From Lysobacter helvus (GTDB lineage Bacteria; Pseudomonadota; Gammaproteobacteria; Xanthomonadales; Xanthomonadaceae), in the NCBI RefSeq assembly GCF_018406645.1, contig NZ_AP024546.1:2976001-3040000 (forward strand): a stretch of 64,000 bases of DNA, read 5' to 3'. Both the position numbers and the translations under genes were made by a program. Shown in pieces: positions 1 through 64,000 of the stretch. The notes below the pieces were generated by a model that did no database searches, was not told the origin of the DNA, and worked only from the letters and a program-made list of their open reading frames with translations. The number at the start of each line of letters is the position of its first letter. The first letter of the stretch is position 1.

Positions 1-456
1 CGACGATCTCGAACTCGCGCTGCCCCGCGGGCGCGTCGATGGTGATCACGTCGCCCTCGTGCTTGCCGATCAGCGCACGCGCCACCGGCGAGGAAATCGC
101 GATCAGGCCCTGCTTGATGTCGGCTTCCAGGTCCCCGACGATCTGGTAGCGCTTTTCTTCGCCGCTGTCGGCGTCGGCCAGTTCCACTGTCGCGCCGAAC
201 ACGATGCGCGAGCCGGCGTTGAGCGAGGCCACGTCGATCACCTGCGCGTGCGAGAGCTCCGCTTCCAGCTGCTTGATGCGGCCTTCGATGAAGCCCTGCT
301 GCTCGCGCGCGGCGTGGTACTCGGCGTTTTCCTTGAGATCGCCGTGCGCGCGCGCTTCGGCGATCGCGTGGATCACCGCCGGGCGCTTCACCGACTTCAG
401 TTCTTCCAGCTCCGCGCGCAGGCGCTGTGCGCCCTGGACGGTCAACGGTGCACGGC

Positions 457-460
<4 letters not shown>
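1..460 (-). CDS. greA: Transcription elongation factor GreA (3' end outside window)
   Basis: GreA binds the RNA polymerase secondary channel and stimulates cleavage of backtracked transcripts. About 153 residues are visible, nearly full length (family about 158). The N-terminal coiled-coil hairpin includes [16 protein letters not shown], carrying the acidic tip residues, and the C-terminal FKBP-like globular part ends in REFEIV at the window edge. The ATG at 460 overlaps the carB stop as ATGA, so greA is probably translationally coupled to carB. The carAB-greA order is usual in xanthomonads. Only the last few codons are missing. Confidence 0.95.
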
Positions 461-3702
<3,242 letters not shown>

Positions 3703-3714
3703 TGCGTCCTCGAC

Positions 3715-4140
3715 TCAGTACAAACGATCCAGCCACCGCTCGCGCGGCAGCCAGGTGATCTTGTTCGCATCGGTGGCCTGCACCTGGCCGGCGTCGATGG
3801 CGGCGCGCACGCGCGCCTGCATCTCGTTCCAGCTGGGGGCCGTCGCGCCGATCTGCGCGCCGATGCGGTTGTTGTGGGCGTCCATCGCGCGCATGTCGCT
3901 GCCCTGGCCGTCGCGTTCCATCACGTGCGTGACGAGCGCGACGAGGCGCGGCGACGTCGTGTACGCGACGGTCGCGCTGGCCAGCGTGTGGCGATACGCA
4001 TCCGCGGGCCCGTTGCGCCCGCCTGGCAGGTTCGCGCTGAACCAGTGCGCGTACACCGTGCCGAGCACGAACGTCGGATAGGCCGCGAGCACCAGGAACG
4101 TGGCGGCGAACAATTTCAGTTTGCGCGAAGTCTTGGACAT
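3715..4140 (-). CDS. Small membrane-anchored protein of unknown function between carA and carB
   Basis: 141 residues, not recognised as a named family. A basic N-terminus ([11 protein letters not shown]) is followed by one hydrophobic stretch at about residues 9-30, which suggests a signal anchor or uncleaved signal. The rest is soluble and mixed, with a periplasmic look (GPADAYRHTLASATVAY, DAHNNRIGAQIG). It lies in the carA-carB operon, 12 bases before carB. Its ATG shares one base with the stop of the upstream four-helix-bundle gene. I recall a small gene at this place in related xanthomonads. Function unknown. Confidence 0.8.
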   Translation of the reverse strand: MSKTSRKLKLFAATFLVLAAYPTFVLGTVYAHWFSANLPGGRNGPADAYRHTLASATVAYTTSPRLVALVTHVMERDGQGSDMRAMDAHNNRIGAQIGATAPSWNEMQARVRAAIDAGQVQATDANKITWLPRERWLDRLY

Positions 4141-4541
4141 CAGCGGGACCGGGGACCGGGGACCAGGGACCGGGGCTCGAGCTTTTCGATCAGCGCCTGA
4201 TGGAGACGACGAAGCATCTTGCTGACCGTTTCGCAGCGCTCCAGGGCTTCGCTGATGTCGGGTTCGATGGCGAATCCGAGCGCCTTCGACAGCAATGGCT
4301 GCGTCTGCAGTTCGGCCGCGGAGCCGCACGCTTGCGAAACGAACCGCGCGTAATCGCGAGTTGTTGCGCGTGCATTGCCCTCCGCGATATTCGACGGAAT
4401 CGAAACCGCGGAACGCTGCATCTGGGACGACAACCCGAATCGCTCGTCGCGCGGAAAGGCCGACGTCAGCGAGTACACGGACGCAGCGAGGTCCATGGAC
4501 TTCTGCCAGACATCCAGTTCGCGGAAGTGGCTCGGTGTCAC
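4140..4541 (-). CDS. Four-helix-bundle protein of the S23 / 23S rRNA intervening-sequence type
   Basis: 133 residues with the hallmarks of the S23 family: [44 protein letters not shown] and a repeated-helix remainder. Such proteins occur in rRNA intervening sequences and as the Avd accessory proteins of diversity-generating retroelements; their cellular role is poorly known. The GTG start at 4541 is preceded by a GGAGGAG ribosome site and overlaps the carA stop (GTGA). The stop shares a base with the next ATG. The last dozen residues ([12 protein letters not shown]) are encoded by the right copy of a 31-bp inverted repeat. No reverse transcriptase is nearby. Confidence 0.85.
4145..4175. repeat. 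31-bp inverted repeat, copy A
   Basis: A G/C-only run with single A positions, built from repeats of GGGACCGG. It is the exact reverse complement of 4551-4581. It lies inside the 3' end of the S23-type gene, and the two copies frame that gene. Confidence 0.9.
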
Positions 4542-5707
4542 GCCGCTCCTCCCCGGTCCCTGGTCCCCGGTCCCCGGTCCCGCATCGCGTCGATGAACTT
4601 GTCGAACAAGGGCGCAACGTCGTGCGGGCCGGGGCTGGCTTCCGGGTGGCCCTGGAAGGAGAACGCCGGTGCATCCGTGAGTGCGATGCCCTGGTTGGAA
4701 CCATCGAACAACGACCGGTGCGTCACGCGCGCGTTCGCCGGCAGCGATGCCTCGTCGACCGCGAAGCCGTGGTTCTGCGAGGTGATCATCACGCGACCGG
4801 TATCGAGGTCGATCACCGGGTGGTTGGCGCCGTGGTGGCCGAACTTCATCTTGCTGGTGGTCGCGCCGATCGCCAGGCCGAGCAGTTGGTGGCCGAGGCA
4901 GATGCCGTAGGTCGGGACTTTCTTGTCTACGAAGGTGCGGATGGCGGCGATCGCGTAATCGCACGGCGCCGGATCGCCCGGGCCGTTCGACAGGAACACG
5001 CCGTCCGGCTGCATCGCGAGCACCTGGTCGGCCGGGGTTTGCGCCGGCACCACCGTGACGTCGCAGCCGCGCTCGGCCAGCATGCGCAGGATGTTCTGCT
5101 TCACGCCGAAGTCGTAGGCGACCACTTTGTATTTCGCCGGCGTGGAGGCGAACAGGTTGGAATCGAGGTCGAGCTGGCCTTCGCGCCACGAATAGGCGTC
5201 GCGCGTGGTCACGTCCTTCGCCAGGTCCATGCCTTTCAGGCCGGGGAACTTGCGCGCGGCTTCCAGCGCCTTCTCGACATCCAGCACGTCATCGGCCGAG
5301 GCCGCGGCCAGCAGCGCGCCGTTCTGCGCGCCGCCGTCGCGCAGCAGGCGCGTGAGCTTGCGGGTGTCGATGTCAGCGATGGCGACCACGCCGCGCTGGC
5401 GCATCCACTCCGGCAAGGCCTGCTGGTTGCGCCAGTTGCTCGGGCGGCGCGGCACGTCGCGCACGATGAGGCCCGCGGCCCACACCTGGCGGGCTTCGTC
5501 GTCCTGCGGCGTGCAACCGGTGTTGCCGATGTGCGGATAGGTCAGCGTGACGAGCTGGCGGGCGTAGGAGGGATCCGTGAGGATTTCCTGGTAGCCGGTC
5601 ATCGCGGTGTTGAACACCACTTCGCCGACCGACAGGCCGGGCGCGCCGACGGAAACGCCCTCGAAGATCGTTCCGTCTTCGAGCGCGAGGATGGCAGGTA
5701 GGGTCAC
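4538..5707 (-). CDS. carA: Carbamoyl-phosphate synthase small (glutaminase) subunit
   Basis: Hydrolyses glutamine and channels ammonia to CarB. 389 residues from the GTG at 5707 ([17 protein letters not shown]), chosen because no in-frame ATG lies close upstream and because homologues begin with a similar LALEDG segment. The class I amidotransferase domain shows the nucleophile motif [11 protein letters not shown], then [17 protein letters not shown] and the His-Glu motif [13 protein letters not shown]. The C-terminus is odd: after KFIDAMR the last 13 or so residues ([13 protein letters not shown]) are encoded by the 31-bp repeat at 4551-4581. The stop overlaps the GTG of the S23 gene. Confidence 0.96.
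4551..4581. repeat. 31-bp inverted repeat, copy B
   Basis: Perfect reverse complement of 4145-4175. It encodes the last residues of CarA on the minus strand and ends just before the ribosome-binding site of the S23-type gene. Confidence 0.9.
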
Positions 5708-5948
5708 GGGCTTCGCCTTGATGGGGGAGTGCCCCCTGGCTGCACCCCGGATCGCGCGACGTTGGCGCACGAAAATCGCAGGTTGCAGCAAAGCACGGAC
5801 TCGGGATCTTTCCGGTCCGGCTGGCAGTGGGCGGGCGAGCCGGAATTGTACGGGCGTCGCCCGGAAATACCAACGATTTCTTTGCGTTATCGCCTGCCCG
5901 GCCCCGCCCCGCCCCGCACGAGGCGTGAGGCTTGCTGCCCCCGATGGG

Positions 5949-6665
5949 TTATCCCAGCGCGTCGGCGATGCGGTAGCGGCCGGCCGGCTGGCGCGCGAGC
6001 CAGGCGGCGGCATGCAGCGCGCCGCGGGCGAAGATGTCGCGGTCGGTGGCGCGATGGATCAGTTCGATGCGCTCGCCGAGGGTGGCGAACTGCACGGTGT
6101 GCTCGCCCACGATGTCGCCCGCGCGCAGCGATGCATACCGCGGCGTCGCCCCGCCCCGCGTGGCGGCTTCGCCCAGCGTGAGCGCGGTGCCGGACGGTGC
6201 GTCGAGCTTGCGCACGTGGTGCTGCTCGACGATGTCGCAGTCCCAGCCCGGCAGTGCACGCGCCGCGCGTTCGACCATGTCCACGAGCACGGCCACGCCG
6301 AGGCTGAAGTTGGTGGCCCACAACACGGGGATGCGCGTGGCCGCCGCATCGAGCGCGGCCTGCTGCGCATCGGACAGGCCCGTCGTGCCGGTGACCAGCG
6401 GTCGGCCGTGTTCGACGCAATGCGCGAGCAATGCATCGAAGGCTTCCGGCAGGCTGAAGTCGATGACCACGTCGCTGTCGGGCGTGCCGCCCAGTTCGCC
6501 GGCGGCGAATTGCGAGACGCCGTCGATGACGCGCTGCCCGACCTTGCGCGACACCGCACCGACGACCTGCAAGTCTTCACGCGACGACGACAAGCGCAGC
6601 AGTGCCTGGCCCATGCGGCCATTCGCGCCATGGAGCAACACGCGCAGGGGTGTGTTCGTTTGCAT
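5949..6665 (-). CDS. dapB: 4-hydroxy-tetrahydrodipicolinate reductase
   Basis: Reduces 4-hydroxy-tetrahydrodipicolinate with NAD(P)H in the diaminopimelate/lysine pathway. 238 residues. The N-terminal dinucleotide-binding loop is [12 protein letters not shown]. The catalytic signature [17 protein letters not shown] carries the His-His and Lys that bind and protonate substrate. The ATG at 6665 (MQTNTPLRV) is preferred to an in-frame ATG eight codons upstream because it sits directly before the Rossmann strand. It is followed after 241 bases by carA. The dapB-carA-carB order is conserved in xanthomonads. Confidence 0.96.
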
Positions 6666-6917
6666 GGACGCGAGGCTAACGGACTTCACGCGTGCGCGCC
6701 ATTCATGGATGTGTCGAAGATTTCACGCGAACAGCTCGACCGTTGCTCGCACGGCGTCCTCCACTGGTCGCCCCGTGACCCGTGTTGACCGGTCTGTCAC
6801 GCATTTCACGGTCTGCTGTTCGAAGACGACCGAACGGGGGGACGGTGCGCATCGCGCGCACGTGGCTGCCGAACGGTGCTTCGACGAAATTCCGCCGTTC
6901 TGCAGGAGCCCCTCCCC

Positions 6918-8459
6918 ATGATTTCGCTTTCCCGCCGCAAGTTCGTCCAGGGTGCGGCCGCCATGCCGCTGGCGCTGTGGCTTTCACGCAATGCATTCGC
7001 GCAATCGGCGCCCATCGTCCGCTACGACATCGCCACGCCGCAGGGCGCGGACATGCTGGCGACCTACGCCAATGCGATCCGCCTGATGCAGTCGCGCCCG
7101 GAGAACGATCCGCGCAGCTGGCTGTGGCAGTGGTACACGCACTTCGTCAACGGTGCGACCACCAAGGCCGCGGAAGTCACCCGCATCTTCGGCACGACCG
7201 TCACGCCGGAGAGCACGCTGGCCAACGACATGTGGAATACGTGCCAGTCCCATGCGGGGCAGAACACGAACCACTTCCTGCCGTGGCACCGCATGTTCAC
7301 GTTCTTCTTCGAACAGATCGTGCGCGAGGTCAGCGGTCGCGCGGACTTCTCGCTGCCTTACTGGGATTACACCTCCAGCGATCCCCTCAAGCGCGGCATC
7401 CTGCCGATCCAGTTCCGCTCGCCGAACGATCCGGTGTTCAACGTGCTGTATCGCCCCGAGCGCCTGGCGCTGGCGAACGGCGGACAACGCATCGACAAGA
7501 ACCAGCCGACCGACCAGATGGACATCACGTCCACGATGGCGACGACCAACTACAGCGTCGTCGGCGACGTGCAGGGCTTCTGCCGCGCGGTCGACTCGGG
7601 CATCCACGGTCGCATCCACGTGCTGGTCGGCAACACCAAGGGCATGGGCGCGGTGCCGTACGCGGCGCGCGATCCGTTGTTCTGGGTGCACCACTCCAAC
7701 ATCGACCGCCTGTGGGCGAGCTGGAACGCGAACTTCGGTGGCGTGAACCCGGCGACGGCCTCGTGGGCGACGAAGGTGTTCACCTTCGCCGACCGCACCG
7801 GCCAGCGCGTGAGCGGCAAGCTGAAGGACTTCTTCGACATCGCGCCGCTCGGGTTCTCGTACGACAACCTGATCTTCCCGCCGCCGCCCCCGCCGCCCCC
7901 GCCGCAGCAGCCGCCGCCGTCCGGCAGCGGCACGACCACGACGCCGAAGACCAAGGGCCACAAGCTCGTGGTGGGCAGCACCGTCGATCGCATCGCCGCG
8001 TCCACCGGCATGGCCGACCTGGGCGCCACCGCGACCAACGTGACCGTGCGTCCGATCTCCGCCGCCAAGGCCGCCACCAGCAACGTGCTGGGCCTGGCCG
8101 CGGAAACCTCGCCGCTGCGCAGCTACCTGGTGCTGAAGAACCTGCACACCTGGAAGCAGCCGGAAGTGCTGTACCACGTGTACCTCACGCCGTCCCGCGG
8201 CGGTGGCCTCAACAAGAACAACTACGTGGGCGCGATCAACTTCTTCGACGCCGAATTCCACGACCACGGCGGCGGCAGCAAGCTGGACGCAGCGCTGGGC
8301 GAGAACTTCTTCAGCTTCGATGTGACCGACCTGCTGCGTCGCTACGAACGCAGCGGCGCGGTCAGCCGCGATGCGCTGCAAGTCACGTTCGTGCCGGGCG
8401 GGAAGGCTCGCGCGGATGCAGGCGCGATGGTCGCGACCGTGGAAATCGTGCGGCAGTAA
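6918..8459 (+). CDS. Tat-exported tyrosinase / polyphenol oxidase, first of two tandem copies
   Basis: 513 residues. A Tat signal (SRRKFVQG, then a hydrophobic run to AFAQSA) implies folding with copper before export. Likely copper A ligands are His75, His112 and His124 (WYTHFVNG, CQSHAGQN, FLPWHRM). Likely copper B ligands lie in IHGRIH (230, 234) and VHHSNIDRLW (258/259). Cys109 is placed like the thioether cysteine of plant enzymes. A proline run (about 317-330) links to a C-terminal domain with NFFDAEFHDHGGG and FDVTDLL, resembling the KFDV domain of plant polyphenol oxidases. The enzyme should oxidise phenols to quinones; the substrate is unknown. Confidence 0.9.
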   Translation: MISLSRRKFVQGAAAMPLALWLSRNAFAQSAPIVRYDIATPQGADMLATYANAIRLMQSRPENDPRSWLWQWYTHFVNGATTKAAEVTRIFGTTVTPESTLANDMWNTCQSHAGQNTNHFLPWHRMFTFFFEQIVREVSGRADFSLPYWDYTSSDPLKRGILPIQFRSPNDPVFNVLYRPERLALANGGQRIDKNQPTDQMDITSTMATTNYSVVGDVQGFCRAVDSGIHGRIHVLVGNTKGMGAVPYAARDPLFWVHHSNIDRLWASWNANFGGVNPATASWATKVFTFADRTGQRVSGKLKDFFDIAPLGFSYDNLIFPPPPPPPPPQQPPPSGSGTTTTPKTKGHKLVVGSTVDRIAASTGMADLGATATNVTVRPISAAKAATSNVLGLAAETSPLRSYLVLKNLHTWKQPEVLYHVYLTPSRGGGLNKNNYVGAINFFDAEFHDHGGGSKLDAALGENFFSFDVTDLLRRYERSGAVSRDALQVTFVPGGKARADAGAMVATVEIVRQ

Positions 8460-8607
8460 GACCGCATGTGTCGCGCGCCCCGCGGGGCGCGCGACGGGAG
8501 CGCAGGGAGGCGCATGAACGACTCGTTCACTCGCATTGACTCTGCCATCACCGGGGGCACCCGAAGGTGCGGCCCATTGATTCGCACAACGCGATGAAGG
8601 AGTGGTC

Positions 8608-10110
8608 GTGACCAGCTTTTCCCGCCGTACGTTCCTGCAAGGCCTCGCGGCCGCGCCCATCGCGCTTGGCGCTTCGGGCTCCGTGTTCGCTGCGACCACG
8701 CCGGTCCGCTACGACATCGCCACCGCCGACGGTGCGCGCATGCTCGAGATCTACGCCAACGCCGTGCGCGCGATGCAGGGCATGGGCCCCGACAATCCCC
8801 TGAGCTGGTCGTGGCAGTGGTACACGCACTTCGTCAACGGCGCGACCAACAAGGCCGCCGAACTCACGCGCATCTTCGGCGACACACCGACGCCGATGCG
8901 CACGCTGGCCGAGGAAGTCTGGAACACGTGCCAGTCGCACTCCGGGCAGAACGCCAGCTACTTCCTGCCGTGGCACCGCTTCTACGTGTGGACGATGGAA
9001 CGCATCGTGCGCCAGGTGAGCGGGCATCCGGAATTCACGATGCCCTACTGGGATTACTGCTCCGCCGATCCCGCGCGCCGCGGCGTGCTGCCGGAACAGT
9101 TCCGCCTGCCGAACGACCCGGTGTACGACTGCCTGTATCGCGCCAATCGCACCACGCTCGCCAATTCCGGCCAGCCGATCCAGCTGAACCAGCCGGGCGA
9201 TGCGATGGACATCAACGACATCATGGCGAAGACGGCCTACAACACCGTCGGCTCGGTGACGGGCTTCTGCCGCGCGATCGACTCGGGCATCCACGGCCGC
9301 ATCCACACGCTGGTCGGCAACGGCCGCGGCATGGGCGCGGTGCCGTACGCGGGCAACGATCCGTTGTTCTGCGTGCACCACGCCAACATCGACCGCATCT
9401 GGGCCAGCTGGAACAAGAACGGCAACAAGAACCCGACCGATCCGATCGCCTACCCGTGGATCACCACGTCGTTCGCGATGGCCGACGCCAACGGCGCGCG
9501 CATCTCGCGCCAGGTCAAGAATCTCTACAGCGCATTGCAGCTGGGATACGACTATGACCGCTTCGTGCCGAAGCCGCCGGTGACCACCACCACGCCGCCG
9601 CCCACCACCACGCTGGCCGCCAAGTCCGCGGCCGCGACCGCCACGCGCATCGCCGCCGCGCAGACCGAAGCCGACCTCGGCGCCACGCCCACCAAGGTGC
9701 GCATGCTGCGCATCAGCGGCACGCGCAAGACGGACGTGCTGGGCCTGGACACCGACAACCGCCGCGCATTGCTCGTGCTGCGCAAGCTGCACACCTGGAA
9801 GCAGCCGGAAGTGCTGTACCACGTGTACATCACCGCGCGCCCCACCGATCCGGTGGACAACGCGCACTACGTCGGCGCGATCAACTTCTTCGACGCCGAG
9901 TTCCACGACCACGGCGGCGGCAGCAAGCTCGATGAAGCGTTGGGCGAGAATTTCTTCAGCTTCGACGTCACCGCGCTGTTGAACACGATCGCGAAGAAGC
10001 CCCACGGCGTGGCCGCGGGGAGCGAGTTGTACGTGACTTTCGTGCCGGGCGGACGCCCGGTGTCGGGTGCGAACCCGATGGTCGCTTCGATCGAACTGGT
10101 GCGGCAGTAA
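8608..10110 (+). CDS. Tat-exported tyrosinase / polyphenol oxidase, second tandem copy
   Basis: 500 residues, a paralogue of the preceding gene along its whole length. Tat motif SRRTFLQG; copper motifs WYTHFVNG, CQSHSGQN, FLPWHRFY, IHGRIH and VHHANIDRIW; C-terminal domain with NFFDAEFHDHGGG. A Thr/Pro linker (KPPVTTTTPPPTTT) replaces the pure proline run of the first copy. The GTG at 8608 was chosen over the GTG at 8602 because AAGGAG at 8596-8601 gives six bases of spacing only to the later codon. A 148-base gap separates the two genes, so they may be co-transcribed or have separate promoters. Confidence 0.9.
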   Translation: MTSFSRRTFLQGLAAAPIALGASGSVFAATTPVRYDIATADGARMLEIYANAVRAMQGMGPDNPLSWSWQWYTHFVNGATNKAAELTRIFGDTPTPMRTLAEEVWNTCQSHSGQNASYFLPWHRFYVWTMERIVRQVSGHPEFTMPYWDYCSADPARRGVLPEQFRLPNDPVYDCLYRANRTTLANSGQPIQLNQPGDAMDINDIMAKTAYNTVGSVTGFCRAIDSGIHGRIHTLVGNGRGMGAVPYAGNDPLFCVHHANIDRIWASWNKNGNKNPTDPIAYPWITTSFAMADANGARISRQVKNLYSALQLGYDYDRFVPKPPVTTTTPPPTTTLAAKSAAATATRIAAAQTEADLGATPTKVRMLRISGTRKTDVLGLDTDNRRALLVLRKLHTWKQPEVLYHVYITARPTDPVDNAHYVGAINFFDAEFHDHGGGSKLDEALGENFFSFDVTALLNTIAKKPHGVAAGSELYVTFVPGGRPVSGANPMVASIELVRQ

Positions 10111-10143
10111 CTGCCTGGGCCCCTCTCCCGTTCGGGAGAGGGG

Positions 10144-11280
10144 TCAACTGATCATTCGGTCCCAGAAGCCCTTCACCCCGTCGAGGAACGTCGAGGCTTT
10201 CGGCGAATGGCGCCGCGCGCCCTCGCCGACGAAGGTGGCTTCGAACTTCTCCAGCAACTCGCGCTGTTCCGGCGTGAGGTTGACCGGCGTTTCCACCGCG
10301 ACCTTGCAATACAGGTCGCCCGGCGCGCGGCTGCGCACCGAACGCACGCCGCGATCGCGCAGGCGGAACACCTTGCCGCTCTGCGTTTCGGCGGGGATGC
10401 GCAGTTCGATGTCGCCGCCCAGCGTGGGCACGCGGATCGAATCGCCCAGCGCCGCCTGCGAGATGCGCACCGGCACTTCGCAATGCAGGTCGTCGCCTTC
10501 GCGCTCGAAGATGTCGTGCGGACGCACGCGCACTTCCACGTACAGGTCGCCCGGCGGCGTGCCCGGCGGACCGGCCTCGCCTTCGCCGGACAAGCGGATG
10601 CGGTCGCCGTTGTCGACGCCCGCGGGGATCTTCACCGAGAGCACCTTTTCTTCCTCCAGGCGCCCCTGCCCCACGCACGGCTTGCACGGGTTGATGATGA
10701 CCTTGCCGCGCCCTGCGCAATGCGGGCACGTCTGCTGCATCTGGAAGATGCCGCGCTGCATGCGCACCTGGCCGCGGCCGTGGCACGTGGTGCAGTTTTC
10801 CACCTGGCCGTCGGCCGATCCCGACCCGTTGCAGTGCTGGCACGAGACGAGCGTGGGGACTTCGACGCGCTTCTCGATGCCCGAGACCGCTTCTTCGAGA
10901 TCGAGCTCCATCACGTAGCCGATGTCGGCGCCGCGCCGCGGGCCACCGCGCCCGCCGGCCCCGCCGCCGAAGATGTTGCCGAAGATGTCCCCGAAGATGT
11001 CGCCCATGTCGGCGTAACCGCCCGGGCCACCACCCCCACCGCCGCCCATGCCGTGTTCGAATGCAGCGTGGCCGTGCTGGTCGTACATGCGGCGCTTGGC
11101 CGCGTCCGACAGCACTTCGTAGGCTTCCTTGCATTCCTTGAACGCGGCTTCCGCAGCGTGGTCGCCGGGATTGCGATCGGGGTGGTGCTTCATCGCGCAG
11201 CGGCGATAGGCCTTCTTCAGGTCTTCGTCGCTGGCGTCGCGGGCCACGCCCAGGGTTTCGTAGTAGTCGCGTTTGCTCAT
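10144..11280 (-). CDS. dnaJ: Chaperone DnaJ (Hsp40)
   Basis: Co-chaperone that delivers unfolded substrates to DnaK and stimulates its ATPase. 378 residues. The J domain has the HPD motif (HHPDRNPGD), then a Gly/Phe-rich segment ([18 protein letters not shown]), four zinc-binding CxxCxGxG repeats ([32 protein letters not shown]) and the C-terminal substrate-binding domain. It lies 114 bases downstream of dnaK and is probably transcribed with it. Confidence 0.98.
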
Positions 11281-11394
11281 GGAGCCGGGTTCTTCGAAAA
11301 AGTGCGAAAGCTTATACGGCGGGGCCCGGGACCGGATCGGCGGATGTCGCCTTTCGCAGACCCGGGCCCCGTTTCCGCATGACCGGGACGGCCG

Positions 11395-13314
<1,920 letters not shown>

Positions 13315-13381
13315 GTGTTGCTCCCTCCGGGGATGTCGCTATTCGAAATTGGTTGGCGGGCTGCCCGCCGGACTGCACGTG

Positions 13382-13409
13382 ATGTAGGGGCCGCTTGGCC
13401 GCCTTCAAG
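13382..13409 (-). promoter_or_regulatory. Candidate sigma-32 heat-shock promoter of dnaK
   Basis: On the minus strand CTTGAAG (13409-13403), then 13 bases, then CCCTACAT (13389-13382). The known sigma-32 consensus is CTTGAAA, 13-14 bases, CCCCATNT. It lies in the grpE-dnaK gap, about 70 bases before the dnaK start. Confidence 0.5.
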
Positions 13410-13424
13410 GCTCGGTCGTTGCGT

Positions 13425-13931
13425 TCAATCGTGTTTCGCGACCACGACCAGCGCCGGGCGCAGCAGTCGCTCGTTCAGCACGTAGCCCTTCTGGAAGGTC
13501 TGCGCGACCGCGCCGGGCGGCAACGCGCCGGCCTCGACCATGCTCATCGCCTGGTGGCGTTCGGGGTCGAAGCTGTCGCCGGCCTGCGGGAACACTTCGA
13601 CGAGGCCGTTGGTCTCGGCGATGCGGTGCAGCTGGCGCAGCGTGAGCTCCAGGCCTTCGCGGAGGGGGTCGGATTGCGCGGCGGCGGCAAGGCCCGCTTC
13701 CATGCTGTCGAACAGCGGGAGCAGCTCGGTGAGCAGGCGTTCGTTGGCGAACTTGCGCGCCTGCTCCACGTCGCGGGCCAGGCGCTTGCGCTGGTTGTCG
13801 AGGTCGGCGCGTTCGCGCAGCGCCTCGGCGCGCAATTGCTCGACTTCGCCCTTGAGTTGTTCGATCTGGTCCTGGGGAGACAGCTCGCCTTCCAGGGCGG
13901 CGTCGCTGTCCTGCGGGTGTTCGTGGGTCAT
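13425..13931 (-). CDS. grpE: Nucleotide exchange factor GrpE
   Basis: Releases ADP from DnaK. 168 residues. An acidic N-terminal tail is followed by a long helix ([20 protein letters not shown], heptad-like) that forms the dimer stalk. The C-terminal beta domain contains the family signature around [20 protein letters not shown] and [19 protein letters not shown]. It lies between hrcA and dnaK in the heat-shock operon. Confidence 0.96.
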
Positions 13932-13976
13932 CTGGAAAGGTCCGTGGTTCGGCGGCGTCCTCCGCCCGAACCCCCC

Positions 13977-14005
13977 GCATGCGGTCGCCGGCCGGGGCTT
14001 TCAAG
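13977..14005 (-). promoter_or_regulatory. Candidate sigma-32 heat-shock promoter of grpE
   Basis: Minus strand CTTGAAA (14005-13999), 14 bases, then CCGCATGC (13984-13977), compared with the consensus CCCCATNT. The -35 is a perfect match, the -10 partial. It lies in the hrcA-grpE gap. Confidence 0.4.
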
Positions 14006-14019
14006 GCCCGGGGCCCCGT

Positions 14020-15078
14020 TCAGTCCTTCGGCGGCGCCTCCAGGGCGGCCCCGAGGACGTCGGCGGCGGCCTGCACGACGGGGATCACCCGGTCGTAGGC
14101 CATGCGCGTGGGGCCGATCACCCCGAGCACGCCCAGCACGCGCCCGCCGGCGACGTAGGGCGCGGTGACCATCGAGACCGATTCGAGCGGCGCCATGCCG
14201 GTCTCCTCGCCGATGAAGATGCGCACGCCCGGGGCGCGCGCGGTGCGTTCGAGCAGCTGCAGGATCTCGCGCTTGCGGGCGAAGGCTTCGAACAGGTCGC
14301 GCAGGCGGTCCAGGTCGGACAGGTCCTGCACGCCCATCAGGCGCGTCTGGCCGGCCAGCACCACGTCGTCCTCCACGCCCGGCGCCAGCGCCTGTTCGGC
14401 CAGTTCGACGGTGTGCGCCAGCAGCGTTTCCATTTCGCTGCGCGCGTTGTTCAACTCCTGCACCAGGCGCGCGCGGATCTCCGCGAGCGGGCGTCCGGCG
14501 AAGTGCTGGTTGAGGTAGTTGGCCGCGCGTTCCAGCTCGCCCGCGTCGTAGGGGCGGCGCGTGTGCAGGATGCGGTTCTGCACGTCGTTGTCGGCGAAGA
14601 CGAGGATCGCCAGCACGCGCTGCGCATCCAGCGGGACGAAATCGATGTGGCGGAAGGCGAACTGCTCGCGCTTGGGCACCCCGACCACGCCGACGAAATG
14701 CGTCATCGCCGACAACAGTTCCGACGCGCTGCCCAGCAGGGCCTGCGTGCCCGACCCGGCCGGCAGCTCCTGGCGCAGGCGCGCGAGCTCCCCTTCGGGC
14801 AGCGAACGCACCTGCAGCAGCGAATCCACGAACACCCGGTAGCCCTGCGTGGTCGGGATGCGGCCAGCGGAGGTGTGCGGCGAACTCAGGAGCCCGCCCT
14901 CCTCCAGGTCCGCGAGGATGTTACGGATGGTCGCCGGGCTGATGTCCAGGCCCGCGTGGCGGGCCAGCGTCTGCGAACCGACCGGTTCGCCATCGTGGAT
15001 GTAGCGCCCGATCAGCGTGCGCAGCAGGTGCCGTGCGCGCGGATCGAGGTCGCCGGGGAGTTGCGTGCGCGAAGCCAT
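14020..15078 (-). CDS. hrcA: Heat-inducible transcription repressor HrcA
   Basis: Represses heat-shock genes by binding CIRCE elements, with GroE assisting its folding. 352 residues. The N-terminal winged helix includes SQTLARHAGLDISPATIRNI, followed by the typical LLSSPHTSAGRIPTTQGYR. The C-terminal GAF-like domain ends in VIGPTRMAYDRVIPVV. The ATG at 15078 (MASRTQLPG) is preferred to one 17 codons upstream because family homology begins there. It heads the hrcA-grpE-dnaK-dnaJ series and is divergent from recN. I see no CIRCE copy in its upstream gap. Confidence 0.96.
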   Translation of the reverse strand: MASRTQLPGDLDPRARHLLRTLIGRYIHDGEPVGSQTLARHAGLDISPATIRNILADLEEGGLLSSPHTSAGRIPTTQGYRVFVDSLLQVRSLPEGELARLRQELPAGSGTQALLGSASELLSAMTHFVGVVGVPKREQFAFRHIDFVPLDAQRVLAILVFADNDVQNRILHTRRPYDAGELERAANYLNQHFAGRPLAEIRARLVQELNNARSEMETLLAHTVELAEQALAPGVEDDVVLAGQTRLMGVQDLSDLDRLRDLFEAFARKREILQLLERTARAPGVRIFIGEETGMAPLESVSMVTAPYVAGGRVLGVLGVIGPTRMAYDRVIPVVQAAADVLGAALEAPPKD

Positions 15079-15174
15079 GGGGCGGGTATACGGCGCGCGG
15101 CAGGTGGGCGCAAGCGGATTGCGTTGCACGCAGTCTCGGTTCCTGCGACGACGAATCTTTTACGCTATCGCCCC

Positions 15175-16851
15175 ATGCTCACCCATCTCGCCATCAAGGA
15201 CTTCGCGGTCGTCCGCGCGGCCGAACTCGATTTCGCCGCGGGCCTGACCGTGATTTCCGGCGAAACCGGCGCGGGCAAGTCGCTGCTGGTCGACGCGCTG
15301 GGCTTCCTGTCCGGGGCGCGCGCCGACAGCGGCGTGGTGCGCCACGGGGCTGAACGCGCGGAACTGGTCGCGGTGTTCGACCTGTCCGATGCGCCCGCGG
15401 CCGCCGCCTGGCTGCAGGAACAGGACCTCGACGACACCGATGCCGGCGCGACATGCCAGTTGCGCCGCACGCTGCGCGCCGACGGTGGTTCGAAGGCGTG
15501 GATCAACGGCCGCCCCGCGACGATCGCCCAGGTGGCCGAACTCGCCGGGCGCCTGGTCGAAATCCACGGCCAGCACGAACACCAGGCGTTGATGGCGCGC
15601 GGCAGCCAGCTCGCGCTGCTCGATGCCTTCGGCCGGCACGCGCCGTTGCAGGCGCAGGTGCAGGCCGCCGCGCGCACGTGGGCGGCGCTGGTGCGCGAAC
15701 GCGACGCGCTCTCGCAACGCGGCGATCCCGGCGATCGCATCGCCTTCCTCGAACACCAGCTGCAGGAATTGCAGCGCGATGCGCTGGAGCCCGCGGCGTT
15801 CGCCGACCTCGTCGCCGCGCACCGCCGCCATGCGCACGCCGCCGGCCTGATCGAAGCCTGCGACGCCGCCGCCGCGCGCCTGGGTGGCGAAGACGGTCCG
15901 GCCCTCGGGCGCCAGCTGCAGCAGATGCGCAACGACCTCGCGCGCCAGGCCGAACACGAACCGCGCCTGCTCGAGATCGACGCGATGCTCGACACCGCCG
16001 CGATCCAGCTCGACGAAGCGGCGTCCCTGCTGGAACGCGTCCGCGCCGACCTGGACCTCGACCCCACCGCCTTCGACGACCTGGACCGCAAGCTCACGCG
16101 CCTGCACGACTTGGCGCGCAAGCACCGCATCGCGCCCGAAGGCCTGGCCGCGCAACGCGATGCCCTCGTCGCGGAGCTCGAATCCCTGCGCGGCGCCGAA
16201 GACCGCGTGCGCGCGCTCGATGGCGAAATCGAATCGGCCCGCCTCGCGTGGGCGAAGCACGCCGCCACGCTGACGAAAGCCCGCACGCAGGCGGCGAAGT
16301 CGCTCGCATCGTCCACGACCACGCTGATCGGCGAGCTCGGCATGGGCGGCGGCGCGTTCTCGGTGTCGATCGAACCCAACCCCGCGGCCGATCCGGATCC
16401 GCAAGGCGCCGAGCGCATCGAATTCCTCGTCGCCGCCAATCCCGGCCAGCCCGCGCGCGCGTTGCGCAAGGTCGCCTCCGGCGGCGAACTCTCGCGCATC
16501 TCGCTCGCGATCGAAGTCGCCGCGCTCGGCCTGGACGCCGTGCCCACGATGGTGTTCGACGAGGTGGATTCGGGCATCGGCGGCGCGGTGGCGGACATCG
16601 TCGGCCAGAAGCTGCGTGCGCTCGGTGCGAAACGCCAGGTGTTGTGCGTGACCCACCTGCCGCAGGTCGCCGCGCAGGGCAACGCCCATTACCGCGTCAG
16701 CAAGGCCGCCAGCGACGGCATGACCCAGAGCGCCGTGCGCCAGCTGGAAGCGAAGGACCGCGAGGAAGAACTCGCCCGCATGCTGGGTGGCGTGGAAGTG
16801 AGCAAGGAAGCGCGCGCCGCGGCGCGGCGGTTGCTGGCGGACGTGGGCTAG
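15175..16851 (+). CDS. recN: DNA repair protein RecN
   Basis: SMC-like ATPase acting early in double-strand-break repair. 558 residues. Walker A is SGETGAGKSLLVDAL near residue 30. The long central coiled coil is interrupted by Ala/Arg-rich segments. The ABC signature region is KVASGGELSRISLAIE, and Walker B is TMVFDEVDSGIGG, followed by QVLCVTHLPQVAAQ. It is divergent from hrcA, and its stop overlaps the convergent fur stop by three bases. Confidence 0.97.
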   Translation: MLTHLAIKDFAVVRAAELDFAAGLTVISGETGAGKSLLVDALGFLSGARADSGVVRHGAERAELVAVFDLSDAPAAAAWLQEQDLDDTDAGATCQLRRTLRADGGSKAWINGRPATIAQVAELAGRLVEIHGQHEHQALMARGSQLALLDAFGRHAPLQAQVQAAARTWAALVRERDALSQRGDPGDRIAFLEHQLQELQRDALEPAAFADLVAAHRRHAHAAGLIEACDAAAARLGGEDGPALGRQLQQMRNDLARQAEHEPRLLEIDAMLDTAAIQLDEAASLLERVRADLDLDPTAFDDLDRKLTRLHDLARKHRIAPEGLAAQRDALVAELESLRGAEDRVRALDGEIESARLAWAKHAATLTKARTQAAKSLASSTTTLIGELGMGGGAFSVSIEPNPAADPDPQGAERIEFLVAANPGQPARALRKVASGGELSRISLAIEVAALGLDAVPTMVFDEVDSGIGGAVADIVGQKLRALGAKRQVLCVTHLPQVAAQGNAHYRVSKAASDGMTQSAVRQLEAKDREEELARMLGGVEVSKEARAAARRLLADVG

Positions 16852-17249
16852 CGCTTCTTGCGCACGTAGAGCACCAGCGCGTGCTCTTCGATCTCGTACC
16901 CGTGCTGCGCCGCGATCTGCCGTTGCAGGTCTTCGATCTCCGCGCTCTGGAACTCGATGACCTTGCCGGTCTCGATGTCGACCATGTGGTCGTGGTGCTC
17001 GCCGCGGTCCAGCTCGTACACCGCGTGGCCACCCTCGAAGTTGTGCTTGAGCACCAGCCCGGCCGCCTCGAATTGCGTGAGCACCCGGTAAACGGTGGCC
17101 AGCCCGATTTCGTCCCCGTGGTCCAGCAGCAACCGGTAGATGTCCTCGGCCGTCATGTGGCGCGGGCGGGACTGTTCCAACAGCTCGAGGATCCGCATCC
17201 GCGGATGCGTGACCTTGAGCCCGAGCTTGCGCAGATCCTGCTGTTCCAT
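16848..17249 (-). CDS. fur: Ferric uptake regulator Fur
   Basis: Iron-responsive repressor. 133 residues. The N-terminal winged helix contains LKVTHPRMRILELLEQ and GLATVYRVLTQFEAAGLV. The metal site region is HNFEGGHAVYEL and EHHDHMVDIETGKVIEF. No CxxC pair is seen in the C-terminal part, so a structural zinc-cysteine site is probably lacking. The ATG at 17249 was chosen because MEQQDLRKLGLKVTHPR matches the usual Fur start. It is convergent with recN and divergent from bamE, as in many gammaproteobacteria. Confidence 0.95.
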   Translation of the reverse strand: MEQQDLRKLGLKVTHPRMRILELLEQSRPRHMTAEDIYRLLLDHGDEIGLATVYRVLTQFEAAGLVLKHNFEGGHAVYELDRGEHHDHMVDIETGKVIEFQSAEIEDLQRQIAAQHGYEIEEHALVLYVRKKR

Positions 17250-17299
17250 GGCGGCGGAGTGTATCATCGGCCCCCTTCCGACCCCCCGCGACAGGTTCC

Positions 17300-17695
17300 A
17301 TGCGCAAGCTCTTGATGGTCCTCGCCCTCGCCGTCCTCACCGCGGGCTGCGGCATGCTCTACCGCCAGCCGATCTACCAGGGCAACCTCCTCGAGAAGTC
17401 CAACGTCGACCAACTGGCCGAAGGCATGGACAAGCGCCAGGTGATGGCGCTGCTCGGGACGCCCTCCGTCGCCGATCCCTTCCACCACGATCGCTGGGAC
17501 TACATCGCCACCGAGCGCACCGGCCGCGTGGGCAAGACCGAGGTCAAGACGCTCACGGTCTTCTTCGCCAACGACCAGCTGCAGAAGTGGGAAGGCGAAT
17601 ATTTCCCCGAACAGGACAAGGCCCTGGCGGCGGACATGCGTTCGCGCTTCGGCAACCTGCCGAAGGACAAGAAAAAGAAGGGCGCGCGCCACTAA
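17300..17695 (+). CDS. bamE: Outer-membrane assembly lipoprotein BamE (SmpA/OmlA family)
   Basis: Small lipoprotein of the beta-barrel assembly machine. 131 residues. The signal ends in the lipobox LTAGC, with the lipidated cysteine near residue 17. The mature part contains [17 protein letters not shown] and [21 protein letters not shown], typical of the family. A lysine-rich C-terminus follows (KKKKGARH). It is divergent from fur, with about 50 bases between the two starts, a conserved pairing. Confidence 0.95.
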
Positions 17696-17705
17696 GCGCG
17701 CGTCG

Positions 17706-17969
17706 TCACCGCGCGGCCCGGTTCCGCCGCGCCTGTTTCGGATCCACCACCAGCGGCCGCAGCAACTCGATGCGGTCGCCTGCGTGCAACACCGCATCGG
17801 CTTCCGCGCGCACGCCGTGGATCGCCTGGCCATCCACGCCCCGCGCCCGCAGCGCCTCCGCGTCCAGGCCCGCCTGCACCAGCGCATCGCCCAGCGTCGC
17901 CCCTTCGGGCACGTCCACCGCCCACGCCTCGCAGCGATGCGGCCACGCCAGCACGATGTCGATGCGCAT
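17706..17969 (-). CDS. rnfH: RnfH family protein (UPF0125)
   Basis: 87 residues with a ubiquitin-like fold expected from the family: [22 protein letters not shown] near the start and [19 protein letters not shown] near the end, the latter being the family signature. The biochemical role is not established. It follows ratA after 11 bases, the usual ratA-rnfH pair. Confidence 0.92.
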
Positions 17970-17980
17970 GCGCGCGCCGC

Positions 17981-18412
17981 TCACTCCGCGCCGCGGTCGG
18001 CGGCGCGCACGAAGTCGTCGACCATGCGGTCGGCCAGCCCCTGGAAGCCGATCGCGAAGGCCGGCCCCAGCAGTTTGTTCTTCGGTTCGAAGTCGAGCGT
18101 CAGCGTGACCTTGCACGCCGATTCGTCGAGCGCATGGAACTGCCAGCGCCCGTGCAACTGCTTGAACGGCCCGTCCCGGAGTTGCATGTCGATGTGGTGC
18201 GGCGGCGACAGGGTGTTTTCCGTCGTGAACCACGTGCGCAGCGAGCCCAGCCCCAGGTCCAGCCGCGCGACCACGCGGGTGTCGTCGCGTTCCAGGATGT
18301 CCGCCGATTCGCACCAGTCGAACCGGCGCGGATACGCGGCGATGTCGTTCACGAGCGCGAACATGCGGGCCGCCGAATGCTCGACGAGGGCGCTGCGTGT
18401 GATGGTGGGCAT
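17981..18412 (-). CDS. ratA: RatA family START/COQ10-like protein
   Basis: 143 residues of the polyketide-cyclase/START superfamily. In E. coli RatA has been described as a factor blocking 70S ribosome formation, while homologues (COQ10) bind ubiquinone, so the role here is uncertain. Motifs: [33 protein letters not shown] and [19 protein letters not shown]. The ATG at 18412 ([12 protein letters not shown]) is standard for the family. It is divergent from smpB and followed by rnfH. Confidence 0.93.
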
Positions 18413-18458
18413 GGGCGCGGGTTCGCTTACGGGGGCGGCATCGGCGAGAATGCCCGCC

Positions 18459-18992
18459 ATGAACAAGCAGGCGGCCAAGGATAAGGGAAACAGCGGCGCG
18501 GGCGCGCCGAAGAAGAAGGACAAGGCGCCGGCCCAGAAGACCATCGCGCTCAACAAGCGCGCCAAGCACGAGTACCACCTGGAGCAGAAGGTCGAAGCGG
18601 GCCTGGCGCTGCAGGGCTGGGAACTCAAGGCGATCCGGGCGGGCCGGGCCAACATCGGCGAAAGCTACGCGATCGTGAAGGACGGCGAACTCTTCCTGTT
18701 CGGCGCGCAGATCACCCCGCTCATCATGGCGTCCACGCACGTCATCGCCGACGCGCACCGCACCCGCAAGCTGCTGCTGCATCGCCGCGAGATCGACCAG
18801 CTGGTCGGCCGCGTGCAGCGCGACGGCTACACGCTGGTACCCACTGCGCTGTACTGGAGCGGCAGCAAGGTGAAGGCCGAGCTCGCGCTGGCGAAGGGCA
18901 AGCAGACGCACGACAAGCGCGAGGCCAGCAAGGAACGCGACTGGAACCGCGAGAAGCAGCGCGTGCTGCGCCGGCACAACAAGAACGCCTGA
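18459..18992 (+). CDS. smpB: SsrA-binding protein SmpB
   Basis: Binds tmRNA and carries it to stalled ribosomes for trans-translation. 177 residues, slightly longer than usual because of a Lys/Ala-rich N-terminal extension (about 25 residues). Core motifs: [38 protein letters not shown] and [13 protein letters not shown]. The C-terminal basic tail runs [20 protein letters not shown]. The tmRNA gene lies 2 kb downstream with a histidine kinase between. Confidence 0.97.
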
Positions 18993-18998
18993 CGCATT

Positions 18999-20879
18999 TC
19001 AGCGCGGCGTGCGCCTGCGGTCCGGCTCCGCGTCCGGATGCGGCGCCAGCGTGAACGAGAACACCGCGCCCTCGCCCGGCACGCCACTGGCGAACAACGC
19101 GCCGCCATGGCGTTCGACGATGCGCTTGGCCGTCGCCAGGCCGATGCCCTCGCCCGCGAACTTCGCATCGTCGTGCAGGCGCTGGAACGGGCGGAACAAC
19201 TTGTCCGCGTACGCCGGATCGAAGCCCATGCCGTTGTCGCTGACGTAGAACGAAAACCCGTCGGCTTCCACGCCGAACTCGATGCGCCCGTCGGGTTTCT
19301 CGCGCGTGAACTTCCACGCATTGCCGAGCAGGTTCTGCAGGAGGCTGCGCACCAATGCGCGGTCGCCGCGCGCGCTGAGGTGCGGTGCGATCTCCACGGC
19401 CACGCGGCGCTGCGGCTCGATGGCCTGCAACTCCGCGATGATCTCGTGCGCCATGCGCGACAGGTCGAGCAGTTCGGGCTGCAGTTCGCCGCGGCCCACG
19501 CGCGACACCTTCAGCAACGCTTCGATCAGCTCGCTCATGCGCGCCGCCGCGCCGCGGATGCGCACCAGGTAATCGCGGCCGGTGTCGTCGAGCACCGGCG
19601 CGTAGCGATCGCCGAGCACGCGGCCGAAGCCTTCGATCGCGCGCAATGGTGCGCGCAGGTCGTGCGAGATCGAATACGCGAACGTCTCCAGCCCGCGATT
19701 GGCTTCGCTCAGTTCGCGCGTGCGCGTTTCGACGCGCGCCTCCAGCGTGCGGTTGAGCGCACGCACGCGGGACTCGCTGCGCCGGTGCGCCGCCGACATG
19801 CGTGCCGCCAGCCGCTGCGCACGCGATTCGGTATAGGCCAGCGACCACGCGATGCCGAACAACAGCAGCGATGCAAGCAGGCCGACGACCAACGCGGTGC
19901 GCAAAGGACGCAGCCCTGGCGCGGCCACTTCCTGCGGCGCCGACGCGAATTCGAACTGCCACGTGCGGCCGTACGAACTCGCGCGCTGTTCGTAACGGAA
20001 CGTCGCGTCGGTACGCAACGGATAGTCGCCGTCCGAATACAGCATCGCGCGCGTGCCGCCCGTGACATCGAGGATGCGGAAGGCGACGTTGCGCTGGATC
20101 GGCCGCAGCGCCGTCGCCACGAAGCGCGGCACGCGCACTGGCGAATACACCCAGCCGCTGAGCGCGTCGTAGCGTTCGGCATAGGTCGCCGGCGCCTGGC
20201 CGCCGCGGAACACCGGCGCATACACCAGGAATCCCGCCGCTTCGGGATCGAGGTCCTGCAGCAGGTGCACGCGACCTGTCATGCGCGGCGCCGCGTCGCG
20301 CAACGCCGCTTCCATCGCGGCGTGGCGCACGGGCTCGGAATACATGTCGTAACCGACGACGTTGAGGTTCTCGGCGGTCTTGGGTTCGAGGTAGAAGATC
20401 GGCGCGTAGTGCGTGCGCACGCCGTGCGGCCAAACGCTGAACAAGCCGCGGCCCGCCGCGCGCGCATCCAGTTGCAACTGCTCCATCCCGTGCGCGTCGG
20501 TGTAGGCCGCGAAGCCCAGGCCCGTCATCGCCGGGAAGCGCACCGGCAGGTCCAGCCCGTCCACGTACGCCTGCCACTGCCGCGGGCTAGGCCGCGTCAC
20601 GCTGGCGAACAGCGCCGCGCCGCCGCGGATGGTCAGTTCGTAGTTCACCAGGCGCTGCTGCACCAGCTCCACGATTTCCTGGCACGAGGCCTGGAACTCG
20701 GCGTGCGCGGCCTTCAGTTCGCGCTCGCGCGCCGCCCGCCAGGCCAGCACGACCAGCAACGTGGAGGCGATCAGCACGAGCACCGCCAGCACGAAGCCAC
20801 TGCGGCTCGTGGCCTCGATGGCGTCCTGGTCGGGCGGGATGGGCTCGTTCGGGGGCACGGGCTGCATGGGGCGAAGCAT
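18999..20879 (-). CDS. CHASE-domain sensor histidine kinase
   Basis: 626 residues. One transmembrane helix lies near residues 28-50, then a periplasmic CHASE sensor domain (FSVWPHGVRTHYAPIFYLEP, GYDMYSEPVRHAAME), and a second transmembrane helix near 330-350. The cytoplasmic part has a coiled linker, the HisKA box SISHDLRAPLRAIEGF and the ATPase boxes NLLGNAWKFTRE, SDNGMGFDPAYADKLF and GEGIGLATAKRIVERHGG. CHASE domains often bind small ligands; the ligand here is unknown. No response regulator is adjacent. A start at 20867 is also possible. Confidence 0.92.
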   Translation of the reverse strand: MLRPMQPVPPNEPIPPDQDAIEATSRSGFVLAVLVLIASTLLVVLAWRAARERELKAAHAEFQASCQEIVELVQQRLVNYELTIRGGAALFASVTRPSPRQWQAYVDGLDLPVRFPAMTGLGFAAYTDAHGMEQLQLDARAAGRGLFSVWPHGVRTHYAPIFYLEPKTAENLNVVGYDMYSEPVRHAAMEAALRDAAPRMTGRVHLLQDLDPEAAGFLVYAPVFRGGQAPATYAERYDALSGWVYSPVRVPRFVATALRPIQRNVAFRILDVTGGTRAMLYSDGDYPLRTDATFRYEQRASSYGRTWQFEFASAPQEVAAPGLRPLRTALVVGLLASLLLFGIAWSLAYTESRAQRLAARMSAAHRRSESRVRALNRTLEARVETRTRELSEANRGLETFAYSISHDLRAPLRAIEGFGRVLGDRYAPVLDDTGRDYLVRIRGAAARMSELIEALLKVSRVGRGELQPELLDLSRMAHEIIAELQAIEPQRRVAVEIAPHLSARGDRALVRSLLQNLLGNAWKFTREKPDGRIEFGVEADGFSFYVSDNGMGFDPAYADKLFRPFQRLHDDAKFAGEGIGLATAKRIVERHGGALFASGVPGEGAVFSFTLAPHPDAEPDRRRTPR

Positions 20880-20931
20880 AGACTGCGATGAATCGCCGCT
20901 GGCCCCTCCGGCCGCGATCCGGCGCTTCGCC

Positions 20932-20959
20932 TTGCCTGCACGGCGCGCGGGCCTATACT
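20932..20959 (+). promoter_or_regulatory. Candidate sigma-70 promoter of ssrA
   Basis: TTGCCT at 20932-20937, 16 bases, TATACT at 20954-20959. Transcription would start near 20966, about 20 bases before the mature 5' end, which fits RNase P processing. Confidence 0.6.
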
Positions 20960-20987
20960 GCGCCGGTCAGCGTGATTGATGTTCCCC

Positions 20988-21341
20988 GGGGGTGCACTGG
21001 CTTCGACGGGGGTCGCGAAATCGCTTGGCGCATGCCGAGGGGGTAGCTTTCCTCGTTAATCCAGCTGCAAAAACCTAGACGCGAACGACGACGTCTACGC
21101 TCTGGCCGCTTAAGGCCTAGCCCCGAACCCACTTGTGCCTGTGCTCGTGGATGTAGGGTCATCATCACAGGATCGGTTGGAGTGGCGACCCGTCAGCTTC
21201 GACTTAACTTAAAGCGGGTATGTCCTGCGGTGTGCCTCGCACGTCGTGTTGCCACAGGCCGAGAACGAACGGCGAGCTAAGCATGTAGTGCCGGGGATGG
21301 AGTGCCTTCGGACGGGGGTTCAATTCCCCCCACCTCCACCA
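20988..21341 (+). ncRNA. ssrA: Transfer-messenger RNA (tmRNA)
   Basis: Rescues stalled ribosomes with SmpB. The 5' end GGGGGTG (20988-20994) pairs with CACCTCC near the 3' end, forming the acceptor stem, and CCA is encoded at 21339-21341. The 5' segment TGGCTTCGACGGGGGTCGCG is typical. The tag reading frame (21081-21113) encodes ANDDVYALAA followed by TAA. The T-arm TTCAATTCC is intact. The final 23 bases (21319-21341) recur at 55259-55281, showing that an element integrated here and that its own sequence restores the 3' end. Confidence 0.96.
21319..21341. repeat. attL: attL: left direct repeat, 3' end of ssrA
   Basis: 23 bases identical to 55259-55281, ending in the tmRNA CCA. Similarity continues to the right, with a one-base difference, through TTGAAGGAAAAGGCCCGC at 21343-21360. 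It is the left boundary of the integrated element. Confidence 0.9.
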
Positions 21342-21350
21342 GTTGAAGGA

Positions 21351-21379
21351 AAAGGCCCGCCCAGCGCGGGCCTTTTCTT
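21351..21379 (+). terminator. Rho-independent terminator after ssrA (element-supplied copy)
   Basis: Stem AAAGGCCCGC (21351-21360) / GCGGGCCTTT (21366-21375), loop CCAGC, then a T-rich tail. By the usual integration scheme this copy came with the element; the ancestral copy is at 55289-55320. Confidence 0.85.
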
Positions 21380-21454
21380 TATTACTTTCAATACCTTAGC
21401 GATCGAAGTGCTATGAAGGTGTTACCCCCATATCAGATCGTTGTCGCGCCGGTT

Positions 21455-21486
21455 GTGTAGATATATACACTGAGATCACCTCTCAG
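21455..21486. promoter_or_regulatory. Two short dyads upstream of the integrase
   Basis: GTGTAGATATATACAC (21455-21470) is a near-perfect 16-bp palindrome, followed at once by CTGAG, seven bases, CTCAG (21470-21486). They lie 17-48 bases before the integrase start and could be an operator, core promoter or integrase arm site. The role is inferred from position only. Confidence 0.35.
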
Positions 21487-21502
21487 TTCCTCGGTATGCA
21501 CA

Positions 21503-22762
21503 ATGTCCGCGCCCGTGCCTGCACGTTCCCGTCGCGAGTCCGCACTGACGGATAGGTTCATCGCTTCGATAAAGAAGTCTGGCGTATACGTCGACGGTGG
21601 CGGCCTCGCGCTGCACGTGCTTGAGACTGGCACGATGAGTTGGCGGCTTCGTTACCGCTTCGACGGCCGCGCGGCGATCGCGGTGCTTGGCACATATCCC
21701 GCGATGAGCCTCGCAAAGGCGCGCGCGGCAGCCGAAGACGCACGCCGGGAAGTCAAAGTGGGCATCCGGCCGCTCGGGGTCAAGCGTGCGGAACAACGTG
21801 CACGGGGCGCGACGCGTGCGAACGGGTCGACGCTCGGGGAAGTCGCCGAGAAGTGGTTCGACATGGCGAAAGCAGACGCTTGGTCGGACAGCACCGCCAA
21901 AAAGACACGCGGCAGGCTCGACCTTCATCTCAGGCCGACAGCATTGTGGCAGACGCCGATTCGTGACATCGACGTAGCAACGGTCACCCCGCTTCTCGAC
22001 AAACTGCACCGCGAAAAGCCAGACACGGCGAAAAAGATAAAGCAAATGCTCAATGGGATATTCCGTTGGGCGTTGGCGCGCGGCGTCGTGCCGCACAACC
22101 CCATCCCAGAAACAAGGCCGGGAAGCGGCATGCGAGGCCGGAGGGCAATGGAACGCGAGGGCAAGCGTTTGCCGGCGGTCACCGAACTGCGGGCGTTGGG
22201 CGATCTCCTTCGAAGGATCGATCAGGCACAGGCATCGTGGCAGGTACGCGGCGCGCTGTTCCTGTGCGCGATGACCGCACAGCGACCCGGGCGCGTCGTC
22301 GCCGCGCGCTGGGACGAATTCAACCTAACCGGGAAGAACCCGGCCTGGACGATCCCCCGCGACCTTCAGAAGAACTCCGACGGTTCGCGCGGCGATCACG
22401 TTATTCCGCTTGCGCCGAACGTTGTGAACTGGCTGAAGACGCTTCCGCGCGGCATCGAGTTCGTGTTCGAAACGACGACCGGCCATGTGACGTTGGAGGC
22501 GCCGAGCAAGTTACTTCGTTCAATCGGTTTCGCCGGCACACACACCCCGCACGGGTTTAGAAGTTCGTTCTCGACGTTGGCCAACGCGGCGAGCCGTAAG
22601 GATGCAAGCCGCATGTTCGATCGCGTCGACATCGAACATGTGCTCGACCACGAAATTCTAAACGATACCGTCCGCAGCTACGACCGCGCGCGCGCCCTGC
22701 CCCGACTACGAGTCATTCTTGAATGGTGGGCGACCACTCTCCTGGCCGCGAAGGCACGCTAG
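21503..22762 (+). CDS. int: Tyrosine-type site-specific integrase (P4-like)
   Basis: Catalyses integration and excision at the ssrA att site. 419 residues. The N-terminal arm-binding domain (DUF4102-like) has TDRFIASIKKSGVYVDGGG and RYRFDGRAAIAVLGTYPAMS. A core-binding SAM-like domain is next. The catalytic domain has a likely first arginine in MTAQRPGRVVAARWDE, the His-x-x-Arg motif in HTPHGFRSSF, and a late His and Tyr in VLDHEILNDTVRSYDRA. It begins 162 bases inside attL and reads into the element, the standard layout for tmRNA-targeting islands. Confidence 0.93.
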   Translation: MSAPVPARSRRESALTDRFIASIKKSGVYVDGGGLALHVLETGTMSWRLRYRFDGRAAIAVLGTYPAMSLAKARAAAEDARREVKVGIRPLGVKRAEQRARGATRANGSTLGEVAEKWFDMAKADAWSDSTAKKTRGRLDLHLRPTALWQTPIRDIDVATVTPLLDKLHREKPDTAKKIKQMLNGIFRWALARGVVPHNPIPETRPGSGMRGRRAMEREGKRLPAVTELRALGDLLRRIDQAQASWQVRGALFLCAMTAQRPGRVVAARWDEFNLTGKNPAWTIPRDLQKNSDGSRGDHVIPLAPNVVNWLKTLPRGIEFVFETTTGHVTLEAPSKLLRSIGFAGTHTPHGFRSSFSTLANAASRKDASRMFDRVDIEHVLDHEILNDTVRSYDRARALPRLRVILEWWATTLLAAKAR

Positions 22763-22834
22763 CCCCCTCGTCGGCGTTCTGTTGTGTGGAGCTTCGGAGC
22801 CTGATTCGCTTTACCAACCACTGGGAGTTCAACT

Positions 22835-23284
22835 ATGCCAACGCAATCGTCTGCGCCCAGGCGCAAGCGCGGGTTGTCTCCGCTCGGTAAGCTGGTCATT
22901 CGCGGCGTTGCCCATAAACTGCGCTTCGAGCTTCAGTCCGGATCGACCCGGGCGGAACTGAAAGCTGCGACCGAAGAAGCCGTCGAAGCTTTAATGCACC
23001 TGTCGAACCCCCATCGCGGTCGTTCAAGCGAGCGAATCAACGCGGTGATCTCGCACTTTCGCACTCGTCGCATGATCGGTCGTCCGATCACTTATACGGC
23101 GGCAGCCCGGTATCACTTGGCATCGGAGGCGTTGTTGAAGCTACGGTCCGCCGCAAGCGAAGCCGAGCTCGTGACTTTCGACGACCTGCAGGAATTCCTT
23201 CGATTAGCCCGCGAAATACCCAAGCATACGGTCGACAAACTTGCCAAACGCGCGCGCGCGCGGGCGGTCAAGTTGAAGATTTGA
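22835..23284 (+). CDS. Hypothetical protein of the integrative element
   Basis: 149 residues, not recognised. It is basic and largely helical in appearance: a Lys/Arg-rich N-terminus, LSPLGKLVIRGVAHKLRFEL, then ATEEAVEALMHLSNPHRGRS and a basic C-terminal tail (KLAKRARARAVKLKI). It could bind nucleic acid. It lies 72 bases after int in the same direction. No close homologue comes to mind. Confidence 0.6.
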   Translation: MPTQSSAPRRKRGLSPLGKLVIRGVAHKLRFELQSGSTRAELKAATEEAVEALMHLSNPHRGRSSERINAVISHFRTRRMIGRPITYTAAARYHLASEALLKLRSAASEAELVTFDDLQEFLRLAREIPKHTVDKLAKRARARAVKLKI

Positions 23285-23370
23285 TCCCCTTTTGAATCCA
23301 AAAGGGTAGCCGCGTCGCAGCCGCGTGCAGACTACCGTTGCCGCACCAGTAACAGATCGGTGCCCCGGCG

Positions 23371-23679
23371 ATGAAGGTGTTGCTCCACGTGCAGGATGTC
23401 CGAGAAGCGCTCGGCGAATGCCGAACAACGTTCTACGGCGCGACCGGCAGCTATCACGACCCTGATTTCCCCCTACCCGTTCGACGGCCGGGTCGCGCCC
23501 CCCAATGGCTTCAAGCCGACATCGAACGCTTTGCGGCTTCGCTAGCCGATCGTTATCGCGCATCGAAACATCCAGCCCCTGCGACTTGTCTTGCTGCGCC
23601 GGCCCGTAACGCTCATGCAGGGCGCGGTCGCCCGCGGAAGGCACGCCCGTTCTCGGAGGTAAATCCGGATGTCGATTGA
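23371..23679 (+). CDS. AlpA-like excisionase / regulator
   Basis: 102 residues. The pattern LLHVQDVREALGECRTTFYG, DPDFPLPVRRPGRAPQWLQADIE matches the AlpA/MerR-like winged helix: helix-turn-helix, then FPxPV, a basic turn and an aromatic-rich wing. AlpA-type proteins activate integrase genes or act as directionality factors in P4-like prophages, satellites and islands. The C-terminal tail is Pro/Ala-rich. The next gene's ATG lies inside its 3' end (10-base overlap). Confidence 0.7.
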   Translation: MKVLLHVQDVREALGECRTTFYGATGSYHDPDFPLPVRRPGRAPQWLQADIERFAASLADRYRASKHPAPATCLAAPARNAHAGRGRPRKARPFSEVNPDVD

Positions 23680-24082
23680 TTCGCGCGAACTTGCGACGAA
23701 GTTGAAGTCCATGGCCGAGGCCAGTTACCACGTCCTGGTCGACGTTGCCCGAAGTCCTTCGATTGATGGTTTTCCGTTCGCCCATCAAACGCTCTGGGAC
23801 ATCGGCGAGACATTGCGTCGGTTCACAGCCCACGCGCTCGCCGCGCCCGCGCCCGAGGTTCAGCTCACAATGCACGTCGAACCGGACCATGCGTGGGCGG
23901 TCGACCTGCACGAGGCGGCGGAACACCTGAATTGGGTTGCCGGCGGCCTGCGCACCGCGTTGATTGAGGCCGTCCAGCACGCCGACGAAGAAGAGTGGGC
24001 ATGGGCTGCGCACCAGATGCTCCTGGAGGCGACATGGGCGCTCACTCAACTCGAATGCGTGCACGCCAAAGGGGAACCGTGA
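23669..24082 (+). CDS. Hypothetical protein of the integrative element
   Basis: 137 residues, acidic and helical: ELATKLKSMAEASYHVLVDV, MHVEPDHAWAVDLHEAAEHL, HADEEEWAWAAHQMLLEAT. No signal peptide or transmembrane segment. The start is supported by GGAGG eight bases upstream. Its stop shares one base with the next start (TGATG), so the two are coupled. Function unknown. Confidence 0.65.
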   Translation: MSIDSRELATKLKSMAEASYHVLVDVARSPSIDGFPFAHQTLWDIGETLRRFTAHALAAPAPEVQLTMHVEPDHAWAVDLHEAAEHLNWVAGGLRTALIEAVQHADEEEWAWAAHQMLLEATWALTQLECVHAKGEP

Positions 24083-24813
24083 TGGCCGGGAAGCTCTTCA
24101 ATCTGAAGGGTCGGTTGGCATCCGGCCCCTACGTCACGATCCCGCGCGCCGTCCTCGAATCGCCGGCTTTCATGAGCAGGTCGGCCAACTCCAAACGTCT
24201 GTTGTTCGACCTCATGGCGGGCTTCCGCTTCGGCCACAACGGTGACATCGCGGCTACCAGGACCATCATGCGCAGGCGTGGATGGACGTCTAACTCCTCA
24301 CTTCAGAGCGCCATCAACGAACTGCTGGCGGCAGGCTTGATCGAGTTGACCAGACAAGGCGGCCTCCATCGATGCTCACTTTTCGCATTCACTTGGATGG
24401 CCATCGACGCATGCGAAGGCAAGCTTGATGTTAGGCCGACGGCAACGCCTTCCAGTCTGTGGCAGAAGTTCGAGGTGTCGGGTGCGAATGAAGCACCAGC
24501 CTTTGAAGCGGGCCATATCGCCCCTGTGAAAGGGCCATCGAAGCCTTCCCCAAAGGCGCAGCCGGTCGCGGTAGGCCTTCAGACAGGGCCAACTACATTG
24601 TCGCCGCGATGTGCGGTGGCCCGCGACAAGGGCACCTTTGAATTCACCATGTCCATAACATCAACGGCGAAGAGGCTACTTGCCTGCCGCACGAAACAGC
24701 TTGAGGTGCGTGGAGGGAAGCCGTGGCGACCGAGCCGGGCGCCGAGGGCACGGGGGGGATGGAAAAATCTATGCGCACCGCGGCAGCCGGCCACCCCCTG
24801 CGCTTGTAATTAA
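24082..24813 (+). CDS. Winged-helix (replication-initiator-like) protein of the element
   Basis: 243 residues. The N-terminal half looks like a winged-helix domain: FNLKGRLASGPYVTIPRAVL, SKRLLFDLMAGFRFGHNGDI, TRTIMRRRGWTSNSSLQSA, then a wing (LIELTRQGGLHRCSLFAFTW). Such domains are common in replication or regulatory proteins of plasmids, satellites and islands. The C-terminal half is low in recognisable structure. The ATG at 24082 overlaps the previous stop, with AAGGGGAA as ribosome site. Replication is an inference from domain shape and position. Confidence 0.6.
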   Translation: MAGKLFNLKGRLASGPYVTIPRAVLESPAFMSRSANSKRLLFDLMAGFRFGHNGDIAATRTIMRRRGWTSNSSLQSAINELLAAGLIELTRQGGLHRCSLFAFTWMAIDACEGKLDVRPTATPSSLWQKFEVSGANEAPAFEAGHIAPVKGPSKPSPKAQPVAVGLQTGPTTLSPRCAVARDKGTFEFTMSITSTAKRLLACRTKQLEVRGGKPWRPSRAPRARGGWKNLCAPRQPATPCACN

Positions 24814-24844
24814 TGGCTTAGGTTCGAAAACCATGAGGTGAGCG

Positions 24845-25291
24845 ATGGCCAGAAAGCCGATTGAATCCCCCGCCCCGCACGTTGTTGGTCCGCCAGAAGA
24901 TCTCACGGAGGCGGAACTCGCCATGTGGGACCGGGAGTTCAAAGCAGTGCCCTTCGGTCATTTCGTGCGCGCCGACATCCCGGCCATGCGAGATCACGTA
25001 CACCTTGTGTGCGAAGAGGCAGAAGCGCGAGCAGCAATGTTGGTGCGGAACCGAACCCGTGACGCCACTGCACATTGGCGCGGTGTCTGCGCTGCGGTAA
25101 TGGGGAGTCGTCGGGCCCTCCGCCTGCTTCCGAATTCGCGGCAAACACCGCGCCGCGCGGGACTGATCGCCGCGGGAAGCGCAAGCGCGGAGCCTGACCT
25201 ATTCGACAACTCTCGACGCGATTGGCGAAGCCTCTTTCCGAACCCAGTTGCGCCTGACACGGACCGCAAGGGTCGTAAAGGCGGACATTGA
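24845..25291 (+). CDS. Protein resembling P27-type phage terminase small subunit
   Basis: 148 residues. The first 70 match the pattern of P27-family terminase small subunits: a Pro-rich start, PEDLTEAELAMWDREFKAVPFGHFVRADIPAMRDHVHLVCEEAEAR (quoted here as LTEAELAMWD, then ADIPAMRDHVHL). The tail ends with a basic patch (DRKGRKGGH). No large terminase subunit, portal or capsid gene is present. In phage satellites a lone TerS redirects helper-phage packaging. Ribosome site GAGGTGAG precedes the ATG. It is the last gene before the metal cargo. The family match is from memory of motif shape and is moderate. Confidence 0.5.
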   Translation: MARKPIESPAPHVVGPPEDLTEAELAMWDREFKAVPFGHFVRADIPAMRDHVHLVCEEAEARAAMLVRNRTRDATAHWRGVCAAVMGSRRALRLLPNSRQTPRRAGLIAAGSASAEPDLFDNSRRDWRSLFPNPVAPDTDRKGRKGGH

Positions 25292-25462
25292 CTGACAAGC
25301 AGTTGCGGCGACGAGGCGGCGTCGCTCATTGTGGCCGCACGAATATCAAATCGCATGTCGCCCTCATCGGCATAGAAACCGAGCCCCGTCGCGCTGCGCG
25401 GCCCGGGCAATGAATCTACTTGTAACCCGACAGCACGAAGCAGTGCAGCGCGTGGGCGCCGC

Positions 25463-25831
25463 TCAGTTCTCGGGCTGGCGACGTGCGATTTCGGTCAGCG
25501 TTGCATCCATGCCTTGCGACTTGAACTTGAAGTCGACGTGGTCACCGAGGCGGATTGCAGTCACGTCGATCGCTCCGGTCCGGAACTTCATCGTCATGGG
25601 CGGCCACTTCAATTGCGCCACGGGACCGTGCGCGATGGTGATCGTTCCGCCTGCCGGGTCCATTGCTTCGACGACGCCGCTAGCAGTCGCAACGGTAGCG
25701 GGCGCGACGTCAGCCATGGCGCGAGCGGACGTCGCCGCCGCAACTGGCTGGGGGCCTGTTTCCTGGGGCGGTCGATCCTGCGAGCACGCGGCCAGCAACA
25801 TGGGCACAAACAGCAAGGTGAGGTGCTTCAT
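25463..25831 (-). CDS. cusF: CusF-like periplasmic copper/silver-binding lipoprotein
   Basis: 122 residues. A signal ending in the lipobox-like LLAAC suggests a lipid anchor. The OB-fold CusF domain has [20 protein letters not shown] and [11 protein letters not shown], carrying the Trp and paired Met ligands of CusF (the usual His is seen in AHGPV). It hands Cu(I)/Ag(I) to the CusCBA pump. It is last of the cusCBAF operon, and its ATG overlaps the cusA stop by four bases. Confidence 0.88.
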
Positions 25832-28800
25832 TTCGTTTTCCTGGTTGTAGTGGAATTGTTTCGGGCGAGCTCGCGGCGCCGTAGCAGCACGAACGCGGCG
25901 GGGATTACGAGCATCGACAAGAGGGGCGCGCTGATCATGCCGCCGACTATCGGGGCCGCGATGCGTTGCATCACCTCCGACCCTGCACCGCCGCCGATCA
26001 TGATCGGCAAGAGACCGGCAAGGATGACGGCGACCGTCATCGCCTTCGGCCTGACGCGCTGCACCGCGCCTTCCCGGATGGCTGCGTCGAGTTCGACACC
26101 GCCTGCCTCAGGATTGGCTGCGAGTTGTCGCTCCCATGCGTGGCGCAGGTACAGGAGCATGATGATGCCGAACTCCGCGGCAACGCCGGCGAGTGCAATG
26201 AATCCAATGAGCGTCGCCACCGACACGGCATGCCCCAGCGCCCAGATCAGCCACAACCCGCCAATCAATGCCAACGGCAGGCTCAGCATGATGACCAGGG
26301 CCTCCGAAGCGCGCCGAAAGACGAAGTAGATCAGGCAGAAGATGATCGCCAACGTCGCCGGCACGACGAGACGCAGGCGCTCGCCAGCGCGTTTCAGATA
26401 CTCGAACTGGCCGGACCAATCCACGGCATAGCCCGCCGGCATCGCCACTTGCTTGGCGACGTTGCGTTGCAAGTCGGCGACAACCGATCCCAGATCGCGT
26501 CCCGCCACATCGACGTACACATAGGTGCTCAAGCGCGCGTTGTCGCTGCGGAGCATCGGCGGCCCTTCGCTGAAGGTCAGTTCGGCCACCTGCCCCAGTG
26601 TCAGTTGCGCCCCGCCGGGCGCGATGATCGGGAGTTGCGCGAGTGCTGGCAACGAGTCGCGAACCTGGCGCGGGTAGCGCACGACCACCGGGTAGCGTTC
26701 GCGTCCCTGAAGGGTCTCTGTGACGGGGCTGCCGCCCACCACCGTCGCAATCAGCCGCTGCACGTCGGCCTGGCTCAGGCCGTACCGTGCCGCCGCGTCG
26801 GGTCGAACCGTGACATCGAGATAGCGCCCCCCGGCTATCCGCTCTGCCAGCGCCGAGCTGACGCCCGGGACCGTGCGCGCGATGCGTTCGATGCGATCAC
26901 TCAACTCGGCCAGCACGGCGACGTCTGGCCCCGACACCTTGATGCCGATCGGGCTCTTGATGCCAGTGGCCAGCATGTCGATTCGGTTGCGGATCGGAGG
27001 TACGAACAAGTTCGTGAGCCCCGGCACACGCACGGCGCGATCGAGTTCGACGCGGAGCTTCTCCGGTGTCATCCCCGGCCGCCATTGGCTTCGCGGCTTG
27101 AATGTGATTGTGGTCTCGAACATTTCCAGCGGCGCAGGGTCCGTTGCGGTTTCAGCGCGACCTGCCTTGCCGAAAACGTGGTCCACTTCGGGCACGGCCT
27201 TGAGCATCCTGTCCGTCAACTGCAGCAGTTGCGCCGTCTTGCCTGCGGACATGCCCGGGAGCGCCGAGGGCATGTACAGCAACGTGCCTTCTTCCAACGG
27301 CGGCATGAACTCGCTGCCCAGGCGCAACATCGGGATCGCGCTCAGCAGCAGCGCGGCGCCCCCCAGCGCGAGCGTCAGCTTCGGGAAACGCAGCACGAGG
27401 TCAAGCGCTGGTTTGTACATCGCGATCAGCATGCGATTGAGCGGATTGTCCCGCTCGGAGCGAATGTTCCCGCGGATCAGGTAGCCCATCAGCACCGGGA
27501 TCAGGGTGATGGAGAGGCCCGCTGCCGCGGCCATCGCGTAGGTCTTGGTGAACGCCAGCGGTGAGAACAGCCGCCCTTCCTGCGCCTGCAGCGCGAACAC
27601 CGGCACGAAGGACAGCGTGATCACCACCAGGCTCACGAACAGGGCCGGGCCGACTTCGCTGGCGGAAGTGGCCATCAACGCCCAGCGTTCGTCGCCTTCC
27701 GGCTCGCGCCCATGCGCCCCGCGGAAATGTTCGAGGTGCTTGTGCGCGTTCTCGATCATGACGACCGCCGCATCGACCATCGCGCCGATCGCAATCGCGA
27801 TACCGCCCAGCGAAAGCAGGTTGGCGGTGATGCCCTGGTAGCGCATGACGATGAACGCCGCGAGCACGCCCAGCGGCAGCGTGATCACCGCGACCAGCGA
27901 CGAGCGGATGTGCCACAAGAACAGCGCGCACACCAGCGCGACCACGAGGAACTCTTCCCCCAGCTTGCGGGTGAGGTTGTGCACGGCGTGGAGGATCAGC
28001 TCGGACCGATCGTACGTCGGCACGATTTCGACACCGCGCGGCAGGCTCGCCTTCAACGCCTGCAGCCGCGCCTTGACGGCTTCGATGGCTACCAACGCAT
28101 TCTTGCCGGAACGCAGGATGACGACGCCGCCGGCGACCTCGCCTTCCCCGTCGAGTTCGGTGATGCCACGTCGCAGGATAGGCCCGCGTTCCACGGTGGC
28201 AATGTCACGCAGGAGGACCGGCACACCGCCTGCGATCATCGAGACCGGCACATTTTCAAAATCCTCGCGCGTGCGCAGATAGCCCTCACTCCGGACCATG
28301 AACTCGGCTTCGCCCTGCTCGATCACCGATCCGCCGGTCGCACCGTTCGCGGATTGGATCGCCCCAGTAAGCTGGTCGATGGTGATCCCGCGAGCGGCCA
28401 GTGCCCGCGGATCGGGCGTGACCTGCCACGCCTGCACCATGCCGCCCACGCTGGCCACTTCGGCGACGTCGGGCACAGTCTTGAGGTCGTAGCGCAAGAA
28501 CCAATCTTGCAACGCGCGCAGTTGTCCGAGGTCGTGGCGACCCGTGCGATCGACGAGCGCGTACTCGTAAATCCAGCCCACGCCGGTCGCATCAGGTCCG
28601 ATCGCAGGATTGACCTGGGCCGGCAAGCGATCGCGCACCTGGCTCAGATATTCGAGGACGCGGGACCGCGCCCAGTACAGATCGGTCTTGTCATCGAACA
28701 GCACGTACACAAACGAGTCGCCGAAGAAGGAAAAACCGCGCACCGCTTTCACGCCAGGCACCGACAGCATCGTCGTGGTGAGTGGATAGGTGACCTGATC

Positions 28801-28986
28801 CTCGACGATGCGTGGCGCCTGGCCGGGCCACTCGGTGCGGATGATGACCTGCGTGTCCGACAGATCGGGCAAGGCATCGAGCGGCGTGTGCATCGTCGAC
28901 CAGATCCCGACGACCGCTAGCGCAACGGCGGCGAGCAGCACGAACAGCCGATGGGCGATCGACGCCCGGATGATGCGGGCGATCAT
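25828..28986 (-). CDS. cusA: Heavy-metal efflux RND transporter, CusA type
   Basis: Inner-membrane proton/Cu(I)-Ag(I) antiporter of the tripartite pump. 1052 residues, twelve predicted transmembrane helices. The proton-relay segment is [20 protein letters not shown] in helix 4. CusA-like periplasmic segments include [24 protein letters not shown] and [16 protein letters not shown], which supply methionines consistent with the CusA triad; this favours monovalent metals over the Czc type. It overlaps cusB and cusF by four bases each. Confidence 0.93.
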
Positions 28987-30446
28987 GGCTGCTGCCCTGC
29001 GGCGTCAGGCACATCACGGATGGTGCAGTCCGCGTTCGCCTTCGGGGCAAACTTGGGCACCAGTTGCATGTCCATGAAAGGCGACTTGCCGGGCTTGTCG
29101 AAGTGCTTGTCCGGCGCCATCGGGTCGTACCAATACACCACCGGGCATTTCCGTTGGGCGGACGCCGAAGGCGAAGGTGGCATCGTCATCTCCGGCATGC
29201 CCGGCATGACGTCGCTCGGCATCTTGTCGCGGTCGGTTGCGTCGAGGCGTTCGAGCGCACCCGAGAGGTTCGCTTCCGAATCAATCAGGAACTGGCCAGA
29301 AACCACCACCCGCTCGCCGCCTTTCAAGCCCGTGAGAATCTCGGTCATCCCGCCACCGCTGCGGCCTGCCTCCACATGCACCGCGCGAAAGGTGTCGTCG
29401 GCCGCGAGCACTATCACCCGCGCCTGGGACCCGGCGCCGATCAGCGCTTCGGTCGGCACGAGCGGTCGTTCGCCGCCCGCGGACGGATGCAATGCAATGC
29501 GCGCGAACATGCCCGGCACGAGCACGCCACGCGGGTTGTCGAGCACGATGCGCGCTTGTTGCGTGCGGCTGTTCGTGTCGACTTGCGACAGCACGGCTTC
29601 AACGCGGCCACGAAAGGTTTCGCCCGGCAATGCGTCGACCGTCGCATCCACCGGCGTCCCGTTCGCAATGCCTGCGAGCCCCGCCTGCGGAATGGCGGCT
29701 TCGAGCCAGACGGTCTGCGTGCCATTGATGCGGAACAACAACGTGCCCATCGGCGCGGCTTGGCCCTCGCGAACTCCGATTTCACTGACGACGCCGGTGA
29801 CCGGCGAGGTCAACGTGAGGCGGCCGCGCTGGCCCGTGCCACTCCCTTCGGGAAGACCCAATGCGCGCAATCGTTCATGCGCGGCTGGTCGCAACCCCTG
29901 CGCCGCGGGAGAGCTTGCGTTGCCCAGCGCCTGCGCCTCGGCAATCGCGGTGTTCCAACTCGGCGCGATGATGCGGGCCAAAGGCTGTCCTGCCCGCACC
30001 CGTTCAAATGGCGCGCGCACATCCAGGTGCTCGACAACCGAATCGACGCGGGCACTGACGATGCGCTCCTGGCGCAAGTCCCAAGTGATCGTGCCGGGCA
30101 CTTCAAGCGTCGCGCCCAATCGTCCGGGCTTGACCACCGCCGTGCGCATGCCGAGGTTCTGGCGCACGCCGGGTGCAATGGAAATGCCCCCCGATGTCGC
30201 CTCATCGGCGTACTTCGGCACCATTGGCATGTCCATGAAGGGCGACTTGCCGGGTTTGTCGAAGTGCTGGTCCGGCACCATCGGGTCGTACCAATAAATG
30301 ACCTGGCGGTCGGCTGGCTGCATGTTGGGCGAAGCGGTCGTGGATGCGCTCTCGCGGGACCGCCCGAACCAGTAGCCAATGCCGACGGCCGCCAGGAGCG
30401 CGACGAATCCGGCAACGATTTGCAAACGGCGATGCGTGGTGGTCAT
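28983..30446 (-). CDS. cusB: CusB-type membrane fusion protein with a metal-binding domain at each end
   Basis: Periplasmic adaptor linking CusA to CusC. 487 residues, longer than the roughly 400 of E. coli CusB. An N-terminal membrane anchor (about 10-28) is followed by a heavy-metal-binding domain at about 49-80 ([15 protein letters not shown]...KSPFMDM), then barrel-sandwich and hairpin domains ([30 protein letters not shown]). A second copy of the metal-binding domain is at 436-467. The two DNA copies (30207-30302 and 29046-29141) are close direct repeats. It overlaps cusC and cusA by four bases. Confidence 0.92.
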
Positions 30447-31735
30447 GGCTGCGTCTCCGCGGGCAACAGGAAGGCCAACGCGGCCCAGGCACGTCCCAGT
30501 TCACCGAGGTGTTCGGCGTGCGCGAGATGGACATCGAGCTCGTCTCGACGAGCGCTGAGCCATGGTTGCAGATCGCCGCCGGCGCGGTATGCGGCGAGCG
30601 TCGTCGCGCTGCGGTCCTGCGCGAGGGGCAACAAGGCGTCCTCGTGCAACACGACCTGGCGTTTCAATCCTTCCCACCGAGCGATATCGGCGCGAATGCG
30701 CGCTGCTTCCTGGCGGCGGAGGTCCTCTCGGCTTGCGAGCGCTGCCTGGTAGTCGGCCTCTCGGGCGCTGATTCCACGGTCTTGCCGATTGCGCGAGAAG
30801 AGCGGCAAGCCGATGCCCACCTCCAACATGATCATGTCGCTGCGACCACCGGCGCGCTGGCCGTACGAAGCCCCAACGCTCCAGTCCGATCGCTTGTCCG
30901 CGCGGGCCACGTCAATCGCGGCCGCCGCTGTTTCGACTTGCGCGGTCGCGGGCAGCAACGGGCCGACCCGATCAACCGCCGCAAGCAACTGGGACTCGGA
31001 CATCGGGAGCGAATTGAAATCCGGCGCCACGTTGCTCACCTCGACCGCGGCATCACCCACCCAGCGCGCGAGTCCGGCTTGCGCTGCGCGTTTCTCTGCC
31101 TGCGTGGCCTCGATGCGGTTGTCGAGTTCGAGCAGGGCGGCTTCGGTGGCGAGTGCGTCGCTGACCGTTTCACTACCGCCCGACACGCGCGCCTTGGCCA
31201 GTTTCGCCGCCAGCGCGGCTTGCTCCCTCAGCATCTGCAGCGCTGTCAATTCGCGATGGGCCGACCACACGGCGATCCATGCTTCCGCGGTGGCACGGCG
31301 TACCGCCAGCGCTTCTGCCTCCGCCTTGGCCGTCGCCTCGTCGACCTGCCGGTCCGCGAACGACACTCGCGCCAAACGTTTCGCACGGGACGGGATCTCT
31401 TGCCACAGACCAATTTTCTTCATGGTCATGTCGTCCGCGCTCGCATCGAACGCATCACTTCCCGTCACCGGATAGTTATCGACGCCAATCGTCAGCCTGG
31501 GATCAGGAAGGGCCCCGGCGCGGGCGGCTTCCTCCTGCGCGGCGGCGACGCCGAACCGACGGGCATCGAGCATGGGCGCGCGCGTGCCGGCCAGGCGCAA
31601 GGCCTCGGACAATGAGATGTCATCGGCCGCGACCGCAGTCGCGAATGGCGTGGTCAACATGACCACGCTGAAGAAATGGGCGAGCGCGTGCGTTGGCAAG
31701 CGCCACGCGCTGCAACGATCGAATCGGGCGTTCAT
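30443..31735 (-). CDS. cusC: CusC-type outer-membrane efflux protein (TolC family)
   Basis: Outer-membrane channel of the Cus pump. 430 residues. A signal peptide is predicted, ending near AVAADDISL. Two TolC-type repeats with long helices are visible (SLSEALRLAGTRAPMLDA; ELTALQMLREQAALAAKLAK; LEVGIGLPLFSRNRQDRGI). No lipobox cysteine is obvious. It is the first gene of cusCBAF, with a small Cys-rich exported protein gene just upstream in the same direction. Confidence 0.9.
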   Translation of the reverse strand: MNARFDRCSAWRLPTHALAHFFSVVMLTTPFATAVAADDISLSEALRLAGTRAPMLDARRFGVAAAQEEAARAGALPDPRLTIGVDNYPVTGSDAFDASADDMTMKKIGLWQEIPSRAKRLARVSFADRQVDEATAKAEAEALAVRRATAEAWIAVWSAHRELTALQMLREQAALAAKLAKARVSGGSETVSDALATEAALLELDNRIEATQAEKRAAQAGLARWVGDAAVEVSNVAPDFNSLPMSESQLLAAVDRVGPLLPATAQVETAAAAIDVARADKRSDWSVGASYGQRAGGRSDMIMLEVGIGLPLFSRNRQDRGISAREADYQAALASREDLRRQEAARIRADIARWEGLKRQVVLHEDALLPLAQDRSATTLAAYRAGGDLQPWLSARRDELDVHLAHAEHLGELGRAWAALAFLLPAETQP

Positions 31736-31810
31736 GAAGCCTCCAAAACGGACATGGCGACGCGCGCGGCGCTACTGGCACCGGCGCGGATTGCTACGTC
31801 ATTTCGGGGG

Positions 31811-32191
31811 CTAGATCAGAAGGCTGCAGAAACGCAGCCGCGGTGGAGGGTCCGATCGCGCGATCGGCACGTCGGCCTGGACTGCGACGCGGGAGGTGGA
31901 TTGCAGGACGAGTGGCACGAGCATCGGTGCCGGCAGCGCCAGTGGGGGCACCGACAGTTTCACCGTATCGACGACCACGGAATGTTCCGGATTGCAGTGC
32001 TTGTCGCACAGCGCGGGGTTATCCCGGGCCAGGTCCATCCCCATCTCCGCGCAGTGCCCGGCCATTGCCGCCATCCCGGCCGGCATCTGCTCGATGGGGC
32101 ACAGGTACGCCGCCAGCGCGGCCTGCTGGAACAGCAGGCAGACGATTGCCAACAAGGCAATCCTCAGGCGATGGCGGGCGCGCCGGGTCAT
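31811..32191 (-). CDS. Small exported Cys/Met-rich protein upstream of cusC
   Basis: 126 residues from the ATG at 32191. A signal peptide (RLRIALLAIVCLLFQQAALA) is followed by a metal-ligand-rich segment: YLCPIEQMPAGMAAMAGHCAEMG, then CDKHCNPEHS. The C-terminus is RSDPPPRLRFCSLLI. Position and composition resemble CopL and CzcI, small periplasmic proteins found at the start of metal operons. A role in metal binding or regulation is inferred. It lies 75 bases before cusC. Confidence 0.7.
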   Translation of the reverse strand: MTRRARHRLRIALLAIVCLLFQQAALAAYLCPIEQMPAGMAAMAGHCAEMGMDLARDNPALCDKHCNPEHSVVVDTVKLSVPPLALPAPMLVPLVLQSTSRVAVQADVPIARSDPPPRLRFCSLLI

Positions 32192-32255
32192 GGGCGGGAT
32201 GTTACTACCGGCCCGGCCGATGGTGGAGCGTCTTGGCGAAGCCTGCATGGCCCCC

Positions 32256-32468
32256 TCATGCAAGTCCAAGCTCGGACTTGGAAATCACGGCAAAGGTGCT
32301 CCGGGCGATCTCGACAACGACGCGCCGATACACCTCCTGCCCCAGCGCGTCGCCGGTCAATTGCCCGATGTACTCCAGCGGCCCCAGATCGCGCTTACTC
32401 TCCGGCTCGGGTGAGTTGTTAGGCGTGAGCACGTATCCAGCGCTGCATCGGAACAAGTTGAACGTCAT
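32256..32468 (-). CDS. Small hypothetical protein at the end of the cop operon
   Basis: 70 residues from the ATG at 32468 (MTFNLFRCSAGYVLTPNN). Soluble and short, with EYIGQLTGDALGQEVYRRVVVEI. Not recognised. It follows the DUF305 gene by 79 bases. It may be real because the frame is open and codon use looks ordinary, but there is little else to support it. Confidence 0.45.
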   Translation of the reverse strand: MTFNLFRCSAGYVLTPNNSPEPESKRDLGPLEYIGQLTGDALGQEVYRRVVVEIARSTFAVISKSELGLA

Positions 32469-32547
32469 GGTGTGTCGCTCCCCTTGAGTCGCCTGTCGGA
32501 ATACGTACCTGCCCAGCAACCGCTTTGCATCCGGTCGTCGGCGATGT

Positions 32548-33054
32548 TCATGGCCTCGGATTCTCGTCGCCGAGCAACGCCTTCATCCTCCGGATCTCGT
32601 CGCGCTGCGACGCCAGGATTTCCGCACACAACGCTTGCACTTCGGCGCCATCGCGACCCTTGCGTTCCTCGCACATGAGGATCGCGCCGGCATGGTGCGG
32701 GATCATCGAGCGCAGGAACTGGCGTTCGGTCACGGCGGCCTGCTGCCGGATCAGTGCCCAGAAAACGATCATCGCCACGACCCCGATGGACACCAGGAGC
32801 GCGTTGCGCTTCTTGTCGGGATACATGCCCCACATGACCAGCAATTCGATCACAAGCATCGGGGCCGCCATCAGCCCAGCCATCCAGGCTTGGTTGACGC
32901 TTCCATACACATTCCCCAATCGATCCACCATCGCGTACATCAAGGCGTACATCGCCAGGAACGACAGGCCCATCATCACCAGCAGGCGAACGTAATGCCC
33001 GCCGTGCATTTGCTGCTTCGCCTGCTTTCCGTGTGCCGCATGTTCGTGCTGCAT
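32548..33054 (-). CDS. DUF305 protein with membrane-spanning N-terminus
   Basis: 168 residues. A His-rich start (MQHEHAAHGKQ) precedes three hydrophobic segments (VRLLVMMGLSFLAMYALMYA; LMAAPMLVIELLVMWGMY; ALLVSIGVVAMIVFWALI). The C-terminal part of the DUF305 domain has FLRSMIPHHAGAILMCEE and ILASQRDEIRRMKALL. DUF305 proteins often accompany copper genes; the paired His and Met suggest metal binding. The ATG at 33054 lies 20 bases after the P-type ATPase stop. Confidence 0.85.
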   Translation of the reverse strand: MQHEHAAHGKQAKQQMHGGHYVRLLVMMGLSFLAMYALMYAMVDRLGNVYGSVNQAWMAGLMAAPMLVIELLVMWGMYPDKKRNALLVSIGVVAMIVFWALIRQQAAVTERQFLRSMIPHHAGAILMCEERKGRDGAEVQALCAEILASQRDEIRRMKALLGDENPRP

Positions 33055-33074
33055 GGTGTTTCTCCTTGTCTTGG

Positions 33075-35291
33075 CTACTGCGAATCGGGGGTGATGCGCG
33101 CACCTGCGCCCAGGCGCAGCGCATTGGCCACTACGGAAACCGAACTCAGGCTCATCGCGAGGGCCGCGATCATGGGGCTGAGCAAGAGGTGGAACACCGG
33201 GTACAACACACCGGCCGCGATCGGGACGCCGAGCGCGTTGTAGGCGAATGCGAACCCGAGGTTCTGCTTCATGTTGCGCACCGTGGCGTCGGACAGCTCG
33301 CGCGCGCGCAGGATGCCGCGCAAGTCGCCCTTGACCAAGGTGACCTGGGCGCTGGACATCGCGACATCCGTGCCCGTGCCCATCGCCACGCCCACGTCGG
33401 CCGCTGCCAGCGCCGGTGCATCGTTGATGCCATCGCCCGCCATCGCGACCTGTTTTCCCTGCGCCTGTAGAGCGCGCACGAGCTCCGCCTTGTCTGCCGG
33501 ACTGACTTCGCCGTGGAACTCGTCGATGCCGAGGCGCGCGGCGACCGCGCGCGCGGTCGTTTCGCCGTCCCCGGTTGCCATGACCACATGCAGGCCGCTG
33601 CGCCGCAGCGCCTCCAACGTGGGCAGCGCCGATTCCTTGATCGGGTCGGCAACGGCGAGCAAACCCGCAACGCGACCGTCCATGGCGAGGAACATCACGC
33701 TGGCGCCGTCCTTCCGAAACGCTTCCGCCCTGTCCCGCCATTGCGTGATATCCGCGCCGACCTGTTCCATCAAGCGGGTGTTGCCGAGCGCCACGTCGCG
33801 CCCTTCGATGTGGCCGCGCACGCCGAACCCGGTCACTGAGTCGAATCCGTCGACGGCAGCAAGTGTCATTTCACGCCGTCGCGCTTCCGCGACGATCGCC
33901 GCGGCCAGCGGATGCTCGCTTCCCTGGTCCAGGCTTGCCGCGATGCGCAATACTTCTGCTGGCGCGACACCGTCGGCGCCCACGGCATCGCGATACGCGG
34001 GATGCCCTTCGGTCAGCGTGCCCGTCTTGTCGACGATCAAGGTGTCGATGCGACGGATGCGCTCGATCGCTTCCGCATCCTTGAACAACACGCCGCCCGT
34101 CGCACCGCGCCCGGTGGCGACCATGATCGACATCGGCGTTGCCAAGCCCAACGCGCACGGGCACGCGATGATCAGCACCGAAATTGCGTTCAGCACCGCG
34201 TAGGTCCATGCGGGTTCCGGCCCGAAGAAGCCCCACGCCAGAAACGTGATCGCAGCAGCGGCCAGCACCGCGAGGACGAACCAGTAGGCGACGCGATCGG
34301 CCATGCGCTGCATCGGCGCACGCGACCGCTGAGCCTGCGCGACGAGCTGCACGATCTGCGACAGCACGGTGTCGGCGCCCACCTTTTCGGCGCGCATGAT
34401 GAGCGAGCCGGTGCCGTTGATCGTCGCACCGATCAGGCGCGCGCCCGCGTCCTTGCGCTGCGGGATCGGCTCGCCGGTGATCATCGATTCGTCGACGCTG
34501 CCCTGCCCCTCCAACACCGTTCCGTCCACCGGCACCTTTTCTCCGGGGCGCACGCGCAGCCGATCGCCGACGTGCACGTCCTCAAGCTGAACATCCTCTT
34601 CGGCGCCGTCGTCTCCGATCCGGCGCGCGGTCTTCGGTGCGAGCCCCAACAACGCCTTGATCGCCGCAGATGTCTTGGACCTTGCGCGCAACTCCAACAT
34701 CTGTCCCAACAGCGTGAGAGAGACGATGACCACGGCCGCCTCGAAATACACGCCGACACGCCCGTGCGCATGGAACGACGCCGGGAACAGCCCTGGCGCA
34801 ACGGTGGCGACGACGCTGTACCCGAAAGCCGCCGCCACACCGATGCCGATCAGCGTCCACATATTGGGGCTGCGGTGGCGGATGGATTGCACGCAACGCA
34901 CGAAGAACGGCAACCCCGCCCACGCTACGACCGGCACGCTGAGCGCCATCTCCAACCACGCCCTTGCCTGCGGCGACAACGCGGTCCATCGATGGCCCCA
35001 CATCGCGAGCACGACGACCATGATCGTCAACGGCAGCGTTAACCAAAAGCGCCGGGAGAAGTCCCGCAACTCGTGATTCTCGTCGTCGTCCAGGGACGGG
35101 AGTTCCGGCTCCAACGCCATGCCACAGATCGGGCAAATGCCCGGGCCGGCCTGGCGAATTTGGGGATGCATCGGACAGGTGTAGATCGTTCCCGCATCCT
35201 TCGCGGGCGGCATCGAAACCGCCGTATGCCCGTCACCATGGTGATGCGCGTGGCCATGCGCGTGCGGATTGTCATGATTGGCGTTGTTCAT
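33075..35291 (-). CDS. Copper-translocating P-type ATPase with His-rich/HMBD N-terminus
   Basis: 738 residues. The N-terminus has no CxxC HMA domain. It has a His-rich tail ([11 protein letters not shown]) and a heavy-metal-binding domain with YTCPMHPQI and [14 protein letters not shown] (residues 37-62). P1B motifs: MITGEPIP actuator, CPC in [26 protein letters not shown] phosphorylation site, HPLAA in the nucleotide domain and [23 protein letters not shown] favours Cu(I)/Ag(I) export. The ATG at 35291 lies 10 bases after the cytochrome gene; the long N-terminal extension is read from the neighbour in another frame and was rejected. Confidence 0.93.
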
Positions 35292-35301
35292 GCTCGGTGG
35301 C

Positions 35302-36021
35302 TCAGTGATGATGACCAGGCTGGCCGTGCGCGGGCACCGTCGACGCGGCGGCCGGCATCTGATGCTCGTGTTGCTCGGCGTGCGCGGACACCGTCGACGA
35401 GGACGCGGGCATCTCGTGCTCGTGATGCTCGCCATGCGCTTCTTCCATCTCGTGATCGTCGTTGTCGTGGTGGTGGTGGCCGGTTTCGCCACCTCCGTGC
35501 GAGTGCCCTTCGCTATGCGCCACCGTGTCGCGGTAGGCGTCGGCGTCCAGCTTCGGCAGTTTTTGGAGGAACGCGACCATGTTCCAGATGTACTCGTCGT
35601 TCATGCTCTTGCCCCAGGCCGGCATGCCCGACGCCTTGATGCCGTGCTTGATTGCCCAGAACGCCTCACGAGGCGGCACTTGCTCGCGCGCCAGGTTGGG
35701 TGGCGCTGGGTAAAGACCTTTGCTCAACTCGGTTTCCGCGATACCCGGCGCGAGGTGACATCCCGTGCACATGGCGTCGTAGTTTCCGGCTCCCTGGCGG
35801 ATACGGGCGGGATCGTTCAACGGCGGTAGCGTGAGCTCTTTCGCGCGGACGGCAATGGACCGTTCGCGCATCGTCCTCAAGAGCGACAACACCGGGCGCG
35901 TGTGCGCGTTGTCGGCGCCGATGTCGTACGAACCGGAGTAAACGAATCCAGCGAAGGCGAGCACGCCCACGCCTGACAGGACTGCGAGTGTGAGAAGCGT
36001 TGATCGCTTTACGAATGGCAT
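35302..36021 (-). CDS. Membrane-anchored mono-haem cytochrome c with His-rich tail
   Basis: 239 residues from the ATG at 36021. An N-terminal anchor (about 8-28) leads to one class I cytochrome c domain: haem motif CTGCH at 85-89, the likely axial Met in [10 protein letters not shown] (133 or 140). The last 70 residues are unusual, rich in His, Glu and Met with imperfect repeats ([40 protein letters not shown]). It lies between copB and the ATPase. Electron transfer coupled to copper oxidation is possible; the tail probably binds copper. Confidence 0.88.
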
Positions 36022-36035
36022 GGTGGCTCTCCCCT

Positions 36036-37070
36036 TCAAAACCAAACCCTGACGCCCACAACGATGCGGGTGTCGCTCTTGTCTTCGCCCAGCGCGCGAC
36101 GAAAGTCCGCCGTGTCGCCGAACGCGCGCTCGTACACGACGCCGATGTAGGGTGCGAACTTGCGGTGCACCTCGTACCGAAGTCGAAGTCCCGCCTCCAT
36201 CGTCGAGAGGCCGGAGCCAACCCCGCGGCGCTCGTCGTCCTTGCCGTTGAAGTTGGCCTCCACAAGCGGTTGCAGGATGAGCCGGTTGGTCAGCAACACC
36301 TCGTACTCGGCTTCGATCCGCGCCGCTGTTCGGCCTGACGCGCCGACGTACGCCGTGGCCTCGACTTCAAACTTGTAGGGCGCGATGCCCACGAGACCGA
36401 TCGCGGCCCAATCTTGCGACTTGCCGGGTTTGAAGTCGTGTCGAACGCCGCCGACGACATCCCACCAGCGAGCGATTGGTCGGCCATACATGACCTCAAG
36501 ATCGGCGGATTCCGTGCGGTCGTCGACACGCTCGCCTTCGGAACGCAGCCACACCTTGTCGGTGTCGGTGCCGATCCACGCCTGCCCTTCCCAGGCCAGC
36601 CCGTTGCCATGGTCGGCATCGAAGGCTTCGAGGCGATTGAACAGGACCTTCGAGTGCACGGTGTTGTCGTGCTCAGCGTGGTGGTGCTCGGTAGGTCGCG
36701 CTGCTTCACGGTCCGCGTCGGTCAACGCCGGGATCGGCGTGCGAAGCTCGCCGGGCACGGGCACCGCGCCGTCCATCTGCATCTGCGAATGGTCCATCGT
36801 CGGGTGCTCCATCTGCATCTGCGAATGGTCCATCGTCGAGTGGTCGACGGGTTTTTCGGCGCGCGGCTTCTGCGCAGGCTTCTGCTTCTGCTTCGGCTTG
36901 GTCGCTGGCTTGGGTGCTGGCTTCGCAGGCGGCGTTGCCTTCGGCGGCTGCGCGGGCTTCGCCGGCATCGGCATCGGCATCGGCATTGACGAATGATCGT
37001 GATGTTGCGCGGCCGCGCCGGTCGACAGCATCAACCCGATCGCGAGAGTCTTGAACTTGAACATCTTCAT
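36036..37070 (-). CDS. copB: Outer-membrane copper resistance protein CopB
   Basis: 344 residues. A signal peptide is followed by a low-complexity metal-binding region: repeated SMPMPMPMPAKP, a Lys/Pro-rich stretch, then DHSTMDHSQMQMEHPTMDHS-type repeats. The C-terminal beta-barrel CopB domain begins near DNTVHSKVLFNRLEAFDAD and ends in an aromatic residue (VGVRVWF), as outer-membrane barrels do. Works with the CopA oxidase in periplasmic copper sequestration. Its ATG overlaps the copA stop by four bases. Confidence 0.93.
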   Translation of the reverse strand: MKMFKFKTLAIGLMLSTGAAAQHHDHSSMPMPMPMPAKPAQPPKATPPAKPAPKPATKPKQKQKPAQKPRAEKPVDHSTMDHSQMQMEHPTMDHSQMQMDGAVPVPGELRTPIPALTDADREAARPTEHHHAEHDNTVHSKVLFNRLEAFDADHGNGLAWEGQAWIGTDTDKVWLRSEGERVDDRTESADLEVMYGRPIARWWDVVGGVRHDFKPGKSQDWAAIGLVGIAPYKFEVEATAYVGASGRTAARIEAEYEVLLTNRLILQPLVEANFNGKDDERRGVGSGLSTMEAGLRLRYEVHRKFAPYIGVVYERAFGDTADFRRALGEDKSDTRIVVGVRVWF

Positions 37071-38896
37071 TCTTCGACCCTCACTTCGCGCATCATCCCG
37101 GCTTCCATGTGGAACAGAAGGTGGCAGTGGTACGCCCAGCCACCGAGCGCGTCTGCGCGCACGCGGTAGCTGCGCCGCGTTCCCGGCGGGATATCGAGCG
37201 TGTGTTTCCGTAGGTGGAAATTGCCGTCATCGTCTTCCAGGTCGCTCCACATGCCGTGCAGGTGGATGGGGTGCGACATCATCGTGTCGTTGACGAGCAC
37301 GATCCGAAGACGCTCGCCGTAATTCAGTCGCAGGGGTTCAACCTCCGAGAACTTCTGGCCATTGAAGCCCCATACGAAGCGTTCCATGTGGCCCGTGAGG
37401 TGCAATTCGATTTCGCGGCCGGGGTCGCGGCCATCGGGGTCCTCGAACGCGCTCTTCAACATGCCGTAGCTGAGGACCTTGCGGCCGTTGTCGCGCAGGC
37501 CGATGCCGGGATCGTCGAGCCGCGGCATGGGCGACATCGTTTGCATGTCGACGAACGGATTGCCGGCTTCGCTTGTCGGATGCACCGGCATCGCGGCGCC
37601 ATGCTGCATGCCGGGCATGTCGTGCCCCATGCCCGCATGGTCCATCCCAGCCATGTCGTGTTGCATCGCGCCAGGTTGCATCCCCGCCATGTCGTGCTGC
37701 ATCGCGCCGCCGCCCATGCCGGGCATGTCATGTCCCATGCCGCCGTGACCCATGTCAGCCATCGCCAGGATCGCGCGCGGGTCAAGCGAGGGCACGGGCG
37801 CGCGCAGCCCGTCGCGCACCGCGAGCGTGCCGCTGATGTAGCCCGTGTGGGCCATGTCCTGCGCGAAGATCGTGTAGGCGTCTTGCCCGGTCGGTTCGAC
37901 GATGACGTCGTACGTTTCCGCAGGCGCCATCCGGAACTCATCGACCGTCACCGGATGCACGTACTGCCCGTCGGCGGCGACCACCGTCATCTTGAGGCCC
38001 GGGATGCGCACGTCGAAGTAGGTCATCGACGAGCCGTTGATGAAGCGCAGGCGCACCTTTTCGCCGGACCGGAACAGGCCGGTCCAGTTCGCGAGCGACG
38101 TCGCGCCATTCATCAGGTAGGTGTAGGTATTCGCGTTGACGTCCGACAGGTCGGTCGGCGTCATCCGCATCTTGCCCCACAACTTGCGGTCGTCGATCGT
38201 GGCGGACAGACCATCGCGCTTCGCGTCGCGCATGAAATCGCCGACGGTGCGCTTGTAGTAGTTGTCGTACCCCGGCATCTTCTTCAAGCGCGCGAACAGT
38301 GCCGTGGGGTCGAGATCGGTCCAGTCGGTGAGCATCACGACGTGCTCGCGATCGTATGAGAACGGCTCGGACGCGATGGGGTCGATGACGAGCGGCCCGT
38401 AGAGCCCGGCCTGCTCCTGGAACCCGGAGTGGCTGTGATACCAGTACGTGCCGCCCTGCTTCACCGTGAAGCGATAGTGGTACGTCTCGCCGCGCCCGAT
38501 GCCGTCAAAGCTGATGCCCGGCACGCCATCCATGTTGGCGGGCAGCAGGATGCCGTGCCAATGGATCGAGGCTTCATGCCCGTGGATCGATCCGGCGGGC
38601 AGCGCGTTGCTCACGCGCAGGTTGACCGTCGTGCCTTCCTTCCAGCGCAACAAGGGCGCGGGGATGGAGCCGTTGACGGTAATGGCCGTGCGCGTGCGGC
38701 CGGTGAAGTTGGCCGGCGACTCGCCGATGACTAGGTCGAACTCGGTGCCGCTCAACGTGGCGTTGCGCGTGACACCAGGGGAAGCGCGCAGCGGGAAGCC
38801 GCCGAAGCCGGCCAGTACGCCGGCTGCGGCAAGACCTTGCAAAAACTGACGACGCGCCGGATAGACAGGCGCTCCTAGAAAACGATCGGAAGACAT
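37067..38896 (-). CDS. copA: Copper-resistance multicopper oxidase CopA (PcoA type)
   Basis: Periplasmic Cu(I) oxidase. 609 residues. Tat signal with RRQFLQG (15-21). Copper ligand motifs: SIHWHGILL, YWYHSHSGFQEQ, HPIHLHGMW and WAYHCHLLFHMEAGM, giving a complete type 1 and trinuclear set. A Met/His-rich insert near 370-425 (GHGGMGHDMPGMGGG and repeats of MQHDMAGM) is encoded by imperfect tandem DNA repeats at about 37605-37745 and should bind extra copper. It is followed by copB and preceded by the CopL-like gene. Confidence 0.95.
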   Translation of the reverse strand: MSSDRFLGAPVYPARRQFLQGLAAAGVLAGFGGFPLRASPGVTRNATLSGTEFDLVIGESPANFTGRTRTAITVNGSIPAPLLRWKEGTTVNLRVSNALPAGSIHGHEASIHWHGILLPANMDGVPGISFDGIGRGETYHYRFTVKQGGTYWYHSHSGFQEQAGLYGPLVIDPIASEPFSYDREHVVMLTDWTDLDPTALFARLKKMPGYDNYYKRTVGDFMRDAKRDGLSATIDDRKLWGKMRMTPTDLSDVNANTYTYLMNGATSLANWTGLFRSGEKVRLRFINGSSMTYFDVRIPGLKMTVVAADGQYVHPVTVDEFRMAPAETYDVIVEPTGQDAYTIFAQDMAHTGYISGTLAVRDGLRAPVPSLDPRAILAMADMGHGGMGHDMPGMGGGAMQHDMAGMQPGAMQHDMAGMDHAGMGHDMPGMQHGAAMPVHPTSEAGNPFVDMQTMSPMPRLDDPGIGLRDNGRKVLSYGMLKSAFEDPDGRDPGREIELHLTGHMERFVWGFNGQKFSEVEPLRLNYGERLRIVLVNDTMMSHPIHLHGMWSDLEDDDGNFHLRKHTLDIPPGTRRSYRVRADALGGWAYHCHLLFHMEAGMMREVRVEE

Positions 38897-38977
38897 CCAA
38901 CCACTCCAAAGAATCGGGCATGCGTACGCGATCGAACGCGCACGAGCGGAAGCGCCACGCAGGCGCTGGGGGTCCGC

Positions 38978-39418
38978 TTAGCCGATGGGAGGTCGGATCA
39001 GGTGTGGAAGCGCCGGGCTCGCGAACGAAACGCGCAACGCAGCGACGGGCGCGGCCGAAGGTAGCGTCGAGATGGCAAACGCCCCGAACGCAGGGATCGT
39101 GGGCGCGTGCGAAACGCAACTGCACAGGCAGGCGCCCGGCAGGCAGCAGTCGTAATGCGCGGCCGGTGGTGCGGGTGCGTTGTGGTCGGCAGCCATGGCC
39201 GCATGCATCATCGCCGGCATGGCGTGGTCCGCAGCCATCGCCGCGTGCGTCATCCCTGGCATGTCGTGGCACGGCCGTTCGGCAAATTGCCCGGCGGCGG
39301 GCGTAGCAGCCATGCCGGCGTTGAAGGCCATCATCGTGCTCGCATACACCGCCGACGTGCCGTTCGCCACGAGGGCGATGCACAGCAGTAGGCGAAGCAG
39401 GATGGACCGGAGACGCAT
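38978..39418 (-). CDS. copL: CopL-like metal-binding regulatory protein
   Basis: 146 residues. Signal peptide (RSILLRLLLCIALVANGTSAVYA), then His/Met pairs (CHDMPGMTHAAMAADHAMPAMMHAAM) and a Cys cluster, CCLPGACLCSC. The C-terminus is LIRPPIG. In Xanthomonas, copL directly precedes copAB and is needed for copper-inducible expression; the same position and composition are seen here. The mechanism in the family is not settled: peptide or mRNA effect. It lies 81 bases before copA. Confidence 0.8.
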   Translation of the reverse strand: MRLRSILLRLLLCIALVANGTSAVYASTMMAFNAGMAATPAAGQFAERPCHDMPGMTHAAMAADHAMPAMMHAAMAADHNAPAPPAAHYDCCLPGACLCSCVSHAPTIPAFGAFAISTLPSAAPVAALRVSFASPALPHLIRPPIG

Positions 39419-39507
39419 GGCGGCACTCTACCCGAACCAGGCGGAGGACAGGTCAACTGTACCCGCGGCAGGTTTTCGGCGGGGCCAGCTCGGCTGCGAC
39501 GCCGTCC

Positions 39508-39903
39508 TCATGCGCGGCGATGCCTGGTGGACAGCAGCAGGGCAATGCACGCGGCTGCCGCGATGTCGAAGGTGCCGCAGAAGGCGGGCCACCATGCAGG
39601 CATGCCGGGATTGGTCACGAGCGGGTGGAGCACGAAGTCGAAGACGCCGTGTGCCGCAAGTCCAACGACGATGAGCCAATGCCAGCGCCTGAAGCCTGCG
39701 ACGGCGGCAAGGAGGAAGGCGGTCGCGATCGCTGATTCCACCACCATCGCCGATATCGAACCTGCCATCGCCGCGAACAGCACGTAGTACGACGCGACCA
39801 CCATCAAAAGCGTGGCGTGGAAGGAGCGGTCGCGCGAGAAACCCGACAATGCCGCCAGTCCGAGCAAGATGAACGCGACCAGGGTGCCTGCGATGTAACC
39901 CAT
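39508..39903 (-). CDS. Small integral membrane protein in the copper region
   Basis: 131 residues from the ATG at 39903. About four transmembrane helices (IAGTLVAFILLGLAALSGF; ATLLMVVASYYVLFAAMAG; VVESAIATAFLLAAVAGF; AFCGTFDIAAAACIALLLS) with a short basic C-terminus. No metal motif stands out apart from one conserved-looking HGVFDFVLHP. Not recognised. It lies between the CopZ-like genes and copL on the same strand. Confidence 0.7.
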   Translation of the reverse strand: MGYIAGTLVAFILLGLAALSGFSRDRSFHATLLMVVASYYVLFAAMAGSISAMVVESAIATAFLLAAVAGFRRWHWLIVVGLAAHGVFDFVLHPLVTNPGMPAWWPAFCGTFDIAAAACIALLLSTRHRRA

Positions 39904-40039
39904 TGCGGTGCCTCCACTCATCGAGGGGTTCAGACGGGCACGACCCGGGCCCGACTTGGGCGAGTCTGCGGATGGATGGGACGGGTGTAAATGGCACGGT
40001 GCGGGATCATTGGGGCCCGGAACTAGCGAGCCTCGCGGA

Positions 40040-40294
40040 TCAGACGTACTGCGTGGGGGGTCGCGTGCCGTTCCAGATCGCATCCTCGATCGACCCGTCG
40101 AGAACCGATCTGATGTGGAAACCGCGCGCTTCGATGGCCGTGCATGCTTGTTCGAGCGACATCCGGCCCGCGATGCCTACATGGCGCGTGCCCGCATCGA
40201 CCTTGATGCGCGCGCCGATGTCGATATCAAGCACCGCGTCTACGATGGCACGCACGCAATCGCCGCAGCGAATGCCGTCAACGAGGAATTTCAT
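40040..40294 (-). CDS. Heavy-metal-associated (HMA) chaperone-like protein
   Basis: 84 residues, single ferredoxin-like HMA domain. The metal loop is GIRCGDCVRAIVDAV, keeping both cysteines of CxxC but with IR in place of the usual MT. Probably a CopZ-type cytoplasmic copper carrier. It lies 13 bases after a second HMA gene and is divergent from the copper ATPase. Confidence 0.8.
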   Translation of the reverse strand: MKFLVDGIRCGDCVRAIVDAVLDIDIGARIKVDAGTRHVGIAGRMSLEQACTAIEARGFHIRSVLDGSIEDAIWNGTRPPTQYV

Positions 40295-40307
40295 TTCGCC
40301 TCTCCGA

Positions 40308-40541
40308 TCAGGCTTGGCACGTACCGCAGCAAGCTTTCGGCGCGTCCTGCACCGACACCACTCGATAACCTTCCGATTCGATCGCTGCGGTCGCCAGGCC
40401 GGCGTCCACGCCGCCCTTGATGATCACGCTGCCGCCGGCGACATCCACCTGCACGGTTGCATTCGCATCCAACGACTGGATGGCCTTGGTGATTGCGCGG
40501 ACGCAATGCCCGCACGTCATCCCTTCGACGATCAGTTTCAT
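40308..40541 (-). CDS. copZ: Copper chaperone CopZ
   Basis: 77 residues. HMA domain [20 protein letters not shown] with the standard GMTCxxC loop. The C-terminus KACCGTCQA adds three more cysteines, which are not part of the ordinary CopZ fold and could bind a second metal. It delivers Cu(I) to the ATPase encoded divergently at 40694. A CueR-type dyad lies in its promoter region. Confidence 0.88.
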
Positions 40542-40585
40542 GGCCTTCTCCCGTCCGGCGAATTGCCGGCGGAAGGAGACTCCGG

Positions 40586-40607
40586 CTTACCCCGATGGGA
40601 AGGTCAA
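40586..40607 (-). promoter_or_regulatory. CueR-type promoter/operator for copZ
   Basis: On the minus strand TTGACC (40607-40602) is followed by a dyad read on the plus strand as CTTACCCCGATGGGAAG (40586-40602). A -35 box joined to a CTTCCC-type dyad is the arrangement at MerR-family copper promoters. Confidence 0.55.
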
Positions 40608-40634
40608 GCGGAAGCAACCCATGGGATGCGGTGG

Positions 40635-40656
40635 TTGACCTTCCCCTCATGGGAAG
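40635..40656 (+). promoter_or_regulatory. CueR-type promoter/operator for the copper ATPase
   Basis: TTGACC (40635-40640) runs into the perfect dyad CTTCCCCTCATGGGAAG (40640-40656). The long -35 to -10 spacer implied is characteristic of MerR-family promoters; a clear -10 is not seen (GAAAGT near 40660 is the best fit). Confidence 0.6.
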
Positions 40657-40693
40657 CCCGAAAGTGCGCCGCATCCTTCCCGAGGCCATCGCC

Positions 40694-42898
40694 ATGAACG
40701 CCATCGCCGTCCCCTCGAACGCAGCGCAGCGGACCATGGAGTTCGCCATCGAGGGCATGACCTGCGCGTCCTGCGTGGCCCGCATCGAGCGCGCGTTGCG
40801 AAAGGTGCCTGGCGTGGTCGGGGCCACCGTCAACCTGGCCACGGAACGAGCGTCCGTCCACGTCGATGACGACGTAGCCGATGAGGCGCTGCACGCCGCG
40901 GTGGTCGATGCCGGATACGCCGTCAAAGCGGCCAACCCGCGCATGCCCGAATACGAGGCCTCGGTGTCTGGCATGTCGACCGAAGCACGCAACCTGATCG
41001 TCGCCGCAGTCTTGTCGCTGCCGCTCATGCTGCCGATGGCAGCCATGCCTTTCGGGCTGCACTGGGGCCTGCCGGGCTGGTGGCAATTGGCACTCGCTGC
41101 GCCGGTGCAGTTCGGGCTCGGCCTGCGCTTCTACAAATCAGCGTGGAAGGCCGTGCGCGCAGGCACGGGCAACATGGACCTGCTCGTCGCGCTGGGCACG
41201 TCGGCGGGATTCGGGTTGAGCCTGTTCAACCTGCTGCGCGCACCAGGTCACCACGGCAACTGGCCGCTGTACTTCGAGGCGTCGGCCGCGGTGACCACGT
41301 TGGTCTTGCTCGGCAAGTGGCTGGAAGGACGCGCGAAGCGACAGACCACTGAGGCGATAGGAGCGTTGCAGGCGCTGCGGCCGGGCACGGCGCGCGTCAT
41401 CCGCGACGGCGTCGAGCAAGACCTTGTGATCGACGCGGTCGTCACCAGCGACGTCGTGATCGTGCGTCCCGGCGAGCGCTTCCCCGTGGATGGCGATGTG
41501 GTCGAAGGCCGCACGCATGCCGACGAATCGCTGGTCACGGGCGAATCGCTGCCGGTGGCAAAGGAGGTCGGCGACCGTGTTACCGGCGGCGCCATCAACG
41601 GCGATGGTCGCGTTGTATTGCGCGCGACGGCGGTCGGCTCCGAAAGCGTGCTGGCCCGCATCATCCGCATGGTCGAGGAAGCGCAAGGGCGCAAGGCGCC
41701 GATCCAACAGGTCGTTGATCGGGTGAGCGCCGTGTTCGTCCCCGTCGTGGTGGGGATCTCGCTCGTTACCTTCGCTGCCTGGGGCCTTGGGACCAGCGAT
41801 TGGAGCGCGGCGATCCTGCACGCGATCGCGGTGCTCGTCATCGCCTGTCCGTGCGCCCTGGGCCTGGCGACGCCGACGGCGGTGATGGCAGGCACAGGCG
41901 TCGCGGCGCGCGCCGGCGTGCTGTTCAAGGATGCCGAGGCGCTGGAAATCGCCAAGCACGTAGCGATCGTCGCGTTCGACAAGACCGGCACACTGACCGA
42001 AGGCAAACCTGTCCTCGCCCAGCGCGCGGCCGTCGACGGCGATGCGCGTGAACTTCTGCGCCTCGCCGCGTCGATGCAGTCGGGGTCCGAGCATCCGCTT
42101 GCGAAGGCCGTGGTCGCCGCATACGACGAGGTCGTGGCGACGGCCGACGATGTTCAGGCTGTCCCGGGTCGCGGTTTGCGTGGTTCGGTTGAAGGCCGCG
42201 AACTCTTCCTGGGGAGCACCCTGTGGATGCGCGAGGAAGGTGTCGACCTGTCACCGCTGGCGGAGCGTCAAGCTGTGCTCACCTCGTCGGGCCATTCGGT
42301 GTCCTGGCTTGCCGAGCGTACGCACGCTGGTGTTCGACTTCTCGGCTTGCTGTCCTTCCGTGACCAGCCGCGCCCCGGGGCACGAGAAGCGATCGCGCGC
42401 CTCCATGGCATGGGCCTGCGCACGATCATGATCTCCGGCGACAATCGCAGCGCGGCCGAGACCGTCGCACGCGCGCTAGGCATTGACGAAGTCCGTGCCG
42501 AAGTCCTCCCGGGTGGCAAGGCCGACGTCGTGCGCGAGTTGCAGCGCGACGGTCGCGTTGCCATGGTCGGCGACGGCATCAACGACGCGCCCGCCCTCGC
42601 CGCCGCCGACGTCGGCATCGCGATGGGCAGCGGCACCGACGTCGCGATGCACGCAGCCGGCATCACGCTCATGCGCTCCGAGCCATCCCTGGTCGCCGAC
42701 GCCATCGACATCTCCCGCCGCACCACGCGCAAGATTCACCAGAACCTGTTCTGGGCGTTCGGCTATAACGTCGTCGGCCTGCCGCTCGCCGCGATGGGAC
42801 TCCTCGACCCGGTTATTGCCAGCGCCGCGATGGCCTTCTCGTCGGTCAGCGTCGTGTCGAATACCCTGTTGCTGCGCCGCTGGTCGCCGTCGCCGTGA
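40694..42898 (+). CDS. Copper-exporting P-type ATPase with HMA domain
   Basis: 734 residues. N-terminal HMA domain with [12 protein letters not shown] (Cys24, Cys27), then eight transmembrane segments. P1B motifs: [48 protein letters not shown] and [20 protein letters not shown]. This is the canonical CopA type that exports cytoplasmic Cu(I). The ATG at 40694 was chosen because the HMA domain follows and CGAGG lies eight bases upstream; an in-frame ATG at 40649 lies inside the operator. cueR follows directly, as is common. Confidence 0.95.
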
Positions 42899-42909
42899 GG
42901 ACCTCTTCC

Positions 42910-43350
42910 ATGCCCCGTAAAGCCCCACGCCCCGAACTTGCCGACGCCAAGTCGCAAGGCTTCCACAACATCGGCGAGGCCGCCGCGCTCACCGGAATCA
43001 GTGCGAAGATGATCCGGCACTACGAGAGCATCGACCTGATCCCGGAGGCGGGCCGCACCTTCGCCGGCTACCGCATCTACACCGACAACGACCTGCACCG
43101 CATCCGCTTCATCAAGCGCGCACGCACGCTGGGCTTCTCCATGAAGGAAATCGCGAACCTGCTCGGCCTGTGGGACGACCGCGGGCGCGCCAGCGCAGAC
43201 GTGAAGAAGCTCGCGCACCAGCATGCGCAAGCGCTGGCGGAAAAGATCGCGGAAATGCAGTCGATGCAGCGGACGCTCGAAGACCTCGCGCGCCGTTGCC
43301 ACGGCGATGCGCGACCGGAGTGTCCGATCCTCGACGACCTCGCTTCGTAG
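42910..43350 (+). CDS. cueR: Cu(I)-responsive MerR-family regulator CueR
   Basis: 146 residues. The MerR helix-turn-helix is FHNIGEAAALTGISAKMIRHYE, followed by GYRIYTDNDLHRIRFIKRAR and a dimerisation helix. The C-terminal metal loop CHGDARPEC (Cys130 and Cys138) has the C-x7-C spacing of E. coli CueR. It activates copper promoters by twisting a long spacer; candidate targets are the two dyads upstream of the ATPase and copZ. The ATG at 42910, with GAGG nine bases upstream, is preferred to a GTG at 42895. Confidence 0.92.
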   Translation: MPRKAPRPELADAKSQGFHNIGEAAALTGISAKMIRHYESIDLIPEAGRTFAGYRIYTDNDLHRIRFIKRARTLGFSMKEIANLLGLWDDRGRASADVKKLAHQHAQALAEKIAEMQSMQRTLEDLARRCHGDARPECPILDDLAS

Positions 43351-43531
43351 TGGGCCGCACCGCCAAGAAGTGAGACTCTCGACGACAGGAGCGCGCGGCA
43401 AAAGCCCGCCATCTCCGCGCCCGGCGAGCGCGAGTATGCTTCCGCGGCGGGATGTGGATTCTGTGCCGGATACTGACTGGGCGCGTCTGCCGACGGCCAC
43501 ATTGGTAATCAACGAGTTGAGGAGACCCGGA

Positions 43532-44155
43532 GTGGGCGATTGCTGCGGTTGCGACCTCGATATCAAGGCCATGCAGGAAGCGCAGAAGCGCGTCCTCCGC
43601 ACGGTCATGCTGATCAACATCGCGACCTTCGGGATGATGGTCGGCGCGGCTTGGTACAGCCGATCATCGGCGCTCCTGTCAGGCACGCTGGACAACCTCG
43701 GCGACGCTGTAACGTACGCACTCAGCCTGTCTGTTGTCGCGGCCGGAGCGCGCGCCAAGGCTCGTGTAGCCGTATTCAAAGGGGCGCTCATTTCGTGCGC
43801 CGCACTCGGCGTTGCGATTCAGATCGGATGGCGACTGGCGCACCCGACGGTGCCAATCTTTGAAGGCATGGGTGTCGCCGCGATCCTCAACCTCGCAGCA
43901 AATCTGTATTGCCTGCGCCTCCTGAATCCGTACCGTGCCGGCGACGTCAACATGGCTTCCGCGTGGGAGTGCTCGCGCAACGACGTCTTCGAGGGGATTG
44001 CCGTCATCGTCGCGACGGTCGCCGTGTGGGTGTTCGATGCGGGATGGCCCGACATCGTCGTGGCGATTGCGCTCCTGTTGCTGTTCCTGCGGTCCGCATT
44101 TCGCGTCCTGCGATCGGCGACATTGGCCTACCGCGCCTCGCCGTCCAACACCTGA
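43532..44155 (+). CDS. Cation diffusion facilitator-like transporter (short)
   Basis: 207 residues from the GTG at 43532, supported by GAGGAG seven bases upstream. Six hydrophobic segments. The CDF metal site appears as LDNLGDAVTYALSL in helix 2 (D-x3-D) and ECSRNDVFEGIAV in helix 5. The N-terminus GDCCGCDLD is Cys-rich. It stops after the membrane domain, without the cytoplasmic C-terminal domain of most CDF proteins. Possibly exports Zn, Co or Fe. It lies between cueR and the ars genes. Confidence 0.8.
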   Translation: MGDCCGCDLDIKAMQEAQKRVLRTVMLINIATFGMMVGAAWYSRSSALLSGTLDNLGDAVTYALSLSVVAAGARAKARVAVFKGALISCAALGVAIQIGWRLAHPTVPIFEGMGVAAILNLAANLYCLRLLNPYRAGDVNMASAWECSRNDVFEGIAVIVATVAVWVFDAGWPDIVVAIALLLLFLRSAFRVLRSATLAYRASPSNT

Positions 44156-44189
44156 ACCCGCGACGCTCGCCAGGGGTTGACCTCGCTCC

Positions 44190-44201
44190 ATATTTCGATA
44201 T
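44190..44201. promoter_or_regulatory. Possible ArsR operator
   Basis: ATATTTCGATAT, an AT-rich dyad in a GC-rich setting, 11 bases before the arsR start. Family operators are imperfect AT-rich palindromes near the promoter. Confidence 0.4.
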
Positions 44202-44211
44202 TCTCGGAACC

Positions 44212-44556
44212 ATGGAAATGCCATCCGCCCTCGCCAGCCTCTCCGCCCTCGGTCACGAGTCCCGCCTCCGCGCGTTCCGCCGCCTCGTCGAGGCCGGCAC
44301 CGACGGCATGCCGGTAGGCGAACTGCGCGAACACCTGGACCTCCCCGCCGCGACGTTGACCGCGCACCTCAACGTGCTGCGTGGGTCCGGGCTCGTGGTC
44401 GACCAGCGCGAGGGCCGGGTGATCCGCGTGCGCGCGAACTACGACCAGATGAACGCGCTGATCGCCTACCTCACCGAGAACTGCTGCGCCGGGACCGCGG
44501 ACTGCGGCCCCACACCCATCGCCTGCAAGCCACGCAAGAAAGGAGCCCCGAAGTGA
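44212..44556 (+). CDS. arsR: Arsenic-responsive repressor ArsR
   Basis: 114 residues. Winged helix ALGHESRLRAFRRLVEAG, LDLPAATLTAHLNVLRGSGLV. The C-terminal ENCCAGTADCG places cysteines at 91, 92 and 98, the spacing known from the Acidithiobacillus ferrooxidans type (95, 96, 102), rather than in the DNA-binding helix as in plasmid R773. As(III) binding would release DNA. It is first of a tightly packed ars operon, and its stop overlaps arsI by four bases. Confidence 0.92.
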   Translation: MEMPSALASLSALGHESRLRAFRRLVEAGTDGMPVGELREHLDLPAATLTAHLNVLRGSGLVVDQREGRVIRVRANYDQMNALIAYLTENCCAGTADCGPTPIACKPRKKGAPK

Positions 44557-45041
44557 ACCGCTTCCACGTACACCTCAACGTCGCCGACCTCGCCGCCAGC
44601 ATCCGCTTCTATTCGCAGCTTTTCGCCACACAGCCCACCGTCGTGAAGGACGACTACGCGAAGTGGATGCTCGAAGACCCGCGCGTGAACTTCGCGATAT
44701 CCAATACCGGGCGCGCAACGGGCATTGATCACCTGGGCCTGCAAGTCGACAACGGCGACGAGCTCGTCGCGCTCGGCAAACGCCTGGACGCCGCGGGCGG
44801 CACCGTGGTTCCAGAGGAGGCGACGATCTGCTGCTACGCGCGCTCCGACAAGAACTGGACCGAAGACCCGCAGGGCACTCGCTGGGAAACGTTCCACACG
44901 TTCGGCGAGGCGACGACGTACCACGCGGGCGATGCCGCCTGCGCGACCGACGGCGCGGCATGCACGCCGAACGTCGCTGAGATCAAGCCTAAGGTCGACA
45001 AGGGCACGTCCTGCTGCTCGCCCGCCGCCGCGTGCTGCTGA
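44553..45041 (+). CDS. arsI: ArsI/CadI-type C-As lyase with Cys-rich tail
   Basis: 162 residues of the vicinal-oxygen-chelate fold. Family enzymes use Fe(II) and O2 to cleave the carbon-arsenic bond of trivalent organoarsenicals. Likely metal ligands are the N-terminal His (FHVHLNV), His60 (GIDHLGLQV) and Glu112 (TRWETFH); the substrate-binding pair is Cys93-Cys94 (TICCYARSDKNW). The last 35 residues hold further cysteines (DAACATDGAACTPN; TSCCSPAAACC), which may bind arsenic or another metal. Confidence 0.9.
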   Translation: MNRFHVHLNVADLAASIRFYSQLFATQPTVVKDDYAKWMLEDPRVNFAISNTGRATGIDHLGLQVDNGDELVALGKRLDAAGGTVVPEEATICCYARSDKNWTEDPQGTRWETFHTFGEATTYHAGDAACATDGAACTPNVAEIKPKVDKGTSCCSPAAACC

Positions 45042-45051
45042 GGGCGCAGAC

Positions 45052-45540
45052 ATGGACACCACCTACAACGCCCTGTTCCTGTGCACGGGCAACTCCGCGC
45101 GCAGCCAGATGGCCGAAGTGCTGTTGAACGCGATGGGCCAAGGGCACTTCCGCGCCTACAGCGCGGGAAGCCATCCGTCGGGCGAAGTACATCCGCTCGC
45201 GCTGCAAACCATCCGCGACTTCGGCCTCGGCGCCGAGACACTACGCAGCAAGAGCTGGAACGAGTTCGCCGGCCCAGCCGCGCCGACAATGGATTTCGTC
45301 ATCACCGTCTGCGACAAGGCCGCCGGCGAATCCTGCCCGGTGTGGCCAGGCCATCCGGCGATGGCGCACTGGGGTGTGCCCGACCCCGCCGCGTCGGGCG
45401 ATCCGCATGCGTTCCGCGATGCGTGGCTGACGCTGCGACGTCGCATCGAACTCATGCTCGCCCTCCCCCTGCACACGCTGGACAAGATGGCCCGCGAGCA
45501 GCGCCTTAATGCCATCGCCGACGAAGGGTCGACCTCGTGA
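45052..45540 (+). CDS. arsC: Arsenate reductase, low-molecular-weight phosphatase type (first)
   Basis: 162 residues. The phosphatase loop is CTGNSARSQMAE (nucleophile Cys11, Arg17). A second Cys pair, Cys87 and Cys95 (ITVCDKAAGESCPVWPGHP), is placed for the disulfide relay used by thioredoxin-coupled enzymes. It converts As(V) to As(III). The start ATG is 10 bases after arsI, and its stop overlaps the next gene (GTGA). Confidence 0.92.
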   Translation: MDTTYNALFLCTGNSARSQMAEVLLNAMGQGHFRAYSAGSHPSGEVHPLALQTIRDFGLGAETLRSKSWNEFAGPAAPTMDFVITVCDKAAGESCPVWPGHPAMAHWGVPDPAASGDPHAFRDAWLTLRRRIELMLALPLHTLDKMAREQRLNAIADEGSTS

Positions 45541-45920
45541 AGCGCGTCCTGTTCGTGTGCATCGAAAACTCCAACCGCAGCCAGATGGCGGAAGCCTTCG
45601 CACGCATGATCGGCGGCGCCGACGTCGACGCCTTGAGCGCGGGGTCGGCCCCATCCGGCGTCATCAATCCGAAGGCGATCCGCGCAATGTCGGAACTGGG
45701 GTACGACCTCACCACGCACGGCTCGAAGTCGCTCGACGAGATTTCGGGCGAGTTCGACGCGGTGGTGACGATGGGCTGCGGCGATTCCTGCCCGTGGGTG
45801 CCGGCGAAGCGACGCGAGGACTGGGCCCTGCCTGACCCCAAGCACCTCGAAGGCGATGAGTACCGCGCCGTCCGCGACGACATCCGCGAGCGCGTCCGCG
45901 CGTTGTTGGCGTCGCTGTGA
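45537..45920 (+). CDS. Arsenate reductase / LMW phosphatase-like protein (second)
   Basis: 127 residues from a GTG overlapping the previous stop. The loop CIENSNRSQMAEAF (Cys8, Arg14) and a redox pair at Cys81/Cys85 (VTMGCGDSCPWVP) mark it as another ArsC of the same superfamily, but with a closer cysteine spacing than the first. Likely another arsenate reductase. It overlaps the aquaporin start by four bases. Confidence 0.85.
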   Translation: MKRVLFVCIENSNRSQMAEAFARMIGGADVDALSAGSAPSGVINPKAIRAMSELGYDLTTHGSKSLDEISGEFDAVVTMGCGDSCPWVPAKRREDWALPDPKHLEGDEYRAVRDDIRERVRALLASL

Positions 45921-46585
45921 ACGCACTCGGTCGTCGGCTGCTCGCCGAGTTCCTGGGCACCACGCTCCTCCTCGCCACCGTCGTCGGTTCCGGGATCATG
46001 GGCGTCGCGCTGTCGCGCGGAAACGACGGCGTCGCGCTGCTCGCGAACGCAGGGGCCACGGCCGGCGCGCTGTACGTCCTGATCGTGTTGTTCGGCCCCA
46101 TCTCGGGCGCGCACTTCAACCCGGCCGTGACCCTGGCGATGCGCGTCCGAGGCGAAGTCGACACGCGCACGGCCGTGGCCTACGTCGCGGTGCAGGTCAT
46201 CGCTGCGGTTGTCGGCGTGGCGGTCGCGCACGCGATGTTCGACCAGGCGCTGTTGCAACCCGGCACGCATGCGCGCACCGGGGCGTCGCAGTGGTTGAGC
46301 GAAGGGGTCGCGACCTTCGGGCTCTTGCTGACCATCCTCCTCGGCGCGCGCCATCGGCCTGCCGCGCTACCGGCGCTCGTCGCCGCATGGATTTTCGCAG
46401 CGTACTGGTTCACCGCCAGCACGTCCTTCGCAAACCCCGCCGTCACGTTCGCGCGCGCGTTGACGCAGACGTTCGCCGGCATTCGCCTCGTGGACGTGCC
46501 AGCGTTCGTAGGCGCTCAACTCGCGGGCGCATTGGCCGCGATAGGTTTGGCGTCGGCGCTCATCCGACCACAGAACAACCACTAG
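45917..46585 (+). CDS. Aquaporin-family channel in the ars operon (AqpS-like)
   Basis: 222 residues, six transmembrane helices. Two NPA boxes: GAHFNPAVTLAMR (68-70) and SFANPAVTFAR (173-175). In Sinorhizobium meliloti the aquaglyceroporin AqpS replaces ArsB and lets As(III) made inside by ArsC flow out; the same logic is likely here because no arsB or acr3 is seen. The GTG start overlaps the previous stop. Its stop shares four bases with the convergent czcD stop. Confidence 0.88.
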   Translation: MNALGRRLLAEFLGTTLLLATVVGSGIMGVALSRGNDGVALLANAGATAGALYVLIVLFGPISGAHFNPAVTLAMRVRGEVDTRTAVAYVAVQVIAAVVGVAVAHAMFDQALLQPGTHARTGASQWLSEGVATFGLLLTILLGARHRPAALPALVAAWIFAAYWFTASTSFANPAVTFARALTQTFAGIRLVDVPAFVGAQLAGALAAIGLASALIRPQNNH

Positions 46586-47478
46586 GAATGCAAGTGGTCA
46601 CCCTCTTCCCTGCTCCGCTCCATCTGTAGCGTCGAGTGCTCGATGCCGAAGCGCTCGTCCAGTGCTGCGGCCAGCCTGCGCCGCACGTCATCGAGGTCTA
46701 CGGCGACGTCGGTGACGACGACGTGGCCGGTGAGAATCACCTCGCGCGAACCCATCGACCAAACATGCAGATCGTGCACCAGCGTCACCGACGGGTGCGC
46801 TTGCATCATCGTTCGCACCTCGTCGATGTCGATGTCGCTCGGCGTGCCCTGCATCAGCATGTGGCCGGCGGCGCGCAGCAACGTCCAGGTGCGCGGGAGG
46901 ACCCACAGCCCGATCAGCACCGCGATGATCGGATCGACGATGGTCCAGCCCGTGGCGCGGATGATCAGCGCGCCGATCAAGACGCCGATCGACCCGAGCA
47001 TGTCGCTCCACACTTCCAGGTAGGCGCCCTTCACGTTGAGGCTCGTGCCGCTGCCGGCCTTCAGCAAGCGCATCGAGATCAGGTTCACCACGAGGCCGAA
47101 CGCAGCGATCACCAGCATGCCGCCCGATGCGACGTCCGGTGGGTTCCGAAATCTTCCGATAGCTTCCCAGAGGATGTAGGCCGCGACGACGAACAGCAGC
47201 CCGCCGTTGATCATCGCGCCGATGGCTTCCATCCGCGCGTAGCCGTACGTACGGCGCTCATCCGCAGGCTTCCGGCTGAGGCGGACGGCGAAGAGCGACA
47301 CTGCGAGCGCGATGACATCCGTCGCCATGTGCGCCGCATCCGACAGCAACGCCAGGCTGTTGGTGATGAGACCGCCGGCGACCTCCGCGATCAGGAACGC
47401 GGTGGTGAGCCCGAAGGCCCACCACAGCGGTCGCTCATGCTGGATTTCACCCGTACCGTGATCGTGTCCAGCGCCCAT
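46582..47478 (-). CDS. czcD: CzcD-type zinc/cadmium/cobalt CDF transporter
   Basis: 298 residues, full CDF length. Six transmembrane helices with the metal sites LLSDAAHMATDVIALAV (HxxxD) and YLEVWSDMLGSIGVL in helix 5, and a short His-containing N-terminus (MGAGHDHG). The cytoplasmic C-terminal domain (VTLVHDLHVWSMGSREV) is present. It exports Zn(II), Cd(II) or Co(II) from the cytoplasm. The ATG at 47478 is one base after the PII-like stop, so it ends the czc operon. Confidence 0.92.
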   Translation of the reverse strand: MGAGHDHGTGEIQHERPLWWAFGLTTAFLIAEVAGGLITNSLALLSDAAHMATDVIALAVSLFAVRLSRKPADERRTYGYARMEAIGAMINGGLLFVVAAYILWEAIGRFRNPPDVASGGMLVIAAFGLVVNLISMRLLKAGSGTSLNVKGAYLEVWSDMLGSIGVLIGALIIRATGWTIVDPIIAVLIGLWVLPRTWTLLRAAGHMLMQGTPSDIDIDEVRTMMQAHPSVTLVHDLHVWSMGSREVILTGHVVVTDVAVDLDDVRRRLAAALDERFGIEHSTLQMERSREEGDHLHS

Positions 47479-47479
47479 G

Positions 47480-47806
47480 TCAGGTGCCCTCCGCCGGTGC
47501 AATGGCGACGCTTTGATCGACCGGGATGACGTACACCCACCCCGCGTCGCCGCGCCCCGTCCATCCAACGCGCCGGAACAGCTCCACCGCCTGCTCGACC
47601 CGCTCCGCTTCGCAGAACAGCTCCATCTGCACCTCGCTGACCACGAGGTCACCTAATTGCACCGAGTACTCCTGCTCGCGCGCATCCAGCGCACGAAGGA
47701 GCCCCTTCACGTCGAAGAGGCTCAAGCGCTGGAAGCCGGCGGCGCCGAGGGCGTGGATCAGGTCCGACACCCGCGAGCGGTGCACGAACGCCTTGATCAA
47801 TTTCAT
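47480..47806 (-). CDS. PII-like protein of the heavy-metal RND operon
   Basis: 108 residues with the fold pattern of PII trimers: MKLIKAFVHRSRVSDLIHAL, then LFDVKGLL, a shortened T-loop region and FRRVGWTGRGDAGWVYVIPVD near the end. It lacks the uridylylated Tyr-loop of GlnB. Similar PII-like proteins are known next to CusA/CzcA transporters; their ligand is uncertain. Its ATG overlaps the czcA stop, and czcD follows after one base. Confidence 0.8.
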   Translation of the reverse strand: MKLIKAFVHRSRVSDLIHALGAAGFQRLSLFDVKGLLRALDAREQEYSVQLGDLVVSEVQMELFCEAERVEQAVELFRRVGWTGRGDAGWVYVIPVDQSVAIAPAEGT

Positions 47807-50800
47807 CGTGATGCTCCGGTTGATGTGCGCGCGGTACGGCGGGCGGCTCGCGTTTCGAGCCATTCGTACAGCACGGGAAGCAGGACCAGCGTCAAGAACG
47901 TCGAGCTGAGGAGCCCGCCGACCACGACCGTTGCGAGGGGTCTCTGCGTTTCAGCGCCCACCCCCGTCGACAGCAGCATCGGCACGAGCCCCAGGATCGC
48001 CACGCTGGCCGTCATGAGCACCGGCCGCAGCCGCAGCGCGGTGCCCTGCAACACGGCGTCGCGCACTGAAAGCCCCTTGTCCCGCAGCTCATTGAGGAAG
48101 CTGACAAGCACGATGCCGTTGAGCATGGCCACGCCGAACACGGCAATGAACCCGATAGCGGAAGGGACCGACAGGTACTGGCCCGTGACGAACAAGGCGA
48201 TGAGCCCACCGATGGTCGCGAAAGGCACGTTCGCCAGGATGAGCGCGGCGTACTTGATCGAGTTGAACGCCGTGTAGAGCAGGATGAAGATGAAGAAGAT
48301 CGTCACCGGCACGATCAGGGCGAGCTTTGCCAATGCGCGCTGCTGATTCTCGAACGCACCGCCCCATTCGACCCAGTAGCCGGGCGGCATCTGCATCTTG
48401 GACTGGATCGCCTGGTTGGCCTCTTTTACGAAGCCATCCACGTCGCGGCCACGCACATCCATCTGGATCACGGCGTACCGTTGCAGTTGCTCCCGCCGCA
48501 CGAAGGAATAGCCCTCGCCGACACTCACGTCGGCGACCTCCGACAACGGCACGATCGCACCGCTCGACGTCCGCATGGGAATGCGGCGCAGTGCTTCGAC
48601 CGATGCGCGCGCGTCATCCCCGAGGCGCACGGCGATGTCGAAGCGCTTCACGCCGTCGAGCAACACGCTGACGGGCTCACCGCCCACGCCGTTGCGGACG
48701 ATGGTCAGCACCTCCTCGGCATTCATGCCATGGCGCGCGAGTTCGTCGCGATCGACCGCGATGCGAATCTGCGGCTTACCGATGTTCGCTTCCAACGAGA
48801 GGTCGGCAACGCCCGGTACCTTGGCGAGCACCGACTTGATGCGCCCGCTCAAGCGGTCGAGTTCCCCGAGGTCTTCGCCGTATAACTTGAGGGCCAACGT
48901 GGCGCGCACGCCCGAGATCAGTTCCTCGACACGCATCTGGATCGGCTGCGTGTAGCCGGGCACGACGTTCGGCACCACCTTTTCCAGTGTTTCCTGCATG
49001 GCCGATTCGAGTTCCTTGATGTCGCGGCCCGCCGTCCACTCATCCTCCGGCTTGAGCGCCGTGTAAATCTCCATGTAGTTGACGTCGGCGGTTTCGCCTT
49101 TCTCCGCGCGGCCGATCATAGCGACGGTCGTGTCGACCTCGGGAAACTGCTTGAACGCATCCGAAATCGTTTTGCTCGTGCGGATCGATTCGTCTAGAGA
49201 CGTCGACGGGATGCCCGTGATGCGCCACATGATCGATCCCTCCTGCAACTGCGGCATGAACTCCTTGCCCAGGAACGGGAACAACGCGAGGCTGGCGACG
49301 AGTGAGACCACCGCGCCGACAACGACCGTGCGCTTCTTCGACAGCGCCTTGTCGAGCAGCGGGTTGTAGACGCGCTTGATTCTTGCGACCAACCAGGTAT
49401 CGCGTTCTTCCTTCGGCTTCAGGATCAACGACGCCAGCACCGGGATCAGCGTCAGGCTCAACACCATTGAGCCAGCCATGGCGAAGGCGATGTTGAACGC
49501 CATGGGCTTGAACATCTTCCCTTCCAGCCCTTCGAGCGAGAACAGGGGCAAGAAGACCACGATGATGATCAGGATCGCGAAGGCAATCGGGTTGGCGACT
49601 TCCTTCGCGGCCGCCAGCACCGCGGACGTTCGGTCGACCCTTTCTCCGTGCGCTTGGCGCTCGGCCATGATGCGGTAGGCGTTCTCCACCATCACCACCG
49701 CGCCGTCGACCATCATGCCGATGCCGATTGCCAGACCCGCGAGCGACATCAGGTTCGCCGACAACCCGAACTGGCCCATGCCGATGAAGGCGATGAGCAT
49801 GGCGAGGGGTAGCGTCACGATCACGACGAGTGCCGAGCGTAAATCCCCGAGGAACAGGAAGAGGATCACGGCTACCAGCAGCGATCCTTCGACGAGCGCG
49901 CGAACTGCCGTGCCCACTGCCTTGTCGACGAGGTCCGTGCGCTCGTAGATGGGCTTGAGCACCATGGTCTTCGGCAATGCCGCGCGGACCACGTCAAGCT
50001 TGCCCTTGACGCCTTCGACCACCTCCTTCGCGTTCTCGCCGATGCGCGCGAGCGCCATGCCGAGCACGACCTCCTCGCCGTCGCGCGTGACCGCACCGAA
50101 CCGTGGCGCGGGCGCTTCGATCACCTGCGCAACATCGCGCACATAAACGGGCACGCCATCCTCCGACTTCAGGACGATGGCGCCGATGTCATCGGCGGTC
50201 TTGAGCAGGCCGAGTCCACGCACCAGGAACTGCTCGCGCCCGACGTCCATCACGTTGCCGCCAACCTGGCCGTTGTTGGCCGGGATCGCGGACAGCACGT
50301 CGCCGAAACCGAGCCCGCGGGCGTAGAGCCTTTGCGGGTCGATGCGGATCTGGAACTCGCGCTCGCCGCCGCCCCACGAGGTGACGTCGTCGACGCCAGG
50401 GGCCGTGCGCAGGATCAGCCGCACCGTCCACTCCTGCCACGTCCGGAGGTCCATGTCGCTGACCTGGTCTTTGGTGACACCCGGCGCGCGTTCGACCGTA
50501 TACCAGTAGACCTGGCCAAGCCCCGAGGCGTTGGGCCCCATCGACGGCTTGCCGTAGCCCTCGGGAAGCCGGTCGCCGATTTCCTGCAGGCGCTCGTTGA
50601 CCAACTGACGGGCGAAGTAGGTGTCCATGTCGTCGTCGAAGTAGACGGCGACGTAGGACAGGCCGAACAAGCTGACCGAGCGGATTTCCTGCACCTTCGG
50701 CAACCCCGCCAGCGCCGATTCGACCGGCGTCGTCAGGAGCTGCTCGACGTCTTCGGCGGCGAGGCCGGGCGACTCGGTGTAGACATTGACCTGCGCTGGC

Positions 50801-50928
50801 GTTACGTCGGGGAAGGCGTCGATGGGCACGCTGCGCACCGCGGCGACGCCCAGGGCGGCGACGACCAGGAAGGCGATCACCACCAGCAATTTGTAGCGAA
50901 GCGAGATCTCAACGAGGCGATTCAACAT
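47803..50928 (-). CDS. czcA: Heavy-metal efflux RND transporter, CzcA type
   Basis: 1041 residues, twelve transmembrane helices. The relay segment is LAIGIGMMVDGAVVMVENAY; the start MLNRLVEISLRYKLLVV and PIDAFPDVTPAQVNVYTESPG are typical of HME-RND pumps. Unlike the other pump it lacks the CusA-like Met segments and reads as a divalent-cation type (Zn/Cd/Co). It is downstream of czcB by 30 bases. Confidence 0.92.
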   Translation of the reverse strand: MLNRLVEISLRYKLLVVIAFLVVAALGVAAVRSVPIDAFPDVTPAQVNVYTESPGLAAEDVEQLLTTPVESALAGLPKVQEIRSVSLFGLSYVAVYFDDDMDTYFARQLVNERLQEIGDRLPEGYGKPSMGPNASGLGQVYWYTVERAPGVTKDQVSDMDLRTWQEWTVRLILRTAPGVDDVTSWGGGEREFQIRIDPQRLYARGLGFGDVLSAIPANNGQVGGNVMDVGREQFLVRGLGLLKTADDIGAIVLKSEDGVPVYVRDVAQVIEAPAPRFGAVTRDGEEVVLGMALARIGENAKEVVEGVKGKLDVVRAALPKTMVLKPIYERTDLVDKAVGTAVRALVEGSLLVAVILFLFLGDLRSALVVIVTLPLAMLIAFIGMGQFGLSANLMSLAGLAIGIGMMVDGAVVMVENAYRIMAERQAHGERVDRTSAVLAAAKEVANPIAFAILIIIVVFLPLFSLEGLEGKMFKPMAFNIAFAMAGSMVLSLTLIPVLASLILKPKEERDTWLVARIKRVYNPLLDKALSKKRTVVVGAVVSLVASLALFPFLGKEFMPQLQEGSIMWRITGIPSTSLDESIRTSKTISDAFKQFPEVDTTVAMIGRAEKGETADVNYMEIYTALKPEDEWTAGRDIKELESAMQETLEKVVPNVVPGYTQPIQMRVEELISGVRATLALKLYGEDLGELDRLSGRIKSVLAKVPGVADLSLEANIGKPQIRIAVDRDELARHGMNAEEVLTIVRNGVGGEPVSVLLDGVKRFDIAVRLGDDARASVEALRRIPMRTSSGAIVPLSEVADVSVGEGYSFVRREQLQRYAVIQMDVRGRDVDGFVKEANQAIQSKMQMPPGYWVEWGGAFENQQRALAKLALIVPVTIFFIFILLYTAFNSIKYAALILANVPFATIGGLIALFVTGQYLSVPSAIGFIAVFGVAMLNGIVLVSFLNELRDKGLSVRDAVLQGTALRLRPVLMTASVAILGLVPMLLSTGVGAETQRPLATVVVGGLLSSTFLTLVLLPVLYEWLETRAARRTARTSTGASR

Positions 50929-50958
50929 GGCGCGCCTCCCACCAAGGAAGAAGACTGG

Positions 50959-52086
50959 TCAGTCACCATGACCTTCTCCCAGTTGCGACTTGAGGAGCTG
51001 CGACTTGACCTCGAAGGCACCGGCGACGACGACCTGGTCGCCCGCTTTCAGACCCTCTTCGATCACGGTGTGATCCCCTACGACTTCACCGACACGAACG
51101 GGCACGGGTTCGATCGCGCCGGCCGCGTTGCGGCGGAAGGCGACCGTGTCACCACCCATCTGCACGAGCGCGTCGGTCGGCAAGGACAGCGTTTGGCGCC
51201 CGACTTCGGCGGATTGGAGGTAGACGTCGACGAAGTCGCCGCCATGCAGGAGGTCGTCGCGGTTGGGCACTTCGATGCGAATCACCGCGTTGCGCGTGGC
51301 TTCGGAGGTGCGATGCGCGGCCCGCAGAACCTTGCCTTCGATGCGTTTACCGTCGACCACGACGATCACGGGGCTGCCGCTGGCAACGCGCGCCACAGTG
51401 CCGGACGGCAACTTGGCGTCGACCCAGACGATGGATTCATCGACGAGGCGATACAGGGTGCGACCGGGCTCGATCCGCTCACCGACCACGAAGTCGTCCT
51501 CGGTGATGCGACCGGCGTGCGGTGCGGTCAAGGTAAATCGCCCATTGACGCCGCCCGGCGCGGTGCCGGGCAGGCCGTATGCCTGTGCCTTCGCGCGCGC
51601 ACGGTCGACCGCAACCTTCGCTTCAGTGATCCGGCGACCGGCGACCGCCTCGCGGCCAAGCGCCTCCACGCGCCGCCACTCCTGCTCGGCGATACGCAGT
51701 TCCGCCTGCGCGTCGGAGACCTCGATGCTCGTCAGCGTCACGAGCGGCGTGCCGGCACGCACTTCGTCGCCCAGCTTGGCGTGGCGCCGCACGACGAGCG
51801 ATTGCACCTGGGGCGTGATCAGGGTCGTGCCGTAAGCGTCGTCGAGGACCTCTCCGGGAGCGCGGAGCTGTTCGCCACCGCTCGCGGGCACCAGGTGTTG
51901 AAGGCGAATACCCGCGGCGCGCAGCGCGGCGGCGTCCATGCGAAGCACATTGGCCTCTTGTCCTTCGGCTTCTTCTTCGTGTGCGTCCGTTGCTTCTTTT
52001 TGCGTGCAGGCGGACGTCGCGATCGCCAAGGCAGCGGCGACCAGCAGGCTCAGGGGTCGGATCGATTCCATCGAATGCGTTCTCAT
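50959..52086 (-). CDS. czcB: CzcB-type membrane fusion protein
   Basis: 375 residues. The signal appears lipoprotein-like (LSLLVAAALAIATSAC, lipobox Cys near residue 26). Adaptor domains: GEVLDDAYGTTLITPQVQSL, a helical hairpin (LRIAEQEWRRVEAL), GRFTLTAPHAGRITEDDFVVG and a beta-barrel (VDAKLPSGTVARV). A short acidic segment follows the signal (EATDAHEEEAEGQE). It overlaps czcC by four bases. Confidence 0.9.
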   Translation of the reverse strand: MRTHSMESIRPLSLLVAAALAIATSACTQKEATDAHEEEAEGQEANVLRMDAAALRAAGIRLQHLVPASGGEQLRAPGEVLDDAYGTTLITPQVQSLVVRRHAKLGDEVRAGTPLVTLTSIEVSDAQAELRIAEQEWRRVEALGREAVAGRRITEAKVAVDRARAKAQAYGLPGTAPGGVNGRFTLTAPHAGRITEDDFVVGERIEPGRTLYRLVDESIVWVDAKLPSGTVARVASGSPVIVVVDGKRIEGKVLRAAHRTSEATRNAVIRIEVPNRDDLLHGGDFVDVYLQSAEVGRQTLSLPTDALVQMGGDTVAFRRNAAGAIEPVPVRVGEVVGDHTVIEEGLKAGDQVVVAGAFEVKSQLLKSQLGEGHGD

Positions 52087-53348
52087 GGGGTGCCTTCCAG
52101 TCCGGCCCAGCGTTCGAGCTGGCCGGTGGCGGCGAGGTAATCGGCATAGGCGCGCCAGACTCGGGCTTGCAGCTCCGCGCGCGCCAGTTCGGTGTCGAGG
52201 GTCTGCTTGAGCTGCAACAGGTAGTCGGCGGTGGAGAGCTCACCTTCGCGCCACAGGCGTTCCAGGAGATTTTCCCGACGCGTGACATCGGTGCCGCGGC
52301 TCTCCTTCCAACGCGACCACGCCGCGCGCGTCGTGCCGTAGCTGTCGATCGCGCGCCTGCGCTCGGCGGCGACTTCGAGTGCGATGCGATCGACTTCCGC
52401 GCGCGCCACGGCGGCGTCAGCCTCCGCGGCGACGACTTCGGCGCGATAGGTGTTGCGGATGTTCAGCGGCACGGTCAACGTCACGCCAACGACGTTGTCG
52501 CGGGCCAGGTCGTCGTACTCGACGCGACCACCCCGAACGCCAACGGTGGGATCGGCAATGCGTGCCTTGCGAGCGACAGCGATGTCGCGCTCGGCCCCGG
52601 CTGCGGCTGCCCGCGCGATTTCGACTTCGGGCGCGTCGTCGGCGCCTTCACCGCGGGCCGGCAAGGGAAGGACCACGTCCGGCAGGTTCGCCAATGCGGT
52701 ATCGCCACCGACGCTTCGGAACCGTGCCTCGGCCTGCGCCTGCTCGGCAAGCAGCGTGGCCTGTTCGGCCTCGGCTTCGTCGCGTGCAAGGAGCGCGAGA
52801 TCGCGTTCAAGCCCGGATATGTCGTCTGCCGCGAACTGCTTCCGGGCGAGGTCCGCGAAGCGCGCGAGGAGCGCCACGCGGCGTTCGCCGGTCTTAGTAC
52901 GCTCCGTGGCCATGCGCCAATCGCTCATGGCTGCGAACCAGCTCCGAACGAAATCGCGCCGTTGCAGGTGGACACGCGCGATCGTTTCATCGACGCGCGC
53001 TGTAGCGGAAGACTCCCGAGCGCGCCGCTTGCCAGCCAGGTCGAGTGTCAGGTTGATGCCGGCGGTGGCGGTCTTGTCCGTGCCTTCGTCGTCGTAGTCG
53101 AAGGTGAGCTCGGGGTTGTAAAGCGGACGACCAGCCGCGTCCCGACGCGCGCGCGCGCCAGCAAGTTGCGATTCGGTGGACTGGTAGGTCGGATGTTGTC
53201 GCCACGCGGATTGGATCGCGTCGCGGATCGGCGCCGGGGCCCGCGGAGCAGGCTCCTGCGCGTACGCGGCGAACAGCAGGCCCGATGCCATGACGGCAAC
53301 GAGCAACCGCACGACAGACCGTCGTCGCGGCATGCGAACAAAGTGCAT
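52083..53348 (-). CDS. czcC: CzcC-type outer-membrane efflux protein
   Basis: 421 residues. A signal peptide ends near AYAQEPAP. TolC-like repeats: DAIQSAWRQHPTYQSTESQLAG, LTFDYDDEGTDKTATAGINL, and GVTLTVPLNIRNTYRAEV in the second half. It forms the outer channel for CzcBA. It heads the structural czcCBA genes and lies 60 bases after a small exported protein gene. Confidence 0.88.
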   Translation of the reverse strand: MHFVRMPRRRSVVRLLVAVMASGLLFAAYAQEPAPRAPAPIRDAIQSAWRQHPTYQSTESQLAGARARRDAAGRPLYNPELTFDYDDEGTDKTATAGINLTLDLAGKRRARESSATARVDETIARVHLQRRDFVRSWFAAMSDWRMATERTKTGERRVALLARFADLARKQFAADDISGLERDLALLARDEAEAEQATLLAEQAQAEARFRSVGGDTALANLPDVVLPLPARGEGADDAPEVEIARAAAAGAERDIAVARKARIADPTVGVRGGRVEYDDLARDNVVGVTLTVPLNIRNTYRAEVVAAEADAAVARAEVDRIALEVAAERRRAIDSYGTTRAAWSRWKESRGTDVTRRENLLERLWREGELSTADYLLQLKQTLDTELARAELQARVWRAYADYLAATGQLERWAGLEGTP

Positions 53349-53408
53349 TGGGAAACCCTCAGGATCGACAGGACCTCGGCAGGGCCGAGGGACCGGAGAC
53401 GTCGTCGA

Positions 53409-53738
53409 TCAGGCGATGGGTGGCCGGAGGGTCAAGGGCAACGGGGCCGAAGCATGTTCGTCGAAGCGATCGCCGAGCACGCTGGTGTTGGCGATGGCGG
53501 CTGGCGTCGCGATCGCCATGAGCACCGCCGCCGCGTGGTGGCAGTTGCAGTGCGTGCAGCTCGCGTGCATGGCTACGCCGTCGGCGCCCGCAGCGTCAGC
53601 AGGCTTATCCACCAACGCCTTGCCGGGCGTCCCCATGCCGAGATCGGCCAGCTCGTGCTGCACGCACGCCGAGGCCGAACCGATGCGCAGCAGGAGCAAC
53701 AGCAGCACGAGGATCGCCAGCGCGCGGGAGTGCCGCAT
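53409..53738 (-). CDS. Small exported Cys/His protein upstream of czcC (CzcI-like)
   Basis: 109 residues from the ATG at 53738, chosen because a clean signal peptide follows (HSRALAILVLLLLLLRIGSASA). The mature part has CVQHE and a dense ligand cluster, HASCTHCNCHHAA; it ends LPLTLRPPIA. By position it corresponds to CzcI of Cupriavidus, thought to modulate the czc operon, though sequence identity was not tested. A start at 53777 is possible. Confidence 0.7.
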   Translation of the reverse strand: MRHSRALAILVLLLLLLRIGSASACVQHELADLGMGTPGKALVDKPADAAGADGVAMHASCTHCNCHHAAAVLMAIATPAAIANTSVLGDRFDEHASAPLPLTLRPPIA

Positions 53739-53966
53739 GCTAGTGATCAGGCTGGCGGTAGCTGAGGGTGCGGGCATGGCCGTGAACGATACAGGCCGGG
53801 ACCAACGTTATGTAATTTCAACGGGTCCGTGAGATGGGTACACGTGGAACACTGGTCCGTTCGCCAGTTGACGCTTGGTGGCCCGCCCGCAGCTCCGAGC
53901 CTGGGTCGTCGCTTCGGTTAAGGTTGCGCGCATTGGACGCATTTCGCTGTCAGTTGGAGGGGACCA

Positions 53967-55127
53967 GTGCGAAAACCCGTAGATCCGGAGGATGTCAAGA
54001 AGGCGATCGAGGCGACCGGATACCCCTTGGAGCACATGGTCACCGAGCGCTTTCGCGCAAACGGTTGGAGCGTAATTAGCAACCGATACTACGTCGACGA
54101 CACCGACGGCAAAGCTCGCGAACTCGACCTCATCGCTTACAGAGTGTTCGAAGTTCAAGGTTACGAATTTGTAACCACCGTTCTGGCGAGCTGCAAGAAG
54201 GAGCGCACGACAACCTGGGCCTTCCTGTCGCGCGACAAGCGGGGACAGGACCCGAACATCGAGTGGCAGCCGGTTCACTACTGGACTGACATCGAGCCCC
54301 TTCGAACGTTCCTGAGCTCCAGCGACTGGCGAAGCAATTACCTTGAGTCAAATCGCCAAGCGAAGGCCGTGACGTTCAACATCACGCGGGACGTTTTTGC
54401 GTTTCAGGTGATTGCGCCGCCTGGTCCCCGTCAGGGCGGAAGCCCCGAAGGTACGAGGAAAGAGGCTGCCAGCCGAAACGACTCTCCGATCTTTAATTCA
54501 ATATCTGGCCTAATGAAGGCGCTCGATTACGAAATTGAAGCGATCCCTGATCGAGCTGCTCAGCGTGCCTTCGCAGGGAAACGAATCTACCTGTTCCGAC
54601 TCGCTGTCATTGTTGATGCGCCAATGGTTGACGTGCAGCATTCTGAAAAGACACCGAATGTTGTGGAGATTGACCAATTGCTGCTGCTCACGCGCTACAT
54701 GGTCCGCAAGCGTCATTTGGACGCGCAGGTACATTTCGTTGGCGCCGACAAGGTTGATTGGTTCATCGGTGAGATGGAGTCTCTTGCCACGTACAACAGC
54801 GAGCATTTGCATTTGCTTCTGAATGAGTCGTACACATCCATCGCGAGCAATCGTGCCGTTCAAAATTACTTCGCAACGGTCCTGAGGAAAAGACTCATAC
54901 ATGCATTCAACTATCGCCTTTCGTCGGAGGGCTTGAAGGAAGGGGTCAGTGAACTTTTCGTAATGCCAGATGAGTCGGGTGGAATCATCCTCGAAGTCGA
55001 CGTCGACGATGACACCGCGGATTTCTTGAACAGCGACAGCCGCACCAGGCTGTTGGTGGAAGCTGCTCTGAAGCAAGAGGCGAGGTTTACCGGGTCATTT
55101 CAAATCCGGCCAGACCTCCCGTTCTAG
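53967..55127 (+). CDS. Putative PD-(D/E)XK nuclease-like protein at the right end of the element
   Basis: 386 residues, not assigned to a named family. The N-terminal 80 residues resemble a restriction-endonuclease-like core: LEHMVTERFRANGW (acidic helix), RELDLIAYRV (possible catalytic Asp54) and FVTTVLASCKKE, where Lys77 would be the lysine of the E-x-K strand and Ser75 occupies the usual Glu/Gln place. The rest is mixed, with no helicase or methylase. It reads towards attR and uses more AT-rich codons than the metal genes. A defence or mobile-element role is an inference. Confidence 0.6.
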   Translation: MRKPVDPEDVKKAIEATGYPLEHMVTERFRANGWSVISNRYYVDDTDGKARELDLIAYRVFEVQGYEFVTTVLASCKKERTTTWAFLSRDKRGQDPNIEWQPVHYWTDIEPLRTFLSSSDWRSNYLESNRQAKAVTFNITRDVFAFQVIAPPGPRQGGSPEGTRKEAASRNDSPIFNSISGLMKALDYEIEAIPDRAAQRAFAGKRIYLFRLAVIVDAPMVDVQHSEKTPNVVEIDQLLLLTRYMVRKRHLDAQVHFVGADKVDWFIGEMESLATYNSEHLHLLLNESYTSIASNRAVQNYFATVLRKRLIHAFNYRLSSEGLKEGVSELFVMPDESGGIILEVDVDDDTADFLNSDSRTRLLVEAALKQEARFTGSFQIRPDLPF

Positions 55128-55258
55128 CCATCCACCCTTATCCGGCCGGGAACCCGCTGCACACACCCCCAACTTTTTGTGGTTTGTGTATACCGTCGCG
55201 CATATCGAAATTCGCCCGCCCGCAGTGGCGGCCCGAATCTTGCGCAGTTTCGGAGCAA

Positions 55259-55281
55259 TTCAATTCCCCCCACCTCCACCA
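55259..55281. repeat. attR: attR: right direct repeat of the ssrA 3' end
   Basis: 23 bases identical to 21319-21341, including the CCA-encoding end. Upstream bases are unrelated to tmRNA, so this is a displaced copy. It marks the right boundary of the roughly 33.9-kb element. Confidence 0.9.
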
Positions 55282-55288
55282 TTGAAGG

Positions 55289-55320
55289 AAAAGGCCCGCG
55301 AAAGCGGGCCTTTTCTTTTT
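55289..55320 (+). terminator. Ancestral ssrA terminator beyond attR
   Basis: Stem AAAAGGCCCGC (55289-55299) / GCGGGCCTTTT (55304-55314), GAAA loop, then T-rich tail. It matches the stem after attL except for the loop. It also lies just past the convergent tyrosinase stop. Confidence 0.85.
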
Positions 55321-55324
55321 TGGG

Positions 55325-58300
55325 TCACTTCGCGCTCCCCTCCCGGTGCGGCCCCACGTGCACATGCGTGCTCGCATCGCTGGTTTCGCCACCATCGTCG
55401 GTCACGCGCACGGTCACGATGCGGTGTTCCGTTTCCGGCACCTGCACGGTCACTTCGAACGGCGGCGCCTGGCGCGATCCCACCGGCACGAACTTCGCTT
55501 CGAACAGATCGCTGTCGGCCATGAAGAATTCGACGTTGCGGATCCTGCCGTCCGCATCCGTGGCATCGGCCGTCAGGATCACCGTGCCCGGCGCGTCGCC
55601 GGCGCGGGCCTGCAGCGTCACGACCGGCGGCAGGTCGTCGACGCCGACGACCAGGCGGTCTTCCGCGGTCGTGCGGCCTTCGCTGTCTTCGGCGACGGCG
55701 CGCAGGCGTTGCGGGCCCCTGGTCGGCGTCCAGGCGAAAGTCGTGGGGGCCGTCGTCGGTTGCACGGGCTTGTCGTCGGCGAACAACGTGACCTTGCGGA
55801 GTTCGCCGTTCGGATCGATGGCATCGACATGCAGTTGAATCGATTGCCCCGCGCGCACGAGCGCGTCATCGAGCGCGATGCGCACGCTCGGCGGTTCGGT
55901 CGCGTCCACGCGATTGCCGACCAGCGCGGCATCGAACACCAGGTCGTCCTGCGCGTTGTCCTCGTATTGATGCACTTCCACCGCGAGCACGTTCGTCCCG
56001 GCGCGCAGCAACTCCGGCGATAGCCGCACCGGGAAATACGCGAGTTCCGCCGCCCCCGACACCGGCTTCAGCACTTGCTTGTCGAAGTTCGTGCGATGCA
56101 CTTCGCGTCCGTTGAGGTACACGACCGCGCCGTCATCGACGCGCAGGCGCAAGGTGAGGTCGCGCACCAGCTGCGGATCCTGCACGTCGAAGCGCTTGCG
56201 GAAATACGCCACCTTCGTGCCCGGCGCCACGCCGGCCATGGCTTCGAGTTTCGGCGCGAAGCCCAGCGGCGCCGGGGCTTCGGGCCAGGCGGCATCGTCG
56301 AAGTTGGTCGAGGTCCAGCCCGGCGGCGCCTGATCGGAGGGTGAAACGCGCCATTCACTGCGCGGCTTCACGAGATTCACCTGCGCGACGTCGAGCTGGA
56401 AGCGCACACCCCCGACATCCTCGCCCTTGCCGCTGCGTTGCACGACGTCGAACACCAAGGGCTCGCGCATCGGCTTCGCATCGCGCCGCAACTGCAACAC
56501 GAGGCGCAACGGGAATCGCTCACCGGGCTTCAACGCGATCCCGTCCAACGCATCCTCGAATCCCTTCAACCGCACGAACACCGTGTCCGCCGGCACGCCC
56601 TGCATCGCCTGCGCCGGCTTCACCTGTTCGCGGCCCTGCCCCGCGATCCGGCGGTACAACGCCGACGGCATCCCCACGTCGATCGTTTCGACAGACTGCC
56701 CGAGTTGCGCGAACCGCTGCGCCCCTTCGCGGAACTGCAGCGACGCCGTCATCGGCGCCTGCGTGTCGTTCTCCACCATCATCGCCATCGCCGCCATCGT
56801 GCCGCTGAAGTCGTCGACGACCTGGAGGTTGCGCCACGCCAGGTTGTTGCCGTTGCGCACGTTGGTGGTGATGTTGGTGCCTTCGGTGGTCGTCACCGGC
56901 GTCACGCGCGCCAGCAGGCCGAACTGCGTGTCGCCGAGGCACGCGTAGTCGGCGGGATTCGGCGGATACCACGGGATTTCGAGGATGACCGCCTGCCCCG
57001 CCGGCACGACGGGAATCGTGAGCGGCGCGCTGTCGTAGATCGGCGGCGACAGCACCGAGCGATCGAAGCTGGTCTTCGTCACGATGAAGCCGCCGCCCGT
57101 CGTCCACGGATCGATCGGCGAGCCGGTCGGCACCGCGCCATTCCACGGACGCAGGCCGTTGACGATGACCGCGCTGGTCGACGAGGTGCCGTACGCCGTG
57201 CCGGCTTCGATGCGCGCGGTGTTCGCGCGCTGCCAGCGCGACCACAACTGGTCGACCTTGCCGTGCAGCAGGAAGAAGAACGGATCGCGCGTGGCGGAGG
57301 CAACGACCGACATCGAACCGCCGGTGCCACCGATGTACCCGTGGTTCGCATCGTGGTTGGGCGTGGTCTCGATCTGCACGCTGAAGTTTTCCGCGGCGTC
57401 GCTGCCGCGGTAGTTGGCCCACCCCATGTGCGTGGTATCCGACGCCGAGCCGGGCACGCCGGTGCGCAGGTTGCGCACGACGCTCGCGCCTTCCGACGCG
57501 ATGGGTTCCAGCGCGGGCGACAACGGTGCGCCCATGCTCGTCCCGCCCGTGCCGCGGCCGGAGTTGCCCATGAACCCCGACGTGTAGAGATTCGTGCCGT
57601 TGGTGCTGTTGGTCGGATCCGTCGTCCATTGCCAGTACATCAGCTTGACGCGCGGGTCGGCCTGCTGCAGCAACAGTTCGAGGCGGTTGAGGAATTCGCG
57701 GTGCCACGGCAGGAACGCGGGGTTGTGGTGTTCCGGCGCGCGCACGTGGATCTGTTGTTGCTTCGTCCAGTAGTCGTAGCCGGTGAGCAATGCGAATTCC
57801 GGCGTCGTGGCCATCGTGATGTACGCATCGCGCAGGCGCTGGCGTTGCGTCGCGGTGGCCGTCGCTGCGTTGACGCGCGGCTTGGTGATCTCCGCGCCCG
57901 TGAGGCGACTGGCGCCGCACACGGTCGGAAACGCATCCATCCAGCCGGACGACCACGTCGGGCCGGCCGCGCCTTTCGACCAGTACACGTGCAGATGTTC
58001 GGTGCCGGCCGACGCCGACGATCCGCGATTGCGCACGCGCACGTACACGTAATTCGGCAGGCCGTAGCGCGGATTGCGGTATTCGGGATTCTGGTGCGCC
58101 GCGGGCGTCCAGGGCGGCGACGCGGGATTGAACGCCGTCGGGCGCCAGTTGGGATCCGGGCTGTTGCGCACCCATATGTCTTCCGACACCCACATCGGCC
58201 CCGCATCGGGATTGGGCTGCACACCGGTGTCCGCCGGCGTGTCGCGGATGTACAGGTCTGCCTGGGCGAAGGCCGTGTTCGCGATGCACCACGCGAACGC

Positions 58301-58339
58301 GACCACGACGAGTTGCCGCACCTTCAAGCGCTTGCGCAT
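55325..58339 (-). CDS. Large multidomain tyrosinase-family protein
   Basis: 1004 residues with a Sec signal (VVAFAWCIANTAFA). An N-terminal region with WVSEDIWVRNSPD and YVYVRVRNRGSS is followed by the tyrosinase domain: HHNPAFLPWHREFLNRLE, PNHDANHGYIGG and RDPFFFLLHGKVDQLWSRW. The second copper motif reads HGKVD, not the usual HxNxD, so activity is uncertain. After about residue 650 come a galactose-binding-like segment (WTSTNFDDAAWPEA, VYLNGREVHRTNF) and Ig-like repeats (PPVVTLQARAG, DATDADGRIRNVEFF). Probably secreted; it may bind carbohydrate. Confidence 0.85.
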   Translation of the reverse strand: MRKRLKVRQLVVVAFAWCIANTAFAQADLYIRDTPADTGVQPNPDAGPMWVSEDIWVRNSPDPNWRPTAFNPASPPWTPAAHQNPEYRNPRYGLPNYVYVRVRNRGSSASAGTEHLHVYWSKGAAGPTWSSGWMDAFPTVCGASRLTGAEITKPRVNAATATATQRQRLRDAYITMATTPEFALLTGYDYWTKQQQIHVRAPEHHNPAFLPWHREFLNRLELLLQQADPRVKLMYWQWTTDPTNSTNGTNLYTSGFMGNSGRGTGGTSMGAPLSPALEPIASEGASVVRNLRTGVPGSASDTTHMGWANYRGSDAAENFSVQIETTPNHDANHGYIGGTGGSMSVVASATRDPFFFLLHGKVDQLWSRWQRANTARIEAGTAYGTSSTSAVIVNGLRPWNGAVPTGSPIDPWTTGGGFIVTKTSFDRSVLSPPIYDSAPLTIPVVPAGQAVILEIPWYPPNPADYACLGDTQFGLLARVTPVTTTEGTNITTNVRNGNNLAWRNLQVVDDFSGTMAAMAMMVENDTQAPMTASLQFREGAQRFAQLGQSVETIDVGMPSALYRRIAGQGREQVKPAQAMQGVPADTVFVRLKGFEDALDGIALKPGERFPLRLVLQLRRDAKPMREPLVFDVVQRSGKGEDVGGVRFQLDVAQVNLVKPRSEWRVSPSDQAPPGWTSTNFDDAAWPEAPAPLGFAPKLEAMAGVAPGTKVAYFRKRFDVQDPQLVRDLTLRLRVDDGAVVYLNGREVHRTNFDKQVLKPVSGAAELAYFPVRLSPELLRAGTNVLAVEVHQYEDNAQDDLVFDAALVGNRVDATEPPSVRIALDDALVRAGQSIQLHVDAIDPNGELRKVTLFADDKPVQPTTAPTTFAWTPTRGPQRLRAVAEDSEGRTTAEDRLVVGVDDLPPVVTLQARAGDAPGTVILTADATDADGRIRNVEFFMADSDLFEAKFVPVGSRQAPPFEVTVQVPETEHRIVTVRVTDDGGETSDASTHVHVGPHREGSAK

Positions 58340-58426
58340 GACACCCTCCTTGCGCCCCTGCCATCAGGTAGGACGCAAGGCATCCACCGAATGGGTCATG
58401 CCGGCCGGTCACCGGGTGACCGGGAT

Positions 58427-58957
58427 TCACGCAATGCGCGACAGCCGCGCCAGCACGCCCCAGGTGTAGGCCAGCGCGTAGCCGAGGAACACGCCGGCGA
58501 TCCCGGTCCACGCGCCCGCGTCGAGCCATCCGGCAAAAGCGCCAGACGCGTCGCCCGACAAATGCCGCCACGCCATCCACAACCCGGCGAACACGCGCGC
58601 CGCCACGATCGCCGTGAGCCCCAGCACGACCCAGCGATTGGGCGTGTAGGTCCAGCCTTTTGCATCGCGCTCGAAGCGCGTCAGCGACACGCCGAGCACG
58701 CCGACCCCCGCGCCGAACAGCAAACCCCAGCCCGCATCTCGCAGCGCGTCCGCCATCCAGTGCGTCGCAGCCCACGACGACACCACGAAGATCGGCAACG
58801 ACACCGCAAGCAACCACGCATTGCCGCGCAGGAACCACCCCTGCGCACGCCGCCGCGCGCGCCCGGACGAATACCGCGCCCACAGCGACACCGGCAGCAG
58901 CACGAGCCAGGCCGCGAACAGGACGAGCACGATCAACGGGAGCAGCAACAAGGGCAT
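58427..58957 (-). CDS. Integral membrane protein of unknown function
   Basis: 176 residues from the ATG at 58957. About five transmembrane helices (LLPLIVLVLFAAWLVLLPVS; LLAVSLPIFVVSSWAATHW; GLLFGAGVGVLGVSL; VVLGLTAIVAARVFAGLW; GIAGVFLGYALAYTWGVL), with a basic cytoplasmic loop. The layout recalls DUF1453/CcdC-like proteins, without a firm match. It lies 87 bases upstream of the large tyrosinase gene start, same strand. Confidence 0.7.
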   Translation of the reverse strand: MPLLLLPLIVLVLFAAWLVLLPVSLWARYSSGRARRRAQGWFLRGNAWLLAVSLPIFVVSSWAATHWMADALRDAGWGLLFGAGVGVLGVSLTRFERDAKGWTYTPNRWVVLGLTAIVAARVFAGLWMAWRHLSGDASGAFAGWLDAGAWTGIAGVFLGYALAYTWGVLARLSRIA

Positions 58958-59047
58958 GCGACCGACCCTACCGAACTCCCGCGCCACGCAATGCGAAAGG
59001 CCGGAAGCGCACGCTCCCGGCCTTGGTTCGTCACCCGCGAAGCACGT

Positions 59048-59839
59048 TTACTTCCCGGCGTTCACACCCTTGTCGACCACCAGCTTCACGACCACCTTGC
59101 GCGCACTGGCATTGCTGCCCGTGCCGGCGTCGGACGCCACGCCCATGCCGTCGCCGGCCTGCACGCGACCGGGCGAAACGCCGGCCTTCTGCTGCAGGAA
59201 ATTGGTGACGGCCGCGGCGCGCTTGGTGCTGAGGACCTGGTTGGCGGCGGCGTCGCCGGTGGAATCGGTGAAGCCCTGCACCACCATCCGGTAATCCTTC
59301 AGCTCCTTGGTCTTCGCGGCGAGCGCCATCAGGTCGGACTTGCCCTGCGAGGAAATCGCGGTGCTGCCCGAGGCGAAATGCACCTCTGCCGTGGCGAGCG
59401 CTTCATACGTGCCGAAGTCGTTCATGCGCGCGGCGTTCGCTTCCATGCCTGCATGGGTCGGCGCCACGCCGGCCTGCACCTGCTGCGCGGTGCGGAAGTC
59501 TTCCGAGCCGAACGAAATCGCCGTGGCGTTGAAGCCGTCGCCCTGCGCGACCACGTCGGCCACGATCGGCAGGCCCGCCATCAGGGCGCCTTTCTCGACC
59601 GTTTCGTAACGCACGGCCGCCAGGCCCTTCTTCTTCTTGATCTTCGTGTCGGGCGAGACGTGGATCTTGCGCTCGACGTTGTTGCTGTCCTTGACCGTGA
59701 TCATGTCGCCGTTGACCGCGGTGATCAGGCCCTTGATCGTGCTCGGATCGCCGTCGGCCGCGAGGGCGGGCAGCGCAACGAGGAGACCCATCAGTGCGGA
59801 CGACAGGGCGAGCTGTTTCAGACCTTTCATGGAAATCAT
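59048..59839 (-). CDS. OmpA-family protein with DUF5666-like N-domain
   Basis: 263 residues from the ATG at 59839, supported by AGGAG seven bases upstream. Signal peptide (LALSSALMGLLVALPALA). A small beta domain follows (IKGLITAVNGDMITVKDSNN, HVSPDTKIKKKKG), DUF5666-like, then the OmpA peptidoglycan-binding domain (VHFASGSTAISSQGKSDL; VVQGFTDSTGDAAANQVLS; TKRAAAVTNFL). No eight-stranded barrel is present. Probably periplasmic and bound to cell wall. Confidence 0.88.
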   Translation of the reverse strand: MISMKGLKQLALSSALMGLLVALPALAADGDPSTIKGLITAVNGDMITVKDSNNVERKIHVSPDTKIKKKKGLAAVRYETVEKGALMAGLPIVADVVAQGDGFNATAISFGSEDFRTAQQVQAGVAPTHAGMEANAARMNDFGTYEALATAEVHFASGSTAISSQGKSDLMALAAKTKELKDYRMVVQGFTDSTGDAAANQVLSTKRAAAVTNFLQQKAGVSPGRVQAGDGMGVASDAGTGSNASARKVVVKLVVDKGVNAGK

Positions 59840-60003
59840 GGACGTCTCCTGACTGCAGATGATCCCCGCGAGTGGGAACGCCCATTGCATGCGAAGGCGG
59901 CCACGGGGTGGGTCAACATCCTGAAGCGTTGCCGGCGCCACCGCGCCCGTATTTCTACGCGTGGCGGACCAGTACTTTTTCGCCGCGGGGCATACTCCGT
60001 CCG

Positions 60004-61023
60004 ATGCTCGACATCGACCTCCCCGTGATCCAGGCCCCGATGGCCGGCGTGCAGGGCGCCGACCTGGCCATCGCCGTCTCCGGTGCCGGCGGGCTGGGCT
60101 CCCTGCCCTGCGCGATGCTCGATGCCGCGCAGTTGCGCGCCGCGCTGGAACGCATCGCCGCGGCCACGCCGCGACCGGTGAACCTCAACTTCTTCTGCCA
60201 CGCGATGCCGACGCCCGATGCGTCGCGTGAAGCGCGCTGGCGTGAAGCCTTGCAGCCGTATTACGACGAACTCGGCCTGGCGTTCCCCGATGCGAACGAC
60301 GCGGGTGCGCGACGACCGATCGATGCCGCGGTCGTCGATGTGATCGCCGGATTCCGGCCGAAGGTCGTCAGCTTCCACTTCGGGCTGCCCGCGCCGGATT
60401 TGCTGCAACGGATCAAGGGCTGGGGCGCGTTCGTGCTCGGCTCCGCGACGACCATCGAGGAAGGCCGATGGCTCGCGGCGCACGGCGCCGATGCGGTGAT
60501 CGCGCAAGGGCTGGAAGCCGGCGGGCATCGCGGGCATTTCCTGTCGGACGATCTGTCGTTGCAGTTGCCCTTGCGCGACTTGCTGGCCGGCCTGGCGCAC
60601 GCGATCGACGTGCCATTGATTGCCGCGGGTGGCATCGGCAGCCACGCCGACGTGCGTGCGGCGTTACGGGCCGGCGCGAGCGCCGTGCAGGTCGGGACGT
60701 CCTACTTGCTATGTCCGGAAGCCACGACCTCGCCGGTGCATCGCACCGCCATCGCGCGCGCGTCCGTGCCGGACACCGCGCTCACCAATCTCTTCAGTGG
60801 CCGGCCGGCGCGCGGGATCTCCAATCGCCTGATGCGCGACCTCGGACCGCTCTCCGATTTGCCGCCCGCGTTCCCGCTCGCCGCCGAGGCGATCGCACCG
60901 CTGCGGTCGCACGCCGAACGTATCGGCCGCGACGATTTCTCGCCGCTCTGGTCGGGCACCAACACCGCGGGGTGCAGCACGCAAGGCGCCGCGGAGATCA
61001 CGCGCACGCTCGCCGGCGCTTGA
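60004..61023 (+). CDS. Nitronate monooxygenase (2-nitropropane dioxygenase family)
   Basis: 339 residues. FMN-dependent TIM barrel that oxidises propionate 3-nitronate and other alkyl nitronates, probably a detoxifying role. Motifs: DIDLPVIQAPMAGVQGADLA at the start, FHFGLPAPDLLQRIKGWG, AVIAQGLEAGGHRGHF (the likely catalytic His region) and PLIAAGGIGSHADVRAAL for phosphate binding. The ATG at 60004 precedes the first strand directly. Confidence 0.92.
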   Translation: MLDIDLPVIQAPMAGVQGADLAIAVSGAGGLGSLPCAMLDAAQLRAALERIAAATPRPVNLNFFCHAMPTPDASREARWREALQPYYDELGLAFPDANDAGARRPIDAAVVDVIAGFRPKVVSFHFGLPAPDLLQRIKGWGAFVLGSATTIEEGRWLAAHGADAVIAQGLEAGGHRGHFLSDDLSLQLPLRDLLAGLAHAIDVPLIAAGGIGSHADVRAALRAGASAVQVGTSYLLCPEATTSPVHRTAIARASVPDTALTNLFSGRPARGISNRLMRDLGPLSDLPPAFPLAAEAIAPLRSHAERIGRDDFSPLWSGTNTAGCSTQGAAEITRTLAGA

Positions 61024-61026
61024 AGC

Positions 61027-62151
61027 TCAGCCGTTCGGCAGGTTCAGCGTGAACGTCGTCTTCCCGTCCGACGAGTCGGCGCGGATGGTGCCCGCGTGCG
61101 CCAGCGCGATCTGGTTGACGATGAACAGACCGAGGCCGAGGCTGGCGCGCTCGTGTTCCTGTTCGCCGCCCAGCACGCCGCCGCGGCGCAGCGGTTCGAA
61201 CATCAGGTCCAGCATCTCGCGCGAGATCGGCTCGCCTGCGTTGCCGACCTTCAGTTCGACGCCCGCGTCGGCCTGGCGCAACGTGACCTGGATGTCGCCG
61301 CCGCGGTTGCCGTACTTCAAGGCATTCACCACCAGGTTGGCGAGCGCTTCGCGCACGCGCGTGGCATCGAACATCCCGGACACCGGCCCTTCCGCGCGGA
61401 ATTCGATGCGCACCTGCGGCATCGTGCCCTGCAGCAGGTCCACTTCGTCCCGGCACACCTGCACCAGGTCGACCTGTGCCTTGTCGATCTCGAACCCGAC
61501 GCCCAGCTTCGCGCGGTTGTAGACCAGCAGCTTGTCCAGCAACGCGCGCATGCGCTCGCCGCTGCGGATCAAACGCTGCGCGGCCTCGGCCATCGGTGCA
61601 TCCACCGCGGTGCGCGCGATCAGTTCGGAGGTCATCACGATGGCGCTCAACGGGCTGCGCAGGTCGTGGCCCAGCACGCCGAGGAAGATGTTGCGCCAGC
61701 GTTCCACTTCGTCCGCGTAGTGGCTCACCGATTCGGCGATGGCTTCGTCGATCGCTTCGTTGAAACGCGTCACCTCGTCCGCGCTGACGGCCGCGGCCTC
61801 GGGGGCGTCGGCCCACAGGCGTAGCACGGACGCGCGCAATGCGCGGTATTCGGACACCAGGTGCGACACGCTGAAGCCGCTGTGCGCGCGGAACAACGCG
61901 TGGGTGCCGGCGGCGGTGCGCGGCGTCCCGACGGGGGCGAGCGCGCGGCCCTCGGATTTCTCGATTTCTTCCTCGCGCGTTTGCGGGCGGCGCAGGTCCG
62001 CGACGATGGCCGCGACGATGTCCGGGAGGTGGTCGCGCAAGGCGGCGTCATCGAGCGGCGCGCCCACGTCCACCGTCTTCGCGAACACCATCGCGTGGGA
62101 AATGATCGTCTCGCTGTGGTGCTCGATGAAATCCGCCAGACCGGTGCCCAT
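61027..62151 (-). CDS. Soluble sensor histidine kinase with RsbRD-like N-domain
   Basis: 374 residues, no transmembrane segment. The N-terminal 150 residues (FIEHHSETIISHAMVFAKTV; GFSVSHLVSEYRALRASVL) resemble the helical RsbRD_N sensor fold. Kinase core: GVLGHDLRSPLSAIVMTSEL (phospho-acceptor His), NLVVNALKYGNRGG (N box), KVGNAGEPISREML (G1-like) and SLGLGLFIVNQIALAHAG (G2). The ATG at 62151 was chosen because the longer reading frame upstream runs through the divergent gene. It is divergent from an HD-GYP gene. Confidence 0.9.
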   Translation of the reverse strand: MGTGLADFIEHHSETIISHAMVFAKTVDVGAPLDDAALRDHLPDIVAAIVADLRRPQTREEEIEKSEGRALAPVGTPRTAAGTHALFRAHSGFSVSHLVSEYRALRASVLRLWADAPEAAAVSADEVTRFNEAIDEAIAESVSHYADEVERWRNIFLGVLGHDLRSPLSAIVMTSELIARTAVDAPMAEAAQRLIRSGERMRALLDKLLVYNRAKLGVGFEIDKAQVDLVQVCRDEVDLLQGTMPQVRIEFRAEGPVSGMFDATRVREALANLVVNALKYGNRGGDIQVTLRQADAGVELKVGNAGEPISREMLDLMFEPLRRGGVLGGEQEHERASLGLGLFIVNQIALAHAGTIRADSSDGKTTFTLNLPNG

Positions 62152-62277
62152 GCGCTTTGCCGATCCAGGAGGTTGGACGCGCATCGTAGGGCCAAACCCG
62201 CGTGGCCGCCCGACCGGGCGTCCGCCGACGGGCGGCCACGTCCGGAACGCCCCGGCCAACGCGTTAGCTTCGGAACC

Positions 62278-62862
62278 ATGGCCGACCTCGCCCGCGAAAC
62301 CGCCGCCGTCCTGCGCGCCCTGCACGAGCGCGACGACAACACGTCCGCGCACTGCGACCGCACCTGCGCGCTGTCCGTGGAAACGGGGCGCGCGCTCGGG
62401 CTGTCCGCCGAGGAACTGGGCGTCCTGCACTGGGCCGGGCAGCTCCACGACATCGGCAAGCTCGGCATTCCCGATCGCGTGCTGTTCAAGCCGGCGCGCT
62501 ACGACGCCGACGACATCGCGGTGATGCGCACGCATCCGCGCCGCGGCCACGACATCCTGTCGGCGATCCCGGATCCGCGCGTGGCCGCCATCGCCACCGT
62601 CGTGCTGCACCACCACGAAGCCATCGATGGCAGCGGCTATCCGGATGGCTTGCGCGGCGACGACATCCCGGTGCTCGCGCGCATCCTCTGCATCGTCGAT
62701 GCCTACGACGCCATCGCCACCGTGCGGCCGTATCACGCGCCCAAGCGGCACGACGAGGTGATGCGCATGCTCAACGTCGAGCAGGGACGCAAGTTCGATC
62801 CGCATTTGCTGGGGCGCTTCGACAAGACCGTCGCATCGAGTGCATACAAGGCCGTCGGCTAG
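62278..62862 (+). CDS. Short HD-GYP domain protein (putative c-di-GMP phosphodiesterase)
   Basis: 194 residues, almost only the HD-GYP domain. Motifs: HCDRTCALSVETGRAL, the metal pair AGQLHDIGKLGIPDRVL, HPRRGHDIL, VVLHHHEAIDGSGYPDGLRG (GYP signature) and ILCIVDAYDAIATVRPY. All ligands expected for an active enzyme are present, so it should cleave c-di-GMP. It has no sensor or receiver domain and is divergent from a histidine kinase. Confidence 0.9.
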   Translation: MADLARETAAVLRALHERDDNTSAHCDRTCALSVETGRALGLSAEELGVLHWAGQLHDIGKLGIPDRVLFKPARYDADDIAVMRTHPRRGHDILSAIPDPRVAAIATVVLHHHEAIDGSGYPDGLRGDDIPVLARILCIVDAYDAIATVRPYHAPKRHDEVMRMLNVEQGRKFDPHLLGRFDKTVASSAYKAVG

Positions 62863-62870
62863 GCCCCGCG

Positions 62871-63674
62871 ATGACCACGGAGGCGCTGCGCGACCACGGC
62901 CTGGCCGAACTGGCGGCGGCCATCGACCACCTCGGTCGACACGGCAGCCACGTGCACACCGGCATCCACCAGGCACGCAAGGCGATCCGCCGCACGCGCG
63001 CCCTGCTCGCACTCGTGGCCGCGGACGTCGGCCCGGGCGCGAAGCTGATCGATCGTGAATTGCGGCGCGCGAACCGGCGCCTGTCGCCGTTGCGGGATGC
63101 GCATGCACTCGTCGAGACGCTCGATCGCTTGCGCACGAAGGCGCGCGACGAACCGACGCGCACGGCGCTCGCGCACGCGCGCGGCATCGCGCTGCGACGG
63201 CGGGCGGCCATGGCGCATGGACCCGGGTTCGCGCAGGCCCTGCAGCACGAACGCGCGATCCTGGTGACGCTGCGCGCGGGGCTGTCCGGCCTGGCGTGGG
63301 ACAACGTCGCAACGTCGACCGTGGTCGATGCGCTGGCGGCGTCGGCACGCAAGGCCGACGCGGCACGCGACCGCGCCTGTGCGCACGACGACGACCAGGA
63401 CTGGCATCGCTGGCGCCGGCGCATGCGACGGCTTTCGCAGCAGCATCGCGTCGCCCTCGCGGCGGCCTTGCCCCTTTCCGACGCAGGCTTCGACAAACAC
63501 GTCACCGAGCAACTCGGCGTGTTGCAGGACCTGAGCCTGCTCGTCGCGCATTGCGGCAAGGACTCGCCGTTCGGCGAATCCCGCGCCGCGCTGCGACGCT
63601 TTGCCGAACGGGCCCTCGCGCGGCAGCGCAAGCGCATCCGCTCGGTGGTCGCCCCCGTCAGTAGCGTTCCTTGA
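62871..63674 (+). CDS. CHAD domain protein
   Basis: 267 residues of alpha-helical CHAD type, which bind inorganic polyphosphate through conserved His/Arg/Lys: VHTGIHQARKAIRRTRALLAL, RELRRANRRLSPLRDAHALV, WHRWRRRMRRLSQQHRVAL and QLGVLQDLSLLVAH. It starts nine bases after the HD-GYP gene and may be co-transcribed with it. Its 3' end overlaps the convergent ppk2 3' end by 17 bases. Confidence 0.9.
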   Translation: MTTEALRDHGLAELAAAIDHLGRHGSHVHTGIHQARKAIRRTRALLALVAADVGPGAKLIDRELRRANRRLSPLRDAHALVETLDRLRTKARDEPTRTALAHARGIALRRRAAMAHGPGFAQALQHERAILVTLRAGLSGLAWDNVATSTVVDALAASARKADAARDRACAHDDDQDWHRWRRRMRRLSQQHRVALAAALPLSDAGFDKHVTEQLGVLQDLSLLVAHCGKDSPFGESRAALRRFAERALARQRKRIRSVVAPVSSVP

Positions 63675-64000
63675 CGTAGCGATACGGATAGTCCGGCTCG
63701 ACGTAATCGCCGCGCTTCTGCCGTTTCGGCAACACCACTTTGTCGCGGGGCAGTTCCTCGTACGGTATCTGGTCGAGCAGGTGCCGGATGATGTTGAGGC
63801 GCGCGCGGCGCTTGTCGTCCGTGCGTGCGACGAACCACGGCGCGTGCGGCGTGTCGGTGGCGGCGAACATGTCGTCGCGCGCCCGCGAGTAGTCGTACCA
63901 GCGCCCGTAGGACTTCAGGTCCATCGGCGTGAGCTTCCACAGCTTGCGCCCGTCGCTGGCGCGCGCTTCCAGGCGCCGCGTCTGCTCGGCTTCGCCCACT
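63658..64000 (-). CDS. ppk2: Polyphosphate kinase 2 (C-terminal part; continues beyond window)
   Basis: About 113 residues of the C-terminus are visible. WKLTPMDLKSYGRWYDYSRARDDMF, APWFVARTDDKRRARLNIIRHLL and DYPYRYVKERY match class I PPK2 enzymes, which make nucleoside triphosphates from polyphosphate. The Walker motifs lie outside the window. It is convergent with the CHAD gene, which also belongs to polyphosphate biology. Confidence 0.9.
   Translation of the reverse strand, partial: VGEAEQTRRLEARASDGRKLWKLTPMDLKSYGRWYDYSRARDDMFAATDTPHAPWFVARTDDKRRARLNIIRHLLDQIPYEELPRDKVVLPKRQKRGDYVEPDYPYRYVKERY

Follow-up and report, generated by a model that had tools for sequence, protein, structure and literature searches.

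The car operon in this DNA contains a small S23-type gene framed by inverted repeats, which raises the question of whether the gene is a movable cassette, as the preliminary description of the sequence had proposed, or part of something else. The window analysed is the whole stretch of 64,000 nucleotides, and the genome to which it belongs (G000) is a single contig, 99.99% complete. The features concerned are as follows.

457 to 3702, minus strand: carB, taken from the list of open reading frames, with frame and start checked, and used as a tblastn query.
3715 to 4140, minus strand: a DUF6973 gene of 141 aa (PF22322, 32.3 bits, cut-off 27), whose start overlaps the S23 stop.
4140 to 4541, minus strand: the S23/IVP gene (PF05635, TIGR02436), 133 aa with a GTG start, from profile scores and translation.
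4143 to 4175, plus strand: the heptad array 3' of S23, (GGGACCN)4, inward-facing and encoding the last S23 residues.
4551 to 4583, minus strand: the heptad array 5' of S23, (GGGACCN)4, encoding residues near the carA end.
4538 to 5707, minus strand: carA, from its translation, with a C-terminus that extends into the array.

According to the open reading frame list and the profile search, the gene order on the minus strand is carA, S23, DUF6973 and carB. The S23 protein scored 124.2 bits against PF05635 (curated cut-off 33.8) and 116.5 bits against TIGR02436 (cut-off 24), and its predicted structure is a four-helix bundle with a mean pLDDT of 93.2, in agreement with the earlier view that a gene of this type lies between the arms. 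The described fusion with both neighbours is also present, as GTGA (4541-4538) joins the carA stop to the S23 start and TGATG (4142-4138) joins the S23 stop to the DUF6973 start. The arms are exact reverse complements, as had been stated, but they are 33 nt long (4143-4175 and 4551-4583) and not 31. Each arm is an inward-facing tandem run of the 7-nt unit GGGACC[G/A], which had been missed. Both arms are translated, the 5' arm within the end of carA and the 3' arm within the end of S23. On its upstream side the S23 start adjoins an array that includes GGGGAGGAG, likely a ribosome-binding stretch. As one array lies just before this start and an array supplies the ends of two proteins, S23 is coupled into the car operon. 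In the rest of the 64-kb window the array finder detected none of period 7.

Elsewhere in the genome, further copies of the repeat motif are numerous. The pattern GGGACCNGGGACC has 101 matches genome-wide, compared with 6 for the same pattern read backwards. Among the matches listed, it falls in at least 23 places, that of the window included, and thus in at least 22 others; the other 22 places listed are held by 21 fetched loci. Eighteen of these 22 places carry inward pairs (that of L004 with a very short left arm), and the remaining four carry a single arm. The arms mostly comprise about four units, with G or A as the seventh base, and the loops, measured by script between the innermost intact units, range from 11 to 181 nt. 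When 16 of the 18 other paired elements were compared unit by unit (L008 and L018 being shortened by the search pattern), none had the same unit order in both arms. With arms of about four units, a choice of G or A and 16 elements compared, one perfect pair is not surprising, by estimate and not by computation. This comparison weakens the perfection of the arms as a mark of recent insertion, and it led us to reject templating of one arm by the other. The profile search found a single PF05635 gene in G000. The genome therefore contains one gene and a population of short inverted-repeat elements sharing its flanking repeat, and the paired inward 7-nt arrays, hereafter called brackets, form a family spread over the genome of which the S23 gene is the one coding member.

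In many phyla, S23 genes are embedded in period-7 arrays or adjoin them. PF05635 was present in 31 of 60 genomes, our own included; the control genomes searched, E. coli among them, gave no match. Across the order it was present in 116 of 299 genomes, 85 of which had a single match and 31 two to six. Three genomes (G090, G062 and G063) have five or six S23 matches each among the matches listed. The flanks of many S23 genes exhibit inward 7-nt arrays, the word varying between genomes. In a first set, 79 of 110 S23 loci had a period-7 array within 300 nt, compared with 14 of 320 shifted windows. The full collection of 176 loci, mostly best-scoring matches and not a random draw, comprised 30 from the 60-genome search, 80 named, 26 from the order and 40 others, and was reduced to 173 by dropping three identical-segment duplicates. 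Among these distinct loci, which come from several phyla, 122 have an array within 300 nt and 56 an inward complementary pair, whereas only 29 and 1 of 547 shifted control windows do (Fisher p = 2e-67 and 4e-37, respectively, the relatedness of loci being ignored). Arrays are two-sided at 67 of the 173 loci, with the G-rich strand facing inward in 66 of these 67, and a same-strand pair is found at 2. No array was detected by the criterion used at 51 of the 173, only one of which is near a contig end.

The only other clearly raised period was 14, the double of 7, found at 43 S23 loci and 4 controls; small excesses were observed for period 8 (15 versus 5, with 8 inward pairs) and period 15 (12 versus 10), and other periods were at or near the control level. 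Other short open reading frames on the same named contigs served as a second control, with an array at 55 of 80 S23 loci versus 28 of 238 and an inward pair at 16 of 80 versus 1 of 238. Among the 16 named loci that have such a pair are representatives of Xanthomonas, Pseudoxanthomonas, Geobacter, Thiohalocapsa, Clostridia, Selenomonadales, Kiritimatiellaeota and Acidobacteriaceae. Averaged over 45 clusters formed at 60% identity, the fraction of loci with an array was 0.70, and for inward pairs it was 0.19.

The heptad is not fixed in sequence, but it follows the S23 lineage. Heptads lie within one mismatch in 97% of S23 pairs at 70-80% identity and in 95% of pairs above 80%, compared with 6% of pairs below 50% identity, and none of 2000 permutations in a Mantel test reached the observed association between heptad and S23 identity. 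Part of this tracking is plain descent. Arrays elsewhere in the genome also tend to carry the heptad of the S23 gene itself. Distant arrays on S23-bearing loci match the locus's own S23 word in 20 of 87 cases, at least two of which (L094) flank a second S23, while words of other loci give a null of 3.1%. L094, from Vreelandella sedimenti, has five further arrays within one mismatch of S23 words in one 20-kb stretch, and two of the five flank its second S23 match (2440-2778). Among the matches listed, arrays of G003 are mostly GGGAAT[A/G] and those of G046 mostly GGGAATC, in each case the word at the S23 gene of that genome. Twelve chunks from five S23-bearing genomes held 10 arrays of mixed types, 6 of them matching the own word with one mismatch allowed and none matching it exactly.

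Genomes with several S23 genes or several words speak partly for and partly against such matching. G029, G041 and G223 each have two S23 copies, with different heptads per copy. In G041 the words are GTGACGC and GGGAGGA, both of which recur elsewhere in that genome; a third word, GTGAGT, has no S23 of that word in G041 and is the S23 word of its congener G051. Eight further S23 copies fetched from multi-copy genomes had arrays in 4 cases and none in 4. G003 exhibits a second array type, GGGAACC, at L219, L223 and L224, with very short loops in two of the three, and no S23 gene with that word was found in G003. This second family is perhaps the leftover of a lost S23.

Our preferred reading, which we consider reasonably probable, is that S23 is the trans-acting partner of cognate heptad brackets, with a logic resembling that of REPIN and RAYT and with unrelated parts. 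Counting against it are the 51 S23 loci and the 4 extra copies with no array, the array-bearing genomes that have no S23 (G008, G016 and G019), the five S23-bearing genomes with hardly any hits, the array words with no S23 partner in G003 and G041, the one-base differences at glyA-nrdR in G005 and G010, and the mixed arrays of the twelve chunks. Foldseek aligned the predicted S23 model with chain B of 2gsc (Xcc0516) at TM scores of 0.81/0.92 and, more weakly, with Avd (4dwl, TM about 0.7-0.85); 8ub7 was also matched. The 2gsc entry has five chains, and the title of the paper on Xcc0516, as cited in PMC10053308, reports five bundles. As the predicted fold resembles that of Xcc0516, with its five bundles, and that of Avd, which belongs to retroelement ribonucleoproteins, we propose that a ring of S23 reads the heptad array. 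In the mechanism that we infer, an S23 oligomer, a pentamer in the solved relative, would recognise its cognate array, most likely as single-stranded nucleic acid, since the ring consists of like subunits and an arm of four units would present each with a place to dock. The ring, whose stoichiometry here is presumed from the relative, would join the two arms, and replication or repair by the host would then maintain and renew the arrays, a copying step that is likewise conjectural. Without S23, the arrays would be lost. A bolder version is possible but doubtful: S23 proteins throughout the bacteria would be sequence-specific bracket partners that drive the making and homogenisation of brackets without a transposase or reverse transcriptase, so that brackets switch word with the S23 gene.

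The closest known system is that of REPINs and RAYTs, to which G000 is similar in that a gene belonging to one family shares the genome with many short inverted repeats, whose type co-varies with the protein. RAYT genes are usually single copy. Published work describes co-evolution of TnpA-REP, an HUH transposase, with REP (PMC8266576) and persistent REPIN populations (PMC8049555). In contrast with RAYT, an HUH (Y1) transposase, S23 is a predicted four-helix bundle and G000 has no Y1 match; moreover, S23-linked arms are tandem heptads of free sequence that can frame host DNA. By analogy, the S23 system probably works like REP/RAYT without being a member, S23 presumably acting on the repeats.

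The same protein family is known from the intervening sequences of 23S rRNA, which encode an S23/IVP protein within the insert (PMC10053308). In both cases the gene lies within a hairpin-forming insert, but the S23 gene described here is outside any rRNA gene, between carA and the DUF6973 gene, and has heptad arms with dispersed arm copies. The hairpin of the rRNA insert is a general property of these intervening sequences. Avd of diversity-generating retroelements has the same fold as the predicted S23 model; nevertheless, S23 scored 22.6 bits against the Avd profile NF033474, below the cut-off of 80, and G000 has no RVT_1 match. As for the repeats, arrays of the same kind are known from Xanthomonas and Nostoc, with the heptamers GGGAATC and GGGGA(C/T)T; Rehm et al. 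(2015, PMC4692102) present them as quadruplex repeats with a functional role remaining to be elucidated. A term search of the main text of that paper found neither "S23" nor "four helix". No published link between S23 and heptad arrays was found in a literature search that did not extend to preprints and most subscription papers, and nothing on point was found on carAB in Xanthomonas or on Avd pentamers. The new part would be the link itself, since the repeats and the protein family were each already known. Once the two are linked, a single purified protein and a handful of oligonucleotides would be enough to test both the role of S23 and that of the repeats. Should arms be built around host DNA with neither a transposase nor a reverse transcriptase at work, repeats would have a new way of spreading.

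The comparison of equivalent sites between congeners bears on how brackets arise. Eight G000 sites, namely those of the 18 paired loci with three or four congener matches, gave 30 comparisons, and arms were absent in 29; the exception is L003, where G001 has arrays of GGGAAAC, the word of its own S23. Ten G003 sites, out of 14 fetched loci (L218, L225 and L231 are one-armed in the stretch, and L219 was left out), had arrays at 7 in G001, 3 in G000, 0 in G002 and 1, weakly, in G004; three composite G001 arrays (L220, L228 and L230) missed by the finder were scored by reading. At these shared sites the species' own S23 word was found in 5 of 7 cases for G001 and 2 of 3 for G000. Five of the seven sites arrayed in both species exhibit GGGAAAC in G001 and GGGAAT[A/G] in G003, the S23 word of each; of the other two, L224 carries GGGAACA in G001 and GGGAACC in G003, and at L222 the two species share one type. 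This is the pattern that concerted replacement would leave, and repeated insertion at favoured sites would leave it too.

The sole S23 of G001 and that of G003 both lie between glyA and nrdR, in a 3.3-kb alignment with 83% identity and yet with different heptad words. Among 21 of 30 returned glyA-nrdR loci that were read, S23 was found in 2, a clear short array pair in G005, G008, G010 and G021, an irregular one in G007, and neither in 14. The pairs of G005 and G010 are one base off the S23 word of their genomes. With regard to the loops, a common 9-mer is shared by 7 of 15 pairs in G001 (shuffled mean 0.7) and 19 of 153 in G000 (1.3, partly terminators); G003 has no shared loop cores, with 2 of 55 pairs (1.2). 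Between species, the counts are 8 of 66 for G001-G003 (mean 2.5, highest shuffle 7), 9 of 198 for G000-G003 (mean 2.8, highest 8) and 5 of 108 for G000-G001 (mean 3.1). Relative to the shuffles, at most G001 can be said to have species-specific cores.

These sites are relevant to the reading of brackets as RNA elements, in which the arms pair in the transcript, as those of 23S rRNA intervening sequences do, and S23 binds or guards the hairpin, mRNA processing or stability being selected and the sites kept as useful regulators. The RNA fold of the S23 segment does pair the arms, with z = -7.6 relative to shuffles, a number of elements are intergenic or surround terminators, and Rehm et al. report that most of the repeats they studied are transcribed (PMC4692102). 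However, heptads and loops differ at the same site between congeners, which is odd for a conserved regulator, and two brackets are inside coding genes, so we regard this explanation as unlikely.

The presence and absence of S23 and arrays together argue for the partnership of S23 with its brackets. When 36 genomes were scanned with one pattern, from which words such as GGGGCAC (G045) escape, at least 10 array hits were found in 13 of 18 genomes with S23 and 3 of 18 without (p = 0.002; medians 84 and 1). S23-bearing genomes with 0 or 1 hit by this pattern are G007, G013, G038, G043 and G045. The three array-bearing genomes without a PF05635 match are G008 (121 hits), G016 (34) and G019 (28); G008 is a 110-contig draft and has an array pair at glyA-nrdR, the S23 site of G001 and G003. 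The S23-less congeners G002 and G004 have almost no arrays. An unrooted tree of the five congeners from 9,350 aligned columns has the topology ((G003,G004),(G000,G002),G001). As G002 and G004 each group with a species that has S23, S23 and arrays were either jointly lost twice or gained in parallel, and the joint absence could instead reflect such parallel gain. At the site equivalent to L224, the S23-less G004 contains a ragged run, GGGAACCGGGAAACGGGAG (L291), possibly the decayed remnant of a bracket.

The three S23-less genomes with arrays are what would be expected if S23 were a passenger, the arrays arising by slippage and template switching and S23 merely persisting or inserting between them; the framing of non-S23 DNA by arms and the array words with no S23 partner are also in line with this. 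We nevertheless consider it quite improbable, given the near absence of arrays in G002 and G004, the heptad common to S23 flanks and distant arrays, and the array enrichment around S23 in many phyla.

The movable cassette remains to be weighed. At the car locus, the carA C-terminus query matched in 35 of 36 genomes with E of 1e-59 or better. As the preliminary description had anticipated, carA loci without the insert exist: in G001 to G004 the DUF6973 gene directly follows carA, with no S23 (carB itself was reached in the stretches of G002, G003 and G004, and not in that of G001). S23 lies between carA and carB in G047, G036, G056, Xanthomonas codiaei, Xanthomonas sp. F10, two Pseudoxanthomonas and Lysobacteraceae NML95-0200, so that S23 holds this place in other genera too and, within the order, in a second family. 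Because many other motif copies exist and S23 is absent after carA in four congeners, the unit is not a family-wide component of this locus with ordinary divergence and no further copies.

The patchy presence and the motif copies thus agree with a cassette, but arms also frame native DNA. At L011, L014 and L015, at least one congener has the native terminator without arms, and G000 has arms on both sides of it. At L226, only G003 of five species has arms; they enclose 32 residues without disturbing the reading frame, and the G000 protein contains this stretch as well. At L224, in a gene which we take to be dnaX, homologous coding DNA is enclosed by arms in three species, each with a word of its own. 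The framing seems to have been added around the segment and not carried along with it, which is the strangest fact of the analysis. A mobile cassette is thus too simple a description of the locus, because arms of this kind surround host terminators and coding DNA as well, and because S23 recurs between carA and carB in other genera and in a second family. The suggestion of a reverse transcriptase or Y1 transposase acting in trans was rejected for G000, as profile searches with these two models found no PF00078 (RVT_1) and no PF01797 (Y1) match in its one contig; G003, with its own S23 and arrays, likewise has neither, and G001 has one Y1 match. A classical cassette moved in trans by another recombinase could account for the patchy presence at carA-carB and for the arms absent in 29 of the 30 comparisons. 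It is very unlikely, as native loops are kept between the arms, reading of the congener comparisons revealed no consistent target duplication, and 85 of 116 S23-bearing genomes have a single match. For an IS- or MITE-type insertion, the absence of arms in congeners would fit, but the boundaries are ragged and the native loops kept.

That the repeats are G-quadruplex microsatellites to which S23 is incidentally adjacent, as proposed for GGGAATC/GGGGA(C/T)T repeats with in vitro quadruplex data (PMC4692102), is hardly credible, for although the inward strands are G-rich (43% G) and the arrays about three to five units long, GGG occurs within the unit at only 73 of 122 arrayed S23 loci (GGGACCN here has it too), and what is kept is the period and the inward pairing, not the G-tracts.

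Beyond the car operon, the window contains two similar genes side by side, at 6876-8459 and 8602-10110, which by eye look like tyrosinases.
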